Shown here one piece after another: positions 1 through 64,000 of a stretch of 64,000 nucleotides of DNA. Position 1 is the first letter of the stretch. The number at the start of each line of letters is the position of its first letter. The notes beneath the pieces were generated by a model that was given only the letters and a program-made list of their open reading frames with translations, ran no database searches and was not told the DNA's origin. Where the stretch lies: positions 1 through 64,000 of the forward strand of contig JANJXG010000010.1 of NCBI GenBank assembly GCA_024709145.1, written 5' to 3'. This DNA is from Bacteroidales bacterium (GTDB taxonomy: Bacteria > Bacteroidota > Bacteroidia > Bacteroidales > F082). The translations under genes were made by a program, and so were the position numbers.

Positions 1-2075
1 CGTACATTGTGTTCATGGCCCGGATAAACAAAATAATCAACAAGCTTGCCTTCGTCAACGCATTTTTTGAGAAAGCTTAGGCTGTTTTGCCAAACTACCA
101 CAGGGTCGTTGTCGCCATGTATTACCAGTAGTTTGCCCTCCAGTTGTTTCACTTTATTTAGCAGGTTGGATTTTTCATAACCTTCTTCGTTGGTATCAGG
201 GTGATCCATATACCTTTCACCATACATGACTTCGTAATACTTCCAATCGATAACAGGTCCTCCAGCCGTTGCGACCTTAAACACTTCCGGGTGTGAAAGT
301 TTCATATTAATCGACATGAAACCTCCATAACTCCATCCATCCACGCCGATTCGGTCTGCATCAACCCATGGGAGGGTTTTCAGGTAATCGATGCCTTTCA
401 TCTGATCGGCAAGTTCATGAATACCTACGTGACGGTGAATCACTTGTTCAAACTTTTTGCCACGATTATCCGAACCCCGATTATCGAGTGTGAACACCAG
501 GTAGCCTTTCTGGCTCAGATAATGAAGATAGAAATTGGCTCCTTGCAGCCAGCTTTCCGTGACAAGCTGGGCATGGGGTCCTCCGTAAACATATACCACC
601 ACCGGATACTTTTTCCCCGGGTCGAAATTGAAAGGAAAAATCAGGCGGCCAAACAGTGTCGTACTGTCATCTGCCTTTAGCTCAACTAGTTTTGTTTCGC
701 CAATTTGATAGTCGATAAGGGGATTGGGGGCTGTAAGCAGGGTTTTAATTGTTTTGCCCTGATGGTCGTTCAGCAAAATTTCACGACTCAGCGTTGCATG
801 GCTGTAGTTGTCAAGTATAAACAAGCCGCTGTGGCTCAGCTGACTGCGGTGCATTCCTTTAGTTGTGGTGAGTTTGGTCGTTTTCAATGTTTTCAATCCG
901 ATGGCATAACTATGCTGCTCAAGTGGACTTTCTTTAGTGGCATTAAAAAACACTTTGTCACCTTTTGGGCTAAACCCAAGAAAATCTGTCACTGCCCAGT
1001 TTCCACTGGTGATTTGTTTCAAAAGTTTGCCATCTGTCTGATAAAGGTAAAGGTGGTCAAATCCATCACGTTCACTGATCCAGATAAATTGGTCAGTTTT
1101 TCCGGGAACAAAATAAAGTGGATTGGATGGCTCCACGTATTTATCGTCCTTTTCTTCAAAAAGAAGCTGTTTCTCAAGTCCGTTTTGGCAATCAAAAGCT
1201 TTTAGCTGAAGGTGATTCTGATCGCGGTTAAGGATAGCTGTATATATGATTTGACTGTTGGGATGCCAGGTAACGGAAGTGAGGTATTGATCCTTTGGCT
1301 CACCTGTTTGAAGAAAGCTTGTTTTTTCTTCAGCCAGATTATACACCCCGATACGCACCTGATGACTCGTCATGCCTGCCATTGGATATTTTTCCGGTTT
1401 CAGTGCAGCCATCCGCTGACTTACATCAACAAGCGGATAACTTGCCACCATTCTTTCATCCATGCTGTAAAAGGCAAGTTTCTGTTCATCAGCTGCCCAG
1501 AAAATTCCTTTGTCGATCCCGAATTCGTTGCGGTGAACTGTTTGGCCATTCACAATACCGGTCTCGTCAGCTGTGATTGCATGGTGATTCATTCCATCGT
1601 ATATGTAAAGGTTGTTGGCAAGCGTATAAGCAGCTTTGGTAGCTGAAGGTGAAAGCTCGATATTGGCTGCGTCATCCGGGAAGGAGATTAACAGTTGTGT
1701 CTTGAGCGGACTGGCAGTTAATGCGTAAAGTTTGTTTTGTTGGAGGAAATATCCGGTATTTTCGTTATGCCATTTTATGCCTGGTATCCGCCTGAGACTA
1801 TCGAAACCGGCAAGAAGCATCTGTTGATTCAACTGTTTGAGAGTGAACAGAGTATCTTCTGTTTTGAATTTCTCAGCCGAAACAATCAAAGCATTATTAG
1901 CAACATAAACATAGCGGTCGGTTTGTCCCATCCATTGCAGTTGGGCCAGGTTTTTCGGATAGAGACCAGGGTTCATTCCTACTACTTCTTCGGGCGTAAA
2001 AGTCTTTTTCTGGGCTTGAACAGCCATTGAACCCAATACGAGGCAGGCTATCAGGATGCGATGGATACTTTTCAT
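1..2075 (-). CDS. Dipeptidyl peptidase IV-type S9 serine peptidase (3' end cut by window edge)
   Basis: Exported prolyl dipeptidyl peptidase that removes X-Pro dipeptides from the N-terminus of peptides, expected in the periplasm. The first 22 residues form a signal peptide ending in AVQAQ. An N-terminal beta-propeller region is followed by the alpha/beta hydrolase domain. The nucleophile is Ser582 in GWSYGG, the acid is probably Asp657 in HGDNDP, and the histidine is probably His689 in GHEHN. The reading frame is open for 691 residues and runs off position 1, so only a short C-terminal tail is missing. The ATG at 2075 is the first Met before the signal peptide. The family is well recognised; the exact substrate preference is inferred. 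Confidence 0.93.
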   Translation of the reverse strand, partial: MKSIHRILIACLVLGSMAVQAQKKTFTPEEVVGMNPGLYPKNLAQLQWMGQTDRYVYVANNALIVSAEKFKTEDTLFTLKQLNQQMLLAGFDSLRRIPGIKWHNENTGYFLQQNKLYALTASPLKTQLLISFPDDAANIELSPSATKAAYTLANNLYIYDGMNHHAITADETGIVNGQTVHRNEFGIDKGIFWAADEQKLAFYSMDERMVASYPLVDVSQRMAALKPEKYPMAGMTSHQVRIGVYNLAEEKTSFLQTGEPKDQYLTSVTWHPNSQIIYTAILNRDQNHLQLKAFDCQNGLEKQLLFEEKDDKYVEPSNPLYFVPGKTDQFIWISERDGFDHLYLYQTDGKLLKQITSGNWAVTDFLGFSPKGDKVFFNATKESPLEQHSYAIGLKTLKTTKLTTTKGMHRSQLSHSGLFILDNYSHATLSREILLNDHQGKTIKTLLTAPNPLIDYQIGETKLVELKADDSTTLFGRLIFPFNFDPGKKYPVVVYVYGGPHAQLVTESWLQGANFYLHYLSQKGYLVFTLDNRGSDNRGKKFEQVIHRHVGIHELADQMKGIDYLKTLPWVDADRIGVDGWSYGGFMSINMKLSHPEVFKVATAGGPVIDWKYYEVMYGERYMDHPDTNEEGYEKSNLLNKVKQLEGKLLVIHGDNDPVVVWQNSLSFLKKCVDEGKLVDYFVYPGHEHNV

Positions 2076-2191
2076 GGTGATTTGGATCAGATTAAAAATT
2101 AAAACAGACAATGTTAGATGAAAACAATGATCCGGTCAAGCTCATTCAGTTAAAGGCCTCTTCAGTCAAGGAAAATGAAAAACCGGTAAGA

Positions 2192-2920
2192 TTAGCCGGC
2201 GTTATGCACTGCCGAAACAAACTCTGCCAGCAGATCGGGGTGTTTTTCAAGCGTATTCCCAATAACGACGACATCAGCGCCTGCCTGCAGTTTCTCAACT
2301 GCAAGTTCTGGTGTTCGCAAGCCCCCCCCAACAATCAGCGGCACATTGATGCTCTCTTTCACAGCGCTCACCATCGAATTTGGCACAGTGTTGAGTGCGC
2401 CTGAACCGGCATCCATAAAAATAAGCTTCATGCCCAGCATTTCGCCGGCCATCGCTGTGCACATGGCTATATCATTTTTGTCAGAGGGGATTGGATAGCT
2501 GTTGCTCATATAACTTACCGTGGTTGGCCTGCCGCTTTCGATGAGCATATAGCCGGTAGATAAAACTTCGAGTCCGCTGAGTTTCAGGTAAGGTGCGGCA
2601 ATTACATGTGTGCCGATAAGCATATCTGGGTTACGCCCCGAAATCAGTGACAAAAATAAAAAGCTGTCGGCTCTATTGCTGAGCTGATGGGTATTGCCCG
2701 GGAAAAGAACGACAGGAATATCTGTTTGACTTTTAATGAGTTTGATGCAATTGTCTAATCCATTGTTGGTAAGGAGCGATCCGCCGACAAACAGAAAATC
2801 AACCTGACATCGGTGGGCTTCAGCAGCCAATGCCATTACTTCTTTGTCCGAAGGCTTATCTGGGTCGATCAGCACCGCGATTTTTTTTCCGGGATTGCAA
2901 AATAGATCGTAGTTTCGCAT
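2192..2920 (-). CDS. Geranylgeranylglyceryl phosphate synthase family protein (PcrB/GGGPS)
   Basis: TIM-barrel prenyltransferase of 242 residues that joins sn-glycerol-1-phosphate to a polyprenyl diphosphate through an ether bond. Visible motifs are VLIDPDK at 16-22, the substrate-pocket segment around STGYMLIESG at 121-130, MDAGSGA at 169-175 and the phosphate-binding VGGGLRTPE at 197-205. Length and motif order match the family. This enzyme is best known from archaeal lipid synthesis, but Bacteroidota carry a bacterial branch. The gene stands alone: it is divergent from the DUF5916 gene and about 115 bases upstream of the DPP IV start on the same strand. A -7 box lies 20 bases upstream of the ATG. 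Prenyl chain length cannot be told by eye. Confidence 0.9.
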   Translation of the reverse strand: MRNYDLFCNPGKKIAVLIDPDKPSDKEVMALAAEAHRCQVDFLFVGGSLLTNNGLDNCIKLIKSQTDIPVVLFPGNTHQLSNRADSFLFLSLISGRNPDMLIGTHVIAAPYLKLSGLEVLSTGYMLIESGRPTTVSYMSNSYPIPSDKNDIAMCTAMAGEMLGMKLIFMDAGSGALNTVPNSMVSAVKESINVPLIVGGGLRTPELAVEKLQAGADVVVIGNTLEKHPDLLAEFVSAVHNAG

Positions 2921-2940
2921 AGAGTGGATGGTATGTTGGA

Positions 2941-2975
2941 CAAAAATAGTGATTCAACGCAAAGATAACACCAAA
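2941..2975 (-). promoter_or_regulatory. Promoter of the GGGPS gene
   Basis: On the minus strand a TTTG (2972-2975) lies 23 bases before TATTTTTG (2941-2948), matching the Bacteroidota -33/-7 pattern. A second perfect -7 box, TATCTTTG, lies at 2960-2967. Confidence 0.55.
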
Positions 2976-3167
2976 AGGTTGGAATTTCACAGCTAATTAA
3001 TCCTGTTCAGTATTTCATTTCTGAAATTGCTATTATATGTAGCAGAATGGTTTTGATGAGTATTTTGCATAAATATTTGATATATAATTGTTTGTAAATA
3101 TAAAGATTTGCTTTTACCTTCTGATTTAACGTTGATTGCCTGATTTGAACCGAAAACTTACTAGACA

Positions 3168-3197
3168 TTGCAGGCCCGTCAATCAGACTTACATTTG
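3168..3197 (+). promoter_or_regulatory. Promoter of the DUF5916 gene
   Basis: TTG at 3168-3170, then 19 bases, then a perfect TACATTTG at 3190-3197. This fits the Bacteroidota consensus and puts transcription start near 3201. The TTG at 3168 would otherwise be read as an alternative start codon of the following gene. Confidence 0.7.
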
Positions 3198-3206
3198 CAA
3201 CAGAAC

Positions 3207-5654
3207 ATGAAATTTATGCGGATTTTGACGCCTTTTGGCCTGTATTTTTTTTTGAGCCTGATGTCAGGCAGTGGTTTATTTGGGCAAGATAGAAAATTGG
3301 TTCAGGCAGCCAGGGTCGACTCTGTTATAAGGATAGATGGTAAACTGACTGAAAGGGCCTGGAATCAAGCCAATGAAGCGACAGCTTTTGTGCAACAGGA
3401 ACCTTTTAATGGAAGGCCTTCAAAGTTTGATACGAAGGTTTACACGCTATACGACGACAATGCCTTGTATGTAGGTGCTGTAATCACTGATCCGCATCCC
3501 GACAGTCTTTCTTACGAATTGCATGAACGCGACAACAGTGGTTTAGCCGATTATTTCGGATTAATTCTTGATCCTTTCAACGATGGATTAAATGGTCTTG
3601 GTTTTGTGGTCACCGCGAGGGGTGGTCAGTCCGACATGAAGTTCAACAATTGGGACGATGAAGAAGACCTGAGTTGGGATGCCGTCTGGCGATCGGCTGT
3701 AAGCATCAATTCTGATGGGTGGTCGGTCGAAATGGCGATACCCTATTCTGCCCTTCGCTTTCCCAATAAGGATGAACAGCGCTGGGGAATCAATTTTTTC
3801 AGAAGTATTCAGCGTTACAGAGAATATTCATCGTGGAATCTGGTGGATGTAAACAAGCAGGGAATGGTTTCCCAACTTGGTGAATTGCTCATCGGTGAAC
3901 CCTTGCAACCACCTGTCAGGTTGAGCGCTACACCTTATCTTTCTGCTTCGGGAAGCCATAACAGCCGGACAGACAATTGGTTGTTTGGGTACAACTATGG
4001 AATGGATCTCAAAGTTGGGCTGAATGAGAGTTTTACACTCGACCTTACATTAATTCCCGATTTCGGCCAGGTTGAGTCTGATGAGTTGGTTTATTCCCTT
4101 TCCCCTTTTGAGGTGTATTATGAGGAGAAAAGACCTTTTTTTACCGAAGGAACGGAGCTGTTTAATAAAGGTAATGTGTTTTACTCCAGACGAATCGGCG
4201 CAGTTCCTGGTAAGTTTCAACAAGTGGCTCAATCCTATGAACCTGATCAGATCGTCCGCAATCCGGAAACCGTTCAATTGATCAATGCGGCCAAAATATC
4301 TGGTAAAACAGCCGGGGGTTTGGGTGTTGGGTTGTTTAACGCGATCACTGCCAACACTTTTGCCGAAGTAGAGATTGACGGAAAGAACGAACGAATTTTA
4401 ACCGAACCCTTTGCCAATTACAATATGTTGGTTTTAGAGCAATCGTTACCTTATAATTCTCAGCTCAGTTTTTATAATACCAATGTTGTGAGGCCCGATG
4501 CCAGCCGTATGGCTAATGTGACTGGCACTGAAATGTCGTTTCGTGATCAATCCGGAAAGCGAGAGTTTTATGCCATGATTAATGTTAGTCAGGATTATGA
4601 CAAACAAGAAAAACCAGTTTTCGGAGAACGCTTGCTACTTAGCCTTTCAAAGATTAACGGCCAATTCAGGCCTGATACCTGGTTTAACCTGATGACTGAT
4701 CATTACGACCCCAATGAAATGGGTTATCAGAAAAGTAACAACGAAATTGGGCATGGTGTTAATCTTCGATACAACATATACGAGCCCCGCGACTGGCGTC
4801 TCCGATGGTTTAACAGGATTTACCTGAATCATTATTATCAATTTAAACCATTGAAATTCAGTATGCTTGAGATTGGAGGCGAATCCCGTGTTACAACCCA
4901 AAAGCAATTGACTATTGGTGGTAATTTCAACTTTTATCCATTAGGCAAACTCGATTTCTTTGAAGCAAGGACCAAAGGCAGGTATTTTCAAAAACCATTG
5001 AGTTTTAATATGGGCATCTTTGGCTCGCCGGATTACCGGAAGACTTTTCTCATAGATTACAGGCTGGGTTTTCGTTATTTTCCGGAATGGGAGTTGTTTA
5101 ACTGGTGGGTTTCTCTCACCCCACGGTGGAGAATTGCCGATCATTTCATGCTTATTCCCAGCCTGGTTTACGATCATACGGCGAACGACATCGGTTTTAC
5201 AACGAGCCTCACGGAAGACAATCATCAGCGCATCATTTTCGGTGAACGAAACCTTCGCAATGTTACCAGCTCCATCAGCCTTGATTATGTATTCACACCA
5301 TCTTCAGCACTCGCCTTTCGCCTGCGCCATTATTGGCTTTTGGTTGACTATAACCGATTCTTTGACCTTGATGACGAGGGAAGCTTGCAAACAAATGGCT
5401 ACAACGAACAACATGATTTCAGCGTGAGCACTTTTAATATCGACATGGTTTACCGCTGGAATTTTGCACCCGGCAGCGAGTTGCTTCTGGTTTGGAAGAA
5501 CGCTGTCTATTCACTTTTCAGTGGCGATGATGTGAAAACCGATTATTTTGGGAGTCTCGAACGGACTTTTGATTCTCCTGTTGGTAATAGTCTCAGCATT
5601 AAGTTATTGTATTATATCGACTGGCAACAGATCAAGTCAATCAGAAAGAATTAA
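3207..5654 (+). CDS. DUF5916 outer-membrane protein with CBM9-like domain
   Basis: About 815 residues. A signal peptide (MKFMRILTPFG to GLFGQ) is followed by a carbohydrate-binding family 9-like domain at about 30-220, with the typical beginning VDSVIRIDGKLTERAW. The rest is the DUF5916 region, rich in alternating aromatic and polar strands and probably an outer-membrane beta-barrel. The in-frame TTG at 3168 lies in the promoter, so the start is ATG 3207, or ATG 3216, which would leave a leader of about 15 bases. The protein stands alone between divergent GGGPS and the downstream DsrE gene. Its function is not known; binding of saccharide or surface ligands is inferred from the N-terminal domain only. 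Confidence 0.85.
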   Translation: MKFMRILTPFGLYFFLSLMSGSGLFGQDRKLVQAARVDSVIRIDGKLTERAWNQANEATAFVQQEPFNGRPSKFDTKVYTLYDDNALYVGAVITDPHPDSLSYELHERDNSGLADYFGLILDPFNDGLNGLGFVVTARGGQSDMKFNNWDDEEDLSWDAVWRSAVSINSDGWSVEMAIPYSALRFPNKDEQRWGINFFRSIQRYREYSSWNLVDVNKQGMVSQLGELLIGEPLQPPVRLSATPYLSASGSHNSRTDNWLFGYNYGMDLKVGLNESFTLDLTLIPDFGQVESDELVYSLSPFEVYYEEKRPFFTEGTELFNKGNVFYSRRIGAVPGKFQQVAQSYEPDQIVRNPETVQLINAAKISGKTAGGLGVGLFNAITANTFAEVEIDGKNERILTEPFANYNMLVLEQSLPYNSQLSFYNTNVVRPDASRMANVTGTEMSFRDQSGKREFYAMINVSQDYDKQEKPVFGERLLLSLSKINGQFRPDTWFNLMTDHYDPNEMGYQKSNNEIGHGVNLRYNIYEPRDWRLRWFNRIYLNHYYQFKPLKFSMLEIGGESRVTTQKQLTIGGNFNFYPLGKLDFFEARTKGRYFQKPLSFNMGIFGSPDYRKTFLIDYRLGFRYFPEWELFNWWVSLTPRWRIADHFMLIPSLVYDHTANDIGFTTSLTEDNHQRIIFGERNLRNVTSSISLDYVFTPSSALAFRLRHYWLLVDYNRFFDLDDEGSLQTNGYNEQHDFSVSTFNIDMVYRWNFAPGSELLLVWKNAVYSLFSGDDVKTDYFGSLERTFDSPVGNSLSIKLLYYIDWQQIKSIRKN

Positions 5655-5843
5655 TGCCTTTTATGTGGAAGTTGCAGTCAAAAGTACTTTTCATTTTGCA
5701 ATTTTTTTCAGAGGCTGAAATTGAGATTTTGTCACTTTTTGGCTAAAAGCCTGAAGGAGTTTTTGATCTTTTACCCGAAAAAAGCATCAAAAAAGTATAG
5801 TATACAAAAAAACATGTTTTCATTTGCCATAAATTAGATACTC

Positions 5844-6200
5844 ATTAAAATCCTGATCATTTTTAACCGTGAACCTTATGACCAAACTGATGTGACCTGG
5901 AATGGTTTACGACTTGCCGAAACCCTCAGAAAAAATAACCAGGAAGTGAGGATTTTTCTCATGAATGATGCTGTAGATATGGCCAGGGATGTTTGTAAAG
6001 CTCCGGAAAACTATGACCAGGATTTGTCGCAAATGCTTAAAGAATTGATAGCAAATGGTGTGCAGGTGAAGGTTTGCGGAACTTGTATGTCGCGCTGTGG
6101 TATCCATAAAAATCATCCTTATTTTGATGGAGCCTGTAAATCGACCATGAATGAACTTGCTACCTGGGTTGTTGACAGTGATAAAGTGTTGACTTTCTGA
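5844..6200 (+). CDS. DsrE/DsrF-like sulfur-carrier family protein, apparently starting at ATT
   Basis: Small Rossmann-like protein of the DsrE/YchN group, about 118 residues if it begins at ATT 5844. The frame between the stop at 5835 and the first ordinary start (GTG 5892) encodes KILIIFNREPYD then TDVTWNGLRLA, the conserved first beta-strand and loop of the family. The true start therefore has to be upstream of 5892, and no ATG, GTG or TTG exists there. A cysteine cluster, VCGTCMSRCG (Cys78, 81 and 85), is the likely sulfur- or metal-handling site, with a further Cys at 51. It has no tus or dsr neighbours. It could also be a gene whose start codon was damaged. Confidence 0.75.
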   Translation: MKILIIFNREPYDQTDVTWNGLRLAETLRKNNQEVRIFLMNDAVDMARDVCKAPENYDQDLSQMLKELIANGVQVKVCGTCMSRCGIHKNHPYFDGACKSTMNELATWVVDSDKVLTF

Positions 6201-6287
6201 TGTTTTGATTGTTGATAAAATATCTACCGCTGCTGAAGTGGTATGACCAAACTATCTTTCAACAGAATACGGTTCTTTATTAATTGC

Positions 6288-7190
6288 TTAGCCCCTTCTG
6301 GGTAGGTAGCTTTCACTTTCCTGACATACTATTGAGGAGAATGAAATGGCTTTCTGACAGAGTAGATGGAGATGGTCTATTGTAAGTGTTGAAAGGTTAC
6401 TTTTTGTGAATCCATTGTCAATAAGATACGCAATGACACCTGCATTAAATGCATCTCCGGCTCCGATTGTGTTGACAACCTGTATGACAGGCGGATCAAC
6501 ATAGAAATTTTGATTTTGAAATTTCAGCTGAATGGTATGTTCAGCGGATGTAATGATCAGTAATTGAGGATGTTTTGCGTCAATTTTTTCTGACACTGAT
6601 TCGATATTAGAACTCCCGAAAAGCTGTTCAAAGTCTTCGTGTGAGCCTCTTACCAAATCAGCTCTTCTTAAGTGTGACAAAGCAATATCTACTTGCCGGC
6701 TTTGGCTTCCAATGACCTGGCGGATGTTAGGGTCGTAACAGATCAGGAATTGCTTTTCCTCAGCTTTGTTTAAAATGACTTGAAGACTTGTTTGCACTTT
6801 CTCATCAAGTGCGAGGGTTGAACCGAATGCAAAATAACCCGGTCGGTCAGGTTTAAATTCAAGCATGGCAAATCGATTGACAGGGTATCTTTTGTAAAAA
6901 GAATAGGAAGCATCGCCCGAAGCATTCAGTAAGGCAAAGGCCAATGCCGTTTGGCATTCAGTACTTATTGAAAGTAAATTTTGTGCAATGCCTTCATTGG
7001 TAAGAAATTCTATAATGATACTCCCTGGTGCGTCAGGTCCAACTTCAGAAATGATAGATGTTTCGTAACCTGAACGTGCGAGTGAAACAAGAGTATTGAG
7101 TACTGAGCCTCCAACCTGCGCTTTCATCACTTTTCCATCCTTAGCCAGGATGTCGAGCAATACTTCGCCAAATCCGATGACCTGTGGCAT
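6288..7190 (-). CDS. PfkB-family carbohydrate kinase (fructokinase-like)
   Basis: Ribokinase/PfkB-fold sugar kinase of about 300 residues, using ATP to phosphorylate a sugar in the cytoplasm. The N-terminus PQVIGFGEVLLD and the glycine pair VGGSVLNT form the substrate site. DPNIR is at 153-157 and TIGAGDAFNAG at 241-251, which contains the catalytic Asp and anion hole. ATG 7190 is chosen over TTG 7199; it lies one base after the end of speA, so the two are surely co-transcribed. Fructose is the usual substrate of close relatives, but the substrate is inferred. The pairing with a polyamine enzyme has no obvious metabolic reason. Confidence 0.88.
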   Translation of the reverse strand: MPQVIGFGEVLLDILAKDGKVMKAQVGGSVLNTLVSLARSGYETSIISEVGPDAPGSIIIEFLTNEGIAQNLLSISTECQTALAFALLNASGDASYSFYKRYPVNRFAMLEFKPDRPGYFAFGSTLALDEKVQTSLQVILNKAEEKQFLICYDPNIRQVIGSQSRQVDIALSHLRRADLVRGSHEDFEQLFGSSNIESVSEKIDAKHPQLLIITSAEHTIQLKFQNQNFYVDPPVIQVVNTIGAGDAFNAGVIAYLIDNGFTKSNLSTLTIDHLHLLCQKAISFSSIVCQESESYLPRRG

Positions 7191-7191
7191 C

Positions 7192-9084
7192 CTATTCAAG
7201 ATAGGTATAGCCGTAAAGGCCTGATCGATAGATTGATAGAAATTCTTTTCCTTCTTCAGCAGTTATTTTCCCTTGTTTCACGGAGGTCATAACCCAGGTT
7301 TCAACGGTGCGGACAAGTTTTTTAGAGTTGTACTGTACATAATCCAATACTTCTGCAACTGTTTCACCATCAATTACCTGATCGATATAATAGCCTTTGG
7401 CATCCACTGAAACATGCACAGCGTTCGTATCACCGAACAAATTGTGCAAGTCGCCCAGGATTTCCTGGTAAGCACCGGTAAGAAAGACACCAATATAATA
7501 GGATTCTTTACTTTTCAGGCTATGCACAGGGAGGTGATGGGAAAAATTGCGCGTGGCAATGAAATTGTCGATTTTGCCATCGGAGTCGCAGGTGATGTCT
7601 TGTAAAGTGGCGTTTCGATCAGGTTTTTCATCCAGACGGTGAATTGGTATTATGGGAAAAATCTGATCGATTGCCCAACTATCGGGTAGTGATTGGAAAA
7701 GAGAGAAATTACAGAAGTATTTGTCTGAGAGCAACTTAGGAAGGTTGAGAAACTCTTCAGGCGGACGTTTCATCTCGTTGGCCATCTGATGAATCTCACG
7801 CGCGATTGTCCAGAAGAGCCTTTCGATCTGTGCCCTTGTTTTCAGATCGAGTAAGCCAAGGCTGAACATATCCAAGGCTTCTTCCCTGATTTGCTGGGTG
7901 TCGTGCCAGGTTTCAAGCATTTTTGTCTGGTTCAGGTTTTCCCAGGCAGTGTAAAGTTCGTGCAGCAATTCATGATCGTCTTCCTTTACTTCTTCATCAT
8001 CGTCCCAGGTGGAAAGATGCGCCGACTCCAATACCTCAAAAACCAGTACCGAATGATGGGCTGTTAAGGCTCTGCCCGACTCTGTGATGATGTTCGGATG
8101 CGGAATGTTATTTTTATCACTGGCATCAACCATGGCAAAGGTGGCATCGTTCACATATTCCTGGATGCTGTAATTCACACTACTGCCGCTGTTCGCTGAG
8201 CGGGTTCCATCGTAATCAACGCCAAGACCACCGCCAACATCCACGAAATTGAGGTGAAATCCCATTTTGTAGATCTGAACGTAGAATTGCGCTGCCTCAC
8301 GAAGGGCAATTTTTATGCGGCGGATTTTGTTTACCTGACTTCCAATATGAAAATGAACAAGACGCAGGCATTCTTTCAAATTATTGCGCTCGAGGTAATC
8401 AAGTGCTTCGAGCAGTTCGCTGGAGGTGAGTCCGAATTTGCTGACATCACCACCTGAATCTTCCCATTTACCGCTGCCTGAGCTGGCCAGCTTGATGCGG
8501 ATGCCAATGTTGGGTCTTACTTTGAGTCGTTTGGCAACTCTTGTAATGAGTTTTAACTCATTGAGCTTCTCAACAACGATAAAGATTGTCCTTCCCATTT
8601 TTTGCGCCAGCAATGCCAACTCAATATAACTTTCATCCTTGTACCCGTTACAGATAATCAGGGAGTCGTTATCTGTGTTGATTGCCAGCACAGTATGCAG
8701 TTCAGGCTTGGAGCCGGCCTCCAGTCCGATGTTAAACTTCTTGCCGTGACTAACAATTTCTTCAACAACCGGACGCATCTGATTTACCTTGATCGGATAA
8801 ACGATGAAATTCTGACCTTTAAATTCATACTCAGCTGCAGCAACTTTGAAACAGGTGTCCATCAATTCGATACGGCTGTCAAGAATATCAGGAAATCGAA
8901 CGAGCACCGGAGTGGAAACGTCTCTGAGCATCAGCTCATCGATAAGTTCTTTCATATCAACAGCTGCAGCGTCTTTGCGCGGTGTTACGATTACGTTTCC
9001 TTTCTCGTTGATTGAAAAGTAGTTGATTCCCCAGCCATTAATGTTGTACAATTCAGCTGAGTCTTCAACACGCCATTTTCTCAT
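7192..9084 (-). CDS. speA: Biosynthetic arginine decarboxylase
   Basis: PLP enzyme of 630 residues that converts arginine to agmatine and CO2, the first step of the agmatine route to putrescine and spermidine. The PLP lysine is Lys99 in YPIKVNQ. HFHIGSQ at 244-250 and VDVGGGLGVDYDG at about 281-293 are the cofactor phosphate and substrate motifs of the fold type III family. The length is full for SpeA. It starts with ATG at 9084. The next gene in the operon is the PfkB kinase. No agmatine deiminase or other polyamine gene is found in the window. Confidence 0.96.
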   Translation of the reverse strand: MRKWRVEDSAELYNINGWGINYFSINEKGNVIVTPRKDAAAVDMKELIDELMLRDVSTPVLVRFPDILDSRIELMDTCFKVAAAEYEFKGQNFIVYPIKVNQMRPVVEEIVSHGKKFNIGLEAGSKPELHTVLAINTDNDSLIICNGYKDESYIELALLAQKMGRTIFIVVEKLNELKLITRVAKRLKVRPNIGIRIKLASSGSGKWEDSGGDVSKFGLTSSELLEALDYLERNNLKECLRLVHFHIGSQVNKIRRIKIALREAAQFYVQIYKMGFHLNFVDVGGGLGVDYDGTRSANSGSSVNYSIQEYVNDATFAMVDASDKNNIPHPNIITESGRALTAHHSVLVFEVLESAHLSTWDDDEEVKEDDHELLHELYTAWENLNQTKMLETWHDTQQIREEALDMFSLGLLDLKTRAQIERLFWTIAREIHQMANEMKRPPEEFLNLPKLLSDKYFCNFSLFQSLPDSWAIDQIFPIIPIHRLDEKPDRNATLQDITCDSDGKIDNFIATRNFSHHLPVHSLKSKESYYIGVFLTGAYQEILGDLHNLFGDTNAVHVSVDAKGYYIDQVIDGETVAEVLDYVQYNSKKLVRTVETWVMTSVKQGKITAEEGKEFLSIYRSGLYGYTYLE

Positions 9085-9160
9085 AAGGCAATATTGGTAT
9101 TAGAAATGAATAAAAGATCTTCCTCCGGCGTCCTGTCTGTTGGCAGTGTTTCCGATGTTG

Positions 9161-9168
9161 CAAAACTA
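9161..9168 (-). promoter_or_regulatory. -7 box upstream of speA
   Basis: TAGTTTTG on the minus strand, matching TAnnTTTG, about 77 bases before the speA ATG. No clear -33 TTG at the right distance. Confidence 0.4.
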
Positions 9169-9285
9169 TGAAATAATCTTTGTATAAGGTCCTTTTTTTT
9201 GAAGCATTTAAGTTGGATTAACCATTTGATAAACAACACCATGTTTCGACTTTTGCAGAATGGACTCAACAACAGTACACCGCGT

Positions 9286-10338
9286 CTATGACATAAGTTT
9301 GGCAATTTTTTGAGTGCCCTGAAATTGTTCTAACAGTGTTTTAATCAAAACGGTCATCGGAATTGAAACCACTAATCCCGGTACGCCCCATAGATAGCCC
9401 CAAAACATCAACATCACCAGAATTGCTATTATGTTTATCTTGAACGACTTACCCATAAGAATTGGCTCAATAACCGAACCAAAGATAACCTGAACCATCG
9501 TGAAGCCAATCGCGAGGATAAGCACGGTGTGCGGTTGGTTGATCTCAATAAAAGCATAAATAATGGCCATAGCGGTGGAAACAATTGATCCGATCATTTG
9601 CACAAAGTTCAATGCAAATGCCAGCAAGCCCCAAAACAAAGGGAAGCTTAGTCCTGCAACCCATGCGATTAGGCTGAAACCAATCCCGGTGAAAAGACTC
9701 ATGAAAAATTTAACTTTTAAAAATCGTGCAATACTTTTTTCAATGACCATATAGGTTCTCACCGACTTGATTTTATTGCTGAATAAGGTTTCTCCCAACA
9801 TTGTTTCCAGGTTCAGCGAACCTGCCAGCAGCAAAACAAGAAAAAACAGTGTCATCAGCAATAAACTTGTTGTTTGCTGAAGAATTGTAATCGTTTCGCC
9901 AAAACTCCCCATTATCATCTCACTGATTTGTTCGCTGAAAATGATGCTTCGGATCGGGCTGTCAAAAGTCGTTGTTTTGATACCCAGTCGTTCAGCAAAT
10001 GGCGCGATGTATTGGCCAACTTTGTTGTCGAGGAGTTGATACAAGGCATCTTTTCCTTCAATAATTTCGCGACCGCTCAGCTTCATAAGATAGAAAAGCC
10101 CTGAAATGCCAATCACAACGATCAGTAAAACCAAACTGATAGCCGCTATGCGATGAATCTTTTTCCGGCTGAGCCAGCGGATGGTTGGCATGAAAAGCAA
10201 AGTAATAAAAAAGGCTAGCATTAAGGGGGCGAAAATGAATCCAAAGACCTTTAAAAGGTAGAATATCAATGGTATAACCAATATGAGCAACAGCTTGTTT
10301 GTTGTGGCTGTTTCGTTGAGTTTCATCGAAAATGACAT
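9286..10338 (-). CDS. AI-2E/PerM-family transporter
   Basis: Polytopic inner-membrane protein of 350 residues from the AI-2E exporter-like (PerM, UPF0118) family. Hydrophobic segments pair at the N-terminus (about 15-60), a soluble stretch at about 75-150 contains KVGQYIAPFAERLG, and the C-terminal half has the family's helices, including FWGLLAFALNFVQMIGS and the closing WGYLWGVPGLVVSIP. Members export small molecules or act as Na+/H+ antiporters; the substrate is not predictable here. It is the second gene of a two-gene unit with the 10349-10849 protein. Confidence 0.88.
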   Translation of the reverse strand: MSFSMKLNETATTNKLLLILVIPLIFYLLKVFGFIFAPLMLAFFITLLFMPTIRWLSRKKIHRIAAISLVLLIVVIGISGLFYLMKLSGREIIEGKDALYQLLDNKVGQYIAPFAERLGIKTTTFDSPIRSIIFSEQISEMIMGSFGETITILQQTTSLLLMTLFFLVLLLAGSLNLETMLGETLFSNKIKSVRTYMVIEKSIARFLKVKFFMSLFTGIGFSLIAWVAGLSFPLFWGLLAFALNFVQMIGSIVSTAMAIIYAFIEINQPHTVLILAIGFTMVQVIFGSVIEPILMGKSFKINIIAILVMLMFWGYLWGVPGLVVSIPMTVLIKTLLEQFQGTQKIAKLMS

Positions 10339-10348
10339 GCTAAGGTTT

Positions 10349-10849
10349 TTAATTGTGTTTGCCGCGTTCCACGATAATCAGCATAAATTTTTCTGAAAAC
10401 ATAAAAACATGTGACTTGATTGCCGGTGATGAGTTTTGCATAACAACAAACCGGAAGCGGTTTAGTTTGATTTCTTTTTCTCTGACAGCCTTTAAAAGAT
10501 CTCTTTTTTCAAATTCTAACACCCAGCTGTCAGGTGAATCAGCAACGACCTGAAAAGTAGGTTCAATGCCAAGGCTCTCAAAACTTTGTCGGTCGAAATC
10601 GCCTTTTTTCAAAAGAAATTCGATGGCCGCCTCGGGCTTATATTCCGTTTCCTGAGGCCTTTTGAAATGAAGACTCAATGAAGCATTATCCTGCTTTGGA
10701 TTGTGATCGCTGATTGTCAGAACCATCCCGCCAGCAATCTGTGTTGAAACCTGATAGGATTTTTGTTTTAAAAGATACCAACGCCTTATCTGATAGGCTA
10801 TGAACAGGATGAGTCCGAAAGTAATGACAAGAATGGTGTCCTGATTCAT
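10349..10849 (-). CDS. Membrane-anchored protein of unknown function
   Basis: 166 residues that I do not recognise. One transmembrane helix (about 5-22) is followed by basic residues (RRWYLLKQK), then a soluble domain of about 130 residues with mixed alpha/beta pattern. The orientation is probably N-out with the domain in the cytoplasm, by the positive-inside rule. It ends 10 bases before the AI-2E gene and must be co-transcribed, so it may be an accessory factor of that transporter; this is inference from position. A perfect -7 box lies upstream. Confidence 0.75.
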   Translation of the reverse strand: MNQDTILVITFGLILFIAYQIRRWYLLKQKSYQVSTQIAGGMVLTISDHNPKQDNASLSLHFKRPQETEYKPEAAIEFLLKKGDFDRQSFESLGIEPTFQVVADSPDSWVLEFEKRDLLKAVREKEIKLNRFRFVVMQNSSPAIKSHVFMFSEKFMLIIVERGKHN

Positions 10850-10880
10850 GATGAGGAGTTGCGTTTATGTAATTATTGAG

Positions 10881-10888
10881 CAAAGATA
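10881..10888 (-). promoter_or_regulatory. -7 box of the 10.8 kb two-gene unit
   Basis: TATCTTTG on the minus strand, 31 bases before the ATG at 10849, with a perfect TAnnTTTG match. No -33 TTG at standard distance. Confidence 0.5.
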
Positions 10889-11049
10889 GGCCATTGTTTG
10901 TCTGCATGACTTTGAAAGCCTAATTCTAACATTTTTTAGCAAGTAGTCTTTTTCGGCTTTTGATTTATCGGTTGCCGTAAACTGGTTAATCCAAATTTGA
11001 AATAAGAATATCATTATTTTAGCCCGAATTTCAATTAATTTACTGTTTT

Positions 11050-12792
11050 ATGTCAACATTTCTTAAATCCTTTACAATGATTTTAATGGTGCTCTTGCCA
11101 TATTATTCAGAGGCTTGCACCAATTACCTGATTACCAAAGGAGCTTCAGCTGATGGTTCAACAATGATCAGTTATGCCGCTGATTCGCATATACGCTACG
11201 GTGAGTTGTATTTTAATGCAGCCAGGGATTGGCCGGCAGGCAGCATGCTGACGATATACGATCGTGGAACAGCCAAACCGTTGGGACAAATTCCACAGGT
11301 TGCACACACCTATCAAACCATTGGCTTTATGAATGAACATCAGGTGGCTATCGGCGAAACTACTTTTGGAGGACGGGCCGAGCTCACGGATACAACCGGA
11401 ATTATGGATTATGCTTACCTGATGTTCGTTGCCCTGCAACGGTCGGCAACAGCCCGGGAAGCAATCAGGGTCATCGGCGATTTGGTCGAGCAACATGGCT
11501 ATGCCAGCTCTGGTGAGTCCTTCTCCATCGGAGATAAAAATGAAGTCTGGATCATGGAAATTATTGGAAAGGGAACGGAGTTAAAAACCGATAAGCGATC
11601 AGGTAAAACCACCAATAGCCTGAAAGGTGCTGTTTGGGTGGCTGTAAAAATTCCTGACGGTTACATCTCGGCGCATGCCAATCATGCCAGAATCATGACC
11701 TTTCCTTTGGCCAATGGCAAAAGCAGCATCACCAATAAACAATGGGATTTGCTGGATATGCCTGACCTTGAGGTGATATATGCCCATGATGTGATTAGTT
11801 TTGCCAGATCAAAAAATTATTTTCAAGGAGATGACACAACATTCAGCTTCAGCGATGTGTATGCTCCACTCGATTTTGGTGCAGCCCGATTCTGTGAGCT
11901 GAGGGTGTGGAGCATGTTTAATCATGTGAATAGCGACATGAACAACTATTGGGATTATGCCACTGGCAATGAGCTAAATAACAGGATGCCGCTCTTTATC
12001 AAACCCGACCGAAAACTTACAGTACGTGATTTAATGGGGTTTAAACGTGACTACCTTCAGGGAACGCCCCTGGATATGTCGCAGGATGCTGGTGCAGGCC
12101 CGTTTGGACTGCCTTACCGTTGGCGCCCGCTTACCTGGAAATTTGATGACAAGGAGTATTTTCATGAAAGAGTTACAGCAACACAACAAACCGGTTTTTC
12201 GTTTATCGCACAAATGCGGAGCTGGCTTCCCGATGTGGTGGGTGGCATTTTTTGGTTTGGGGTTGACGATGCCGGATCAACGGTGTACGTGCCTTTTTAC
12301 AGCAGTATCACAACCGTTCCTCAATCCTGGTCGGAGGGTTATGGCGATATCCTTACCTACAAAGAGAATGCGGCTTTTTGGGTTTTTAACAGGGTTGCCC
12401 ATTTTGCTTACCTTTTTTACAACCGTGTCATGCCAGATATTCAGAAGGTACAAGACGAGCTTGAAAGAAAGTTTACTGATTACAGTCCGGCTATAGATGC
12501 AGCTGCTTTACACCTTTATGAAAAAGACCCACAACTTGCCAGAAATTTTCTGACCGATTATTCTGCCTCAATGGGCGAGTACACCGTCAAACGTTGGAAA
12601 GAACTGAGCGAATTTCTGCTTGTTAAATACCTCGATGGCAACGTAAAAATTGAAAAAGATGGTGAATTTCTTCGCAATCCCTGGGGTTATCCTCAGTCGC
12701 CCAAGCATCCTGGCTATGAACAAACTTACAAAAGGATGGTGATTGAAGAAACAGGTGAAAAGTTCCTGGTGCCTGCGGGCAAAAAGGAATAG
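11050..12792 (+). CDS. C69-family dipeptidase (PepD-like), exported
   Basis: Ntn-hydrolase peptidase of 580 residues. A signal peptide ends just before Cys23 in EACTNYLITKG. In this family the exposed Cys is the catalytic nucleophile after cleavage, so export and activation are coupled. The segment MISYAADSH at about 39-47 and the central NEHQVAIGETTFGGR are typical of C69. The length agrees with Bacteroidota members, which are longer than the lactobacillar PepD. It would split dipeptides in the periplasm or outside, consistent with DPP IV in the same window. The gene is monocistronic and convergent with the Porin_10 gene. Confidence 0.92.
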   Translation: MSTFLKSFTMILMVLLPYYSEACTNYLITKGASADGSTMISYAADSHIRYGELYFNAARDWPAGSMLTIYDRGTAKPLGQIPQVAHTYQTIGFMNEHQVAIGETTFGGRAELTDTTGIMDYAYLMFVALQRSATAREAIRVIGDLVEQHGYASSGESFSIGDKNEVWIMEIIGKGTELKTDKRSGKTTNSLKGAVWVAVKIPDGYISAHANHARIMTFPLANGKSSITNKQWDLLDMPDLEVIYAHDVISFARSKNYFQGDDTTFSFSDVYAPLDFGAARFCELRVWSMFNHVNSDMNNYWDYATGNELNNRMPLFIKPDRKLTVRDLMGFKRDYLQGTPLDMSQDAGAGPFGLPYRWRPLTWKFDDKEYFHERVTATQQTGFSFIAQMRSWLPDVVGGIFWFGVDDAGSTVYVPFYSSITTVPQSWSEGYGDILTYKENAAFWVFNRVAHFAYLFYNRVMPDIQKVQDELERKFTDYSPAIDAAALHLYEKDPQLARNFLTDYSASMGEYTVKRWKELSEFLLVKYLDGNVKIEKDGEFLRNPWGYPQSPKHPGYEQTYKRMVIEETGEKFLVPAGKKE

Positions 12793-12818
12793 GACTGGAA
12801 AAAAACTGAACAGGCTGC

Positions 12819-14738
12819 TTATTGGTAAAAACGCCAGCTTACTCCAAAATAGAATCTGGGGTCGCGCATGGGATAATGTGGAGTTGTAAAGTAGGTGTAG
12901 TTTCCGGTCAGGCCAAACAAATTGGCATATTGAACAAATATCCGTGCTCGCTTGACTTTGAGTGCCAGGTATATATCAACGTAAGGGTAATTGCCTGTTT
13001 TTTTCTCCCGTTGAAGGTAAAATGCTTGAATCGCAGGCATGTAGGCATCAGCATAATATTCGCTGAACCAGCTGGCTTCAATTCCGGGCTGTAAGGTAGC
13101 GGCATTTTTAAACAGCTGCTGAGTAAACGCTAACCTTAACTTTGCAGAAAGAGCAGGAAGACTTATGATGGTGTCATGGTCAGAAACCTGATAATTCACA
13201 TTGGCGAGAATATCAAATTTCCCCGGGCGGAAGTGGAAATTTCCATAAATTCTTAAAACACTGATTGTTTTGTTTGTTTGGAATGGCCTTGCATGCTTGT
13301 TAAGGTAGGCATAGTTGTTGATCACATTCCAGCTTGCACCTGCCTCAAGGGTTTTTATTTTATAACCGGCATCAATCGTCAGGTAGGTTGATTTATCCAT
13401 TGCCGATTCCCACCGAAAATGATTGGAATTGTATCGCTGAAAAAACCAGGAAGGTCGCTGGTTGATCAGGCGAATGCTGAAGAAAAGGTTGCCGAGGTTC
13501 TTTTCTTCTGTTCCCAGAAACTGCCTGAGTTGTCCAAACAATTCAAAATCGCCTGAGGCACTGTTACCTCCGATAAGTTTGGCAGTGCCGTTGACATAAA
13601 ATGATTTCAGGACTGAAATGTTGATGCCGCCGAAAGGGTTTATCTGCCACAAACTCTTCGAGGTCATGCTGTCAGACTCCTTTCCGCTTAGAAGTTCCAC
13701 GCCTGCATAAAGATGAAAGGGTACATCGCGTGAGTATTTTTTATATCCAAGGCTGCTCCAAAAAAAACGGTTTCTGATCACTTCGTGGTAAGTGCTGTCG
13801 TAAGTTAAGCTTGAGTCCAACACAATGTCAAAAGGCTTGTAGAAGTCGGCCATCGGACTTTTTTCCTGATAAATATATTGATTGCGTTGGTAATCAAACT
13901 GATGTGTTATTCGTCCAAGCTGAAACCGTCGTTTTTCGGTAACACTGTCATTTTTCTGCTTATTTTCGGGCAGAAGGATAAAATACTGTTCAAAACCAAA
14001 GCCTGATTGCTTGTATTTTCCTGTAGCATCTTCCAGATTTACGCCAATAACACGCCTGTCGGTTTCCAGATTGTTTTCAAAAACAGAATCATTCACAATA
14101 CCACCATTTTCACTCACCGAAACTTTGTTGTTGAAATAGTTTGCAATTACACCGTAACGCTGGTTTTTAGTGTTGTAACGACCTGTAAAATAAACGCTTG
14201 TGTTTGAGGTGCCATTATTTTTATATGGACCTTTGGAGTCGATCAATTCAAAGTCCATTCCAATGTATAGCCTTGGAGCCAGCTGACGAGCAAAAAGGAC
14301 TTTCAGCTGTTGCTCTTTTTTTGAGCCCATCATATAGCTAATTTCTGTGAGCGCAGCAGTGGGGTCGAGGTATTTAATTTGCTTCCCGTTGCGAACGTAT
14401 CGCTCGTAGGGATGCCTGTTCATATCAAATCCTTCTAAGAAAATCGGTTTGAACTGCAGCGCCTGATGGGCCAGGCCTGCATTGCTCAAAGTTTGATAAA
14501 GCACTGTTGCATTGCTTAATGGATCAAAACGTGTGACAAAAAGTAAGTTTGTGTCAACATAATGCAGGTGACCAAGTGTCAGGCTGTCAAAGCTGCCGCT
14601 GAAATACCTTACTTGGGTAGAGTCGATTTTTACTTTTACAGGTGTTGGCACTACAATGGTGTCGGGTTGCTGCGCAAGCGAAACAGCCTGGATCAGGAAG
14701 CCAACCCATATCAAAACAACCACCAAGACTTTTTTCAT
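12819..14738 (-). CDS. Putative porin (Porin_10 family)
   Basis: Outer-membrane protein of 639 residues. The signal peptide is MKKVLVVVLIWVGF to SLAQQ. Long arrays of amphipathic beta-strands follow, and the C-terminus ends RFYFGVSWRFYQ, close to the terminal-aromatic rule for barrel insertion. The start at ATG 14738 is preferred because the in-frame TTG at 14774 lies inside the -7 box; ATG 14753 is also possible. Members are annotated as putative porins; transported solutes are unknown. Convergent with the C69 dipeptidase. Confidence 0.85.
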   Translation of the reverse strand: MKKVLVVVLIWVGFLIQAVSLAQQPDTIVVPTPVKVKIDSTQVRYFSGSFDSLTLGHLHYVDTNLLFVTRFDPLSNATVLYQTLSNAGLAHQALQFKPIFLEGFDMNRHPYERYVRNGKQIKYLDPTAALTEISYMMGSKKEQQLKVLFARQLAPRLYIGMDFELIDSKGPYKNNGTSNTSVYFTGRYNTKNQRYGVIANYFNNKVSVSENGGIVNDSVFENNLETDRRVIGVNLEDATGKYKQSGFGFEQYFILLPENKQKNDSVTEKRRFQLGRITHQFDYQRNQYIYQEKSPMADFYKPFDIVLDSSLTYDSTYHEVIRNRFFWSSLGYKKYSRDVPFHLYAGVELLSGKESDSMTSKSLWQINPFGGINISVLKSFYVNGTAKLIGGNSASGDFELFGQLRQFLGTEEKNLGNLFFSIRLINQRPSWFFQRYNSNHFRWESAMDKSTYLTIDAGYKIKTLEAGASWNVINNYAYLNKHARPFQTNKTISVLRIYGNFHFRPGKFDILANVNYQVSDHDTIISLPALSAKLRLAFTQQLFKNAATLQPGIEASWFSEYYADAYMPAIQAFYLQREKKTGNYPYVDIYLALKVKRARIFVQYANLFGLTGNYTYFTTPHYPMRDPRFYFGVSWRFYQ

Positions 14739-14771
14739 CACTTTCTCCGCCATGAACACCCTATTTTTTGG

Positions 14772-14779
14772 CAAAAGTA
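14772..14779 (-). promoter_or_regulatory. -7 box of the Porin_10 gene
   Basis: TACTTTTG on the minus strand, 33 bases before ATG 14738. Its TTG is the codon at which an over-extended reading frame would appear to start. Confidence 0.5.
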
Positions 14780-14877
14780 ATCATAACTGGCTTAGGAATC
14801 CTGAAGCAAAACTTCATTCAGTGAATTTTACTGAAGTCAATTTAGAGCCTCGGTTTTGCCGGTGTATGTAAGAAATC

Positions 14878-16404
14878 TTACCTACGTCTTCTGGTTCCGG
14901 AAATACCAAGCACGCCGAGCAATCCTCTGGTTACTTCCCTGATGATTGTGTTCGTAACAGGGCTTTTCATCACTGTTTCAAAAGTACTTTCCTCCTGCCT
15001 TTCCTTTCGTTCCGTACGACTTGAGGTTGGTTTAAAGTCTTGATCAGGAAAAGAATAAGCCTTGCGTTGGAGGATTTCATAGGCGCTTTCGCGGTCGATT
15101 TCTTCGTTGTATTTTCCAATAAGCTGACTTTTGCGAAGCAACTGCCTGGTCTCTTCTTCCGTGATGATGTCCATTCTTGACTTTGGGGCCTGCAGAAGAC
15201 AGTGAACCAGCGGTGTTGGTACTCCCTTTTCGTTGAGCATGGTAACCACTGCCTCCCCAATGCCCACTGAAGTGAGCAAGGTGTCAACCTGATAAAAGCT
15301 GGTTGTCGGGTAGTTTTCGGCTACTTGTTTGATTTCTTTTCTGTCTTTTGCAGTAAAGGCGCGCAAGGCATGCTGGATTTTGAACCCAAGCTGGCTGAGT
15401 ACTGCATCTGGTATATCACCAGGATTCTGAGTACAGAAGAAAATGCCCACACCTTTGGAGCGAATCAATTTAACGATGGCCTCAATCTGGTCGAGCAAAG
15501 CCTTGCTCGCTTCATTGAAAATCAAATGAGCTTCATCGATAAAAATCACCAGCTCAGGCTGCTCCATATCGCCTCGTTCCGGGAACTTATCATAAATCTC
15601 AGCAAGTAAGCAAAGCATAAAAGTTGAGAAGAGTTTGGGTTTGCTCTGAAGGTCGGTCAACCTCAGCAAATGAATAACACCTTTTCCCTCAGGGCTCAGT
15701 CGTAACAAATCTTCCACATCGAAGCTCTTCTCTCCAAAAAACAACTCGGCGCCTTGTTGTTCCAACTCAAGCAACTTACGCATAATGGTGCCAATGGTTG
15801 CCGTACTCACAAGTCCATAGGCTTTCTGGACTTCAGTTTTGCCATCGCTGCTGATGTGCTGCAGAACAGCTCTGAAATCTTTGATGTCAAGCAAGGGAAG
15901 ACCCTTATCGTCGCAATACTTGAATGCCAGGGCAACCATACCCTGCTGTGTTTCGTTCAGTTCCAGTATTTTGCTTAACAAAACGGGTCCGAATTCGCTG
16001 ATGGTGGCACGCAATTTCACGCCCGGCTCGTTTGAAATACTCAAAAGTTCAACGGGATAGGCCGTAGGTTTCCAGGGCGTGCCGATTTTCTGATGCCTTT
16101 CTTCTATTTTTGCGTGAGGGTTACCGGGTTGTGAAAGTCCGCTTAAATCACCTTTGATATCCATCATGAGCACCGCAACACCATTGTCTGACAAGCTTTC
16201 AGCCAATCCCTGCAAAGTTTTGGTTTTGCCGCTGCCTGTGGCTCCGGCAATTAATCCATGCCTGTTGAGCATTTTTAAAGGGGCATGAATTTGAAGACCT
16301 TGAATAGCTTCACCGTCCAAAACGGCTCCACCAAGTACGATGCCTGCCCCTTTAAGCTGGTAGCCAGCACTGATTAAATCAATAAATTGTTGTTTCTTGT
16401 TCAT
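14878..16404 (-). CDS. HerA-like ATPase (DUF853 / COG0433)
   Basis: Cytoplasmic P-loop ATPase of 508 residues in the HerA-FtsK superfamily. Walker A GATGSGKT is at 54-61, preceded by the family stretch APLKMLNRHGLIAG. Walker B with the following motif is ELVIFIDEAHLIF near 290. The sensor segment FFCTQNPGDIP follows, and the C-terminus ends in a basic RTRRRR-like tail. The usual role proposed is DNA translocation as a hexamer, but no nurA nuclease, mre11 or sir2 partner is adjacent, so a defence or repair role is not supported here. It follows the K+ channel gene by 52 bases. Confidence 0.9.
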   Translation of the reverse strand: MNKKQQFIDLISAGYQLKGAGIVLGGAVLDGEAIQGLQIHAPLKMLNRHGLIAGATGSGKTKTLQGLAESLSDNGVAVLMMDIKGDLSGLSQPGNPHAKIEERHQKIGTPWKPTAYPVELLSISNEPGVKLRATISEFGPVLLSKILELNETQQGMVALAFKYCDDKGLPLLDIKDFRAVLQHISSDGKTEVQKAYGLVSTATIGTIMRKLLELEQQGAELFFGEKSFDVEDLLRLSPEGKGVIHLLRLTDLQSKPKLFSTFMLCLLAEIYDKFPERGDMEQPELVIFIDEAHLIFNEASKALLDQIEAIVKLIRSKGVGIFFCTQNPGDIPDAVLSQLGFKIQHALRAFTAKDRKEIKQVAENYPTTSFYQVDTLLTSVGIGEAVVTMLNEKGVPTPLVHCLLQAPKSRMDIITEEETRQLLRKSQLIGKYNEEIDRESAYEILQRKAYSFPDQDFKPTSSRTERKERQEESTFETVMKSPVTNTIIREVTRGLLGVLGISGTRRRR

Positions 16405-16456
16405 GATAAATAATTAATCTACTGTATTTTAAATGTTACAATGACTCCCTTTGGGA

Positions 16457-17293
16457 TTACGAAGGTAATTGATTGCCACAATTTGAACAATACTTTGCTT
16501 TGCGTTCTGCAGGTTTATGGCCGCAAACCCCACATTCATGATTGGCATGAAAAGTTGCTTCATCATCCTGTTTTTTAGAAATTTCAGCTGTAAGAATCCC
16601 AGTGGGAACAGCAATAATGGCGTAACCTGTTAGCATTAGTATTGAGGCAATAAACTGACCCAATCCTGATTCGGGACTGATATCGCCATATCCAACAGTG
16701 GTTATGGTCACAATTGCCCAGTAAATGGATGTTGGAATGCTCGTAAAACCTGATTCGGGCCCTTCGACCAGATACATAATCGTACCAACCACAACGACAA
16801 GTAACAGCACAGCACCGAAGAAAACGAGAATCTTCTCTTTTGCATTACGCAGTGATTGGATTAAAAATACCCCGGCTTTTGTGAATCCATACAATTTCAT
16901 AATTCTGAAAACACGAATCAGTCTTAACACCCTGATAATGATTAGAAATTGGGAGCCTGCCAGAAAAATACTTAAATAGGTAGGGATTATAGAAAGTAAA
17001 TCGATGATACCATAGAAACTAAGGATGTAACTTCGTTTACGTGGGACTACCATGATTCTTACAATATATTCTGCTGTAAAGATCAGGGTAAGCAGCCATT
17101 CAATACCCAGGAGCCATAGGCGGTATGGCTGCGCCACTTTTTGCATGCTGTCGACAAATACAACCAGCACACTCAGCAATATCAAGATAAGCAGTAACTC
17201 GTCAAATCTCCGGCCTTGTTTGGTATGATGTTGGAATATAATAACATACCATTTTTCTTTCCAGGATAATTCTTTCTCTTCGGTTGTGTTCAT
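16457..17293 (-). CDS. Voltage-gated-type potassium channel with C-terminal zinc ribbon
   Basis: Ion transport family protein of 278 residues with six transmembrane segments. The S4-like helix RVLRLIRVFRIMKL at about 121-134 carries regularly spaced arginines. The pore has the K+ selectivity filter TTVGYGD at 198-204. After S6 there is a short linker and a four-cysteine ribbon, Cys254, 257, 269 and 272 (CGVCGH then CSNCG), probably binding Zn2+ in the cytoplasm. ATG 17293 is preferred; an upstream ATG at 17368 would overlap the preceding gene by 50 bases and add a non-conserved stretch. The family call is secure; the ribbon's role is unknown. Confidence 0.92.
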   Translation of the reverse strand: MNTTEEKELSWKEKWYVIIFQHHTKQGRRFDELLLILILLSVLVVFVDSMQKVAQPYRLWLLGIEWLLTLIFTAEYIVRIMVVPRKRSYILSFYGIIDLLSIIPTYLSIFLAGSQFLIIIRVLRLIRVFRIMKLYGFTKAGVFLIQSLRNAKEKILVFFGAVLLLVVVVGTIMYLVEGPESGFTSIPTSIYWAIVTITTVGYGDISPESGLGQFIASILMLTGYAIIAVPTGILTAEISKKQDDEATFHANHECGVCGHKPAERKAKYCSNCGNQLPS

Positions 17294-17318
17294 GTCTTGG
17301 TGACTAGGTAGGCCAAAA

Positions 17319-18086
17319 TTAGAAAAAAGACTGTTTGTTAACGCCTGCCCCAAAAAGTGCAAAATCATATTTTACAGGATCACCGGCATCAAATACGCTG
17401 AGGTTGGCAGTAAGCTCTTCAGCTGCTTTCCAGTCGTTTTGCTGCCTTTGAAGCAAGCCAGCAGCACGGGCAACATTTCCACTGTGTACATCAAGCGGAC
17501 AAATCAACCGGGCGGAACTGATGCCTTTCCACAACCCGAAATCGACACCTTTGCCATCATTTCGCACCATCCATCTTAAAAACATATTGATTCTTTTGGC
17601 CGCTGATCCAGAAGAAGGTCGTGCGATGTGTTTTCTGGTTCGCGGGAGATGAGGTAAGGAAAAAATGACTTGATAGAGATTTTCAATGGCGGTAAAAGCA
17701 CCTCCCTGCGAAAATCCGTTTGTAAAAACAACTTCCAAGCCTCCACAGTGGGTGTATATATGTTGCAATGCCTGAAGTAGGGTCAGACAGTCATCGCCAT
17801 TGAAAGTTCGGTGTTTATAGTTTTCGAAACGGATAAAGTCGCGGCCGTTGGCATGCATTAAAAAATCGTAAGGTTTGTTGTCCATTCGATCAATCAGCTC
17901 AAGACTTTTGCTAATTATCGTTTTACGTTGTCCCCATGATAAAAGTGATGTCAAAAAACCTGCAACTTCAATGTCTTCTTTTTTATTGAACCGATGTGGG
18001 ATGCAAATTGGATCATGGGGAATAAAACCGGGGTTGTTGTATAGCTCGTAGCTCTCCTCCAGTTTTCTTTTAAGGTCTGTCATCAT
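17319..18086 (-). CDS. TIGR02757 family protein (DUF2400)
   Basis: 255 residues, a conserved family of unknown function in Bacteroidota and some other bacteria. Recognisable parts are the beginning LEESYELYNNP, the stretch DIEVAGFLTSLLSWGQRKTI, and the later KRINMFLRWMVRND with PLDVHSGNVAR, which recall the helix-hairpin-helix DNA glycosylase fold (tentative). The next gene, the K+ channel, starts 26 bases after. A minus-strand terminator stands between this gene and korC, so expression needs read-through or a promoter I could not identify. Two tandem ATGs (18086, 18083) are possible starts. Confidence 0.85.
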   Translation of the reverse strand: MMTDLKRKLEESYELYNNPGFIPHDPICIPHRFNKKEDIEVAGFLTSLLSWGQRKTIISKSLELIDRMDNKPYDFLMHANGRDFIRFENYKHRTFNGDDCLTLLQALQHIYTHCGGLEVVFTNGFSQGGAFTAIENLYQVIFSLPHLPRTRKHIARPSSGSAAKRINMFLRWMVRNDGKGVDFGLWKGISSARLICPLDVHSGNVARAAGLLQRQQNDWKAAEELTANLSVFDAGDPVKYDFALFGAGVNKQSFF

Positions 18087-18100
18087 ACTGCAAAAGAATA

Positions 18101-18129
18101 AAAAAAAGCCATCTGCAAGGATGGCTTTT
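18101..18129 (-). terminator. Rho-independent terminator after the 2-oxoacid oxidoreductase operon
   Basis: On the minus strand a six-pair stem (GCCATC/GATGGC) with a six-base loop, extended by A-T pairs, ends in a run of seven or more T. It begins 20 bases after the stop of the gamma-subunit gene. Confidence 0.85.
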
Positions 18130-18148
18130 GTATAGGATTCATCTTTAA

Positions 18149-18694
18149 CTAGTTAAGCTTCACTACATTGTTCATGCCCATGTTCAGAGCGTCTTCATTC
18201 ATTGGAATCAGTTTGTGATAACGCTCAGGGAGCGATTTTTTTAAACCCTTAATCACATTCTCAACCTGCACTACCGGTTTCACTTTGAGGTAAGCACCAA
18301 GAACAACCATGTTGAAAATTTTAGCATTACCCATTTCCGAAGCGAGTCTCGCGCCTTCAATCTGGTAGATTATGATATCCTTACGCTCGGGATGGTGGGT
18401 AATTCCATTTGGATCATAAATCAACACGCCACCCGGTTTGACTGATTTTTCAAACTTATCCATTGACTGCTGGTTGAGGATGATGGCAGTGTCGAATACA
18501 GTGAGTACCGGTGAACTGATGCGTTCGTCGCTGACGATGACAACAACATTGGCTGTTCCACCCCTCATTTCAGGACCGTAAGAGGGCATCCAGCTCACTT
18601 CCTGATCTTGCATGATGCCGCTGTAAGCCAGGATTTTGCCCATTGAAAGCACTCCCTGTCCTCCAAAACCGGCTATGATCATTTCTTCTGTCAT
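18149..18694 (-). CDS. 2-oxoacid:ferredoxin oxidoreductase, gamma subunit
   Basis: 181-residue gamma-type subunit (domain III) of the pyruvate/2-oxoacid ferredoxin oxidoreductase superfamily. It starts MTEEMIIAGFGGQGVLSMGKIL, the typical glycine-rich beginning, and contains SWMPSYGPEMRGGTANV, which helps to position coenzyme A. It is the last of four genes (ferredoxin, alpha, beta, gamma). The four-subunit form is used by 2-oxoglutarate (Kor) and branched-chain 2-oxoacid (Vor) enzymes; sequence alone does not decide. The terminator just downstream ends the operon. Confidence 0.93.
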   Translation of the reverse strand: MTEEMIIAGFGGQGVLSMGKILAYSGIMQDQEVSWMPSYGPEMRGGTANVVVIVSDERISSPVLTVFDTAIILNQQSMDKFEKSVKPGGVLIYDPNGITHHPERKDIIIYQIEGARLASEMGNAKIFNMVVLGAYLKVKPVVQVENVIKGLKKSLPERYHKLIPMNEDALNMGMNNVVKLN

Positions 18695-18716
18695 TTTGCT
18701 ACTTATTAAATTTCAA

Positions 18717-19505
18717 TTATTTCAATAACTGACCGTCTGTTTTTATATCTCCTAGCGGATAGAAAGGAAACATATTGTCTTCCATCCACTTATTTGCATC
18801 TGTAGGCGTCATCTTCCAACCGGAGTTGCAATTTGAAACGATTTCCACAAAAGAAAGTCCGGGCTTTTTATCTCTTTGATTTTCGAAAGCTTTTTTAATG
18901 GCTTTTTTTGCTTTTCTCACCGCAGCCGGAGTGTGCACAGCCTGACGTGTTACAAAATAAGTTCCGGGTAATTGTGCAACCAATTCAGTGATCTTGAGTG
19001 GGTTGCCCATCATTTCCACTTCTCTGCCATAAGGTGAGGTGGACGATTTCATACCCGGCAGTGTTGTTGGTGCCATCTGACCTCCTGTCATACCGTAAAT
19101 TCCATTGTTGACAAAGATGATCACAATTTTCTCGCCTCTGTTGCAGGCGTGGATGGTTTCAGCAGTTCCGATTGCGGCAAGGTCGCCATCACCCTGGTAA
19201 GTGAAAACGATTTTCTCCGGCCAAACCCGTTTAATCCCTGTTGCAACTGCCGGTGCACGGCCATGAGCAGCCTGAGTCATGTCAATATTCATAAACTCAT
19301 AAGCGAGCACGGAACAGCCTACAGGTGCAACGCCAATCGTAATCTCATCAAGACCAAGCTCTTCAAGTACTTCCATGGTGATGCGGTGAGCAGTACCATG
19401 ACCGCAGCCGGGGCAATAGCTCAACGACTTATCTGTCATCAGATCAGTTTTTTTGTAAACCAGATTTTCAGGTTTAATAATATCTTCGAGTGTTACTGTC
19501 GACAT
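18717..19505 (-). CDS. 2-oxoacid:ferredoxin oxidoreductase, beta subunit (TPP-binding)
   Basis: 262 residues, the thiamine diphosphate-binding subunit. CPGCGHGTAHR near 32-42 is typical of the beta subunits. GDGDLAAIGTAETIHACNRG followed by NNGIYGMTGGQ is the Mg2+/TPP motif of the family. This short form has no C-terminal extra cluster domain, as in Kor and Vor beta subunits. The gene lies between alpha and gamma with gaps of 3 and 22 bases. It catalyses oxidative decarboxylation of a 2-oxoacid with transfer to CoA and reduction of ferredoxin. Confidence 0.95.
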   Translation of the reverse strand: MSTVTLEDIIKPENLVYKKTDLMTDKSLSYCPGCGHGTAHRITMEVLEELGLDEITIGVAPVGCSVLAYEFMNIDMTQAAHGRAPAVATGIKRVWPEKIVFTYQGDGDLAAIGTAETIHACNRGEKIVIIFVNNGIYGMTGGQMAPTTLPGMKSSTSPYGREVEMMGNPLKITELVAQLPGTYFVTRQAVHTPAAVRKAKKAIKKAFENQRDKKPGLSFVEIVSNCNSGWKMTPTDANKWMEDNMFPFYPLGDIKTDGQLLK

Positions 19506-19508
19506 GTC

Positions 19509-20594
19509 TTATTCTCCTATAATTTTTTCTTCCATCGCATGTAATACTTCTTCCGGCGAGTGGACAATACCTCCGTAACGTCCGAAATGCCCTACTTTGG
19601 CACAGCCTTTCACCGAAAGCATGACGTCTTCAACCATTTGTCCGGCACTCATTTCCACTGCAAGCCAACCTTTTACACCTTTTTTACACAAGGCAGCCAT
19701 CTCTTTTCCGGGGAAGGGGAAAAGGCTGATCAACCGAAACAAGCCAGCTTTTATGCCTTTAGCCCTGGCAAGCTGAACAGCTTTTTGAGCAATTCGGGCA
19801 CTTGAGCCGTAAGCAACAAAGATGTATTCGGCATCATCACAGTCAATCAATTCATACCGAACCTCATTTTCGGAAATGATGCGGTATTTCTCCTGAAGGT
19901 GATGATTGTGTTCTTCCATTTTGTGCGAATCAAGGTCGAGAGAAGTGATAATCCTCCGTTGGGTGCCTTTTTTCTTGCCAGTCGTAGCCCAGGGGTATTT
20001 CGCGGTGATTTCTTCGTCAGTCATGCGGGGTATCGGATCGAAAAGCTCAACTTTTTCCATCATCTGCCCAATCACCCCGTCGGATAATATCAACACAGCG
20101 ATACGGTATTTGAAGGCGAGTTCAAAACCAAGTTTAACAAAATCTGACATTTCCTGAACGGATGCCGGCGCAAGCACAATCTGCCGATAGTCGCCATGTC
20201 CGCCCCCTTTGGTGCTTTGGAAATAATCTGCCTGTGAAGGTTGTATTGTCCCCAGACCCGGACCGCCACGCACCACATTGGCATAAACACAAGGCAATTC
20301 AGACCCGGCAATGTAGGAAAGCCCTTCCTGCTTGAGGCTGATGCCGGGGGAAGACGATGAAGTCATGACCTTTTTTCCGGCTCCTGCAGCTCCGTAAACC
20401 ATGTTAATAGCTGCCACTTCACTCTCGGCTTGCAACACTACCATTCCCGTGCGTTCCCAGGGCTTTTCAGCCATAAGGTATTCAATCACTTCAGATTGTG
20501 GTGTGATAGGGTAGCCAAAGTAAGCATCAGCGCCGGCGCGGATAGCTGCCTCAGCCAATGCCTCATTTCCTTTCATTAATTTTAATTCTCCCAT
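19509..20594 (-). CDS. 2-oxoacid:ferredoxin oxidoreductase, alpha subunit (VorB/KorA-type)
   Basis: 361 residues, the pyrimidine-binding subunit. The beginning KLMKGNEALAEAAIRAGADA and FGYPITPQSE match VorB/KorA. GVIGQMMEKVE and LFRLISLFPFPGKE in the second half belong to domain II. Substrate may be 2-oxoisovalerate-type or 2-oxoglutarate; Bacteroidota members are often annotated as 3-methyl-2-oxobutanoate dehydrogenase. The enzyme is oxygen-sensitive in characterised relatives, supporting an anaerobic lifestyle. It follows the ferredoxin gene by 28 bases. Confidence 0.93.
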   Translation of the reverse strand: MGELKLMKGNEALAEAAIRAGADAYFGYPITPQSEVIEYLMAEKPWERTGMVVLQAESEVAAINMVYGAAGAGKKVMTSSSSPGISLKQEGLSYIAGSELPCVYANVVRGGPGLGTIQPSQADYFQSTKGGGHGDYRQIVLAPASVQEMSDFVKLGFELAFKYRIAVLILSDGVIGQMMEKVELFDPIPRMTDEEITAKYPWATTGKKKGTQRRIITSLDLDSHKMEEHNHHLQEKYRIISENEVRYELIDCDDAEYIFVAYGSSARIAQKAVQLARAKGIKAGLFRLISLFPFPGKEMAALCKKGVKGWLAVEMSAGQMVEDVMLSVKGCAKVGHFGRYGGIVHSPEEVLHAMEEKIIGE

Positions 20595-20622
20595 GATTTT
20601 CCTGATTTTTTGCTTACCCTTA

Positions 20623-20847
20623 TCAGAGTTTTAATTTATACACTGTGATTACTCCATCGGGGCAAACAATGGCGCAGTTGGCGCAACCGATGCATTCATC
20701 CGGAAGCTCCATATAAGCGAAATTATACCCTTTCCCATTGACTTCTTTTGCCAGGGCAATGACCGAAGTAGGGCAGGCAGGCAGGCAAACCCCGCATCCT
20801 TTACACTTTGCTTCGTCCACTACGATGGCACCTTTGACTTTAGCCAT
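20623..20847 (-). CDS. 4Fe-4S ferredoxin-type delta subunit of the 2-oxoacid oxidoreductase
   Basis: 74-residue protein with two classic clusters, CKGCGVCLPACP and CIGCANCAIVCP, the 2[4Fe-4S] arrangement. First gene of the four-gene operon; it carries electrons from the TPP site towards free ferredoxin. The order ferredoxin-alpha-beta-gamma matches the Vor/Kor operons of Bacteroidota. A perfect -7 box lies 30 bases upstream. Confidence 0.95.
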   Translation of the reverse strand: MAKVKGAIVVDEAKCKGCGVCLPACPTSVIALAKEVNGKGYNFAYMELPDECIGCANCAIVCPDGVITVYKLKL

Positions 20848-20877
20848 ATCTTAATTTTTTGATTTTTTATTAAGTTG

Positions 20878-20885
20878 CAAATTTA
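20878..20885 (-). promoter_or_regulatory. -7 box of the 2-oxoacid oxidoreductase operon
   Basis: TAAATTTG on the minus strand, 30 bases before the ferredoxin ATG. No -33 TTG in the usual 17-23 base window. Confidence 0.45.
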
Positions 20886-21016
20886 CTGAATCAATCAAAG
20901 CCGGATGGCCGGTGACGACTTCTATTTGCTTGTAAATGTCTTATTTATAATAGGTTTAAATAGTTATAATGTTCTGTTCACGTCAGGTTGCTGTATAGTT
21001 TGATAGTACGAAAATT

Positions 21017-22336
21017 TCAGCTTGTCGGATGATCAGCTTTAAACTGTTGCAAACGTTTTTCAAGGTCTCCAAACTGACTGTGCTGAATGAGCGAAGTGCA
21101 GGCCCTGATGCCTTCGTGCCTTTCACTCCCTGTAATGTCGAGCGAGATGGCACTGATACCGTAATAAAGCATCTCTTCCAACAATGCCACTCCTGTAAAT
21201 CCGGGATAAGAATAGGTAAAATAAAACCCATCCGCAATGGGTTTGTCTTCATCTTTGTCATAGACGATGTTGAAGCCATTGTCAGTAAAAAGTTTTTTCA
21301 TGACGGCAGCCTTTTCACCATATTCTTTAACTTCCTCCACAAAGTTAAACCTGCCTTCATTGGCAGCTTTCAGGATTGCTGTCAAACCATGTTGTGCGGA
21401 GTGTGAAGTGCCTGAACTTAAGGGATAAAGGGTTCCGTAAATCATGGTGTAACCAAACTGATCGTTCGGATAAAATCGCTTTAGATCGGGATAACGAGTT
21501 TGATACATTACATCGCTGATCACCATCATGCCTATCCTTTCGCCGGCATAGCTGAATGCTTTTGAACTGGAAATGAACAGGATATATTTATTTGTGTAAT
21601 TAGCCACCGATGGTTGATAGGGAGGCTGACCAGGTTTGCTGAAATCCTGCCTGAAATCCATGCCGAAATAGGCCAGGTCTTCCATGATCACGATGTCGTA
21701 GGCATTGGCAAGATCACCAATGATTTTAAGTTCTTTTTCAGTGAAGCATATCCATGAAGGATTATTGGGATTGCTATACAAGATTGAATGAATGTGACCT
21801 TTATCAAGGTATGATTTCAATTTGTCGTATAGTTTATCACCGCGGAAATTGTAAACATCAAAACTTTCAAAGGGGAGATTCAGCACCCTGTGCTGTTGTT
21901 TGTGGACAGGGAACCCCGGGTCGATAAATAATGTTGTGTTACGTTTTTCACAAATTCGACTCAGCGTCAGAAAGCTGGCAAACCCACCTTGCATGCTGCC
22001 AACTGTAGGAATACAGCCTTCAGGGCTCACTTCAACATTCATAAAAAGCTTGACAAACCTCGAAATTTCGTTTTTTAATTCCGGTATGCCGTGAATGTCC
22101 GGATATACGGCAGCTACACCTCTTTTGAGAGCATCTATCTGTCCTTCAATACCTGCCTTTGCTGGTGGTAGTCCTGGAATACCCATTTCCATCCGGATAA
22201 ATTTTTCACCGGAGGCTTGTTCGATGTTGTCGATCAGTTTTTTAATTTCCCTGATTGAGGCTTTGCCCGGGCTGCTAAGTCCGCTTTCTTTGATTTTTTG
22301 CGATACAATTGAATAATCAATCGGTGTAATTTTCAT
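21017..22336 (-). CDS. Class I/II aminotransferase
   Basis: PLP-dependent fold type I aminotransferase of 439 residues. Motifs include YSNPNNPSW at about 187-195 for cofactor binding, the Asp in IMEDLAYFGM at about 217-226, and the Schiff-base Lys259 in SSSKAFSYAGERIG. The size and the N-terminal stretch MEMGIPGLPPA suggest the group that includes aspartate, alanine and aromatic aminotransferases; substrate cannot be fixed. It lies between the acyl-CoA synthetase pair and the ferredoxin oxidoreductase operon on the same strand, so a role in feeding 2-oxoacids to the oxidoreductase is plausible (inference). It has its own strong promoter. Confidence 0.9.
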   Translation of the reverse strand: MKITPIDYSIVSQKIKESGLSSPGKASIREIKKLIDNIEQASGEKFIRMEMGIPGLPPAKAGIEGQIDALKRGVAAVYPDIHGIPELKNEISRFVKLFMNVEVSPEGCIPTVGSMQGGFASFLTLSRICEKRNTTLFIDPGFPVHKQQHRVLNLPFESFDVYNFRGDKLYDKLKSYLDKGHIHSILYSNPNNPSWICFTEKELKIIGDLANAYDIVIMEDLAYFGMDFRQDFSKPGQPPYQPSVANYTNKYILFISSSKAFSYAGERIGMMVISDVMYQTRYPDLKRFYPNDQFGYTMIYGTLYPLSSGTSHSAQHGLTAILKAANEGRFNFVEEVKEYGEKAAVMKKLFTDNGFNIVYDKDEDKPIADGFYFTYSYPGFTGVALLEEMLYYGISAISLDITGSERHEGIRACTSLIQHSQFGDLEKRLQQFKADHPTS

Positions 22337-22400
22337 GTTATTATTATTTCGCTAGATGTGAATGTTTTAGGTAAAAACAATCTCATTGTTAGCATTTGCA

Positions 22401-22433
22401 CAAATATATTAAAAAGCTCAATATGACCGCAAA
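22401..22433 (-). promoter_or_regulatory. Promoter of the aminotransferase gene
   Basis: On the minus strand TTTG (22430-22433), 21 bases, then TATATTTG (22401-22408), a close match to the Bacteroidota consensus; leader of about 60 bases. Confidence 0.7.
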
Positions 22434-22522
22434 CGATTGCGTTATTTTACTAATTTAGAATGATTTTACAACAGCAAGCCAAAAATGACCTTTTTAGCTG
22501 ACTTCAGAGAATGATCCTGAAC

Positions 22523-23209
22523 TCATTTTTTCTTTCCTGAAAGACTGAGCAATATTCCGAGTGCTATGCCCAGTAAGGCTGCAAACAAAACTTGTATCTG
22601 TTCCGGCAGGAGAAAAGTGATGGTGTGGGCAGGAATCCAAAAGAAAGGGATGGTTTTTTTGAAAACAAAATTCCATTGTCTGTCCCAATCAAGTGAGTTG
22701 AAGTGTTTTCGGAATTCGATTGGTGAAAGCAAGCCTGAAATACTTCCTCCAGTAGATTGAATGTGCATATCAGTGATTTTATGCAAGGTCATCATAACCG
22801 GGGCATAAATGAGATTCATGGCTGTGCTGATGCTGAAAGCAACGCCTAGTTTTTCCTGACTAATTCCGCCTTTCAAAGCTATGCCGGCTTCAGTAAACCC
22901 CAGATAGGCGAGAAAGGCCGGTGTGCCGGACGAAAAGATTACAAATGCCATTTTGATTGTAAGGCCAAGAAAACCCCATACGATCGCTCTGGGCATCAGT
23001 CCAAATCCTTGTGCATTGTACTGCCCGCTGCGCAGTCTCAGTGCCAGTGACTCGCCAAAGGTGGCCAGCAAGGCAAATTTTATAAAACTCATCCACATGC
23101 CATGTTCCCGGTTGAAACTGTTGTAGAGCTCTGCAAGAGGCGGCCAGAATGCAATCGCGCATACAACTGACAGTACAATGGTCACAACCATGAAGTCACT
23201 TTTTTTCAT
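22523..23209 (-). CDS. Membrane protein of unknown function, possibly Mpv17/PMP22-related
   Basis: 228 residues with four or more hydrophobic stretches (about 7-24, 40-56, 75-110, 195-222) joined by polar loops. The segment WNFVFKKTIPFFWIPAHTIT followed by FLLPEQ resembles the conserved end of the Mpv17/PMP22 membrane family (W-x-NF...P), but I am not sure of this. The stop lies seven bases before the ACD gene on the transcript (the ACD stop is at 23216 and this gene starts at 23209), so the two are co-transcribed. A channel or transporter for acids or a coupling partner are both possible. Confidence 0.7.
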   Translation of the reverse strand: MKKSDFMVVTIVLSVVCAIAFWPPLAELYNSFNREHGMWMSFIKFALLATFGESLALRLRSGQYNAQGFGLMPRAIVWGFLGLTIKMAFVIFSSGTPAFLAYLGFTEAGIALKGGISQEKLGVAFSISTAMNLIYAPVMMTLHKITDMHIQSTGGSISGLLSPIEFRKHFNSLDWDRQWNFVFKKTIPFFWIPAHTITFLLPEQIQVLFAALLGIALGILLSLSGKKK

Positions 23210-23215
23210 CTTACG

Positions 23216-25273
23216 CTATTTTTCAATTCTGATGCGGGCATCCACGGCTGTAACTCCTTTGCTTGTGCCGAGTAAGGGATTTAAGTCCATTTCGGCGATT
23301 TCAGGTGCAGCTTCGAGAAGGGCAGATAGTTTGACCAGGATCGTCTCAAAGGCTTTAATGTCAATGGATTGTTGCCCCCGCACTCCTTGCAGTAAAGGAA
23401 AACTTCTGAGTTTTTTAATCATTTCACCAGCAGTGATTTGGTCAATTGGCAAAAGTTCGGAAGACACATCTTTGAGTACTTCAATAAAGATTCCTCCAAG
23501 TCCGCATAGCAACATATGTCCGAAGAGGCCTTCTTTTTTTGCACCTGCGAAAAGCTCTAGTCCTGAAAGCATCGGTTGTATCATTAAAGCATGGGTGTCT
23601 TTGATCCTGATCATTCGTTCAAATTCCTGTTTCACTTGATGAACATCCAGTACATTTAAAACTACACCGCCAACGTCTGATTTGTGTACGGGGCCAACCA
23701 CTTTCATGACCACCGGAAAACCCAGCCGCTGTGCCTCTGTGATTGCCGCATCCTGACTCGTCACAACAGCTTCGCCGGCACGTTGAATACCGGCAGCATC
23801 CAGCAGAACCTGAACTTTTTCGGGTGTCAGGTAGCCATTTTGACTTGAATCAATCACTTCGCGGATTTGTATATAATCAACCGGTAGTTGCTGAGGCGGT
23901 GTTAATTGAGGTTTTGCCGTATGATAAACTCTTGAGATGGCATTGCCTAAAATGGCCTCGTCAGGAAAGTTGATTCGGTTTTTTGATAGAAAGAAAGCAA
24001 CTTCTTCTGCTGCCGTAACAATTGAAGGTAAAACCGGGTATATGGGCTTGGTGCCTGACCTCATTTTTTGGTCGAGAAGATCGTATACATCGAAAATTCG
24101 TGTCAATCCTGGTGTTCCAAAAATAACGACCATACCATCAATTTGGGGGAAGTCATTTTCGATGGCATCAATGATTTGTCCAAGTTGCGCAGCAGTTCCG
24201 GTAGCCAGAAAATCAACCGGATTCGCTACAGATGATCCGGGAAATAGTTTTTCTTTCAGCTGCTCAGCTGCTATTCCTTCAAGATGAGGAACTTCCATTC
24301 CTCCTGCCGATAGCGCATCAGTAAGCATCACGGCCGGACCGCCGGCATGCGTGATAATGGCGATTTTTTTGCCTTTCAGTTCGGGATGCATAAAAAGTGA
24401 GGCAACGGCGATGAGGTCTTCACGGCCGAAGCATCGCACGATTCCAGCCTTTCGAAAAAGGGCATCAACGGCCAGGTCGGGGCTGGCCAGTGCTCCTGTG
24501 TGTGAGGAAGCAGCCCTGCTTCCGGCTTCACTGCTTCCAGCTTTGATGGCGGCAATGCGACAGCCTTTTGAGATCAGTGAACGTGCGTGTTTTAAAAGCA
24601 AATCCGGGCGCGAAATGGTTTCCATATAAAGGAGCTTCACCATAGCGTCTTTTTCCGGATCAAAATGCTCGTCCATGTGTTGTAAAATCTGTTCGATACC
24701 CATCTGAGCTGAGTTGCCCACTGAGTATACATTGGCAAAACGAAGTCCTTTGGGGATGCCTGCTTCCATGATAAAGCAAGCCGTAGCGCCTGAGCTTGAA
24801 ATGAAATCGCAGCCTTTTGGCGTAAGTTCCGGAATTGGCCAGGTAAAGATGCTATGGTGTTGCGGGGTAAGAATACCAACGCAGTTTGGACCGATCAATG
24901 AGCCTCCAACCGCATTAATGGATGCTACGATTCTGTCTTCGAGTATCTTACCCTCAATGCTTTCTTCGCTGAAACCTGCTGACAAAATGATGAAAGCCCT
25001 GGTTTTTTTATGGGTAATCAGTTCGTCAACCAGGTCAGGGACAAAACGAGCAGCAATGGCAATCACAGCCAGGTCGCAATCGGGTAGGTGATGTGGATCA
25101 GGATAACTGTTGATTCCCTGAACCATCGTTTCTTTGGGGTTTAGTACGTAAATCTTACCTCTGAAACCGCCATCAATCAGGTTTTTGAGAACCTTTCCGC
25201 CGGGTTTGCTGACGTCGTTTGATCCGCCAACAACAACAATACTCTCGGGATGGGTTAGTTGCTTTGTAATCAT
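23216..25273 (-). CDS. ADP-forming acyl-CoA synthetase, fused alpha-beta (ACD)
   Basis: 685 residues, NDP-forming acetate/acyl-CoA ligase. It turns acyl-CoA, ADP and phosphate into acid, CoA and ATP, conserving energy by substrate-level phosphorylation. The CoA-binding domain starts IVVVGGSND at 12-20. The phospho-carrying His258 is in SSHTGALAS. The middle has the succinyl-CoA-synthetase-like ligase domain (IITHAGGPAVM). The C-terminal ATP-grasp part (about 470-685) includes GFPVVMKVVGP and DLNPL. Archaeal enzymes often split this into two subunits; here both are in one chain. It starts 7 bases upstream of the unknown membrane gene. Confidence 0.93.
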   Translation of the reverse strand: MITKQLTHPESIVVVGGSNDVSKPGGKVLKNLIDGGFRGKIYVLNPKETMVQGINSYPDPHHLPDCDLAVIAIAARFVPDLVDELITHKKTRAFIILSAGFSEESIEGKILEDRIVASINAVGGSLIGPNCVGILTPQHHSIFTWPIPELTPKGCDFISSSGATACFIMEAGIPKGLRFANVYSVGNSAQMGIEQILQHMDEHFDPEKDAMVKLLYMETISRPDLLLKHARSLISKGCRIAAIKAGSSEAGSRAASSHTGALASPDLAVDALFRKAGIVRCFGREDLIAVASLFMHPELKGKKIAIITHAGGPAVMLTDALSAGGMEVPHLEGIAAEQLKEKLFPGSSVANPVDFLATGTAAQLGQIIDAIENDFPQIDGMVVIFGTPGLTRIFDVYDLLDQKMRSGTKPIYPVLPSIVTAAEEVAFFLSKNRINFPDEAILGNAISRVYHTAKPQLTPPQQLPVDYIQIREVIDSSQNGYLTPEKVQVLLDAAGIQRAGEAVVTSQDAAITEAQRLGFPVVMKVVGPVHKSDVGGVVLNVLDVHQVKQEFERMIRIKDTHALMIQPMLSGLELFAGAKKEGLFGHMLLCGLGGIFIEVLKDVSSELLPIDQITAGEMIKKLRSFPLLQGVRGQQSIDIKAFETILVKLSALLEAAPEIAEMDLNPLLGTSKGVTAVDARIRIEK

Positions 25274-25311
25274 TTTGCCTTTTTTGCTGTTTGTAAATTA
25301 ACAATATGTGG

Positions 25312-25319
25312 CAAAAGTA
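25312..25319 (-). promoter_or_regulatory. -7 box of the ACD gene
   Basis: TACTTTTG on the minus strand, 38 bases before ATG 25273. No -33 TTG at the standard distance. Confidence 0.45.
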
Positions 25320-25368
25320 TACAATTGCTGTCGGCTGACTATCCTTTGTGATGAATTTAGAATGATTC

Positions 25369-25396
25369 AAAAAAAAAAGCAGGCTGATAGCCTGCT
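25369..25396 (-). terminator. Rho-independent terminator after the DegV-DAK2 gene
   Basis: Minus strand: an eight-pair stem (AGCAGGCT/AGCCTGCT), three-base loop, then ten T. It begins 25 bases past the stop at 25422. Confidence 0.9.
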
Positions 25397-25421
25397 AAAC
25401 AAGATATTTTATTATTCTAAC

Positions 25422-27215
25422 TTATCGAAGCAAAACAGAAAGTGCTACAACACCTGTACCAACATTTGCTGCCAACACCGGCGAAGCCTGATTGATAAAT
25501 ACTGGTTTTTGACCTGTAACAGCTTCCATTTGACTGGCATACCAGTTAGCAGCCTCGAGGTTGGCAGAGTGTGTAATGGCATAACCCCACACAGCCTGAT
25601 CACCGATGAATCTTTTCATCTCCTGCATCACCATTTGCATGCTTGATTTTTCGGAGAAAGGCTTCCCAAATACTTCGGTCTTGCCATGGTTGAGAACTGT
25701 AACAATCGGCTTAATACCCAAGAGCTTTCCAAGAAGCCCTTTACTTTGGCTGACGCGACCGCTTCTGACCATAAATTTCATGGTTCGGGAGGTTACGAGT
25801 ATTTTTGACTTCGCTGTCCAGGTTTCCATTTCCGCAACAATCTCATCGTGGCTTTTCCCATCAGCGATGGCTTCAGCAGTTCTCAACACGACCAAACCCA
25901 AGCCGCTCGACAGTCTTTTACTGTCGACAACCGAAATCTTTTTCTTTGATTCTTCCATTGCCTTTCTGGAGGCATTCAGGCTATTTTGCCAGGTTCCGCT
26001 CATCCCGGATGAAATATGAACTCCAATTACCGAATCGAAATGAGAAGAAAGGTAATTATACCGGTTTACGAATTCCGGAAAAGTAGGTTGTGCACTGGTG
26101 GGATGCACTTTAGATGTTTCAAGTTTTTTAAAAAACTGTTCAGGTTGTATTGTAATACGGTCGATGAAGAACTCATCGCCAAAATGAACTGTAAGCGGGA
26201 CGACCTGAATCTGGTATTTTTCCTGAAGGTCGTTAGGAATATCACAGGTTGAATCGGTGAGCAAACCAATAGGGTATTTCCGGTTGGAAGCAATGTCGTT
26301 TTGCATGACCATATCGTCTACCTTTTTATAGGTGATCGTTCCGATGTTGGCAATTTCCTCGAAGAGCTTCCATGGTTCATCGGTGTGAATATGAATGCGC
26401 ATTTTGGATGGCGATCCGGCAATAACCATTGAATCGCCAAAACCTTCCATCACGCGTGCAAAATCCTCTCTTTTCAGGTTGGAGCCGCTGATCATGGCTT
26501 CGGTACAAAATCGGAAGGTAATATCGTCATGACTGATTGCATCCACCGCTTCTTCAATTACGATGGCATCAGGATTGATATGTATCTCAGCCTGACCGCT
26601 TTTAAAGTAGTCAAACATGCCTTCCAGAAAAACAACAAATCCTTTGGCTCCGGCGTCCACCACACCGGCTTTTGCCAATACAGCCATTTTGCTGGTTGTG
26701 CTGTTGAGCGATTCAACAGCTTTTATCAAACCATCGAGCAACATCTTCAGAAAATCTTCAATGTGGTCTTTTAACTGGTAGATGTATTCAGCCCAATCTT
26801 TGATGACGGAAATCATCGTTCCTTCCATGGGATTGGCGATGGCTTCGTAGGCGTAACGAACAGCATTTTTCATGTATTCGGCAAATGCACTGGCCGATAA
26901 GGTTTCTTCTTCTTTGATTTCATTGCTGAAACCATATAAAAACTGTGCGAAAATGATTCCCGAATTACCACGGGCCCCTGTCAAAGCAGCATCTGCAAGT
27001 GAAATTGCCGTAAGCTTCAGGTTGGCTTGAGGTTGAGCCGCATTTACGATGCTGCGCATCGTGCTCGCAAGGTTGGTGCCAGTGTCGGCATCAGCGACCG
27101 GAAAAACGTTGATTTTATTAAGCAATTGTTGGTTTTCGAAAATACGCTGAGCGCCGGCAATGAAACTATTGTATAGCTGAATGCCATTTATTTCAGTGAT
27201 TTTGGTTTTTTCCAA
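25422..27215 (-). CDS. DAK2-DegV fusion, fatty acid kinase-like (FakA + FakB in one chain)
   Basis: 597 residues. The N-terminal DAK2 domain (about 10-205) has the nucleotide/Mg2+ motif DADTGTNL at 42-49 and GARGNSG at 80-86, as in FakA. A middle domain (about 225-305) includes GDSMVIAG and IHIHTDEPW, matching the FakA C-terminal region. The DegV domain (315-597) starts IGLLTDSTCDIP, the fatty-acid-binding FakB type. Characterised systems keep kinase and fatty-acid-binding protein apart, so this chain may phosphorylate the fatty acid held by its own DegV domain. The start is TTG 27215; no other start codon precedes the conserved region. A -7 box and a downstream terminator show a monocistronic unit. 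Confidence 0.9.
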   Translation of the reverse strand: MEKTKITEINGIQLYNSFIAGAQRIFENQQLLNKINVFPVADADTGTNLASTMRSIVNAAQPQANLKLTAISLADAALTGARGNSGIIFAQFLYGFSNEIKEEETLSASAFAEYMKNAVRYAYEAIANPMEGTMISVIKDWAEYIYQLKDHIEDFLKMLLDGLIKAVESLNSTTSKMAVLAKAGVVDAGAKGFVVFLEGMFDYFKSGQAEIHINPDAIVIEEAVDAISHDDITFRFCTEAMISGSNLKREDFARVMEGFGDSMVIAGSPSKMRIHIHTDEPWKLFEEIANIGTITYKKVDDMVMQNDIASNRKYPIGLLTDSTCDIPNDLQEKYQIQVVPLTVHFGDEFFIDRITIQPEQFFKKLETSKVHPTSAQPTFPEFVNRYNYLSSHFDSVIGVHISSGMSGTWQNSLNASRKAMEESKKKISVVDSKRLSSGLGLVVLRTAEAIADGKSHDEIVAEMETWTAKSKILVTSRTMKFMVRSGRVSQSKGLLGKLLGIKPIVTVLNHGKTEVFGKPFSEKSSMQMVMQEMKRFIGDQAVWGYAITHSANLEAANWYASQMEAVTGQKPVFINQASPVLAANVGTGVVALSVLLR

Positions 27216-27252
27216 AGCTTTAAAATTTTAGTTTTAGTGTTGTAAGCCCGTG

Positions 27253-27260
27253 CAAATATA
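27253..27260 (-). promoter_or_regulatory. -7 box of the DegV-DAK2 gene
   Basis: TATATTTG on the minus strand, 37 bases before the TTG start at 27215; no clear -33 element. Confidence 0.45.
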
Positions 27261-27478
27261 GGATTTACTCATTACATAGTTTTCTTTTGATACGTCTCTT
27301 GATGTTAATTCTATAAGTGATTTTTTTAAAAAAATGATTATCAATATTATAGCATTGATAAACAGGGTTGCATTGTTGATAACTTTTTTTTCAACCCAGA
27401 TAAAAATGAAATGTGAATTGCATAACAATTAATATTTGATCCTTCAAGCCCTTTCTTGGTCTGGTTTGTAAAGAAATA

Positions 27479-27509
27479 TTTGGTATGTAAGTGATTTCGA
27501 TTACTTTTG
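27479..27509 (+). promoter_or_regulatory. Promoter of the AsmA-like gene
   Basis: TTTG at 27479-27482, 19 bases, then TACTTTTG at 27502-27509; ATG follows 32 bases later. A near-ideal Bacteroidota housekeeping promoter. Confidence 0.75.
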
Positions 27510-27541
27510 GTTATAAATTGCAACCTCTCCGTTTGATTTCA

Positions 27542-30500
27542 ATGCTGAATGATATTAAGAAGTATTACAGAAAGACTTTGATCATTTTATTGATCATCCT
27601 GATTCCGGCTGCCTTCTATTTTTTAACAGTTACCCGACTGAATTCCTTTCTCTATGTGCTTGTCGATTCACAGAGCGAAGGTAAACTCTCCCTTAGCATT
27701 GGTGATACAAGGTTTAATTTTAATCAATTGAGATTCGATTTTTCCAATATCGAGATAAGAACTACGGATACCACCGGCCTTGAAAATGCCTACAAAGTGA
27801 AGGCTGAGCACTTGTTTCTTGATTTCAGCTCTTTAACTGCTATCTATTTTGGCAAACATCTTTACATTGATTCGGTAGTCGTCATTAAACCTGTGATCGA
27901 ACTGACGAAAGTTCGGCAAGAACAGTCTCAGAAAGTTTCCTTGTCGGATGAAATGAATCTTTTGTATCAAAAACTCGAAGCGATATTGGATGTGCTTAAT
28001 TTGTATTACCTTAGAATTGAGGATGCTGGTTTTTTGATACAAAATAATTCAGACAGTGAAAGTAACCCTCTGGAAGTAAAGCATATTCATTTAAAGATTG
28101 ATAAAGTAACCAAAGATGGATTGCAGGCTGATGAGAATTTCCTGTATGCTGACGATATCACCCTCGAAATTTTTGATGCCGACATTCACTTACCAGGCAA
28201 AGGACAAAATATTCGTTTTAAAAAGTTATATGCAGGAAGTCAAACGCGTGAGCTAAAGATTGATAGCTGTGTTGTTGAACTTCTTTCAACGGATTCTGCC
28301 GCTTCCACCTTTCTGCTTTCATTTGATCAATTCAGGGTTGATGAATTTGATTTTAATGCTTTTGCACGAACCAACCATTTAAACTGTGATTCAGCCTATT
28401 GTACAAACCTTGATCTTGATTTAAAGCTTCTTCTGAACAAGAAAGGTGATAGTGCCATCATACCTGATACATCCACATTTGATGAAAAGTTTTCCCGACT
28501 TTTTAATGCAATCAATATTCAGCATTTGGTGTTTTTTGATGCATCGGTTGATCTGGCTGCCGGTAAACCGGATAAACTTAACCGGTTCAGCATCGAACAC
28601 AGCCATGCTACCATCAAGGGTGTTGTGTTTGGTAATGAAAACCAGGAACTTGGTGTTGAGAGTTTAAGTTTTGGACTGAACAACAACCGGCTGATTACTG
28701 CCGACAGTTCTTTGATTATTACCTTTAGCGAACTTGGGATAGAGAACAATTCCCTAAGCCTGATTGACTTTAAAATGGTTCCTTTCAAGGAGGATAAGCC
28801 TTTTCCAATCAGGAGCCTGACAATGCCTGTTTTCAGGCTCGACTCTGTTATTTGGCTGGAATTACTGCTTGCAAACCGTTTTCGTGCAAGCCATGCTTTG
28901 TTCGATCATCCTAAAATGAAACTAAGTTTTAGAGAGGTTCAAAATACTGAAAAAAAGGATAGCATCCTGATTCTTCCAGTATTGGAAAAATTAAAGAATG
29001 TGTTGGATATCAATGGTCTGACATTGCAGGATGGCGTGATTCATGCTAATTTACCCGCAAATCAACAGATAACAATTGATGGCATCAGTTTCAGGCTTAA
29101 CCCAAATCGGGTTTTGAATGCACAGAATGAACTCGATATGCTGAATGGGCTTGATGATGTGAGATTAAATTCGTTGACTGCCTCGCTGAATGATAAAAAA
29201 TTTCGAGCCAGATCCGGAACTTTCAAACGGGAATCTGCGCTGATTCGGTTAAAAAAACTAGAATTTGAGAATGATAAAGGAACCAGTGTGGAATTGACTG
29301 ATTTAAAAATTAAAGGGTTAAGAATACGTTCACTCGCTTATTTATCCATGAATTCGCTTGACTGCGAAAATGGTAAGGTGCGAATAATGGGAGCTGACCC
29401 TGCATCCGAGCCAAGAAAGATAAAGGCTAAAAAGAGCGAAGGGTTGCTCGAAATTGATCAATTGGGAATCAATGAACTTGATTTCATTTTTCAAAATAAA
29501 GAGCTATATGTTTCATTTCTGCTGAATAATACAACTGCTGCAAACCTGGTAATGAATGCAGGTAAAACACCCTTAATCAGTAGTATCAGGACTTACGGTA
29601 AGTCATTTAAATTAAGTAATGGCAAGCAAATTGAATTGAATATTCCTGATTTTGAGATTATTGACCTTGGAAAGTCCAGAGTAGGTGATGCTTTTCTTAG
29701 CTTCGTAGGTAGAGATGAAACCTTGATGATCGAATTTCCGGAAATTACTTTTATACCGGATGTTCAAAGCCTTCTTAACAAAACTCCTGTGATTAGAAAT
29801 CTGCATATTTATCAGCCAATTTTTGATGTGGATCATGAAGTTGAGAGTGAATCAATCGATCTTATAACCTCAAATACGGAAAAGGGGGCAGGATTTCCGG
29901 TTGTAAATATCAATTCAATCCTAATTGACAAGCCAATTTTCAGGCATTTTCCTAAGGCCTTAGCTTCGCACCTGGTGCTCAATCCCGGCGAGATGATGCT
30001 CCTGATGAGCGGGTTGGTTTCAGATAGCAGCCACATTCGCCTCGATAGCATCAATTTGCAGATGAAGCAGCCTTCGTTGAGCACTGAAGCGATAACCAGC
30101 AACAGAATAGGAGAGGGTTCTTTTGAGGCCAGCATTCATCAGATAAATTTAAATAAGAATAATAAAAATAGTATTCAATGGAGTTTTCTACTAAAAGAAC
30201 TTGCCATCAATCACTTTGAATTTATAACCCTTTCGAAAATCGGCTCAGGTAACACCATTCAGATTCACAGTCTTGACATGAGCAACCTGCAGCTCTACAG
30301 TGCCCGCGAGGGATTAAAGGAACTCATTGAAAAAAACACTGCAGGATTTAAATTAGGTAATGCATACCTGAGTTTTAAAAATGACCGGTCCATATTAAGT
30401 ATCCACAATCTTGGGCTGAATCAATCTGAAGCTGGATTTACAATTGACAGCCTACAGTTTCAACCTGCCAAAAAAAGAGATGACTTTATTGCTTCATTCC

Positions 30501-31414
30501 CTTATCAGCAATCCTTTTTAAGTATTCATGGATCAAAAATCAAGCTAAAGGGACTGAATCTTAGCAGGTTGCTGGATGAGAAGTTACTTTATTTCCGAAA
30601 AATTGATTTGGGAGAGATGGAGTTGTATGCATACAAGGACAAGAACCTTCCATTCCGGCATGGTTTCGAAAAACCAATGCTCAGTGAAATGTTGATGAAC
30701 ATTGGTTTTCCCATGCAGGTTGACAGCCTTATTTTACGCGCCGGTGAGATTTTATATGAAGAGCAAAATGACAAGACCGGTCAACTTGGCCAAATCAGGC
30801 TAGCTGAATTCCGCGCACTTGCCAACAATCTGAAAACAAACAAGGCTAATGAATCTGACAGTCTGATTTTTAAAGGAATGGCAAAGCTTTCTGATACCGT
30901 CAGCCTTCGTTTTGCCTATAAGCAATCCTACCTTGACAGCCTTTATGGTTTTCACCTTAAACTGATTGTTAATGCCTTTGAAATCCCTGTTTTGAATCCC
31001 ATTTTGGGGGCATTTGCTTCGGCAAAAATTGTGAGTGGGAGGCTCGACACCATACGCATGAGTGTTGTTGGACGAAAATACGTTGCTTTTGGTGCCATGC
31101 GTATGTATTATCGCAATCTGGAAGTTGAGTACCTGCGAAAAGGAGATAGCACGCGAGCCAATTTGTTTACGCGACTGATCAGCTGGTCAGCAAATAAGAT
31201 TGTAAGGAAAAGAAATACTACAGGCGTTGGTGAGGTTTATGCCGAACGCGATCCTGAGAAAGGTTTTGTAAACTATTGGCTGAAAGCAGTCATCGGTGGT
31301 GTGTTGACAAATACGGGTGTCAGGTCGAACAAGGCTCAGGAGCGCAAATATGAGAAAGCTATCAAACTGCATGAGGTTCCTCCGATACCTGATATACCTA
31401 TAGATTATGAATAG
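27542..31414 (+). CDS. Very large AsmA/TamB-like membrane-anchored protein
   Basis: 1290 residues. One N-terminal transmembrane helix (about 12-30), then a very long, repetitive region of alternating hydrophobic and polar strands broken by short amphipathic helices, without cysteine-rich or enzyme motifs. The C-terminal part (FGAMRMYYRNLEVEYLRKGD near 1190) is like the end of AsmA-family proteins. These make a beta-taco groove spanning the periplasm and move phospholipids or assemble outer-membrane parts. Start ATG 27542 is set by the promoter; the in-frame GTG at 27491 is upstream of the transcription start. The assignment rests on architecture, not on a recognised motif, and the protein stands alone. 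Confidence 0.7.
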   Translation: MLNDIKKYYRKTLIILLIILIPAAFYFLTVTRLNSFLYVLVDSQSEGKLSLSIGDTRFNFNQLRFDFSNIEIRTTDTTGLENAYKVKAEHLFLDFSSLTAIYFGKHLYIDSVVVIKPVIELTKVRQEQSQKVSLSDEMNLLYQKLEAILDVLNLYYLRIEDAGFLIQNNSDSESNPLEVKHIHLKIDKVTKDGLQADENFLYADDITLEIFDADIHLPGKGQNIRFKKLYAGSQTRELKIDSCVVELLSTDSAASTFLLSFDQFRVDEFDFNAFARTNHLNCDSAYCTNLDLDLKLLLNKKGDSAIIPDTSTFDEKFSRLFNAINIQHLVFFDASVDLAAGKPDKLNRFSIEHSHATIKGVVFGNENQELGVESLSFGLNNNRLITADSSLIITFSELGIENNSLSLIDFKMVPFKEDKPFPIRSLTMPVFRLDSVIWLELLLANRFRASHALFDHPKMKLSFREVQNTEKKDSILILPVLEKLKNVLDINGLTLQDGVIHANLPANQQITIDGISFRLNPNRVLNAQNELDMLNGLDDVRLNSLTASLNDKKFRARSGTFKRESALIRLKKLEFENDKGTSVELTDLKIKGLRIRSLAYLSMNSLDCENGKVRIMGADPASEPRKIKAKKSEGLLEIDQLGINELDFIFQNKELYVSFLLNNTTAANLVMNAGKTPLISSIRTYGKSFKLSNGKQIELNIPDFEIIDLGKSRVGDAFLSFVGRDETLMIEFPEITFIPDVQSLLNKTPVIRNLHIYQPIFDVDHEVESESIDLITSNTEKGAGFPVVNINSILIDKPIFRHFPKALASHLVLNPGEMMLLMSGLVSDSSHIRLDSINLQMKQPSLSTEAITSNRIGEGSFEASIHQINLNKNNKNSIQWSFLLKELAINHFEFITLSKIGSGNTIQIHSLDMSNLQLYSAREGLKELIEKNTAGFKLGNAYLSFKNDRSILSIHNLGLNQSEAGFTIDSLQFQPAKKRDDFIASFPYQQSFLSIHGSKIKLKGLNLSRLLDEKLLYFRKIDLGEMELYAYKDKNLPFRHGFEKPMLSEMLMNIGFPMQVDSLILRAGEILYEEQNDKTGQLGQIRLAEFRALANNLKTNKANESDSLIFKGMAKLSDTVSLRFAYKQSYLDSLYGFHLKLIVNAFEIPVLNPILGAFASAKIVSGRLDTIRMSVVGRKYVAFGAMRMYYRNLEVEYLRKGDSTRANLFTRLISWSANKIVRKRNTTGVGEVYAERDPEKGFVNYWLKAVIGGVLTNTGVRSNKAQERKYEKAIKLHEVPPIPDIPIDYE

Positions 31415-31499
31415 GTTAAAGATTTCGATAAGAATAATTCTAAGAATATTGCTGAAGCCGGTTAAGAAGTGAAGTTATTAAAACCTCTTTTATCAGCCA

Positions 31500-32597
31500 T
31501 TATTCCAGAATATTCTGAATTGGGTCCGGAACAAGTTCTTTGGCTTCATCGGCTGCTTTTTTAAGAAATCGTGGTGCATTGAAGCGATATCCGGCAAAGA
31601 TTTGAAAATAGGTTCTTTTGGCCGACTGATGCAGTCCGGAATGGTAAATACGCTTACTAAGTTGTGAGAAAAGGACTTCGCTGCCGGCAAAGAACCTACT
31701 TCCCACATACCCGATTCCCACCCTTTCGGCCAGCCGGTAAACAGCATCTGTGTAACGATTGGTTAAATCTCCCGTTGTAGTTCGGGTTAATAATCGGGTG
31801 TGCTGGAAACCGATCCCAGGCGACAGATGAATGCTTAGATAAAAATGCTTCCTTAAAACAAAGGTGTAAGCATAGCCGGGGTTCAGAATCATGCGGAGGT
31901 TTGCACTTTGCTGGCTGGAAGTTTGATTTGCTTCATTTTGGTTGTCAAACACATAATAATCGTAGCTCAAAACCGGAATGAAACTGCCGGCGTTGCGTAA
32001 TTGTTTTTCTGATTGACTATGGATCGCCTTGAGCGAAAAATGAGGGTTAAATTTATAACCTGTTTGACCATTCAGATAGTAAATAATGGTTTCCGGAAAT
32101 TGAAGATAAGGGTCCTTACCTTCAATCCAATCATCATCAAAGCTTGCCATATTTTTAAGATAGAATCCCTTAATGTATCCCAGATTAAGGTCCTGAGTCC
32201 ACCGACTGTTCATGCTGACACCAACCGACCAGGCGTCTGTTTTGCCTTGCAGATCATCATCGTTGTTGAAGGGTAAAAAGCGAAATCGGAATCCAAAACC
32301 AAACGAAATGTAGCGATAACTGAAATAGACTCTGTTGGAGACCGCTACATTTGGTCTGAGATCGATGTTGTATTGATCGGACTTGATGATAAAACGTTCA
32401 AAATCACTATTGAAGTTAATTTTTACGTTAATCAGAGTGTCAAACTTTCGGATAAATGGTTTTGTGTCAGAATAACATGTAATGACTGATTTTGACGAGT
32501 TTACCTGACCTATTGTTGAATGGTGAACTGAAGAAATCACCAGGAGCAGCATTGTAATTACTAAGCAGTGAATGATTTTGTCAACAGAAGTTTGCAT
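31500..32597 (-). CDS. DUF4421 family outer-membrane protein
   Basis: 365 residues. A signal peptide of about 30 residues ends near STIGQ. A barrel-like pattern of amphipathic beta-strands follows, with SYRYISFGFGFRFRF, WTQDLNLGYIKGFYL and YAYTFVLRKHFYLS. DUF4421 proteins are common in Bacteroidota and of unknown function. It begins two bases after the end of the small membrane protein gene at 32600, so the two form one operon. It is convergent with the AsmA-like gene. Confidence 0.85.
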   Translation of the reverse strand: MQTSVDKIIHCLVITMLLLVISSVHHSTIGQVNSSKSVITCYSDTKPFIRKFDTLINVKINFNSDFERFIIKSDQYNIDLRPNVAVSNRVYFSYRYISFGFGFRFRFLPFNNDDDLQGKTDAWSVGVSMNSRWTQDLNLGYIKGFYLKNMASFDDDWIEGKDPYLQFPETIIYYLNGQTGYKFNPHFSLKAIHSQSEKQLRNAGSFIPVLSYDYYVFDNQNEANQTSSQQSANLRMILNPGYAYTFVLRKHFYLSIHLSPGIGFQHTRLLTRTTTGDLTNRYTDAVYRLAERVGIGYVGSRFFAGSEVLFSQLSKRIYHSGLHQSAKRTYFQIFAGYRFNAPRFLKKAADEAKELVPDPIQNILE

Positions 32598-32599
32598 TG

Positions 32600-33193
32600 T
32601 TAAAAGTAAAATGATTTCAATCGGTAATGCTTGACGAAAAGGGTTCGGTACCAGTAATTTTTATCGAATAGCAATAATGGATTTTTGATCAGAATCCGCG
32701 GAATAATATGAAACCACCTGAATCCCAGATTTTTTAGGGCCCGATCTAATTCCGGACCGTAACCAAGATCCTTGGCTGCGACACGGATGGCATCACGCTG
32801 ACATCGCGACCAGCTCAGTGGCTCAATAAGCCGTGATGAAAACCCATATCTGTAAAGCTTATCTTTTATCAGTTTGTAGTTTTGATAACGACTTCGGGCG
32901 TCAAGCTGAGCGAAAACCGGAAGCGTAGCGCCGTAGATTGCCAGATATAGGTAAACAAAGTACTTCAAGCTGAACAGTTTTACCCCCTCACTCATTACCA
33001 CGCGAAAAAAATATACGGATAATAAGATGCCGGCTATCGTCATGATATGTAATAAATAGCCTACCTTTAAATAGCGCTTGATTTTTTGAGTAAGCACGTA
33101 AAATGAGAAACTTAAAAGACTTACACTGGCAGCAAACATGAAATAATGATGCCTGTCAAATTCCCGGTGTAAGACGTTGTCAGAAATAGCCAT
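32600..33193 (-). CDS. Three-helix membrane protein of unknown function
   Basis: 197 residues, not recognised. Three hydrophobic helices in the N-terminal half (about 16-38, 45-68, 78-98), then a basic cytoplasmic tail of about 90 residues rich in Arg, Lys, Tyr and Phe, ending VKHYRLKSFYF. Start ATG 33193 is chosen because the longest frame begins at a TTG inside the -7 box (33215-33222); ATG 33205 is also possible. It lies directly upstream of the DUF4421 gene, suggesting a shared task at the envelope (inference). Confidence 0.7.
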   Translation of the reverse strand: MAISDNVLHREFDRHHYFMFAASVSLLSFSFYVLTQKIKRYLKVGYLLHIMTIAGILLSVYFFRVVMSEGVKLFSLKYFVYLYLAIYGATLPVFAQLDARSRYQNYKLIKDKLYRYGFSSRLIEPLSWSRCQRDAIRVAAKDLGYGPELDRALKNLGFRWFHIIPRILIKNPLLLFDKNYWYRTLFVKHYRLKSFYF

Positions 33194-33214
33194 TATACGA
33201 AGCATATTTTCAGA

Positions 33215-33222
33215 CAAATGTA
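33215..33222 (-). promoter_or_regulatory. -7 box of the 32.6-33.2 kb operon
   Basis: TACATTTG on the minus strand, 21 bases before ATG 33193. It overlaps the TTG at 33217 that would extend the frame, so that start is unlikely. Confidence 0.5.
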
Positions 33223-33425
33223 ACGCTCTCAGGTGAATAATGAGTTCTCAATTCATCTTTTGATGCTGGTTTTTTATAGAGATTTCTGAAATGTCTGTGT
33301 GACAAAAAGTAAACACTGCCGTATCGCTGGAGAAATTGGCTCAAACCTCCTTCCTTGCCTGACATTGGATGTACTGAAAATTTTGCTCTGGTGAAATCTC
33401 CGCTTCAAAAAACGATTTGATTTGC

Positions 33426-34862
33426 TTACTTTTTCCAGAAGGTGGCCGAGAGCATAACCACAACAGTATAAATCTCGAGTCTTCCGAGTATCATGAAAAG
33501 CGACAAGGTAAGCTTTGCTAAATCAGGCAAATGAGCGAAATTGGACACCGGCCCGATCGTTCCAAACCCCGGACCAATCCCGCCCATTGCGGTAGCAATT
33601 CCACTGGTAGAGCTGATAAGGTCAACGCCCATCATGGCAAGCATCACACTGCCAATAACAAAAGCAAGCAGATACCAATAGATATAAGCGATTACTGCAT
33701 TGCTGTCAGCATTGCTGACGGTTTTATTATTCAGTTTCAACACATACACGGCATTTGGGTGTATCTGTGAACGGATGTAATTCTGTGTCGATTTGAGCGC
33801 AAGCAGGTGTCGGGCCATCTTAATTCCTCCGGACGTGGATCCTGTGCTGCCTCCGGCAAAGAGTAAGATAAAAATCATCAGCGAAGCTGCTCCCGGCCAA
33901 AGCAGGTAGTCATCAGAAGCAAAGCCGGTGCAGGTAACAATGGATGAAACCTGAAAAAAGGCGTCTCTGAACGACTTTTCAATTGTCCTGTCTGTTTTTA
34001 AAACAAGGAAAAAGGTGATGAAAAGCGTTGTGAAAAGAATTGTCTTCAGGTAAAACCTCAATTCCTCATTTTTGAATGCTTTATCAAACTGCCTGTGCAG
34101 AATATAATAATGAACGATGAAATTTGTCCCGCCCAAAATCATAAAAATCGACACAACATATTGTATGTAAGGAGAGTAAGCGATAATACTTGTGTTTTTC
34201 GGGGAAAATCCGCCCGTTGAAACAGTGCCAAAAGCATGACAGACGCTTTCGAAAAGGTTCATCTTGCCCAAAAGCAGTAAGACAATTTCACCAACTGTGA
34301 GCAGTACATAGATTATTAACAGCCTGAATCCAACTGATCGAATGCGAGGATGGATTTTTTCCCTTACAGACGACTCGAGTGAGAAAATGGCGTAATTATT
34401 CATTTTTGCCCCCGGCATGATAATGATTACCAGTAAAATAATGCCAATGCCGCCAATCCAGTGGGTAAGACTACGCCAAAAAAGAATCGACTTTGGCAGG
34501 ATTTCTATGTCAGTAAGGATGGATGAGCCTGTTGTGGTGAAACCTGAAACGGACTCAAACCAGGCATCCACATTTGAGGGAATTTCCCTGCTGATGATGT
34601 ATGGTAAAGCCCCGATTCCTGCCATCAGAAACCAAGCCAAACTAACGGTTAGGTATGCTTCCTTTTTCTTAAACTGGGTTGGAGCTTTATTTCGGATTTT
34701 TCGTTGAAGGATAAAATGAGCCAAAAAATTGATGGCTGCAGGCAGGGCAAAGGGTAAAATCTCTTCGTTGTAATAAAACGCCAGCATCAATGTCAGCGTA
34801 AGAGCAACGGCTAAAATGATTGTAAGCCTGCTTAATAACCGGATGAGTCCATCAAATTTCAC
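33426..34862 (-). CDS. trkH: TrkH-family potassium uptake protein
   Basis: Inner-membrane K+ permease of 478 residues with four M1-P-M2 repeats. ESVSGFTTTGSSIL at about 104-117 is the first P-loop and HWIGGIGIILL follows. Later P-loops include HAFGTVSTGGFSP and GSTGSTSGGIKMARHL. The C-terminus LSLFMILGRLEIYTVVVML is typical. The Trk system normally needs the cytoplasmic TrkA; none is adjacent or anywhere else in the window. The start codon is GTG at 34862, and its -7 box is only four bases upstream, so the mRNA may be leaderless. Confidence 0.93.
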   Translation of the reverse strand: MKFDGLIRLLSRLTIILAVALTLTLMLAFYYNEEILPFALPAAINFLAHFILQRKIRNKAPTQFKKKEAYLTVSLAWFLMAGIGALPYIISREIPSNVDAWFESVSGFTTTGSSILTDIEILPKSILFWRSLTHWIGGIGIILLVIIIMPGAKMNNYAIFSLESSVREKIHPRIRSVGFRLLIIYVLLTVGEIVLLLLGKMNLFESVCHAFGTVSTGGFSPKNTSIIAYSPYIQYVVSIFMILGGTNFIVHYYILHRQFDKAFKNEELRFYLKTILFTTLFITFFLVLKTDRTIEKSFRDAFFQVSSIVTCTGFASDDYLLWPGAASLMIFILLFAGGSTGSTSGGIKMARHLLALKSTQNYIRSQIHPNAVYVLKLNNKTVSNADSNAVIAYIYWYLLAFVIGSVMLAMMGVDLISSTSGIATAMGGIGPGFGTIGPVSNFAHLPDLAKLTLSLFMILGRLEIYTVVVMLSATFWKK

Positions 34863-34866
34863 GGCG

Positions 34867-34874
34867 CAAAAGTA
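34867..34874 (-). promoter_or_regulatory. -7 box immediately upstream of trkH
   Basis: TACTTTTG on the minus strand, four bases from the GTG start. Transcription would begin at about the start codon. Confidence 0.45.
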
Positions 34875-35095
34875 TGTAGCACCGCTTCATTTTTATCCTA
34901 GCGGATGATTTTTTTTTAAAGTAAAATACTTAATTGAATTTTATATTTTACCCAAATCTCACTAAAACTTCATAATTAACAGACAATGAGTCGCATAGAA
35001 GAACTGCCCTAAAAACCAGAAACGTATATTTCAACCAATTTCGCAGTCGATTGCGATGTTGAAAGTCAAAAATACTTCAGTCGGGTAGATCCACT

Positions 35096-35896
35096 TTAAA
35101 TTTTTCCTGAACGCTGCTTTCTTTGTCTGATGGCCTCAAAAACAACCACTGCTGCTGCCACTGAGACATTGAGAGAATCGGCAATACCCATCATTTCTAT
35201 CAGGATGTTTTCGTGTGATGCATTGATCCACTGATCGCTAAGCCCTGTGGATTCAGTTCCCATGACAATGGCTGAAGGTAGCGTGAAATCAGCGGTCAGA
35301 TAGTCCTTGCTTGCAATCAGAGAGGTGGCCAGAATTTTAATATTATTTTTTTTCAGCCATTCGATAGCTTGTTCCGAACTGGTTGCAACCACTTGCTGCG
35401 AAAAGATACAACCCAGGCTCGAACGGATGACATTAGGGTTGAGTACATCCGCCAGTGGATCACAAATGATAACGGCATCAACTCCTGCAGCATCGGTAGT
35501 ACGCAAAACGGCACCAAAGTTCCCCGGTTTTTCAACTGCTTCAAGAATGACCACCAAAGGATTACTGCTGAGTTTTATCTCGTTGATAGAAAGTGTTTTG
35601 GGTCTGAAAAGTGCCAGGATTCCATCGCTTCCGTCTCTGTATGCAATGTGATTGTAAACACCTTCTGTAAGGAGTTCAGTCTGGCATTTCGGTCCCAGCA
35701 AGGGCAGGAGGGTTTCGATTTTTTTTCCTGTTATTTCCTGGCAGTAAAAGAGGCTGTCAGCGTCCCAGCCGGCTCTGAGGGCGCGTTCAATTTCACGCAA
35801 CCCTTCAACCGGAGTTAATCCTTGCCTGCGTCGTTCGCTTCCCTTCTGGAGTTTAATGATATTTTTTATTTTCGGATTGGCCTTGCTGCTGATCAT
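35096..35896 (-). CDS. SpoU/TrmH-family RNA 2'-O-methyltransferase
   Basis: 266 residues, SPOUT fold. The N-terminal substrate-binding part starts SKANPKIKNIIKLQKGS and has the typical GLREIERAL. The catalytic domain has ILEAVEKPGNFGAVLRT (motif 1), VMGTESTGLSD (motif 2) and PMADSLNVSVAAAV-like IADSLNVSVAAAVVVFEA (motif 3). It uses SAM to methylate the ribose of a tRNA or 23S rRNA nucleotide; the exact target (RlmB-like or other) cannot be stated. It starts 13 bases after the end of the saccharopine-dehydrogenase-like gene, same operon. Confidence 0.93.
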   Translation of the reverse strand: MISSKANPKIKNIIKLQKGSERRRQGLTPVEGLREIERALRAGWDADSLFYCQEITGKKIETLLPLLGPKCQTELLTEGVYNHIAYRDGSDGILALFRPKTLSINEIKLSSNPLVVILEAVEKPGNFGAVLRTTDAAGVDAVIICDPLADVLNPNVIRSSLGCIFSQQVVATSSEQAIEWLKKNNIKILATSLIASKDYLTADFTLPSAIVMGTESTGLSDQWINASHENILIEMMGIADSLNVSVAAAVVVFEAIRQRKQRSGKI

Positions 35897-35909
35897 AACT
35901 CAAGGGAAG

Positions 35910-37052
35910 TTAATTCTCTACCTTAAGCCGGTAATGGATGTTTCTTTCTTGTTGATCTTTCAGCATGAAATCAACAATTTCTTCATCCATTCCCAGAAAT
36001 TCGGGCATGTGAATGCCGGCCTTGGTGAGTTTACCTGCAGCCAGCAACCGAAGGGCTGAGGTCGCTGCATAGCCAGTAGTACGTGCCATACTGTGAACCA
36101 TTTTGCTTGGGTCGGGTTGATCGTACAGGTCGAAAGTGATTTTTTCATATGAACCGCTGTGATTGGTGCCATCAGCCATCACCCGCATGACAGTGAGGTC
36201 GGCTTCACCTTTTTCCAATTTCCATTGCTTAAACAACAGTGCTTTGGTAAACTCCAAAGGAACAACTGCCTGGCCCGAAACCGTGGCAATTTCTTCGCTG
36301 AAAAAACCACTCTTTTTGAGTTGCCTGATCAATTCAATGTGGCCTGGATAACGCAAGGTTTTTTCGGCCATGAAATTGGCTTTGAGCGTGTATACCAATG
36401 AACGAAGGCCATCGCTGTTAAATGCCTCCAATGTTCCAACGGGTTCAAAATTAATTAGTTCTGAATCTGATAAAGCTTCTTTTTCAATTAGCTTGCCATA
36501 TTCGATCAGTCGGGCAGGTCGGGTGTATTCTTCTATCACATCACTGGGCGAGAAAACTGCTTTGTATTGCCAGGGCAAGGTGCGTGTCACTGGCAAGCCG
36601 CCAACGTAAATAACGAGATGTTCTATTTCGCGCAGCTTGGAAGCTGCATATCCGCTGAGCAGGTGGCTCATGCCTGGCGCAACACCCATGTCGCAAATAA
36701 CGCAACTGCCAGCGTCTCTTGCCAGCTTGTCGAGTGCAAGCGGGTCTTCGGGGTAAAAAGCAATGTCAACAATTGGTTTTCCAAGCAAAATCAATGCCTT
36801 GAGCGTGGCATATCCCATAAAACCGGGTACTGCATTGATGAAAAAATCATAATTGGATGCAGTTTCGAGCCATGATTGTGAATCGCGTAAATCTGCCCGG
36901 AAAGTCTTGATTCTCGTGCCTTCAAATGCCTGAAGAGCATCAGCACTGATGTCGGCGATACCAACCTCAAATGCTTCATTGGCAGCCAGATCGTCGGCCA
37001 TAGGTTTGCCGATAAGTCCTGCTCCCAGGATAAATACGCTTTGCTTTTTCAT
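35910..37052 (-). CDS. Saccharopine dehydrogenase-family oxidoreductase
   Basis: 380 residues with an N-terminal Rossmann fold (SVFILGAGLIGKPMADDLA) and the C-terminal alpha/beta domain of the saccharopine dehydrogenase/homospermidine synthase family. ICDMGVAPGMSHLLSGYAA at about 120-140 and TRTLPWQYKAVFSPSDVIEEY are typical. It is the saccharopine reductase-like (LYS9) branch, often used in lysine breakdown or in spermidine-type pathways; the substrate is inferred only. Start ATG 37052 is preferred to the in-frame TTG 37073, which lies in the -7 box. Confidence 0.88.
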   Translation of the reverse strand: MKKQSVFILGAGLIGKPMADDLAANEAFEVGIADISADALQAFEGTRIKTFRADLRDSQSWLETASNYDFFINAVPGFMGYATLKALILLGKPIVDIAFYPEDPLALDKLARDAGSCVICDMGVAPGMSHLLSGYAASKLREIEHLVIYVGGLPVTRTLPWQYKAVFSPSDVIEEYTRPARLIEYGKLIEKEALSDSELINFEPVGTLEAFNSDGLRSLVYTLKANFMAEKTLRYPGHIELIRQLKKSGFFSEEIATVSGQAVVPLEFTKALLFKQWKLEKGEADLTVMRVMADGTNHSGSYEKITFDLYDQPDPSKMVHSMARTTGYAATSALRLLAAGKLTKAGIHMPEFLGMDEEIVDFMLKDQQERNIHYRLKVEN

Positions 37053-37070
37053 GTGGAAATTAAATTTGAT

Positions 37071-37078
37071 CAAAATTA
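37071..37078 (-). promoter_or_regulatory. -7 box of the saccharopine-dehydrogenase-like gene
   Basis: TAATTTTG on the minus strand, 18 bases before ATG 37052; it excludes the longer TTG start at 37073. Confidence 0.5.
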
Positions 37079-37143
37079 GTTTTTTTTAAATGAATACCTC
37101 GTTTCTTTTTCCATGGTTTTGTGATAAAACGGGTTATTGTGAA

Positions 37144-38046
37144 TCAGGCTAAGCTTTGCTTTCTTTTTTGCGACAATACCACACCACCAATCACGAGCAA
37201 CATGCCAGACCATTGTTTCAGTCCGGGCTGGTCAGCCAGCAGCAAGATGCTGAAAAAGGCAGTAAAAACAGGGATCATATTGGTGTAAATGTTGGCACGG
37301 GCTATTCCAAGATGTTTTACGGAGGTGGTAAAAAGCACAAAGGCCAGCGAGCTGGAAAAAACGCCCAAAAATACCATCGGAAGGAGTACATCAACGCTAA
37401 AACTTACCTCGGTAAAGCTATCATATTCCTTGATGAGGGCTACGGGAAGGAAATAAAAAATACCGATTAAGTTCTGTATCCATACGATGGTCAAGGCGTG
37501 GTAGAGCAAAGTGAGTTTTTTGAGTAAGATACCATAAATAATGGCAGATGCCACTGCCCCAAAAAGAAAGAGTACGCCCATCGGGTCAGCAGACAGGGAA
37601 AAATCTTTTGTTATGAGCATGATAAGTATTCCTGCAAAAGAAACCATCAGTCCGAAAAGGTTCAAAGTACTCAATTTTTCACGCAAAACGAGCCAGGCAA
37701 AAAAAGGTGTGAATACCGGAATGGTTCCAATGATTACGGCACTAATGGTCGGCGAAACCAATTGCAGACCATGACTTTCGCCCATGAAATATAAAAAAGG
37801 ATTGAAAAGTGCCGACAACAGAAAATAGGGAATGTGTTTAAGCTTGATAACTTCACGCTTTCCAGAAATAATGAGCATTATATACAGGAAAAAGGCGGAA
37901 ATAATCAAGCGGTAAAACAAAATGGTTGCCGGTTGCATGTGATCAAAAAGTTGCTTCATCCAGATGTAAGATACACCCCAGATAAACATGGCGGCAAGGG
38001 CACTCAGATGGACAGTGAGATTTTTTTCTTTCGGTATTTTTATCAT
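37144..38046 (-). CDS. EamA/DMT-superfamily exporter
   Basis: 300 residues with ten predicted transmembrane helices in two EamA repeats. The first repeat starts LSALAAMFIWGVSYIWMKQLF and the second near DPMGVLFLFGAVASAIIYGIL. It ends with a basic tail (SQKRKQSLA). The family exports amino acids, nucleosides or other metabolites by proton antiport; the substrate is unknown. A -7 box lies only four bases before the ATG, so translation may begin at the first base of the mRNA. It stands alone. Confidence 0.9.
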   Translation of the reverse strand: MIKIPKEKNLTVHLSALAAMFIWGVSYIWMKQLFDHMQPATILFYRLIISAFFLYIMLIISGKREVIKLKHIPYFLLSALFNPFLYFMGESHGLQLVSPTISAVIIGTIPVFTPFFAWLVLREKLSTLNLFGLMVSFAGILIMLITKDFSLSADPMGVLFLFGAVASAIIYGILLKKLTLLYHALTIVWIQNLIGIFYFLPVALIKEYDSFTEVSFSVDVLLPMVFLGVFSSSLAFVLFTTSVKHLGIARANIYTNMIPVFTAFFSILLLADQPGLKQWSGMLLVIGGVVLSQKRKQSLA

Positions 38047-38050
38047 GTTG

Positions 38051-38058
38051 CAAAATTA
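38051..38058 (-). promoter_or_regulatory. -7 box immediately upstream of the EamA gene
   Basis: TAATTTTG on the minus strand, four bases before the ATG at 38046; suggests a leaderless message or an alternative upstream promoter. Confidence 0.4.
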
Positions 38059-38195
38059 GCCGATTAACAAATCCAAATAACATCAGTAAGTTTCTATTCC
38101 CGGACTGATATTTTAAGGTTACTTCTGATTAGAATAACACCCTTCTGTCGATTATTTTTTTGAGAATTGTAACTTATTTGTTCCTCATGCGTCAT

Positions 38196-38203
38196 TAGTT
38201 TTG
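38196..38203 (+). promoter_or_regulatory. -7 box of the head-GIN gene
   Basis: TAGTTTTG, 19 bases before ATG 38223. A TTTG at 38177-38180 is 15 bases upstream, slightly closer than usual. Confidence 0.5.
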
Positions 38204-38222
38204 AATTTTAACAACATTTGAT

Positions 38223-38957
38223 ATGAAGACTAAGCATGCTTTTTCAGCAACCACCATGATGGTTTTGATGGTTGTTTTTACACAGTTTATCAGCTCCTGC
38301 ACGGTTGCCAACACCTTTGGAATCAAAGGAAGTGGGACGAAAGCCAGTGAAAAACGTGAAATCGGTAGTTTCAGAGGTTTGGATGTGAGCGGAGGTTTTG
38401 AGGTTGTATTAACACAGGGAACAGTTGAAAGCCTTGTGATTGAGGCAGATGACAATCTGATGCAGCATATTATTACCGAAGTCAGAGGTGGAGAATTAAA
38501 TATTTACACCCGCGACAACGTATCGGCCCGCACCCCTATGGTGGCCTACCTCACTTTTGTAAATCTCGAAGACATAGACATTAGTGGGGCAGTGAGCGTG
38601 AAAGCGAAGGATAAGCTGACGTTTAACAGGCTTTCGATTGATGGCAGCGGTGCTAGTGAATTGGAATTTGAAGCTGACATCAGAAATCTGACAGCAGGTT
38701 TCAGTGGGGCTTCTACCGTTAAATTAAGGGGTAATACCCAAAATATGGAAATTGAATGCTCAGGTGCTTCCAAACTTTATCTTGCTGATATGCAGGTATC
38801 CACGGCTAGTTTGGAACTGAGTGGCGCAAGCTATGGCGAGGTTTGGGTGATCGAGAGACTCGATGTGGAAAGTAGCGGTGCCTCCGATGTCCGTTACAAA
38901 GGTAACCCTCAGCTTACAATAGATACTTCAGGCGCCTCGAGCGTTAAGAAACTTTAG
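38223..38957 (+). CDS. Head-GIN (DUF2807) lipoprotein with SGA(S/V) repeats
   Basis: 244 residues. Signal peptide with Cys26 in FISSC, probably a lipidated surface or periplasmic protein. The body begins SFRGLDVSGGFEVVLTQG, the head domain of the putative auto-transporter adhesin family. From about 118 on, the motif SGAS or SGAV recurs seven times with spacing of roughly 16-23 residues, giving a right-handed parallel beta-solenoid. Function is unknown; roles in adhesion have been proposed. A strong intrinsic terminator follows 20 bases after the stop. Confidence 0.88.
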   Translation: MKTKHAFSATTMMVLMVVFTQFISSCTVANTFGIKGSGTKASEKREIGSFRGLDVSGGFEVVLTQGTVESLVIEADDNLMQHIITEVRGGELNIYTRDNVSARTPMVAYLTFVNLEDIDISGAVSVKAKDKLTFNRLSIDGSGASELEFEADIRNLTAGFSGASTVKLRGNTQNMEIECSGASKLYLADMQVSTASLELSGASYGEVWVIERLDVESSGASDVRYKGNPQLTIDTSGASSVKKL

Positions 38958-38976
38958 ACTCCCTCTTCAGCCTGAG

Positions 38977-39005
38977 AAACGCCTTTCGCTGAGAGGCGTT
39001 TTTTT
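38977..39005 (+). terminator. Rho-independent terminator after the head-GIN gene
   Basis: Eight-pair stem AAACGCCT/AGGCGTTT with a nine-base loop followed by a T run reaching 39005. It also covers the last two bases of the convergent DUF3108 gene. Confidence 0.85.
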
Positions 39006-39840
39006 ATTTTTTGTTTTGCAAACTGTGAAGTGGATGTGCGAGATGCCGGTACTTTACCAATTGAATATCAATACTTCCAACTTTGATTTTGGCCTCGATT
39101 CTCACCGGCAGACGATTTTTATCATCACTTACCCAAACTCTGATAGCCTCTCCTGCCATAAAAATACTTCCTTCCGGCAGGTTGGCATCAAACTGTAAAC
39201 AAGCAAAGGTTTCACCGGTCGTAAGCTTTAGTGTATCTTTTGCCATGTAATATACAGGCAGTTGCAAAAAAGCATTGTTCATAATCATTTGAAGAATGAC
39301 TCCTTCGCCCGAAGTGAATTGTTGCCAGTCCAGGGATCGTGTTTTGTAGGTTGCAGTGAGTACATCCGAAATCTGATCGTTAATTTTTAGTGTTTTACTG
39401 ATCACTTCACCAGATTCCCTGCTCTTGATTAACACAGAAGTATGTTGTTCATTAAAATAATACTCACTGACTGATTCGGCAGAGCCTTCCATCGTTCGGC
39501 CCCGGTAAACGGAGGGCAGCAAAGGCTCAGTTTTGCTGATGGTTTCAAAAGTGTCTCTCACTTTGAAAAGCCAGTCATAGCGCTGGTACGAACTTGCCGT
39601 ACACAGATAATGCCACCTTTGATCTTTTAACTTTGTCGCTTTGAAGCGAATTTCACCTGCGTCTGCCCAAATGAAGCCCCAATGGTAAGAAACGGTATAT
39701 TCAAGTGTTTCTCCATTTCCGAAAGCTAATTCGTTATTTTGTGCAAGAGACTGATTTGAAACATATTGTACAAGAATTATGAGTAAAGTCCAGCCAATTA
39801 CCTTTCGCTTCCCGCTTAAAAAGGAGATCAGTAAAGTCAT
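39004..39840 (-). CDS. DUF3108 domain exported protein
   Basis: 278 residues. Signal peptide from MTLLISFLSGKRK to NQSLAQ. The body begins FGNGETLEYTVSYHWGFIWADAG, the typical opening of DUF3108, and alternates beta-strands as in this family of periplasmic proteins. Its function is not known. The start ATG 39840 gives a 10-base gap after the yggS stop at 39851, so both are in one operon. Longer frames start at a TTG within yggS and lack a signal peptide at the N-terminus. Confidence 0.85.
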   Translation of the reverse strand: MTLLISFLSGKRKVIGWTLLIILVQYVSNQSLAQNNELAFGNGETLEYTVSYHWGFIWADAGEIRFKATKLKDQRWHYLCTASSYQRYDWLFKVRDTFETISKTEPLLPSVYRGRTMEGSAESVSEYYFNEQHTSVLIKSRESGEVISKTLKINDQISDVLTATYKTRSLDWQQFTSGEGVILQMIMNNAFLQLPVYYMAKDTLKLTTGETFACLQFDANLPEGSIFMAGEAIRVWVSDDKNRLPVRIEAKIKVGSIDIQLVKYRHLAHPLHSLQNKK

Positions 39841-39850
39841 GATGTGAAAC

Positions 39851-40525
39851 TTACCTGACATTTCTGAGACCAAAGATGTTGCTGCCTATCCTTACATTGG
39901 TTGATCCTTCCTTGATTGCAATTAAATAATCTCCTGACATTCCCATGCTGATTTCGCTAAAAAGGGAATCATGTTTAAAGTAATCGGATTTTAATTCAAA
40001 AAATAGGCTGCTCAAATACCTGAATTCTTTGGTAACCTGAACGACATCCTCTGTAAAAGTGGCCATTCCCATCACGCCGCATATCAAAACATGGTCAAGA
40101 TTATGTTGTCTCATTTGTTCAATAAGCACAATAGCCTCCTCTTTATCAAGGCCGAACTTGGTTTCCTCCTCTGCAATGTGAAACTGAAGTAAACATTTGA
40201 TTTTTCTGTTAGCTTTAACAGCTTGCCTATGGATTTCGATAAGTAGTTTCAGACTGTCAACCGACTCAATCAGCTGTACGAAAGGAGCAATGTATTTAAC
40301 TTTGTTGGTTTGAAGGTGCCCGATGAAATGCCATTGAATGTCTTTGGGCAGTAATTCATATTTGGCTGCAAGTTCCTGAACCTTGTTTTCGCCAAAATGA
40401 CGTTGTCCGGCTGCGTAGGCTTCAGCAATATTTTCTGCAGGCATGGTTTTGGAAACGGCAACAAGACGAACGGTGTCAGGGATTTGAAGCCGGATTTTCT
40501 CAAGGTTTTCGCTGATCAACGACAT
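39851..40525 (-). CDS. yggS: YggS-family pyridoxal phosphate homeostasis protein
   Basis: 224 residues, alanine racemase-like TIM barrel. RLVAVSKTMPAENI near 19-32 has the PLP-binding Lys. The family motifs HFGENKVQEL, WHFIGHLQTNKVKYI and ETKFGLDKEE are visible, and GMSGDYLIAIKEGSTNVRIGSNIFG near the end is diagnostic. Regulates PLP and amino-acid levels in characterised bacteria. Longer frames include 42 non-conserved residues upstream. The -7 box on the minus strand at 40566-40573 is 40 bases before ATG 40525. Confidence 0.95.
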   Translation of the reverse strand: MSLISENLEKIRLQIPDTVRLVAVSKTMPAENIAEAYAAGQRHFGENKVQELAAKYELLPKDIQWHFIGHLQTNKVKYIAPFVQLIESVDSLKLLIEIHRQAVKANRKIKCLLQFHIAEEETKFGLDKEEAIVLIEQMRQHNLDHVLICGVMGMATFTEDVVQVTKEFRYLSSLFFELKSDYFKHDSLFSEISMGMSGDYLIAIKEGSTNVRIGSNIFGLRNVR

Positions 40526-40565
40526 GGAGAAAGCATTTAACGGATTTTTTCGAAATTCTGTCCGA

Positions 40566-40573
40566 CAAAAATA
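40566..40573 (-). promoter_or_regulatory. -7 box of yggS
   Basis: TATTTTTG on the minus strand, 40 bases before the ATG at 40525; faces the promoter of the divergent phosphotransferase gene. Confidence 0.5.
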
Positions 40574-40617
40574 AGGTATTCTGACAAATGTCTCCCGGTC
40601 AGCGTACAGATAAGCTG

Positions 40618-40647
40618 TTGCGGGCAAAGCACAAAGCCTTATTTTTG
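40618..40647 (+). promoter_or_regulatory. Promoter of the LTA-synthase-like gene
   Basis: TTG at 40618-40620, 19 bases, then a perfect TATTTTTG at 40640-40647; ATG follows 15 bases later. Confidence 0.75.
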
Positions 40648-40662
40648 TCAAGTTTTTGCCTT

Positions 40663-42519
40663 ATGAAAAATTATACTTACACGCTAATCAGGTTGTTAAT
40701 TTTCTGGATGGTTTATTTCCAGTTGCTTCGGTTGGTTTTTGTTGGCTTTTATGCCAAAAGCATCCGGGCTGGCGAAATTGAAACAGGTGAACTGTTGCAG
40801 GTGTTTATTCAATCATTGAAGCTCGATTTTTCAACAGCTTCTTACATTGGATTGATATCCATGTTGTTGTATTTCGTTTCTATTATTGTCCAAAGGCAAT
40901 TGTTATTTAAACTGGTTCAATTTTTCAATACTTCTATTATCATTATCTATGCTTTAACTGTGAGTGCCGAAATTGGCTTATATGCTGAATGGAAGACAAA
41001 GCTTTCGGCCAAAGCACTGAGTTATTTACGCCAACCCGGCGAAGTGTTTCAAACTGCTGGAGTATCACAGTTTATGTTGTTGACTGCCTTGTGGCTTTTG
41101 CTTACACTTTCGGGTGTCTGGTTATACAGAAAGTATTTCAGGCCGGAAGCAAACGCTTTCGGTAAAAGCAAACGGGATGCTTTGGCAGTTATTTGGCTTA
41201 TCCCTGTTTTGTTTTTTGGAGTCAGAGGTGGTTTTTCAGCAATCCCTGTCAGTGTTAGCTCGGCCTACTTCAGCCGTCATGCCATTTTGAATGCTGCTGC
41301 CGTCAATCCACTATACAACATTGCCTTCAGCATGCTTAATGCAGGAAAGCTTGAAAAGGAGAATGTCTTTAAAACGATGCCTGAAGAGCAAGCCCGCAAA
41401 ATTGTTAGTGAACTGCATCAGATTCAGAAGGATACGACTGTTAGAATCTTTGAAATCGACAAGCCCAATATCGTCGTGTTGCTCCTTGAAAGCTGGTCGG
41501 CCGATTTGATAGAAAGTTTGGGTGGGGAGCCTGGCATAACACCGAATTTTCATCTTTTGGAAAAGGAAGGCTTACTTTTCACCCGGTTTTATGCCAATGC
41601 CAACCGGTCGCAGCAAGCCATGGGCTCGCTGTTTGGTGGCATACCCGGAATCCCCTTTACGACGATTACCGATCACCCGGATAAGTATGCGGCTTTGCCT
41701 TCTCTTTCCAAAATATTGAAGAAATATAATTATCAGTCAGCATTTTATTTTGGTGGGCAGCTGAACTATGGAAATATTCTTTCCTATCTCATCTCCAATG
41801 ACCTGGATGTGATTGAGGAAGGAAAAGATTTACCTCAGTCTTTCGAGCGTGGCAGACTGGGCGTACACGACGGCGATTTCCTTCCTTATGTTGCAACCCG
41901 GTTGAAACTTTTACAGGAACCTTTTTTCGCCACTGCTTTTACTCTGAGCTCACATGCACCTTACGATTTTCCGATGGAGCATGTGATTGACTGGCCCTTG
42001 ATGGAGAAGCCTTTCGTGAACGGTGCTCATTATACCGATCGCGCCTTGGCTTTGTTTTTTGAACTGGCCCGGAAGCAGGAGTGGTATCAACGAACCATTT
42101 TTTTGATCATGGCCGACCATAGTAAGAATTCTTATCGCAACCATCCACTCGAAAGTTTTGAGTATCACCATATTCCTTTACTGATTTATGGCGAACCGCT
42201 CAAGCAGGAATGGAAAGGGAAAACCTACGCCAGAATTGCCGGAAACACAGATGTGCCTGCCACCTTGCTTCATCAGCTTGGGATTGATGCGGCTGATTTT
42301 TTCTGGAGTAAAAACCTTCTGAACCCTTATTACAAACCATTTGCATATTTCGAGCTCAACGAAGGACTTGGCTGGAAGCGGGACGAGGGTTATTTTGTTT
42401 GGGATAAATTTTCAAACAGGTTTTATCAAGAACAATTACCTGAGGCGGATGCCGAACGCTTTTTGTTGGAAGGACAAGCTTATCTCCAGGTTTTATACGA
42501 TGATTTTCTGGCTTATTAG
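40663..42519 (+). CDS. LTA synthase-family sulfatase/phosphotransferase
   Basis: 618 residues. About five transmembrane helices lie in the first 240 residues, then an alkaline-phosphatase-fold domain from about 267. PNIVVLLLESWS at 268-279 holds metal ligand Glu277. Ser316 in ANRSQQAMGS takes the place of the Thr nucleophile of LtaS. LIMADHSKNSYRN provides further metal ligands. Relatives transfer glycerol phosphate or phosphoethanolamine on the outer face of the inner membrane; the substrate here is unknown, as Gram-negative cells have no LTA. Start ATG 40663 is set by the promoter. Confidence 0.88.
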   Translation: MKNYTYTLIRLLIFWMVYFQLLRLVFVGFYAKSIRAGEIETGELLQVFIQSLKLDFSTASYIGLISMLLYFVSIIVQRQLLFKLVQFFNTSIIIIYALTVSAEIGLYAEWKTKLSAKALSYLRQPGEVFQTAGVSQFMLLTALWLLLTLSGVWLYRKYFRPEANAFGKSKRDALAVIWLIPVLFFGVRGGFSAIPVSVSSAYFSRHAILNAAAVNPLYNIAFSMLNAGKLEKENVFKTMPEEQARKIVSELHQIQKDTTVRIFEIDKPNIVVLLLESWSADLIESLGGEPGITPNFHLLEKEGLLFTRFYANANRSQQAMGSLFGGIPGIPFTTITDHPDKYAALPSLSKILKKYNYQSAFYFGGQLNYGNILSYLISNDLDVIEEGKDLPQSFERGRLGVHDGDFLPYVATRLKLLQEPFFATAFTLSSHAPYDFPMEHVIDWPLMEKPFVNGAHYTDRALALFFELARKQEWYQRTIFLIMADHSKNSYRNHPLESFEYHHIPLLIYGEPLKQEWKGKTYARIAGNTDVPATLLHQLGIDAADFFWSKNLLNPYYKPFAYFELNEGLGWKRDEGYFVWDKFSNRFYQEQLPEADAERFLLEGQAYLQVLYDDFLAY

Positions 42520-42537
42520 GAAGTGAATTTGGTCCGT

Positions 42538-43179
42538 TCAGACTTTTCCATCCCATTCAAGATAAAACTGATCAAGAAATTGAAGCATAAAAGCATGCCT
42601 TGCCTCAGCTCTCTTTTTCCCGGACTCAGTATTCATAAGGTCCTTAAGCTTGAGCAGTTTTTCATAGAAATGGTTAATTGTAGCCGATTGTCCGGATTGG
42701 TAGGTAGCGGTTGGAGCCTCTTTTTCAGGGTCATAAAATGGCCGCCCTTTGAATCCACCAAAACTGAAGGCTCTGGCAATGCCGATTGCGCCGATTGAAT
42801 CAAGTCTGTCGGCATCCTGAACAAGCTGAAATTCGATGCTTTTTTCGCCAAAGAAGCTGTCGGATTTTCTGAATGACATATGTTCAATGATAAACATAAT
42901 CTTATCAACAGTTTCTTTGTCAATAGCTTGTGTTTGAAGAAAGTTCTTGATTAAAGCTGGTCCGATGTTTTCGTTTCCATCATGAAATTTAGCATCCCCG
43001 ATATCATGAAGCAGGCAGGCCATCTCTGTTACAAAAACATCAGCTGCCGTTTCACCGGCCATATCCATTGCCAGTGTAGTAACCCTTTTTATGTGCCACC
43101 AATCGTGGCCGGCTTCGGCTTTTTGAAGTGATTCTTCCACAAAAAGACGGGTCTGCTGAAGTATTTCTGCTTTTATCAT
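42538..43179 (-). CDS. HD-domain phosphohydrolase
   Basis: 213 residues. The HD motif is in HDWWHIKRV (first His) and ACLLHDIGDAKF (HD pair). It is the YedJ/YpgQ-like family of metal-dependent phosphohydrolases that act on nucleotides or similar small phosphates. The start overlaps the stop of the P-loop kinase gene by 4 bases (ATGA), so translation is probably coupled. The substrate is unknown. Confidence 0.9.
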   Translation of the reverse strand: MIKAEILQQTRLFVEESLQKAEAGHDWWHIKRVTTLAMDMAGETAADVFVTEMACLLHDIGDAKFHDGNENIGPALIKNFLQTQAIDKETVDKIMFIIEHMSFRKSDSFFGEKSIEFQLVQDADRLDSIGAIGIARAFSFGGFKGRPFYDPEKEAPTATYQSGQSATINHFYEKLLKLKDLMNTESGKKRAEARHAFMLQFLDQFYLEWDGKV

Positions 43180-43676
43180 TGTGCTTCAAGGTATTCAATA
43201 ATATGATTAAGTGCAGGTTTGAAGTTGCCATTAACCCTGAAGGTGTTGTCAACAGCAGGCGGTTGTCCATATTTCAGGTAACTGTTCCAGATGTGTTCAA
43301 TATACCAGTCTGGTTCATGGCCCCATCTGTTGTCGAGCGATTTTCTTTCCATGAATTTGGGGTGCGTCAGCTCAACAAAGATTTTTTTATCCAAAAGTGT
43401 CAACAGAGGTTGACTCCAGAAAATCATCAAGCCTTCGGCAATAACGATTTCGTTCACAAGTGCCTCGTTCTGAATAGCTTGTAAAAATCGGCTATGATCA
43501 ATGGAATCCGGATGCTCCCAATCAATGCGTTCCCGAATCAAGGGAATGTTTTCTATGGCTTTGATAAAATCATCCTGACACAGTGTAATCACTTTTTTAT
43601 CAGAATAATGCTCACGTAACTCCCTGGCCAGGGTCGTTTTACCTGCTGTACTGACGCCTCCGATTCCTATTATCAT
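43176..43676 (-). CDS. P-loop nucleoside kinase-like protein
   Basis: 166 residues. GIGGVSTAGKTTLARE at 4-19 is the Walker A region, CQDDFIK follows as in uridine and nicotinamide riboside kinases, and LDNRWGHEPDWYIEHIWNSYLKYG is the lid-like C-terminal region. It resembles the short NRK/uridine kinase type more than cytidylate kinase. Cytoplasmic; substrate not assigned. It follows a beta-helix lipoprotein by 13 bases and overlaps the HD gene, so these form one unit. Confidence 0.85.
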   Translation of the reverse strand: MIIGIGGVSTAGKTTLARELREHYSDKKVITLCQDDFIKAIENIPLIRERIDWEHPDSIDHSRFLQAIQNEALVNEIVIAEGLMIFWSQPLLTLLDKKIFVELTHPKFMERKSLDNRWGHEPDWYIEHIWNSYLKYGQPPAVDNTFRVNGNFKPALNHIIEYLEAQ

Positions 43677-43689
43677 GCATCAATGGTTA

Positions 43690-45159
43690 TTATTTTTCTT
43701 CTTGTAACCTGGTTACAAATTGCAAAGCACCAAGGTCAGGTCGATTGATCCGGTCAACACCCTTCAGGTCATAAGGAAGCTCAGCCGCTATTTCAGGTTT
43801 GCCTGCACCAAGTGCAGGGGATAAGGAATCGGGTTCATAATCGAAATTTTCATAATCCCTGAAAAGTGGGTCTTCATTGAAAAGACAATTCTCAAAAACG
43901 GCATTTGACCTCCAGCTATCGGTAAGTTTTATCAAACAATGATCCAGCAAGTAATTGGTGTCGGCACCGGCAACGAGTTCCCTGGCTATTTCATCTTCGA
44001 GGGAACCATAAATAATGCTGTTGGCAAATTCGAGGTACAAATTAACGGGGATTGGATTTTCGAGGCTGTCGACAAGAAAATTATTGAAAAACAATGCAGG
44101 GGTATTTCGAACTCCATAGGTCCATTGGTTGGCTAAGGTACTGTGCCTGAATCTGTATGCGCCACCTGCTGTTAAGGCTGCTGCATAGTTGCCACAGTTG
44201 GCAACAATCACGTTGGCAGCATCTATGGCAAATAGCCTGCCTAAGATACCAATACCGGAATGATTTTCGATGATTGTATTGCTGATGTTCAGTTGATTTG
44301 ATGTGGCGCGCAGAAAAGATTCTGCCTGAATGCCAATGAATCCGTTTCTGATGATGGCATGATTAATCTCATGGTTGAATCCCTGACGGCCTTCCATCAG
44401 CCAAATACGATCCCACTGTCCTGGAAGGTCTCTGTATTCAGCATCGAGCCTGTCGCCCTGGAAAACGACCGGTGCTTCAAGTGTTCCCTCAACCTTTAGC
44501 ACACCATCAACATAGGCCCACAAACCTGATTTGTCGTGAAAATGAACTTTTGTTCCGGCTTCAATTAGCAACGTCCCATAGGAATTAATCAATGCGTATC
44601 CATAGATTACATAGGGCTTTCCGGCAGTCCAAACAACAGTTTCGAGGCTGTCTGCAACAATTTTGAATTTCGGAAAATTGCCAACCTGCTGATCTGCGAT
44701 AATATAATTAGCGTCCTGCCCCCATGCAACAAGTTTTACGGTCTGATTGTTTCCGTTGGTCAGGAAGCTGAGCTCATCCTCAACTACATAAGGATTTGAT
44801 TCATCCCGAGGATCAATTGTTGCCTTGACAAGTACATACAAACTATCGTTGGCAGCAAGTTCTATATCACTGATTTGAATACCTGATACTCCATCCACAT
44901 TCATTCGGAAAACTGAATTGTTACCGGCAGCAAGTCTGATATCGCTAATGCGAATGCGTTTGTTGCTGTTATTGTATACCATTAACCGCTTTGTAACTGT
45001 TCCAATGGACGTAAACACCGTGTCAAAAACAACCGAATCGGTTGAAAAAGATAAACTTATATTTTTATCATCACTGATAATGTCGTCTTTTCTACAGGAA
45101 AAGCCTGCAACGGATAAAATAAAGATAAAAGAAATATACCAAACAATTTGTCGATTCAT
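43690..45159 (-). CDS. Beta-helix lipoprotein (pectate-lyase-like fold)
   Basis: 489 residues. Signal peptide to Cys22 in SVAGFSC, suggesting lipidation. The N-terminal part (about 35-150) looks like an immunoglobulin-like beta domain with FSTDSVVFDTVFTSIGTVT. The rest has parallel beta-helix features: right-handed repeats with stretches such as INHAIIRNGFIGIQAE and NISNTIIENHSGIGI. The terminal DLGALQ is typical of secreted Bacteroidota proteins of this type. No catalytic residue is evident, so it may bind carbohydrate. First gene of the operon with kinase and HD hydrolase; start ATG 45159, the upstream TTG lies in the -7 box. Confidence 0.82.
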   Translation of the reverse strand: MNRQIVWYISFIFILSVAGFSCRKDDIISDDKNISLSFSTDSVVFDTVFTSIGTVTKRLMVYNNSNKRIRISDIRLAAGNNSVFRMNVDGVSGIQISDIELAANDSLYVLVKATIDPRDESNPYVVEDELSFLTNGNNQTVKLVAWGQDANYIIADQQVGNFPKFKIVADSLETVVWTAGKPYVIYGYALINSYGTLLIEAGTKVHFHDKSGLWAYVDGVLKVEGTLEAPVVFQGDRLDAEYRDLPGQWDRIWLMEGRQGFNHEINHAIIRNGFIGIQAESFLRATSNQLNISNTIIENHSGIGILGRLFAIDAANVIVANCGNYAAALTAGGAYRFRHSTLANQWTYGVRNTPALFFNNFLVDSLENPIPVNLYLEFANSIIYGSLEDEIARELVAGADTNYLLDHCLIKLTDSWRSNAVFENCLFNEDPLFRDYENFDYEPDSLSPALGAGKPEIAAELPYDLKGVDRINRPDLGALQFVTRLQEEK

Positions 45160-45189
45160 GGCGATGTGGGCTATGTTGCCTTCAGGCTG

Positions 45190-45197
45190 CAAAGTTA
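45190..45197 (-). promoter_or_regulatory. -7 box of the beta-helix lipoprotein gene
   Basis: TAACTTTG on the minus strand, 30 bases before ATG 45159; the TTG start of the longer frame lies within it. Confidence 0.5.
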
Positions 45198-45235
45198 GTT
45201 AACTATTGCAAAGCGCCGAATTTTCCCTTTTATTG

Positions 45236-45243
45236 TATCTTTG
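45236..45243 (+). promoter_or_regulatory. -7 box of the small outer-membrane protein gene
   Basis: TATCTTTG, 20 bases before ATG 45264. No -33 TTG within 17-23 bases. Confidence 0.5.
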
Positions 45244-45263
45244 GCGAACAAAACGACAAGCAC

Positions 45264-45833
45264 ATGCATCGCAATTTAAATTTTGCACTTATCAGAAGGC
45301 TGACTATATTCATTCTGCTATCCTTTTTTTTTAACGGGACCTCGATGGCTCAGCAGGTAGCCGGTGCACCGGAAAAACAAAGCAGGTGGGTTTTCGGAGG
45401 CGACTTCGGACTCGGTTTTTCGTCCTATGGTTCAAATGTACTCATTTCACCTACGGCAGGTTACAAAATTACACCTGCCTGGGAAGGTGGTGTCAGGCTT
45501 ACCTATAATTATTACAGTTATAAAGACAGGTCACTGAAGTTTTCTTCCCATAATTATGGAGGTGGGCTTTATACAACTTATGTAATCTTCAAAGGCCTTT
45601 TTGCACATGCCGAAAATGAATTATTAAGCTATGAACGAGCAATCATTTCTCAAAATGCTGTGGTGGAAACAGAAAGGATAGCAGTGCATTCAATCTTCAT
45701 AGGAGGTGGCTACAGACAATATTTCACTGCTAACAGCTTTGCCAGTATCATGATCTTATACAATCTCAACGAAACACTTGACTCTCCCTACGAAAATCCC
45801 ATGTTTAGAATAGGATTTGGTTTTGGGCTTTAA
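45264..45833 (+). CDS. Outer-membrane beta-barrel protein, about 8 strands
   Basis: 189 residues. Signal peptide of about 28 residues ending SMAQQ. Alternating beta-strands from WVFGGDFGLGFSSYG to the terminal MFRIGFGFGL, which has the terminal aromatic-containing strand. It looks like the small OmpA-like or outer-membrane protein beta-barrel family of Bacteroidota. It is convergent with galK, with one base between the stops. Function unknown. Confidence 0.85.
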   Translation: MHRNLNFALIRRLTIFILLSFFFNGTSMAQQVAGAPEKQSRWVFGGDFGLGFSSYGSNVLISPTAGYKITPAWEGGVRLTYNYYSYKDRSLKFSSHNYGGGLYTTYVIFKGLFAHAENELLSYERAIISQNAVVETERIAVHSIFIGGGYRQYFTANSFASIMILYNLNETLDSPYENPMFRIGFGFGL

Positions 45834-45834
45834 A

Positions 45835-46998
45835 CTAAAAGATTCTTTTCCCACCATCGCTGGTTTCAGCCACATAAAAAGATGGCTCCAATCCGGTTTT
45901 TCTCAAATAACCTGATCCCACATTTCCAATAAAATCATCTACGGCATCTGATGCTACTATGCTCACGGTGCAGCCGCCAAAGCCGCCTCCGGTCATGCGA
46001 CTTCCTAACACACCTTCTATTTTAAGTGCCTCTTCGAACATGGTATCAAGCTCGTGGCCGGTTACTTCGTAATCGTGTTTCAACGAAAGGTGAGAGGCTT
46101 TCATCAGCTCGCCAAATGCGCGAAGATTTCCTTCCCTGAGGTAGTTGACTGCTTTTTTCGTTCGTTCTGTCTCAGTGACCACATGTTTGGCGCGTCTGCG
46201 GATGACGGGGTCAGTGATGGTGTGTTGCAACGACTCGAATTCAGTATTGCCAAGCTGAGCGAGGTTACTGATATCGACCGATTGTCTGAGAATTTGCAAG
46301 GCGTTTCCACACTCAGATACCCTTTGGTTATAAAGGCCGCTGTCGAGTTTGTGGGGACTGTTGGTATTGCTGATCAAAATCTTATACCCATCCAGGCGAA
46401 GCGGAACTTGTTCAAAAGCAAGACTGTCGCAATTGAGGAAAACTGCATGGTCTTTTTTTGCCATGGCTGAGGCAAACTGATCCATAATACCACATTGAAC
46501 CCCTGCGAACTCATGTTCCGCTTTTTGACTCATCAGAGCCAGCGAAGGGGCATCAAATCCAGTTTGATAAGTGTCGTTGAGGGCAACTGCTGTCACCACT
46601 TCAATGGCAGCTGAGGAGGACAGCCCTGCTCCTGCAGGAACATCTCCATAGAAAAGCATGTCGATTCCATGGTTGAAACGGATGCCTTTTTTCAAAAACT
46701 GAGCAAAGACTCCAATCACGTAATTTACCCATTCCTGATCAACTTTCTGATTCAGTTCTGACAAATCCAACTCGGCTTCAAAGGGCATATTCATTGATTT
46801 CAGCCTGATTTTACCGTCGTCATTTTTGCGGATCATGCAGTAATTGCCGAAGCTGATGGCACAGGGAAAAACAAATCCACCATTGTAATCTGTATGCTCA
46901 CCAATAAGATTGATTCTGCCTGGCGAAAAGAAGCCAGCTGTTGCTTCACCTCCGTATTTTTCTGTGAAGGTTTTTTGGAGTCGTGAAATGTCGGTCAT
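45835..46998 (-). CDS. galK: Galactokinase
   Basis: GHMP kinase of 387 residues; phosphorylates galactose at C1 with ATP in the Leloir pathway. SPGRINLIGEHTDYNGG near 25-41 is the galactokinase signature and contains the sugar-binding Glu-His-Asp. PAGAGLSSSAAIEV is the GHMP ATP-binding motif. MTGGGFGGCTVSIV is motif 3. It is the last gene of the six-gene minus-strand operon. No galT, galE or galM is present in the window. Confidence 0.96.
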   Translation of the reverse strand: MTDISRLQKTFTEKYGGEATAGFFSPGRINLIGEHTDYNGGFVFPCAISFGNYCMIRKNDDGKIRLKSMNMPFEAELDLSELNQKVDQEWVNYVIGVFAQFLKKGIRFNHGIDMLFYGDVPAGAGLSSSAAIEVVTAVALNDTYQTGFDAPSLALMSQKAEHEFAGVQCGIMDQFASAMAKKDHAVFLNCDSLAFEQVPLRLDGYKILISNTNSPHKLDSGLYNQRVSECGNALQILRQSVDISNLAQLGNTEFESLQHTITDPVIRRRAKHVVTETERTKKAVNYLREGNLRAFGELMKASHLSLKHDYEVTGHELDTMFEEALKIEGVLGSRMTGGGFGGCTVSIVASDAVDDFIGNVGSGYLRKTGLEPSFYVAETSDGGKRIF

Positions 46999-47019
46999 AA
47001 ATTTCTTTTTTTTGATTAA

Positions 47020-48267
47020 CTACATAAAAATGAGCCAATAAAGATAAAAGAGTGTAAAGCCTGTTAAAAAGACAATGCCTATCCACGACCAAACCCTGAG
47101 ATAAAAAGCAGGCTGAAAAGCCTGATCGATCCTTGGTGACATGATTACTTTGTAATTGAGAAAGGCCAGAACAGGGGCGGTAACAAAGGAAACGCTTGTT
47201 GCAAAATCAACCATCAATCGCATGGTGCTGCCCGAAATCCAGATCAAAGCGATGACACCGGCAGAAAGCAGGAAAATCCAGAATTTGTAGTTTAATCTTT
47301 TAGCCAGTCCGGGCATTCCGGAAAACAACAACAGGCTGCTGTGAGTAAGTGTACGGGGATAAACATCTGTTACTGTCAGTGTTGTACTCAGCATCGTAGT
47401 CACGGCAGCAATGGCAATTACGGGATAAGCCCATTGCCCGATCGTTGAGGTATACATACCAATCAACTGACCGGCAAAGATGGCACCATTGGGGGAGGGA
47501 CTTTGGTCAGACCCGTACATCACCAGCGCTCCCAAAGCAAGGAAGGCAGCTGCAACCAGCATGGTTCCGAAAAAACCCACACGAAACTCGATGAGAACAG
47601 ATTTCAGGTCTGGTTTTTCATCCATGTGCATAAACTTCGACTGACTCCAAAGTGATGTCCATACCACAATATCAATCGGGGCCGGCATCCAGCCAATAAA
47701 GGCAATCAGAAAGAAAAGATGGGTTTTGTTGAAAATGTCAAACGAAGGCAGGTTTTCAGGAATTGGCCTGTTAAGATTTAACGCGCCGAAAACAGCTATG
47801 AGCGTAGAGAGCGTGAGTAAAACAATAACAATTTTGATCATCCTGTCGAGCATCTTAAAATGACCGGCGATCAATAAAACCATGGTCAAAACAACCAGGA
47901 TACTACTCATGGCTGCTGCGCTTAAATGCGAAGCGAAAATGTAGTTAAGTAAACCCGCAGTGACCATCGTTAAAGCTGCCTGTATTGGAAACATGCTTAG
48001 AACCGACAGAATAAAAAACAATACCAGAATCCATTTTCCCGTCTCGAAATAGGCCTCAACCAATGTTTTTCCGGTCGCAAGCACATACCGGCTTCCAATT
48101 TCAAAAAAAGGAAACTTCAGCATATTGGCTGCAAGTAGTACCCACATCAGTTCAAAACCAAAATCGGCACCAGCTCGTGTGGATTGAACCAGGTGTGAAA
48201 CTCCGATGGCTGCTCCTGCATACAACAAGCCCGGACCGAGCAGTGAAAAATATTTTTTCATGTTCAT
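47020..48267 (-). CDS. NRAMP-like transporter without canonical metal-site motifs
   Basis: 415 residues, about 11 helices. The first helix GPGLLYAGAAIGVSHLV aligns with NRAMP TM1, but the metal-binding DPGN is replaced by GVSH at 22-25. In TM6 the canonical MPH motif is MPAP at 194-197. The rest, such as DVYPRTLTHS and FDIFNKTHLFFLIAFIGWMP, follows the NRAMP/APC fold. It probably does not move Mn2+ or Fe2+ in the ordinary way, and may carry another substrate. Its start overlaps the aroE stop by 4 bases. Confidence 0.85.
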   Translation of the reverse strand: MNMKKYFSLLGPGLLYAGAAIGVSHLVQSTRAGADFGFELMWVLLAANMLKFPFFEIGSRYVLATGKTLVEAYFETGKWILVLFFILSVLSMFPIQAALTMVTAGLLNYIFASHLSAAAMSSILVVLTMVLLIAGHFKMLDRMIKIVIVLLTLSTLIAVFGALNLNRPIPENLPSFDIFNKTHLFFLIAFIGWMPAPIDIVVWTSLWSQSKFMHMDEKPDLKSVLIEFRVGFFGTMLVAAAFLALGALVMYGSDQSPSPNGAIFAGQLIGMYTSTIGQWAYPVIAIAAVTTMLSTTLTVTDVYPRTLTHSSLLLFSGMPGLAKRLNYKFWIFLLSAGVIALIWISGSTMRLMVDFATSVSFVTAPVLAFLNYKVIMSPRIDQAFQPAFYLRVWSWIGIVFLTGFTLFYLYWLIFM

Positions 48268-49016
48268 AGTGATTGCCAGATTTTCCAGGATGCTTCTGCC
48301 TGCATAACAAACATCATCACGCCGTTGGCAGTCTTTGCTCCGCGTTCTTTTCCCTTTTTCAGAAATAGTGTTTCCTCCGGATTATAAATTGCATCAATGA
48401 GCACGTGTTCATTTCCAATCAAATGATATGGGATATCGGGAGCCTGATCAATGTTTGGATACATGCCAACCGGCGTGGTGTTGATAATCAATTTGTACTG
48501 ATCCATCACAGGGGGTGTGATCAAGCCGTAAATCAACTGGTCTGACTTGAGGTTGTGTCTTCCAACCGACCGGAAAGGAATTCCAGCTTTTCTAAGTACA
48601 TAACGCACAGCCCTGGCTGCCCCGCCGGTGCCAAGAACTAAAGCTTTTATATTGGTATCCGGCTTAATGACTGAATTGAGGGTAAGCTCAAATCCATAGG
48701 CATCTGTATTGTAGCCTTTAAGTATTACCTTGTTCTTCAGGCGCTTAATGGCAATAGTATTGACGGCGCCGATTACTTTGGCCCCGAAATCAATTTCGTC
48801 CAAATAGCTCATCACTTCCTGTTTATAGGGTATCGTCACATTTAATCCGCGTAAATCCGGATTAGCTTCGATCAACAGGGGCAATTCGGCAATGTTGTCA
48901 AGCGGAAATAACACATATCTGGCGTCAAGGTTATTGGCATCGAACCTGGCAGTAAAATGCTTCTTGGAATAGGAGTGTGATAGGGGCTTGCCGATTAACC
49001 CGTAAACTGCTGTCAT
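48264..49016 (-). CDS. aroE: Shikimate dehydrogenase
   Basis: 250 residues; reduces 3-dehydroshikimate to shikimate with NADPH in aromatic amino-acid synthesis. Substrate motifs are GLIGKPLSHSYSKKHF at 6-21 and GLNVTIPYKQEV. The NADP-binding glycine loop is GTGGAARAVRYVL, and the later NTTPVGMYPN is diagnostic. It follows the DUF368 gene with a 2-base gap and overlaps the next start, indicating translational coupling. No other aro gene is in the window. Confidence 0.95.
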   Translation of the reverse strand: MTAVYGLIGKPLSHSYSKKHFTARFDANNLDARYVLFPLDNIAELPLLIEANPDLRGLNVTIPYKQEVMSYLDEIDFGAKVIGAVNTIAIKRLKNKVILKGYNTDAYGFELTLNSVIKPDTNIKALVLGTGGAARAVRYVLRKAGIPFRSVGRHNLKSDQLIYGLITPPVMDQYKLIINTTPVGMYPNIDQAPDIPYHLIGNEHVLIDAIYNPEETLFLKKGKERGAKTANGVMMFVMQAEASWKIWQSL

Positions 49017-49018
49017 TT

Positions 49019-49951
49019 TTAATGTTTTTCAGTTGGTTTGGAAGCGCTTTTTTCTATCAGCCAAATAGTCAATATACCAAGCAACATCAACAAGACAGCC
49101 ATGATTTCGGTTGGGCCAAATTGTGTCGGGAGAATCATTTCATAGCGCTCAACAACAGATTCACCGTTTTTTATCAGAATTTCGCCAAACTGGTCTTTTA
49201 CAAAAACACTTTCCTTCCAAGGCCAAATCACACCCAGCGAACCGAAAATAAAACCGGTGAGTAGCGCAATGGTCGGGTCTTTATACCGCTTAAAAAGCCA
49301 GGAAAGGAAATGAGAAAACAGGATCAATCCAATAATCATCCCAAAGAGAACAGGTGTTAAGATGCTGAAATCTAAATTGTTAATTGCTTCAATGGCAACC
49401 AGCTGGTAATTTCCCATGAGAATTAGAACAAACGAACCAGAAATCCCGGGCAGGATCATGCTGCAAACAGCGGCCACTCCACAAACCATCAGATAGAAAA
49501 AGTTACGGTTTTCAGCTGCAGGCGTCATAAAGGTAATTGCAATGGCAAGGGTTGCCCCCGCGACCAAGCTGATGAAGGCTGCGAGGCTCCACTTTTGGAC
49601 AGTCACCCCCACAAAGTAAACGCTCGCCACAATAAGCCCAAAAAAATAGGCCCAGATATAAACAGGATAAAGCGTGAAAAGTATTTCAAAAAGCCTTGCA
49701 AGGCTCAGGATAGCAATTAAAACACCACTGAAAACTTTTACCAGAAACCATAAATCGGTCTGAAGGGCAAAAAGTTTAAAATTTCCTTGAAGAAGCAATC
49801 TCAAAGCTGAAGGATTGATCGATTTAAAAGCATGAATCAGCCGTTCGAAGATGCCTGTTATCAGAGCGATCGTGCCACCGGAAACACCCGGAATGATATT
49901 GGCGGCTCCCATGGCAACACCCTTCATGATCAAAAGAATACTCTCCTTCAT
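49019..49951 (-). CDS. DUF368 membrane protein (PopT-type, undecaprenyl phosphate translocase family)
   Basis: 310 residues, about eight hydrophobic helices. The signature MGAANIIPGVSGGTIALITGIFERLI near 15-40 is diagnostic of DUF368, and MILPGISGSFVLILMGNY is the second repeat. Family members were shown to flip undecaprenyl phosphate back to the cytoplasm for recycling; this family has been named PopT. Assigning that function here rests on family membership. It starts 12 bases after the aldehyde dehydrogenase and precedes aroE in the same operon. Confidence 0.9.
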   Translation of the reverse strand: MKESILLIMKGVAMGAANIIPGVSGGTIALITGIFERLIHAFKSINPSALRLLLQGNFKLFALQTDLWFLVKVFSGVLIAILSLARLFEILFTLYPVYIWAYFFGLIVASVYFVGVTVQKWSLAAFISLVAGATLAIAITFMTPAAENRNFFYLMVCGVAAVCSMILPGISGSFVLILMGNYQLVAIEAINNLDFSILTPVLFGMIIGLILFSHFLSWLFKRYKDPTIALLTGFIFGSLGVIWPWKESVFVKDQFGEILIKNGESVVERYEMILPTQFGPTEIMAVLLMLLGILTIWLIEKSASKPTEKH

Positions 49952-49963
49952 ATTTTTTTCTGC

Positions 49964-51340
49964 TTATCTCAATATTGCCTTAATGAGCTTTAGTTTATTA
50001 CCAAATGGCGGATATCTCAGCGGTATGTCGAGCCATGTAGCACGTTTCATAACAGGCTTCAGGTGCGAAAAGGCAGCGAATCCCGCTTTGCCATGATAAC
50101 TGCCAATACCGCTATAACCTGCACCACCAAAGGGAAGGGCACCATTTGTGAAATGCATAATGGTGTCGTTCACGGTGATTCCACCTGCACTGACTCGGGT
50201 AAGAATCAGTTTCAATCTTTTGCGGTCGTTTGTGAAAACATAAAATGCCAGCGGCTTTGGCTTTTGCCTGATGAAAGCAATCGCCTCTTCAGTTGTTTGA
50301 TAACTGATTACAGGTAAAAGAGGTCCAAAAATCTCCTCTTGCATCAGAGCAGAATCAATGTTGGGATGGGTGATGATGGTAAGCGGCACATATTTTTCTG
50401 CTTCATCTATCTCACCCCCGGATACTATTTTTCCTCCCAGCATCAGTTGTTGCATACGCAAAACATTCATTCTGTTGATGATACGAGGAAAATCGGGATG
50501 TTTCTTCAGGTCTTTCCCATACATTTCCACAACAGCTTCTTGCATAGCATCTACAAGCTTGTCATGAACTGAATGATGAACCAAAACATAGTCAGGTGCA
50601 ATACAGGTTTGCCCTGCATTAATGCCCTTTCCCCACATGATTCTTTTTGCTGCCAGGTCAATGTTGACTGTTTCATCGACTAAAACCGGACTCTTTCCTC
50701 CTAACTCCAATACAACTGGCACAAGTAATTCGGCAGCAGCTTTCATTATCAACTTACCAACACGTGGACTGCCTGTGAAGAAAATCATGTCAAAAGGTAA
50801 TTGTAGTAGCTGTTGACTTACACTGGCATCACCATTGACAACATGCAGAAATTCCGGTTCAAAATGATCGTTAATGAGTTTCTCGATGATTTTGCTGGTG
50901 TGTGTGCTGATTTCTGAAGGTTTGATGATGCTGCAGTTACCGGCAGCAATGGAGGCAACAAGTGGTGCGATGGCGAGCTGAAAAGGATAATTCCAGGGTG
51001 AAATAATAAGTGTAACACCGTGTGGCTCTGGAAAAATAAAACTACTTGATGGAAAGGATGCGAGTGGGTCAGCTACTTTGGCCGGTTTCGACCAGCGTTT
51101 CGTTTTGTTAATAAATAATCTTAATTCCTCAAGCACAATCCCTATCTCAGTTGCATAGGCCTCAAAGGCTGATTTCCCGAGATCCTGTTTTAACGCAGTG
51201 GCAATATCATTTTCGCAGGCTAAAATGAGTTTGCGTAGTTTTCGAAGCTGTTCAATTCTGAAATTAGCTGAAATCGTTTTGCCCTGTTCAAAAAACTTTT
51301 TTTGAAAGCCAATGAGGGTTTGTAAATCTGGTGATGGCAT
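49964..51340 (-). CDS. Aldehyde dehydrogenase (class 3-like)
   Basis: 458 residues, NAD(P)-dependent oxidation of an aldehyde to acid. NAD site segment ISPWNYPFQLAIAP at 113-126; catalytic Glu212 in LELGGKSP and Cys246 in NAGQTCIAPD. It is the short type without the extra N-terminal part of class 1 enzymes; terminal hydrophobic stretch LDIPLRYPPF is typical of class 3. The substrate may be a long-chain or aromatic aldehyde. It follows the TPR gene by 21 bases. Confidence 0.94.
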   Translation of the reverse strand: MPSPDLQTLIGFQKKFFEQGKTISANFRIEQLRKLRKLILACENDIATALKQDLGKSAFEAYATEIGIVLEELRLFINKTKRWSKPAKVADPLASFPSSSFIFPEPHGVTLIISPWNYPFQLAIAPLVASIAAGNCSIIKPSEISTHTSKIIEKLINDHFEPEFLHVVNGDASVSQQLLQLPFDMIFFTGSPRVGKLIMKAAAELLVPVVLELGGKSPVLVDETVNIDLAAKRIMWGKGINAGQTCIAPDYVLVHHSVHDKLVDAMQEAVVEMYGKDLKKHPDFPRIINRMNVLRMQQLMLGGKIVSGGEIDEAEKYVPLTIITHPNIDSALMQEEIFGPLLPVISYQTTEEAIAFIRQKPKPLAFYVFTNDRKRLKLILTRVSAGGITVNDTIMHFTNGALPFGGAGYSGIGSYHGKAGFAAFSHLKPVMKRATWLDIPLRYPPFGNKLKLIKAILR

Positions 51341-51361
51341 ATACCTGATGCTTTGAATAAG

Positions 51362-52786
51362 CTATTCTACCTTATCTGCCGGTTTGTATTGCGTAATCAG
51401 TTCAATTACTTTCGGATTATATTTGATTGACGGCATAAATTCAAACAACTCGTGATGTTGGTCAAAATCTAGTTCCAAAGCTGATTCCAGATAAAAATAG
51501 GCCTGAGAAAGATTCTTGTTCAGGATAAGCGCACTGACAAGCCGGTATATGATACTGGCATTTCTAGGCTGGTGTATAAGGCCTGTTTTGAGCACCTGCA
51601 CTGCTTTTTCTGTTTCTCCTTCAATAATATACATATAGGCGTATTCTTTCCAAAGGTCAGGATCCTGCGGGTCAAGCTCCTCAATACGCTGAAACTGTTC
51701 CTTGGCTTTATCATACCTTTTGGTTTTGATGTAGAGGTCGGCAGCGATTAACTTAAATTCGGTGTTCAGATCATCAAATCCGATGGCCTTTTCGATGTGA
51801 TAAATAGACATGGCAGTATCACCTTGTTCATCATAAATTACCGAAAGGCCTGCCCAGGCATCAGGTAGCATCTCATCCGAAATGACGGCCTGCTGGTAAA
51901 AATCCATGGCTTTTTCATAATCTTGAAGTTTTTCGTGACATTCGCCGATAAAATAGAGTGTCATGGCCTCAAAAGGTTCATAAACAGCCGTTTCATGATA
52001 CAATTCGAGTGCTTTTTGATATTGACCCAGCGACGACCAGGCTTGTGCCATGTTAATGTAGGCAGGCACATTGGTTTCGTCTATAGCAATCACATATTCA
52101 AAAGCATCGATGGCTTTCTCGTATAACTCCAGGTGATTGTATGATAAGCCCAGATTGAACCAGCCCGCTGCTATGCCCGGGTTTTTGTCGACGTAGTGCA
52201 GGAAAAATTCAATTTCGCCATCGAAATTGGAGGCGAGCTCATAACACAAGCCGATTTCAAATAAGATCTGTTCAGGATTCTCACTGATCTCCAATGCTTT
52301 ATTTAAATAAATCAAAGCGGTGTCGTAGGCACCCATATTCTCATACTCATAGGCGATGGAAGAATAAATTTCTTCAACTTCATCTTCGTCTACAATGACT
52401 AATGCCTTCTCGTACTCCTGAACTGCTTTCGAAAAGTCGAGCATCATGCTGTATACTGATCCTTTGGTCATCAAAATATCAACATCAGCAGGCTCTTTGG
52501 TCTCAATTTCATTGAGAAGGTTCAGCGCGTTAACGTATTTACCTTCGGAAGCCATTTGTCTGGCTGAAATAATTCTCAGCCGGTTGTTGTCAGGATGCAC
52601 CTCCAAACCTATCGACAGAGCCAGCAAGGCTTTTTCGTTGTTAAGCTGATTGTGGTAGAATTCAATCAGCAATTCAAACTCCTCTGAATCAAAATAGATG
52701 TCATCATGCTGACGTAGCATTTGCTCGAAGCGTTCGGCAAGACCTTCTACCTGATAATCATCGTCCCACTGAAATTCTTCACCCAT
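51362..52786 (-). CDS. Tetratricopeptide-repeat protein
   Basis: 474 residues made of about eleven TPR units of 34 residues, visible as repeated AWF/GLSYNHLELYEKAIDAFEYVI-like patterns from about 60 to 440. The N-terminus is very acidic (EEFQWDDDYQVEGLAERFEQ). No signal peptide is seen, so it should be cytoplasmic. TPR repeats bind partner proteins; the partner is unknown. It is the first gene of the operon and has its own -7 box. Confidence 0.9.
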   Translation of the reverse strand: MGEEFQWDDDYQVEGLAERFEQMLRQHDDIYFDSEEFELLIEFYHNQLNNEKALLALSIGLEVHPDNNRLRIISARQMASEGKYVNALNLLNEIETKEPADVDILMTKGSVYSMMLDFSKAVQEYEKALVIVDEDEVEEIYSSIAYEYENMGAYDTALIYLNKALEISENPEQILFEIGLCYELASNFDGEIEFFLHYVDKNPGIAAGWFNLGLSYNHLELYEKAIDAFEYVIAIDETNVPAYINMAQAWSSLGQYQKALELYHETAVYEPFEAMTLYFIGECHEKLQDYEKAMDFYQQAVISDEMLPDAWAGLSVIYDEQGDTAMSIYHIEKAIGFDDLNTEFKLIAADLYIKTKRYDKAKEQFQRIEELDPQDPDLWKEYAYMYIIEGETEKAVQVLKTGLIHQPRNASIIYRLVSALILNKNLSQAYFYLESALELDFDQHHELFEFMPSIKYNPKVIELITQYKPADKVE

Positions 52787-52811
52787 TTTTTTATTTCTTA
52801 CAAATCCGTTG

Positions 52812-52819
52812 CAAAAATA
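52812..52819 (-). promoter_or_regulatory. -7 box of the six-gene TPR-to-galK operon
   Basis: TATTTTTG on the minus strand, 25 bases before ATG 52786; no -33 TTG at the standard distance. Confidence 0.5.
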
Positions 52820-53102
52820 ATAATTTAACTGTCATGACCCTTTTTAGGGGTTTATTCTAGTCATGCTGTCCGGTATACTGGAATTAACCGTCTGACTTAC
52901 AAAATATTAAATGAATCAGTCCGAAAGTCCCTTACGTTTTTCACAGAGCCGGGCTGTAAAGATATTATCGAGGAATGATTTTTTTATCAAAATCACTTTT
53001 TTTTTATTAACCATCATTCTAGTTTCGTTTGTTAATATTCTATCTACTGGAAAAAGATTGAATAATTTCTGCCTGTATTAATTGTTGAATTATTTAGTTG
53101 AC

Positions 53103-53136
53103 TTGGATATAAAGCAATGAAGAATAGGTACATTTG
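53103..53136 (+). promoter_or_regulatory. Promoter of the phosphohexomutase gene
   Basis: TTG at 53103-53105, 23 bases, then TACATTTG at 53129-53136; ATG 53155 follows 18 bases later. Confidence 0.6.
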
Positions 53137-53154
53137 CGGCAAATTTTACCAATT

Positions 53155-54543
53155 ATGACACTTATTAAGTCCATTTCGGGAATCAGGGGCACAATCGGAG
53201 GCGAAACTGGTGAAAACCTTACACCTATTGATATAGTGCGTTTTACAATTGCTTTTGCTGCCTTGATGCGCAAACAGCTACACGAAAAACGTGCTTTAAG
53301 GGTGGTGGTTGGCAGGGATGCCAGAGTTTCCGGTGAAATGGTTAACCACCTGGTATGCGGTACTTTGATGTCGGTGGGTGCTGATGTTTTCGATCTTGGA
53401 CTTTCCACAACACCAACTGTTGAAATAGCTGTACCAGGCATGCATGCTGATGCTGGTATTATCCTCACTGCGAGTCACAACCCAGGGCAGTGGAATGCAC
53501 TTAAGTTGCTTAATGCCAAAGGGGAGTTTATTTCGGGTGCCGAAGGCGCTGAATTACTCGAAATAGCTGATAATCCTTCGTTTCATTTCAACAAAGTGGA
53601 CGAATTAGGTTCCTATAATAAGTATCACGGTTGGATCGATAAACACATTCAAATGGTGATGGATTTGCCGCTTGTGGATGCCGAAGCTATCAGGGCAGCC
53701 CATTTTAAGATTGTTGTCGACGCTGTAAACTCTACCGGCGGAATTGCTTTACCTGCCTTGCTTCATGCACTTGGAGTTGAAACAGTTCATGAATTATATT
53801 GCAACCCGACTGGCTTGTTTCCACACAATCCCGAGCCACTGCCTGAGCATCTCACCGAGCTTTCGGCGCTCGTCAAAAAAACAGGAAGCGATCTTGGATT
53901 TGTTGTCGATCCCGATGTTGACAGGCTTGCCATAGTCGATGAAAATGGTGATATGTTTGGTGAGGAATATACCCTCGTCGCTGTTGCTGATTATGTGTTG
54001 AAGCATCAGCCGGGAAATACAGTTTCCAATTTAAGTTCGACACGTGCACTTGCTGATGTTACGAAAGCCCATGGAATGGAATATTTTGCAGCAGCAGTTG
54101 GAGAGGTAAATGTTGTTGAAATGATGAAAAAGAAGCAGGCAGTAATCGGTGGGGAAGGGAATGGAGGTATCATTTACCCTGAACTGCACTACGGCCGTGA
54201 TGCCCTGGTTGGTGTCGCCTTGTTTCTGACACATCTTGCTCATTCGGAAATGCGTTGCTCTGAATTAAGAAAGACATACCCTGATTACTTTATGTCGAAA
54301 AATAAAATCAATTTGTCTGCTGAAACAGATGTAGATCAAATACTTGCATCAATTGCTGCTGATTTTTCAAAAGAAAAGGTCAGCACCATCGACGGGGTAA
54401 AAATCGATTTTGAGGAAGGCTGGGTACATTTGCGCAAATCAAATACCGAGCCCATCATCCGGGTTTATTCTGAAGCCGGAAGCCCGGAAAGAGCTGCCGG
54501 ACTTGCTGATTTGCTGCTTCGCTGGATGTCGGAAAAAGGGTGA
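53155..54543 (+). CDS. glmM: Phosphoglucosamine mutase/phosphohexomutase
   Basis: 462 residues. Converts glucosamine-6-phosphate to glucosamine-1-phosphate for UDP-GlcNAc synthesis. Start KSISGIRGTIGG, phosphoserine loop LTASHNP with Ser107, metal site DPDVDRLAIVD near 254, sugar site EGNGGIIYPELHYGRDA, and the C-terminal phosphate site RKSNTEPIIRVYSEA. GlmM or a close phosphomannomutase/phosphoglucomutase of the same group is possible, because the family is hard to split by eye. ATG 53155 is set by the promoter and conserved start; the longer frame is not coding. Confidence 0.9.
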   Translation: MTLIKSISGIRGTIGGETGENLTPIDIVRFTIAFAALMRKQLHEKRALRVVVGRDARVSGEMVNHLVCGTLMSVGADVFDLGLSTTPTVEIAVPGMHADAGIILTASHNPGQWNALKLLNAKGEFISGAEGAELLEIADNPSFHFNKVDELGSYNKYHGWIDKHIQMVMDLPLVDAEAIRAAHFKIVVDAVNSTGGIALPALLHALGVETVHELYCNPTGLFPHNPEPLPEHLTELSALVKKTGSDLGFVVDPDVDRLAIVDENGDMFGEEYTLVAVADYVLKHQPGNTVSNLSSTRALADVTKAHGMEYFAAAVGEVNVVEMMKKKQAVIGGEGNGGIIYPELHYGRDALVGVALFLTHLAHSEMRCSELRKTYPDYFMSKNKINLSAETDVDQILASIAADFSKEKVSTIDGVKIDFEEGWVHLRKSNTEPIIRVYSEAGSPERAAGLADLLLRWMSEKG

Positions 54544-54616
54544 TTAAGTCATTTTTTTCACGCCTGAATATTGAATGCCGGAAATGTATTATATTGCTGC
54601 CTTAAAATTGCTGCTT

Positions 54617-54898
54617 ATGAAGAAAAAGGGCAAATCGAAAAAAAAGAACCGAAAACGCAAGATAAAATTCAAGGAAGTTAGGTTCAAATTGTCGGAAAAA
54701 CAGTACCGATCCCTGACAAATTATTGCAAGGCCAGAAAAACAACAGTTATTAAGCTGATTAAAAAAAGCATCGACAAGTTTGCCAATGGCTACGATATTC
54801 AGGTTCCGAAAGAATACTATGTTTCCGAAAGGCAGCTTGATTTGTTTAACGACAGCACCCCGGCCACTTTGGTGAAGCAAGCCCTGAATGAGGCTTAA
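54617..54898 (+). CDS. Small basic protein, possible ribbon-helix-helix type
   Basis: 93 residues. A very basic N-terminus (KKKGKSKKKNRKRK) precedes RFKLSEKQYRSLTNYCKARKTT then VIKLIKKSIDKF, a pattern like a CopG/Arc ribbon-helix-helix: a beta-strand, two helices and the TTVIKLI turn. Probably a DNA-binding protein; I do not recognise a named family. It shares its final bases with recR: the TTAA at 54895-54898 gives the stop to both convergent genes. Start ATG 54617 is the last Met before the basic run; an earlier one is at 54575. Confidence 0.72.
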   Translation: MKKKGKSKKKNRKRKIKFKEVRFKLSEKQYRSLTNYCKARKTTVIKLIKKSIDKFANGYDIQVPKEYYVSERQLDLFNDSTPATLVKQALNEA

Positions 54899-55506
54899 CG
54901 ACTTTCGAACGGAATTCGGTTCAGAATAGACCTTCCCAGTGTAATTTCATCGGCATATTCGAGGGCATCGCCAATGGCCACACCTTTTGCAATTGAGGTT
55001 ATTTTCAAATTTTCCTTGCTGATCTGCCTGAAAAGGTAATAGGCAGTTGTGTCACCTTCGATAGTGGCTGGCAGAGCCATGATCACCTCCCGAAAACTTT
55101 CCTCCTTCATTCTTTGAATCAAAGCATTGATATTTAAATCATTAGGTGAAACGCCTTCAACAGGATTAATCACACCGCCCAAAACGTGATAGAGCCCATG
55201 GAAGCTGGCTGTACGCTCAATAGCCATGACATCACGCATATCCTCAACAACGCACAAAAGACCCTCATCGCGCCTGGGATTGCTGCAGATAGCGCAGATT
55301 TCGTGGTCGGAAATATTGTGACAGCGGCGGCAAAAAATGATTTTCTCCCTCAGCTGCTGCAAAGAGCGGGCTAGCGCTTCGGTGCGTGAACCGTCTTCTC
55401 TGAGCAAATGAAGGGCAAGACGTAAGGCTGTCTTTTTTCCGATGCCGGGCAAACGCGACAATTCGTTTACGGCATTTTCCAGTAGGGTTGAGGAATATTC
55501 TGTCAA
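54895..55506 (-). CDS. recR: Recombination mediator RecR
   Basis: 203 residues. Helix-hairpin-helix RLPGIGKKTALRLALHLL at 18-35, Cys4 zinc finger CRRCHNISDHEICAICSNP near 57-75, Toprim domain from LLCVVEDMRDVMAIE to the terminus, with ATIEGDTTAYYL and ITSIAKGVAIGDALEYADEITLG. It works with RecF/RecO in gap repair. The start is TTG 55506; no ATG precedes the conserved first residues. Its promoter box lies 14 bases upstream. Confidence 0.96.
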   Translation of the reverse strand: MTEYSSTLLENAVNELSRLPGIGKKTALRLALHLLREDGSRTEALARSLQQLREKIIFCRRCHNISDHEICAICSNPRRDEGLLCVVEDMRDVMAIERTASFHGLYHVLGGVINPVEGVSPNDLNINALIQRMKEESFREVIMALPATIEGDTTAYYLFRQISKENLKITSIAKGVAIGDALEYADEITLGRSILNRIPFESR

Positions 55507-55520
55507 TTTTTACGTTTTGG

Positions 55521-55528
55521 CAAAAATA
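55521..55528 (-). promoter_or_regulatory. -7 box of recR
   Basis: TATTTTTG on the minus strand, 14 bases before the TTG start; leader of about ten bases. Confidence 0.45.
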
Positions 55529-55548
55529 GGTATTTTAAATATGCTTCG

Positions 55549-55556
55549 TAATTTTG
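55549..55556 (+). promoter_or_regulatory. -7 box of the 55.6 kb YwqK-like gene
   Basis: TAATTTTG, 31 bases before ATG 55588. Confidence 0.45.
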
Positions 55557-55587
55557 CTTCTCGTTTCAATCACTTAAAAACCTTTTT

Positions 55588-56259
55588 ATGAAAAGTCACT
55601 TGCTTGTTTTGTTTCTGTTTCTTATTCCTTATGTGGCATTCAGTCAGATGGATATCAACCAGCAAGATGACGATGGCAAGAAATTTGGCAGGTGGGAAGG
55701 ACGCTGGCCAAACGGTAGTCTGCGTTATGAGGGTAGGTTTCATCACGACAAACCTGTAGGTGTTTTTAAATATTATTATGAGGATGGCAAACTCAGGGCA
55801 GTGAACGAATTTGAATCAGATGGATTAAAAGCAAGACACAAAGCTTACAGCAAAAGTGGTGTTCTGGTGGCGGAGGGCATATATTTTAATCAAAAGAAGG
55901 ACAGTGTATGGCGTATCTACAGCGATGCTGACGGGGTTTTGTTGGCGGAAGAAACTTATCAGGACAATCAGCTCGACGGTCTGACCGTGATTTTTTTTCC
56001 CGGAAAACGGCAGCCTGCCGAAGAAACCTACTTTAAAAACGGAGTTCGTCATGGTAAATCAGTCAAATTCTATGAAAATGGAACCATTATGTCGTTAACC
56101 CATTATGCCGAGGATGTGCCCGACGGTACTTTTGCGTTTTATTTTGAAAACGGCCAAAAACAGATTGAAGGGGTTTATCAAGCTGGTTTGAAAACGGGCA
56201 AATGGATCAGCTGGGATGAACAAGGGAACATATTAAGTGAAGAAAACTACAAAGAATAA
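55588..56259 (+). CDS. YwqK/MORN-repeat protein, exported (first copy)
   Basis: 223 residues. Signal peptide of about 20 residues ending VAFSQ. Then about eight repeats of roughly 23 residues based on NG-x-x-x-x-(E/G)-x(Y/F), such as WPNGSLRYEGRFHHDKPVG and YENGTIMSLTHYAEDVPDG. These repeats are typical of the YwqK (MORN_2) family. The function is not known and the YwqK antitoxin name of the family should not be taken as evidence of a toxin here; no toxin-like partner is seen. It has its own -7 box. Confidence 0.85.
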   Translation: MKSHLLVLFLFLIPYVAFSQMDINQQDDDGKKFGRWEGRWPNGSLRYEGRFHHDKPVGVFKYYYEDGKLRAVNEFESDGLKARHKAYSKSGVLVAEGIYFNQKKDSVWRIYSDADGVLLAEETYQDNQLDGLTVIFFPGKRQPAEETYFKNGVRHGKSVKFYENGTIMSLTHYAEDVPDGTFAFYFENGQKQIEGVYQAGLKTGKWISWDEQGNILSEENYKE

Positions 56260-56338
56260 GGCAATTGCTGCTTTTCCCGAAATCGTTTGCAATTCTTTCT
56301 GCGTGGACGCTAAAAAGCGAACTTTAGGGCAATTTACC

Positions 56339-56346
56339 TATCTTTG
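56339..56346 (+). promoter_or_regulatory. -7 box of hutI
   Basis: TATCTTTG, 27 bases before ATG 56374. Confidence 0.5.
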
Positions 56347-56373
56347 CACGGTTTTTGAAAATTTTCCCTGTCT

Positions 56374-57633
56374 ATGCGTTTGATTATTCATCACATCAAA
56401 GAACTTTTCGGTATTCTCGATCCTGAAATACGCCTTTTACGGGGTAAGGAGATGGGTCAGGTGGGTAGTATCAAAAACGCCTACTTATATGTGAAGGACG
56501 GTTTGATTGCAGGTTTTGGTCAGGAAGGCGATTCAGGTTATCAGCTCATCCTGCAGGAAGAAACTGAATTGAAGTTTGTTGATGCCGGTCAGGGTCTTGT
56601 TCTGCCTGCCTTTTGTGATGCGCACACCCATTTGGTTTATGCAGCAAGTCGTGAACTGGAATATGTGGATAAGATCAACGGATTGAGTTACGAAGAGATC
56701 GCAAAACGTGGAGGCGGGATTCTAAATTCTGCCAAAGCAATGGCAAATGCCAGTGAAGAGGAGTTGTTCGAGTCGGCATGGCACCGCTTGCAGGAGATAG
56801 CATCCATGGGAACAGCTGCTGTTGAGATAAAAAGCGGTTATGGACTAACAACTGAAGCCGAACTTAAAATGCTGCGGGTTATTCGACGGCTTAAGGAAAA
56901 CTCACCCCTTCTGATTAAAGCGAATTTCCTTGGTGCACACGCTGTACCGCCCGACTACCGCGGCAGACAGCACGAGTATGTGGATCTTATTATCAATGAG
57001 ATGATTCCGCTGGTTGCTGCTGAAAACTTAGCCGATTTTATTGATGTGTTCTGCGATCAGGGATTTTTCACGGTGGAAGATACCGACCGGATTTTGAATG
57101 CCGGTATGAAATTCGGCCTACGGGCGAAAATTCATGCCAACGAATTGGCTCGGTCAGGTGGCATACAAGTTGGTGTCAAATACAACGCAATTTCTGTTGA
57201 TCACCTTGAATTTACCGGAGAGGAAGAAATGGAACTCCTCAGTCAAAGTGAGACGATGCCACTGATTTTGCCCGGCGCAGCTTTTTTTCTTCACATGCCT
57301 TATGCGCCTGCCCGACAAATGATTCGTTACGGACTTCCGGTAGCCATGGCAAGTGACTTTAACCCAGGCTCTTCTCCTTCGGGAAACATGCAATTGATTT
57401 TGTCTATGGCGAGCATCCTGTACCGCCTCACACCCGAAGAGGGCTTTAATGCCACTACTATCAACGGTGCTTATGCAATGGATGTAAGTCACGAAACAGG
57501 CAGTATCAGCATTGGAAAAAGAGCCGATTTCTATATCACACAACCAATTCCCGGCCTGGCCTATATGCCTTATTATTATGGGTCAAACAAAGTGAGCAAG
57601 ATGTTTGTAAAAGGCAAAGAGTTATCTTTTTAG
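56374..57633 (+). CDS. hutI: Imidazolonepropionase
   Basis: 419 residues, metal-dependent amidohydrolase. Third step of histidine breakdown: imidazolone propionate to N-formimino-glutamate. FCDAHTHLVYA near 83-93 gives the HxH metal ligands. NFLGAHAVP near 190-198, the metal His in KIHANELARSGG and the terminal Asp in MASDFNPGSSPSG complete the site. ftcD follows after 59 bases, so both probably form an operon. HutH and HutU, which would produce its substrate, are not in the window. Confidence 0.96.
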   Translation: MRLIIHHIKELFGILDPEIRLLRGKEMGQVGSIKNAYLYVKDGLIAGFGQEGDSGYQLILQEETELKFVDAGQGLVLPAFCDAHTHLVYAASRELEYVDKINGLSYEEIAKRGGGILNSAKAMANASEEELFESAWHRLQEIASMGTAAVEIKSGYGLTTEAELKMLRVIRRLKENSPLLIKANFLGAHAVPPDYRGRQHEYVDLIINEMIPLVAAENLADFIDVFCDQGFFTVEDTDRILNAGMKFGLRAKIHANELARSGGIQVGVKYNAISVDHLEFTGEEEMELLSQSETMPLILPGAAFFLHMPYAPARQMIRYGLPVAMASDFNPGSSPSGNMQLILSMASILYRLTPEEGFNATTINGAYAMDVSHETGSISIGKRADFYITQPIPGLAYMPYYYGSNKVSKMFVKGKELSF

Positions 57634-57692
57634 AACAGGGCTTGTTTCTTAATTGTTTAATTGTAAAGTAATTAAAAATAAATTGATACGAA

Positions 57693-59387
57693 ATGAAGAA
57701 ATTGATTGAATGTGTCCCTAATTTCAGTGAGGGAAAAGACATGGGTGTGATCAAACAAATCACAGATGAGATCGAGAAAATTGAAGGTGTAAAATTACTT
57801 GATGTTGATCCGGGAGCAGCCACCAACCGAACGGTGGTTACTTTTGTCGGGACACCTGATGAGGTAATTGAAGCTGCTTTTCAGGCTGTTAAAAAAGCTT
57901 CTGAATTGATTGACATGCGTTTTCACAAGGGAGAGCATCCCAGAATGGGTGCAACAGATGTTTGTCCGTTAATACCGGTTTCGAACATAAGCATGGAAGA
58001 AACTGTAGTATATGCCCGCAAACTTGCTCAGCGGATTGGCGATGAACTTGCTATTTCCGTGTATTGTTATGAGCAGGCAGCCTATTTTCCCGAAAGAAAA
58101 AACCTGGCCAATTGTAGGTCGGGCGAATATGAAGGTCTGCCCCAAAAGCTCAGCGACCCTCATTGGAAACCTGATTTTGGTCCGGTAGCCTTCAATGAAA
58201 GGTCGGGAGCAACGGCTGTTGGCGCCCGCGATTTTCTGGTTGCTTTCAATGTAAATCTGAATACAACCTCCACCCGTAGAGCCAATTCAATAGCGTATGA
58301 TGTGCGCGAACGTGGACGTGTTTTGCGTGAAGGTAATCCGATTACCGGCAAAGTGGTAAAAGATGAAAAGGGAAACCAGGTATATGTGCCCGGAAGTCTG
58401 AAAGCCGTCAAGGCCATCGGATGGTTTATCGAGGAGTATGGCATAGCACAGATATCAATGAACCTGACAAATATCGGAATCACACCGGTGCACATTGCCT
58501 TTGATGAAGTTTGTAAGAAAGCTGCTGAAAGGGGTGTAAGGGTGACCGGTTCTGAGTTGGTGGGATTGATTCCTCTGAAATCGATGATCGATGCCGGAAA
58601 GTTTTTTCTGGGCAGGCAACAGCGTTCCAAAGGTGTTGATGAAGCCGAATTGATTAAGATTGCTGTGAAGTCGATGGGATTGGACGAACTCAAGCCCTTC
58701 AACCCGGATGAGAAAATTATTGAATATGTATTGGCAAAAGACGTCAAAGCTGCACGGCTGATCGATCTGACAGCCAAAGGTTTTGCTAACCTCACCGCTT
58801 CTGAAGCGCCTGCCCCGGGTGGTGGATCAGTTGCAGCCTATTTGGGAGCTCTCGGCGCTTCTCTTGCAACAATGGTTGCAAACCTTTCTTCTCCTAAAAG
58901 GGGGTGGGACGATCGTTGGGAGGAGTTTTCAATATGGGCTGAGCAGGGTCAGAAACTGAAAGACGAGCTGCTTTTTTTAGTTGATGAAGATACCCGTGCT
59001 TTCAACAAAATCATGGACGCTTTCTCACTGCCAAAAAAGACTGAATCGGAGAAAGCAGCACGGGCAGAAGCCATTCAGGAAGCTTCCAAATATGCCATTG
59101 AGGTACCGCTTCGTGTGATGCGCGTGGCCCTTGAATCCATGAAAGTGATCGAAGCGATGGCAATTGATGGCAATCCGAATTCGGTTTCGGATGCTGGCGT
59201 GGGTGCACTTTGTGCCCGCTCGGCTGTGTTGGGTGCTTGTTTGAATGTGAAGATCAATGCCAGCGGTCTGGAAGATAAAGATTTGGCTATCAGCATGCTC
59301 GACAAAGCCAATCGCATGCGTCAGGATGCAGTAATGACTGAAGAGCGAATTCTGAACATCGTTAACAGCACCATCGAAAAGATGTAA
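57693..59387 (+). CDS. ftcD: Glutamate formimidoyltransferase / formimidoyl-THF cyclodeaminase fusion
   Basis: 564 residues. The first domain (about 1-325) begins KKLIECVPNFSEGKD and contains FHKGEHPRMGATDVCPLIPV, the formiminotransferase signature. The second (about 350-564) is the cyclodeaminase with LTASEAPAPGGGSVAAYLGALGASLATMV. The two-domain fusion is also known in animal FTCD; in many bacteria the parts are separate. It moves the formimino group from formimino-glutamate to THF, then releases ammonia. Ends six bases before marC. Confidence 0.96.
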   Translation: MKKLIECVPNFSEGKDMGVIKQITDEIEKIEGVKLLDVDPGAATNRTVVTFVGTPDEVIEAAFQAVKKASELIDMRFHKGEHPRMGATDVCPLIPVSNISMEETVVYARKLAQRIGDELAISVYCYEQAAYFPERKNLANCRSGEYEGLPQKLSDPHWKPDFGPVAFNERSGATAVGARDFLVAFNVNLNTTSTRRANSIAYDVRERGRVLREGNPITGKVVKDEKGNQVYVPGSLKAVKAIGWFIEEYGIAQISMNLTNIGITPVHIAFDEVCKKAAERGVRVTGSELVGLIPLKSMIDAGKFFLGRQQRSKGVDEAELIKIAVKSMGLDELKPFNPDEKIIEYVLAKDVKAARLIDLTAKGFANLTASEAPAPGGGSVAAYLGALGASLATMVANLSSPKRGWDDRWEEFSIWAEQGQKLKDELLFLVDEDTRAFNKIMDAFSLPKKTESEKAARAEAIQEASKYAIEVPLRVMRVALESMKVIEAMAIDGNPNSVSDAGVGALCARSAVLGACLNVKINASGLEDKDLAISMLDKANRMRQDAVMTEERILNIVNSTIEKM

Positions 59388-59393
59388 ACTAAA

Positions 59394-60032
59394 ATGACAG
59401 ATTTATTCACACTTTGGCTTCTCTACTTTACTTCCTTTATCACCCTGATGAATCCACTCGGGGTGATGCCTGTTTTTATGTCGATGACTTCGGGTTTGGA
59501 TCGAAAACAAAGACGCCGGACAGCGCTGAAAGCATTAATGACAGCCTTTTTTACCCTGATCGTTTTTGCTTTTGGCGGACAGATGTTATTTGATTTTTTT
59601 GGCATCTCCGTTTCAGGCCTGAAAGTTGTCGGGGGAATCTTGTTTTTTATTATGGGTTATGATATGCTCAATGCCCGGCTCAGCCGAATGAAAATCAGTG
59701 AGGAAGAAGTTAAAAATTATGTTGAAGATATTTCGATCACACCTTTGGGTATTCCCATGATTGCGGGTCCGGGCTCGATCACCAATGCCATTATTCTGAT
59801 GGATCAGAGCAAGCAAATCAATGAAAAAATGGTGCTGATCACTGCCATTTTGGTTGTTTGTCTCATTGTGTTGACTATCTTACTCAGTGCATCCAAGATC
59901 ATGAAAGTGCTTGGTGAAACCGGAAATAAAGTGATGATGAAGTTAATGGGTCTGATCGTTATGGTTATCGCGGTTGAATTCTTCTTCACAGGTATTTCGC
60001 CTTATGTGCGAACAATTTTGTCATTACCATAG
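59394..60032 (+). CDS. MarC-family membrane protein
   Basis: 212 residues with six hydrophobic helices. ITLMNPLGVMPVFMSMT at about 16-32 is the family's first repeat and TPLGIPMIAGPGSITNAIILM the second. The C-terminus has GLIVMVIAVEFFFTGIS. MarC proteins (NAAT family) are probable small-molecule transporters; the earlier idea of multidrug resistance was not supported. Starts six bases after ftcD, so is likely to be in the hut operon. Confidence 0.9.
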   Translation: MTDLFTLWLLYFTSFITLMNPLGVMPVFMSMTSGLDRKQRRRTALKALMTAFFTLIVFAFGGQMLFDFFGISVSGLKVVGGILFFIMGYDMLNARLSRMKISEEEVKNYVEDISITPLGIPMIAGPGSITNAIILMDQSKQINEKMVLITAILVVCLIVLTILLSASKIMKVLGETGNKVMMKLMGLIVMVIAVEFFFTGISPYVRTILSLP

Positions 60033-60115
60033 TCAGTACTTTAAAAGAATTGATCAAAACAGGCAAGAGATTGAAAAACATTCTGTCAGACAGAAAAAAA
60101 AGTAAAATAATTAGG

Positions 60116-60142
60116 TTGGATTCGGGAAAATATGTATTTTTG
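60116..60142 (+). promoter_or_regulatory. Promoter of rpmG
   Basis: TTG at 60116-60118, 16 bases, then TATTTTTG at 60135-60142; ATG 60171 follows 28 bases later. Spacing is a base or so short of the usual range. Confidence 0.6.
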
Positions 60143-60170
60143 CCGTCCGAAAAATTGAAAAGATAATAGC

Positions 60171-60359
60171 ATGGCTAAGAAATCGAAAGAAGCGCGTATT
60201 CAGGTTATTCTGGAATGTACTGAGCACAAAACCAGCGGTATGCCTGGTACGTCGAGGTATATCAGCACAAAAAACAAGAAGAATACTCCTGAGAGACTGG
60301 AGTTGAAAAAATACAACCCGATCCTCAAAAGGATGACAGTTCACAAAGAAATTAAATAA
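60171..60359 (+). CDS. rpmG: 50S ribosomal protein L33
   Basis: 62 residues. The conserved stretch [13 protein letters not shown] is followed by the basic [22 protein letters not shown]. It is the Cys-poor C- form: only one Cys, so no zinc ribbon and probably no zinc dependence. In many Bacteroidota rpmB (L28) comes just before; here the space upstream (60033-60170) has no room for it. The DUF4295 gene follows eight bases later. Confidence 0.95.
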
Positions 60360-60367
60360 TACGAGAC

Positions 60368-60520
60368 ATGGCAAAGAAAGTAGTTGCAACCCTGCAGGCA
60401 GCCGGTAAGGAGTTTGCTAAGGTAATCAGAATGAAAAGGTCGCCCAAATCAGGGGCTTATACCTTTACCGAAACCATCGTTCCAAACGATAAGGTACAGG
60501 AATTTTTGAGCAAAAGATAA
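60368..60520 (+). CDS. DUF4295 small basic protein
   Basis: 50 residues: begins AKKVVATLQAAGKEFAKVI, includes RMKRSPKSGAYTFTE and ends VPNDKVQEFLSKR. It is typical of the Bacteroidota-specific small family placed between rpmG and ftsY, probably tied to the ribosome. Too short for many gene callers. Ends 20 bases before the terminator hairpin at 60541. Confidence 0.93.
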   Translation: MAKKVVATLQAAGKEFAKVIRMKRSPKSGAYTFTETIVPNDKVQEFLSKR

Positions 60521-60540
60521 TGTTCTCCTGCGGATATTGA

Positions 60541-60585
60541 ATGAGCTTTTCCAATCACTTTTGGGAAAGCTCATTTCTATTTTCT
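60541..60585 (+). terminator. Terminator after rpmG-DUF4295
   Basis: Twelve-pair stem (ATGAGCTTTTCC/GGGAAAGCTCAT, one G-U) with a ten-base loop, then TTCTATTTTC. It separates the ribosomal pair from ftsY. Confidence 0.75.
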
Positions 60586-60684
60586 GTAAAAAGCAACAAT
60601 GGAAATACCGTTCAGCATTTTTTCATCTTCCTGCGAGCAATCCTTTAACTCATTTACTCAAGCCAATCAAAAAATCAGTTTAAC

Positions 60685-61641
60685 ATGGGACTTTTCTCAT
60701 TTTTTACAAAAGAAAAAAAGCAAGACCTTGACAAAGGCTTGGAAAAAACGCGGGAAAATGTTTTTTCCAGATTATCCAAAGCCATCATCGGGAAATCAAA
60801 GGTTGATGATGAGGTATTGGATGAATTAGAAGAAATTCTGATTACATCGGATGTGGGAGTTCAAACAACAATCAAGATCATTGAACGCATCGAGAATCGT
60901 GTTTCCAGAGATAAGTATTTGGGGACCAATGAGCTGAACAGAATTCTCAAAGAAGAAATTGGTCAATTACTTCAGGAAAATAATTCGGGTGATGGCGATG
61001 ATTTCGAAATTCCAGCCGGTAAACATCCCTATGTGATTATGGTTGTGGGCGTTAACGGTGTTGGAAAGACGACCACAATTGGTAAGCTCGCATACAACTT
61101 CAAGCAGGCAGGTAAATCTGTCGTTTTGGGTGCCGCCGACACCTTCAGGGCTGCTGCCGTGGATCAGATTAAAATCTGGGGTGAGCGAACCGGCGTGCCT
61201 GTCATCTCGCAGGGAATGGGTGCCGATCCTGCATCTGTAGCTTTTGATACCCTAAAATCAGCAGTAAGTCAACAAAAGGACGTGGTGATTATTGACACAG
61301 CAGGACGATTACACAACAAAGTAAACCTGATGAAAGAGCTGACAAAAATCAAATCTGTCATGCAAAAAGTGGTTCCTGATGCTCCGCATGAAATACTGCT
61401 CGTTTTGGATGGGTCCACAGGTCAAAATGCCATTGAACAAGCCAGACAATTTACAGCAGCAACTGAAGTGAATGCCCTGGCCCTGACTAAACTCGACGGA
61501 ACAGCCAAAGGTGGCGTAGTTATTGGTATTTCGGATCAGTTTAAAATCCCTGTGAAGTATATCGGAATCGGGGAAAAAATGACCGATCTTCAAGTATTTA
61601 ACCGAACTGCTTTTGTCGAAAGTCTCTTCAGTAAAGACTAA
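60685..61641 (+). CDS. ftsY: Signal recognition particle receptor FtsY
   Basis: 318 residues, NG domain of the SRP GTPases. N-domain helical at 1-100; G1 GVNGVGKTTT at 122-131; DTFRAAAVDQI; G3 DTAGR near 210; G4 TKLDG near 272; C-terminal GVGEKMTDLQ-like IGEKMTDLQVFN. The acidic N-terminal A domain of E. coli is absent, as usual here. Works at the inner membrane to deliver ribosomes. rimO follows eight bases later, so probably the same operon. Confidence 0.97.
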   Translation: MGLFSFFTKEKKQDLDKGLEKTRENVFSRLSKAIIGKSKVDDEVLDELEEILITSDVGVQTTIKIIERIENRVSRDKYLGTNELNRILKEEIGQLLQENNSGDGDDFEIPAGKHPYVIMVVGVNGVGKTTTIGKLAYNFKQAGKSVVLGAADTFRAAAVDQIKIWGERTGVPVISQGMGADPASVAFDTLKSAVSQQKDVVIIDTAGRLHNKVNLMKELTKIKSVMQKVVPDAPHEILLVLDGSTGQNAIEQARQFTAATEVNALALTKLDGTAKGGVVIGISDQFKIPVKYIGIGEKMTDLQVFNRTAFVESLFSKD

Positions 61642-61649
61642 GCTGGTTT

Positions 61650-62963
61650 ATGTCAAAAGTTGTGAATATTGTAACCCTTGGTTGCTCCAAAAACAAGGTT
61701 GACTCAGAGTTTCTTGGTGCCAGTCTTTTCAAACATGGATTTGCTGTGAACCACGACAGTGAACAAAAGTCAGATATTGTGATCATTAACACCTGCGGGT
61801 TTATTGGTGATGCCAAAGAAGAATCTGTTGACACAATTCTCTCTTATGCCCGATTGAGAAAGAGAAAAAAGATCTCGAAACTTATCGTAATGGGTTGTTT
61901 ATCTCAACGTTACAAGAAAGAATTGCAAGACGAAATACATGAGGTCGATGATTTTTTTGGCGTAAATGATCTCGCTAAGATCAGCGAAATGCTTGCGTCT
62001 GAAATGCAACCGGAAGAAACGGTTGTTTGCAATACCAACAGAATTTTAAGCAACGCTTCTCATTATGCTTACCTGAAAATTTCGGAAGGCTGTGATAGAA
62101 GCTGCTCTTTTTGCGCTATTCCTTTGATTCGCGGAGGACATGTTTCCAGAAGTATTGACAGTTTGGTCGAAGAGGCTCGGATGCTGGCTCAAATGGGCGT
62201 GAAAGAGCTTGTTTTGATTGCTCAGGAATTGACTTATTATGGTCTTGATATCTATAAGAAAAGATCAATCAGCGAATTAATTCAAAGACTTTCGGACGTT
62301 GAGGGTATCGAATGGATCCGTTTACAATACGCTTATCCGCATGGTTTTCCGGAAAGCCTCATGGATGCCATTGCCGGCAACCCAAAAATATGTAAGTACA
62401 TCGATTTGCCTCTTCAGCATATCAACAGCAGAATTCTTCGTTCCATGAACAGACAGGTCGACCGTGATCAAACAAGCAAACTTGTTGCTGATTTAAGGAA
62501 CAAAATCCCCGGCCTTGCTTTCCGTACTACCTTCATTGTCGGCTATCCGGGTGAGACTGAGGAAGAATTTGAAGAACTTGTTGAGTTTGTCAAAGAAACG
62601 CGCTTTGACCGCATGGGTGTATTTAGCTATAGTGAGGAAGAAGGCACTGCAGCCTTCTCTCTGGAAGACACAGTTCCTCAAGAGGTAAAACAAGCCCGCC
62701 TCGAAAGATTAATGGAAATTCAGCAGAATATCTCTTTGGAAATCAACGTTGCCCGTATTGGAACAACAGAGAAAGTTTTGATTGACAAGCTGGAAGGTGA
62801 TTTTTATGTTGGTCGAACCCAGTTTGATTCGCCGGAAGTTGATAACGAGGTGCTGATAGCAGCAGACGAACCACTTCAGATAGGACAGTTTTACCAGGTT
62901 AAAATCATCGATGCGGATCATTTTGATTTGTACGGCAGGATTAATGAGAATCATCCAATTTGA
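61650..62963 (+). CDS. rimO: Ribosomal protein S12 methylthiotransferase RimO
   Basis: 437 residues, radical SAM methylthiotransferase. N-terminal MTTase domain with Cys12, Cys49 and Cys83 binding the second cluster. Radical SAM motif CDRSCSFC at 148-155 (Cys148, 152, 155). C-terminal TRAM domain from about 370. It adds a methylthio group to Asp of ribosomal protein S12. The organization ftsY-rimO is common in Bacteroidota. Confidence 0.96.
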   Translation: MSKVVNIVTLGCSKNKVDSEFLGASLFKHGFAVNHDSEQKSDIVIINTCGFIGDAKEESVDTILSYARLRKRKKISKLIVMGCLSQRYKKELQDEIHEVDDFFGVNDLAKISEMLASEMQPEETVVCNTNRILSNASHYAYLKISEGCDRSCSFCAIPLIRGGHVSRSIDSLVEEARMLAQMGVKELVLIAQELTYYGLDIYKKRSISELIQRLSDVEGIEWIRLQYAYPHGFPESLMDAIAGNPKICKYIDLPLQHINSRILRSMNRQVDRDQTSKLVADLRNKIPGLAFRTTFIVGYPGETEEEFEELVEFVKETRFDRMGVFSYSEEEGTAAFSLEDTVPQEVKQARLERLMEIQQNISLEINVARIGTTEKVLIDKLEGDFYVGRTQFDSPEVDNEVLIAADEPLQIGQFYQVKIIDADHFDLYGRINENHPI

Positions 62964-63047
62964 GGTTTTTTGGTACGATAGTTGTAACCAATTTGATGTT
63001 TAACATGAGAAAATAAACGTTTTCTATTTGAACGGATTTTGGTTAGT

Positions 63048-63082
63048 AAAAAAAGGCTTTCAATTCTGAAGGCCTTTTTTTT
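63048..63082 (+). terminator. Rho-independent terminator after rimO
   Basis: Fifteen-pair stem (A-run plus GGCTTTCA with TGAAGGCC plus T-run, one G-U), four-base loop, eight T at the 3' side. The A run on the other side makes it usable in both directions. Confidence 0.9.
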
Positions 63083-63104
63083 GTTTAGGCAGACGATTTC
63101 TGCT

Positions 63105-63134
63105 TTTGAAAGTTGGATGGGTTTGTTAACTTTG
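63105..63134 (+). promoter_or_regulatory. Promoter of the last YwqK-like gene
   Basis: TTTG at 63105-63108, 18 bases, then TAACTTTG at 63127-63134; ATG 63175 follows 40 bases later. Confidence 0.75.
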
Positions 63135-63174
63135 TGAAAAATTATTCCTATTATTCAAGCATAAGATATTGAAT

Positions 63175-63921
63175 ATGAAATTATTAAGAATTTTGATTAC
63201 GGTAACCATCTTGTTATCAATGCAACTCACGGCTCAGGTAAGGTTTCAAACAGATGTTAGCAATTTGTCTGATGGGGTGCATGAGTTAACTGTCAGCGGT
63301 GTTAAATGCAAAGGGATGGTCAGTAAAGGAAAACAGACAGGGGTCTGGACAGCAGTTTTCGAAAACGGGCAACTACACATTCTGCAATATTTTAACCAGG
63401 GAATGCTTGATGGTTTGTACGTCGAGATTGAAAAGAATGGATTTATTGCCGTTCAGGCTGAAATGATGCAGGATAAATTGAACGGGCGGTACCTTAAATT
63501 TCGCACAGGAGGCAAAATTACTTTGGAAGAAAATTACAAAGATGGTCTTCTTCATGGTTCAAGGAAGGTGTATTATGATCGGGGTAAGATACAGGAGGAT
63601 GCAATGTTTGCTTCAGGCGTTAAGAATGGACCAAGTTATTGGTTTGATGAAGAAGGCAACCGCTTGGCAACCTATCACTATAAAGAGGGACTTTTCGACG
63701 GTGAGCAATTTACCTATTACCCCGGGGGCGGCCTAAAGTCTGAATTGCATTATGTTGCCAATAAAAAAGAGGGAAAGTTTCAGGATTATTTCGACAACGG
63801 CAAGCCCAGAACAATTGGAAATTATAAGGCTGACCTCAAAGATGGCGTGTGGCAGGAATTGGATCAGGAAGGAAAGTTATTGAAGCAAACCCATTTCAAA
63901 ATGGGAGTAGAGATTCATTAA
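63175..63921 (+). CDS. YwqK/MORN-repeat protein, exported (second copy)
   Basis: 248 residues. Signal peptide MKLLRILITVTILLSM to QLTAQ. About seven to eight imperfect repeats such as FENGQLHILQYFNQGMLDG and YPGGGLKSELHYVANKKEG. It is a clear paralogue in kind of the protein at 55588-56259, without close sequence identity. ATG 63175 is preferred over the TTG at 63169. Function unknown. The last 79 bases of the window hold no further recognisable gene. Confidence 0.85.
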   Translation: MKLLRILITVTILLSMQLTAQVRFQTDVSNLSDGVHELTVSGVKCKGMVSKGKQTGVWTAVFENGQLHILQYFNQGMLDGLYVEIEKNGFIAVQAEMMQDKLNGRYLKFRTGGKITLEENYKDGLLHGSRKVYYDRGKIQEDAMFASGVKNGPSYWFDEEGNRLATYHYKEGLFDGEQFTYYPGGGLKSELHYVANKKEGKFQDYFDNGKPRTIGNYKADLKDGVWQELDQEGKLLKQTHFKMGVEIH

Positions 63922-64000
63922 TTAACCATAATACTGTGATTTTAAGTGAAGATAACAAATCCATATGCATTACTGCAACAGCATTTCTGCTTCGGTTGTT

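Follow-up and report, generated by a model that had tools for sequence, protein, structure and literature searches.

The Pfam family PF01566 (Nramp) has been divided into Slc11, NRMT and an outgroup, the last termed 'orphan' in one of the two papers concerned (PMC9606685 and PMC10606218, like the other papers cited here, accessible in part). NRMTs are defined by DxxG in TM1 and TxxA/T in TM6 (PMC8806188), and an M-box riboswitch has been reported upstream of part of this group. Nramp-related proteins, among which MntG is placed, are described as paraphyletic and as having neither the proton pathway nor the motifs of TM1 and TM6, with Glu, Asp or Asn at the position of the TM3 Glu in several clades; in the accessible part of that account, the groups are uncharacterised save for the NRMT-like proteins and 'G-motif 3' (MntG) (PMC12873925).

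YcsG of B. subtilis was renamed MntG as a manganese importer, its overexpression raising cell Mn (PMC10448178, in part), and an efp mutant is relieved of a Mn-related growth defect when MntG is induced (PMC13055313, in part). Similarly, loss of MumT, which has less than 25% identity to reported NRAMPs, leads to lower cell Mn in A. baumannii (PMC5050338, in part). Since Mn import is reported for MntG and MumT alike, loss of the canonical motifs does not exclude metal transport. In addition, growth of C. glutamicum on 5-oxoproline requires PxpT, a homologue of YcsG (PMC13274462, in part). The 5-oxoproline account of PxpT and the Mn account of MntG are unreconciled, and there is no sign that either protein belongs to the clade described below.

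The transporter considered here lies in a window of 64,000 nucleotides, the whole stretch of DNA that was analysed. An earlier note had observed that it lacks both canonical metal-binding motifs. This observation is correct, and since Nramp-related proteins without both motifs have already been described (PMC12873925, in part), the double absence is to be expected and does not amount to a new kind of protein. The transporter shares with the Nramp-related proteins its Pfam family, its length, the missing TM1 and TM6 motifs and a position outside the canonical clade. Its own branch is labelled the SH clade here, after an invariant Ser-His in TM1, and the labels GAGD, GSGE, GPGT and GPGF used for other clades are likewise taken from motifs. 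No literature account of the SH clade was found under a recognisable name.

The transporter gene and its family assignment

The open reading frame begins with ATG at 48267 and runs to 47020, and the opposite (plus) strand carries stops throughout (Table 1). Hydropathy averaged over 71 aligned rows gave 13 stretches above the threshold; as two are short fragments that adjoin a longer stretch, about 11 segments remain. The protein matches PF01566 with 50.8 bits, above the gathering cut-off of 29.8, and passes the NCBIfam model NF037982, 'Nramp family divalent metal transporter' (Nramp_1 equivalog; 60.6, cut-off 50). Scores for the MntH model NF001923 (41.2 vs 430) and for TIGR01197 (25.9 vs 272.5) fall far short of the respective cut-offs. 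The name given by NF037982 is possibly misleading, because the branch has neither the Asp and Asn of canonical TM1 nor the His of TM6.

Homology to canonical NRAMP/MntH proteins (ScaDMT 5M95, DraNramp, DMT1) extends over most of the length, the clade profile matching 5m95 at positions 31-417 with an E-value of 8.4e-10. An AlphaFold2 model of the transporter, built from two sequences only, reached a pLDDT of 38. The 3.8 Mb genome of the host, which is 99% complete, contains no second PF01566 match.

Table 1. Features of the transporter and of the adjoining genes, in window coordinates
Feature	Position	Strand	Basis
Nramp-related transporter P0001	47020..48267	minus	ORF, PF01566; 415 aa, about 11 hydrophobic segments
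TM1 site, residues 22-25, GVSH (replaces DPGN)	48193..48204	minus	Gap-free alignment and conservation
TM3, residues 84-107, no Asp/Glu where canonical Nramps have a conserved Glu	47947..48018	minus	71 rows
TM6 site, residues 192-199, GWMPAPID (replaces GATVMPHN)	47671..47694	minus	Alignment; residue 199 always Asp/Glu
D301-R305, acidic and basic residues after TM8	47353..47367	minus	D301 and R305 71/71
Galactokinase galK, 21 bases downstream of transporter	45835..46998	minus	NF003705, 504.9 bits
aroE-like, 250 aa	48264..49016	minus	TIGR00507, 177.5 bits (below cut-off 200.2); PF08501
DUF368 / polyprenyl-phosphate transporter-like	49019..49951	minus	PF04018, 275.7 bits

Residues of TM1, TM6 and TM3

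In HMMER comparisons with a plant aluminium transporter (8ont), NRAMP1 (9f6p) and NRAMP2 (9f6n), GPG...GVSH...AGA falls on GPG...DP[GS]N...AGA without gaps, and the same gap-free pairing was reproduced by MAFFT in 77 rows. Because of this, G22 is assigned to the canonical Asp position and H25 to the Asn position. The replacement of DPGN by GVSH, which the earlier note had read from the single protein, is thereby confirmed, and no equivalent of DPGN was found elsewhere in the helix.

The substituted residues are strongly conserved. G22, S24, H25, T30, W193, M194 and P195 are invariant in 57 of 57 rows, a set made up of the query and L032 together with 55 of the 65 further Bacteroidota genomes that have a strong match; the motif residues were thus read in all but ten of the 66 such genomes of the phylum. 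The same residues are also invariant (71/71) after enlargement by 14 rows, which were chosen by a motif filter that all 14 loci passed and include one (L073) possibly from the same genome as L032. The sequence of L068 contains 37 X. Invariance in both sets argues that the replaced site is conserved, a product of neither chance nor decay. A pseudogenised Nramp that lost its motifs by drift is hardly credible, as the lost canonical residues themselves, and nothing more, speak for it; the reading frame is intact, full-length orthologues share 36-77% identity with it, and the replacement residues are invariant across the 57 rows.

In TM6, MPAP does occur at residues 194-197 as the earlier note stated, and the His of MPH is absent, while the pairing of MP with its canonical counterpart proved ambiguous. 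M194-P195 falls on the canonical MP in HMMER comparison with solved MntH and in hhalign comparison with canonical Nramps. A196-P197 takes that place when MAFFT is anchored on the invariant Gly, as it does in hhalign comparison with the GPGT clade. The His is missing under both registers and the Met is kept in the first only. The register is thus uncertain by two residues, and the pairing of A196-P197 with MP, which needs fewer gaps, is preferred but cannot be proven. Residue 199 is Asp in 60 and Glu in 11 of the 71 rows.

TM3 is free of Asp and Glu at positions 84-107 in all 71 rows, which sets the SH clade apart from those Nramp-related clades reported with Glu, Asp or Asn there (PMC12873925, in part). 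With a PF01566 score above gathering and the canonical residues absent at TM1, TM3 and TM6, the transporter fits the description of an Nramp-related protein. Of the features of canonical Slc11, it lacks DPGN, the His of MPH, the TM3 Glu and the grouping with canonical proteins in the tree.

Placement among PF01566 clades

Alignment A1 comprised 30 of 40 wide loci, P0001, L032 and three plasmid-collection loci. At E 1e-3 the clade HMM found no ORF in 12 of the 57 loci L084-L140, and these are not in the alignment (L085-L089, L093, L095, L097, L106, L111, L123 and L125); it also missed L116 and L117, which were added by their coordinates. In an unrooted maximum-likelihood tree of 55 proteins, which sampled 26 of 35 SH-clade sequences and 9 of 22 canonical ones, the SH clade forms one side of a branch with support of 100/99. 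The canonical Nramps are united with 100/100, and the NRMT-type, GPGT, GAGD and GSGE proteins are each separate. Canonical and NRMT-type proteins stand together (97/91), with GPGT adjoining (99/91) and GAGD further out, and on the opposite side the SH clade is joined by GSGE and an Azospirillum protein with a long branch.

The earlier note had proposed a phylogeny including the NRMT branch, and in this one the SH clade is apart from both the canonical and the NRMT-type rows. Its idea of a distinct branch is upheld by the tree and by the absence of the TM1 residues and the TM6 His throughout the examined rows of the branch. Profile comparison with the SH clade gave scores of 204 for GAGD, 165 for GSGE, 123 for GPGT, 101 for canonical and 56 for NRMT-type proteins, a rough ranking because each compared profile comprises no more than 2 to 8 sequences (2 for NRMT-type). 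The nearest clade differs by method, being GSGE in the tree and GAGD by profile. Proteins of the canonical and NRMT types have Asp at the canonical Asp position, and the SH, GAGD, GSGE, GPGT and GPGF clades and a single GPGS row have Gly. The Asn position holds Asn in canonical, Gly in NRMT-type, His in SH, Asp in GAGD, Glu in GSGE, Thr in GPGT, Phe in GPGF and Ser in GPGS proteins.

These comparisons make a magnesium transporter of the NRMT kind very improbable. NRMTs are likewise without the canonical motif (PMC8806188, in part), and EleNRMT (7QIA) belongs to the same fold family, has a non-canonical metal site and is weakly matched (E 0.016). However, NRMTs keep the TM1 Asp (DxxG) and TxxA/T in TM6, where the SH clade has GxxH and, in the Gly-anchored register, WxxA. 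Moreover, the two NRMT-type rows, assigned by the DxxG/TxxA motif alone, form a separate branch with the canonical Nramps, their similarity by profile is the lowest of the five (a 2-sequence profile), and an Rfam scan of positions 42000-55000 at gathering score gave no match, hence no M-box riboswitch.

Distribution of the SH clade

Of 395 Bacteroidota genomes, 66 carry a strong orthologue (E < 1e-70), counting that of the window. Orthologues are found in many genera. Identity to the orthologues of the phylum, the window itself apart, is 36-47%, and the next matches are distant at 1e-11 to 1e-12. One relative with 77% identity, in a Bacteroidetes MAG, was the sole yield of a contig scan by short peptide patterns that were probably too specific. 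Two orthologues are listed with an in-match stop codon, one TGA and one TAG (G143:C8:14400-15611, at L018 and L062, and G581:C318:1409-2653).

Members with 33-37% identity were also found in plasmid-collection records of Photobacterium, Pseudoalteromonas and Neisseria gonorrhoeae. The gonococcal member (L116, 6914-8164) is the sole PF01566 match of its chromosome. NGO1455 of N. gonorrhoeae has been named 'putative NRAMP family' (PMC1802743, in part) and, because of that single match at the L116 gene, is probably an SH-clade member.

Gene neighbourhood

The stop of the aroE-like gene overlaps the start of the transporter by four bases (ATGA). The aroE-like protein is short, with its N-terminal Pfam domain alone detected. 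In each of the 11 best-scoring loci of the bacterium's own family an aroE gene adjoins the transporter, as does galK in two of these and in the window. Seven loci from other families are without matches to aroE, DUF368 and galK, and one of the seven has a weak aldehyde-dehydrogenase match. The operon with aroE, galK and DUF368, which the earlier note had listed as context, therefore does not serve as a clue and is taken as local history and not as function.

Neighbours were compared at 45 loci, in 44 of which the transporter was found. In family f25, the recurrent neighbours are a haemolysin-III-like protein, a protein of 978 aa that matches no Pfam family, DUF2911, an M14 peptidase and a baeRF protein; in family f7, they are an ECF sigma factor, a lipoyl-synthase-like radical SAM protein and a glycosyltransferase. 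The neighbourhood was rejected as a substrate clue, as the neighbours are family-specific and nothing informative is common across families. Neither neighbours nor regulators indicate an organic substrate.

TM1-Gly clades and pxpA

PxpA (PF03746) is matched in 57 of 296 Bacteroidota genomes, 31 of which also carry an SH protein (hand count). At 23 of the 30 best-scoring pxpA loci, the same strand carries a PF01566 ORF no more than about 1.5 kb away (15 GPGT, 8 GPGF), and all 23 proteins have Gly at the TM1 Asp position. This linkage, together with the need for PxpT on 5-oxoproline, ties the TM1-Gly clades to organic metabolism, and the adjacency suggests organic substrates for them. The window's genome has no PxpA (PF03746) match, and the SH transporter is not beside pxpABC.

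The GPGT loci beside pxpA are L149, L154-L157, L160, L163, L164, L166-L168, L170, L171, L173 and L174. Their proteins show in the TM3 Y..GN spacing and the TM6 T-V-Y the substitutions given for the 'orphan outgroup' in the accessible part of PMC10606218, and because of this match that outgroup may be a clade of 5-oxoproline transporters. The second pxpA-linked group, with IGPGF in TM1 and GGTVGGY in TM6 (L145-L148, L153, L159, L161 and L162), is perhaps of the YcsG/PxpT type. YcsG/MntG and PxpT are assigned to the NRAMP family by the respective papers, and the pxpA-linked Bacteroidota proteins, taken as their counterparts, share the TM1 Gly with the SH transporter but have GPGT or GPGF where it has GVSH.

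The GAGD-type proteins and relatives (L118, L119, L141, L142 and L143) are named 'Nramp family divalent metal transporter' in their records. L143 (Rhodococcus) adjoins an amidase and an Lrp/AsnC regulator, and L141 (Mesobacillus) lies beside CoA-transferase and thiolase genes, neighbours that give hints of organic substrates.

Proposed function and substrate

The transporter is probably a secondary carrier of the LeuT/APC fold, from the Nramp-related SH clade, that does not use the canonical Mn/Fe site. On family knowledge, a protein of this fold would work by alternating access through a rocking bundle, its substrate would sit between TM1 and TM6, the two broken helices, and a canonical-type proton pathway would be absent. 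A role as a canonical H+-coupled Mn2+/Fe2+ importer is unlikely, because the TM1 Asp and Asn, the TM6 His and the TM3 acid are lost and the canonical proton pathway is presumed to be missing.

For the predicted substrate, a small organic solute is given somewhat under an even chance, a metal or other cation at a different site (H25, D/E199) comes close behind, and a small share is left to other or unresolved cases. On the organic side, it is conceivable, though short of probable, that the whole clade is a non-metal branch. The SH proteins would then be widespread carriers of small organic solutes with a site of TM1 Ser-His and TM6 Trp/Asp, divalent-cation transport in PF01566 would track the TM1 Asp, and the TM1-Gly clades would carry metabolites. 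If so, databases mislabel all TM1-Gly clades as divalent metal transporters.

It is also possible, with a likelihood again below even, that a divalent metal is still carried through a rebuilt site, in which His25, Asp/Glu199 and perhaps Met194 replace the Asp, Asn and Met. From the alignment, H25 and D/E199 could act as a metal-holding pair, both positions being conserved in 71 of 71 rows, and the registers from HMMER and hhalign place M194 where the canonical Met lies. Furthermore, the transporter is the sole PF01566 protein of its genome, MntG and MumT are reported to import Mn, and PF01566 proteins of canonical strength (E < 1e-100, counted by score and not by motif) occur in 1 of 66 genomes with the SH protein (G364) vs 146 of 329 others. 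Against a rebuilt site, the TM1 Asp is gone, TM3 is without an acidic residue, and within the bacterium's own family a canonical-strength Nramp, again by score, is present in 8 of 48 carriers vs 15 of 125 non-carriers (hand count). Because the own family shows no mutual exclusion, the pattern across the phylum reads as shared ancestry. Functional replacement of MntH, which that pattern had suggested, was not borne out by the own-family counts and was rejected.

If the clade does carry something else, annotations are wrong in many Bacteroidota and some Proteobacteria, the gonococcus included. The SH clade would also help in understanding the origin or loss of a metal site within an amino-acid-transporter-like fold.

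Distant PF01566 matches in the same family

In genus g184 of the bacterium's own family, 44 genomes have an ORF, mostly of 460-570 aa, with a weak PF01566 match (hand count). E-values range from 2e-7 to 8e-4 and all but one of the matches are below the cut-off, for example G561:C9:46862-47884 and G493:C33:18523-19545. These ORFs are perhaps a further distant group.
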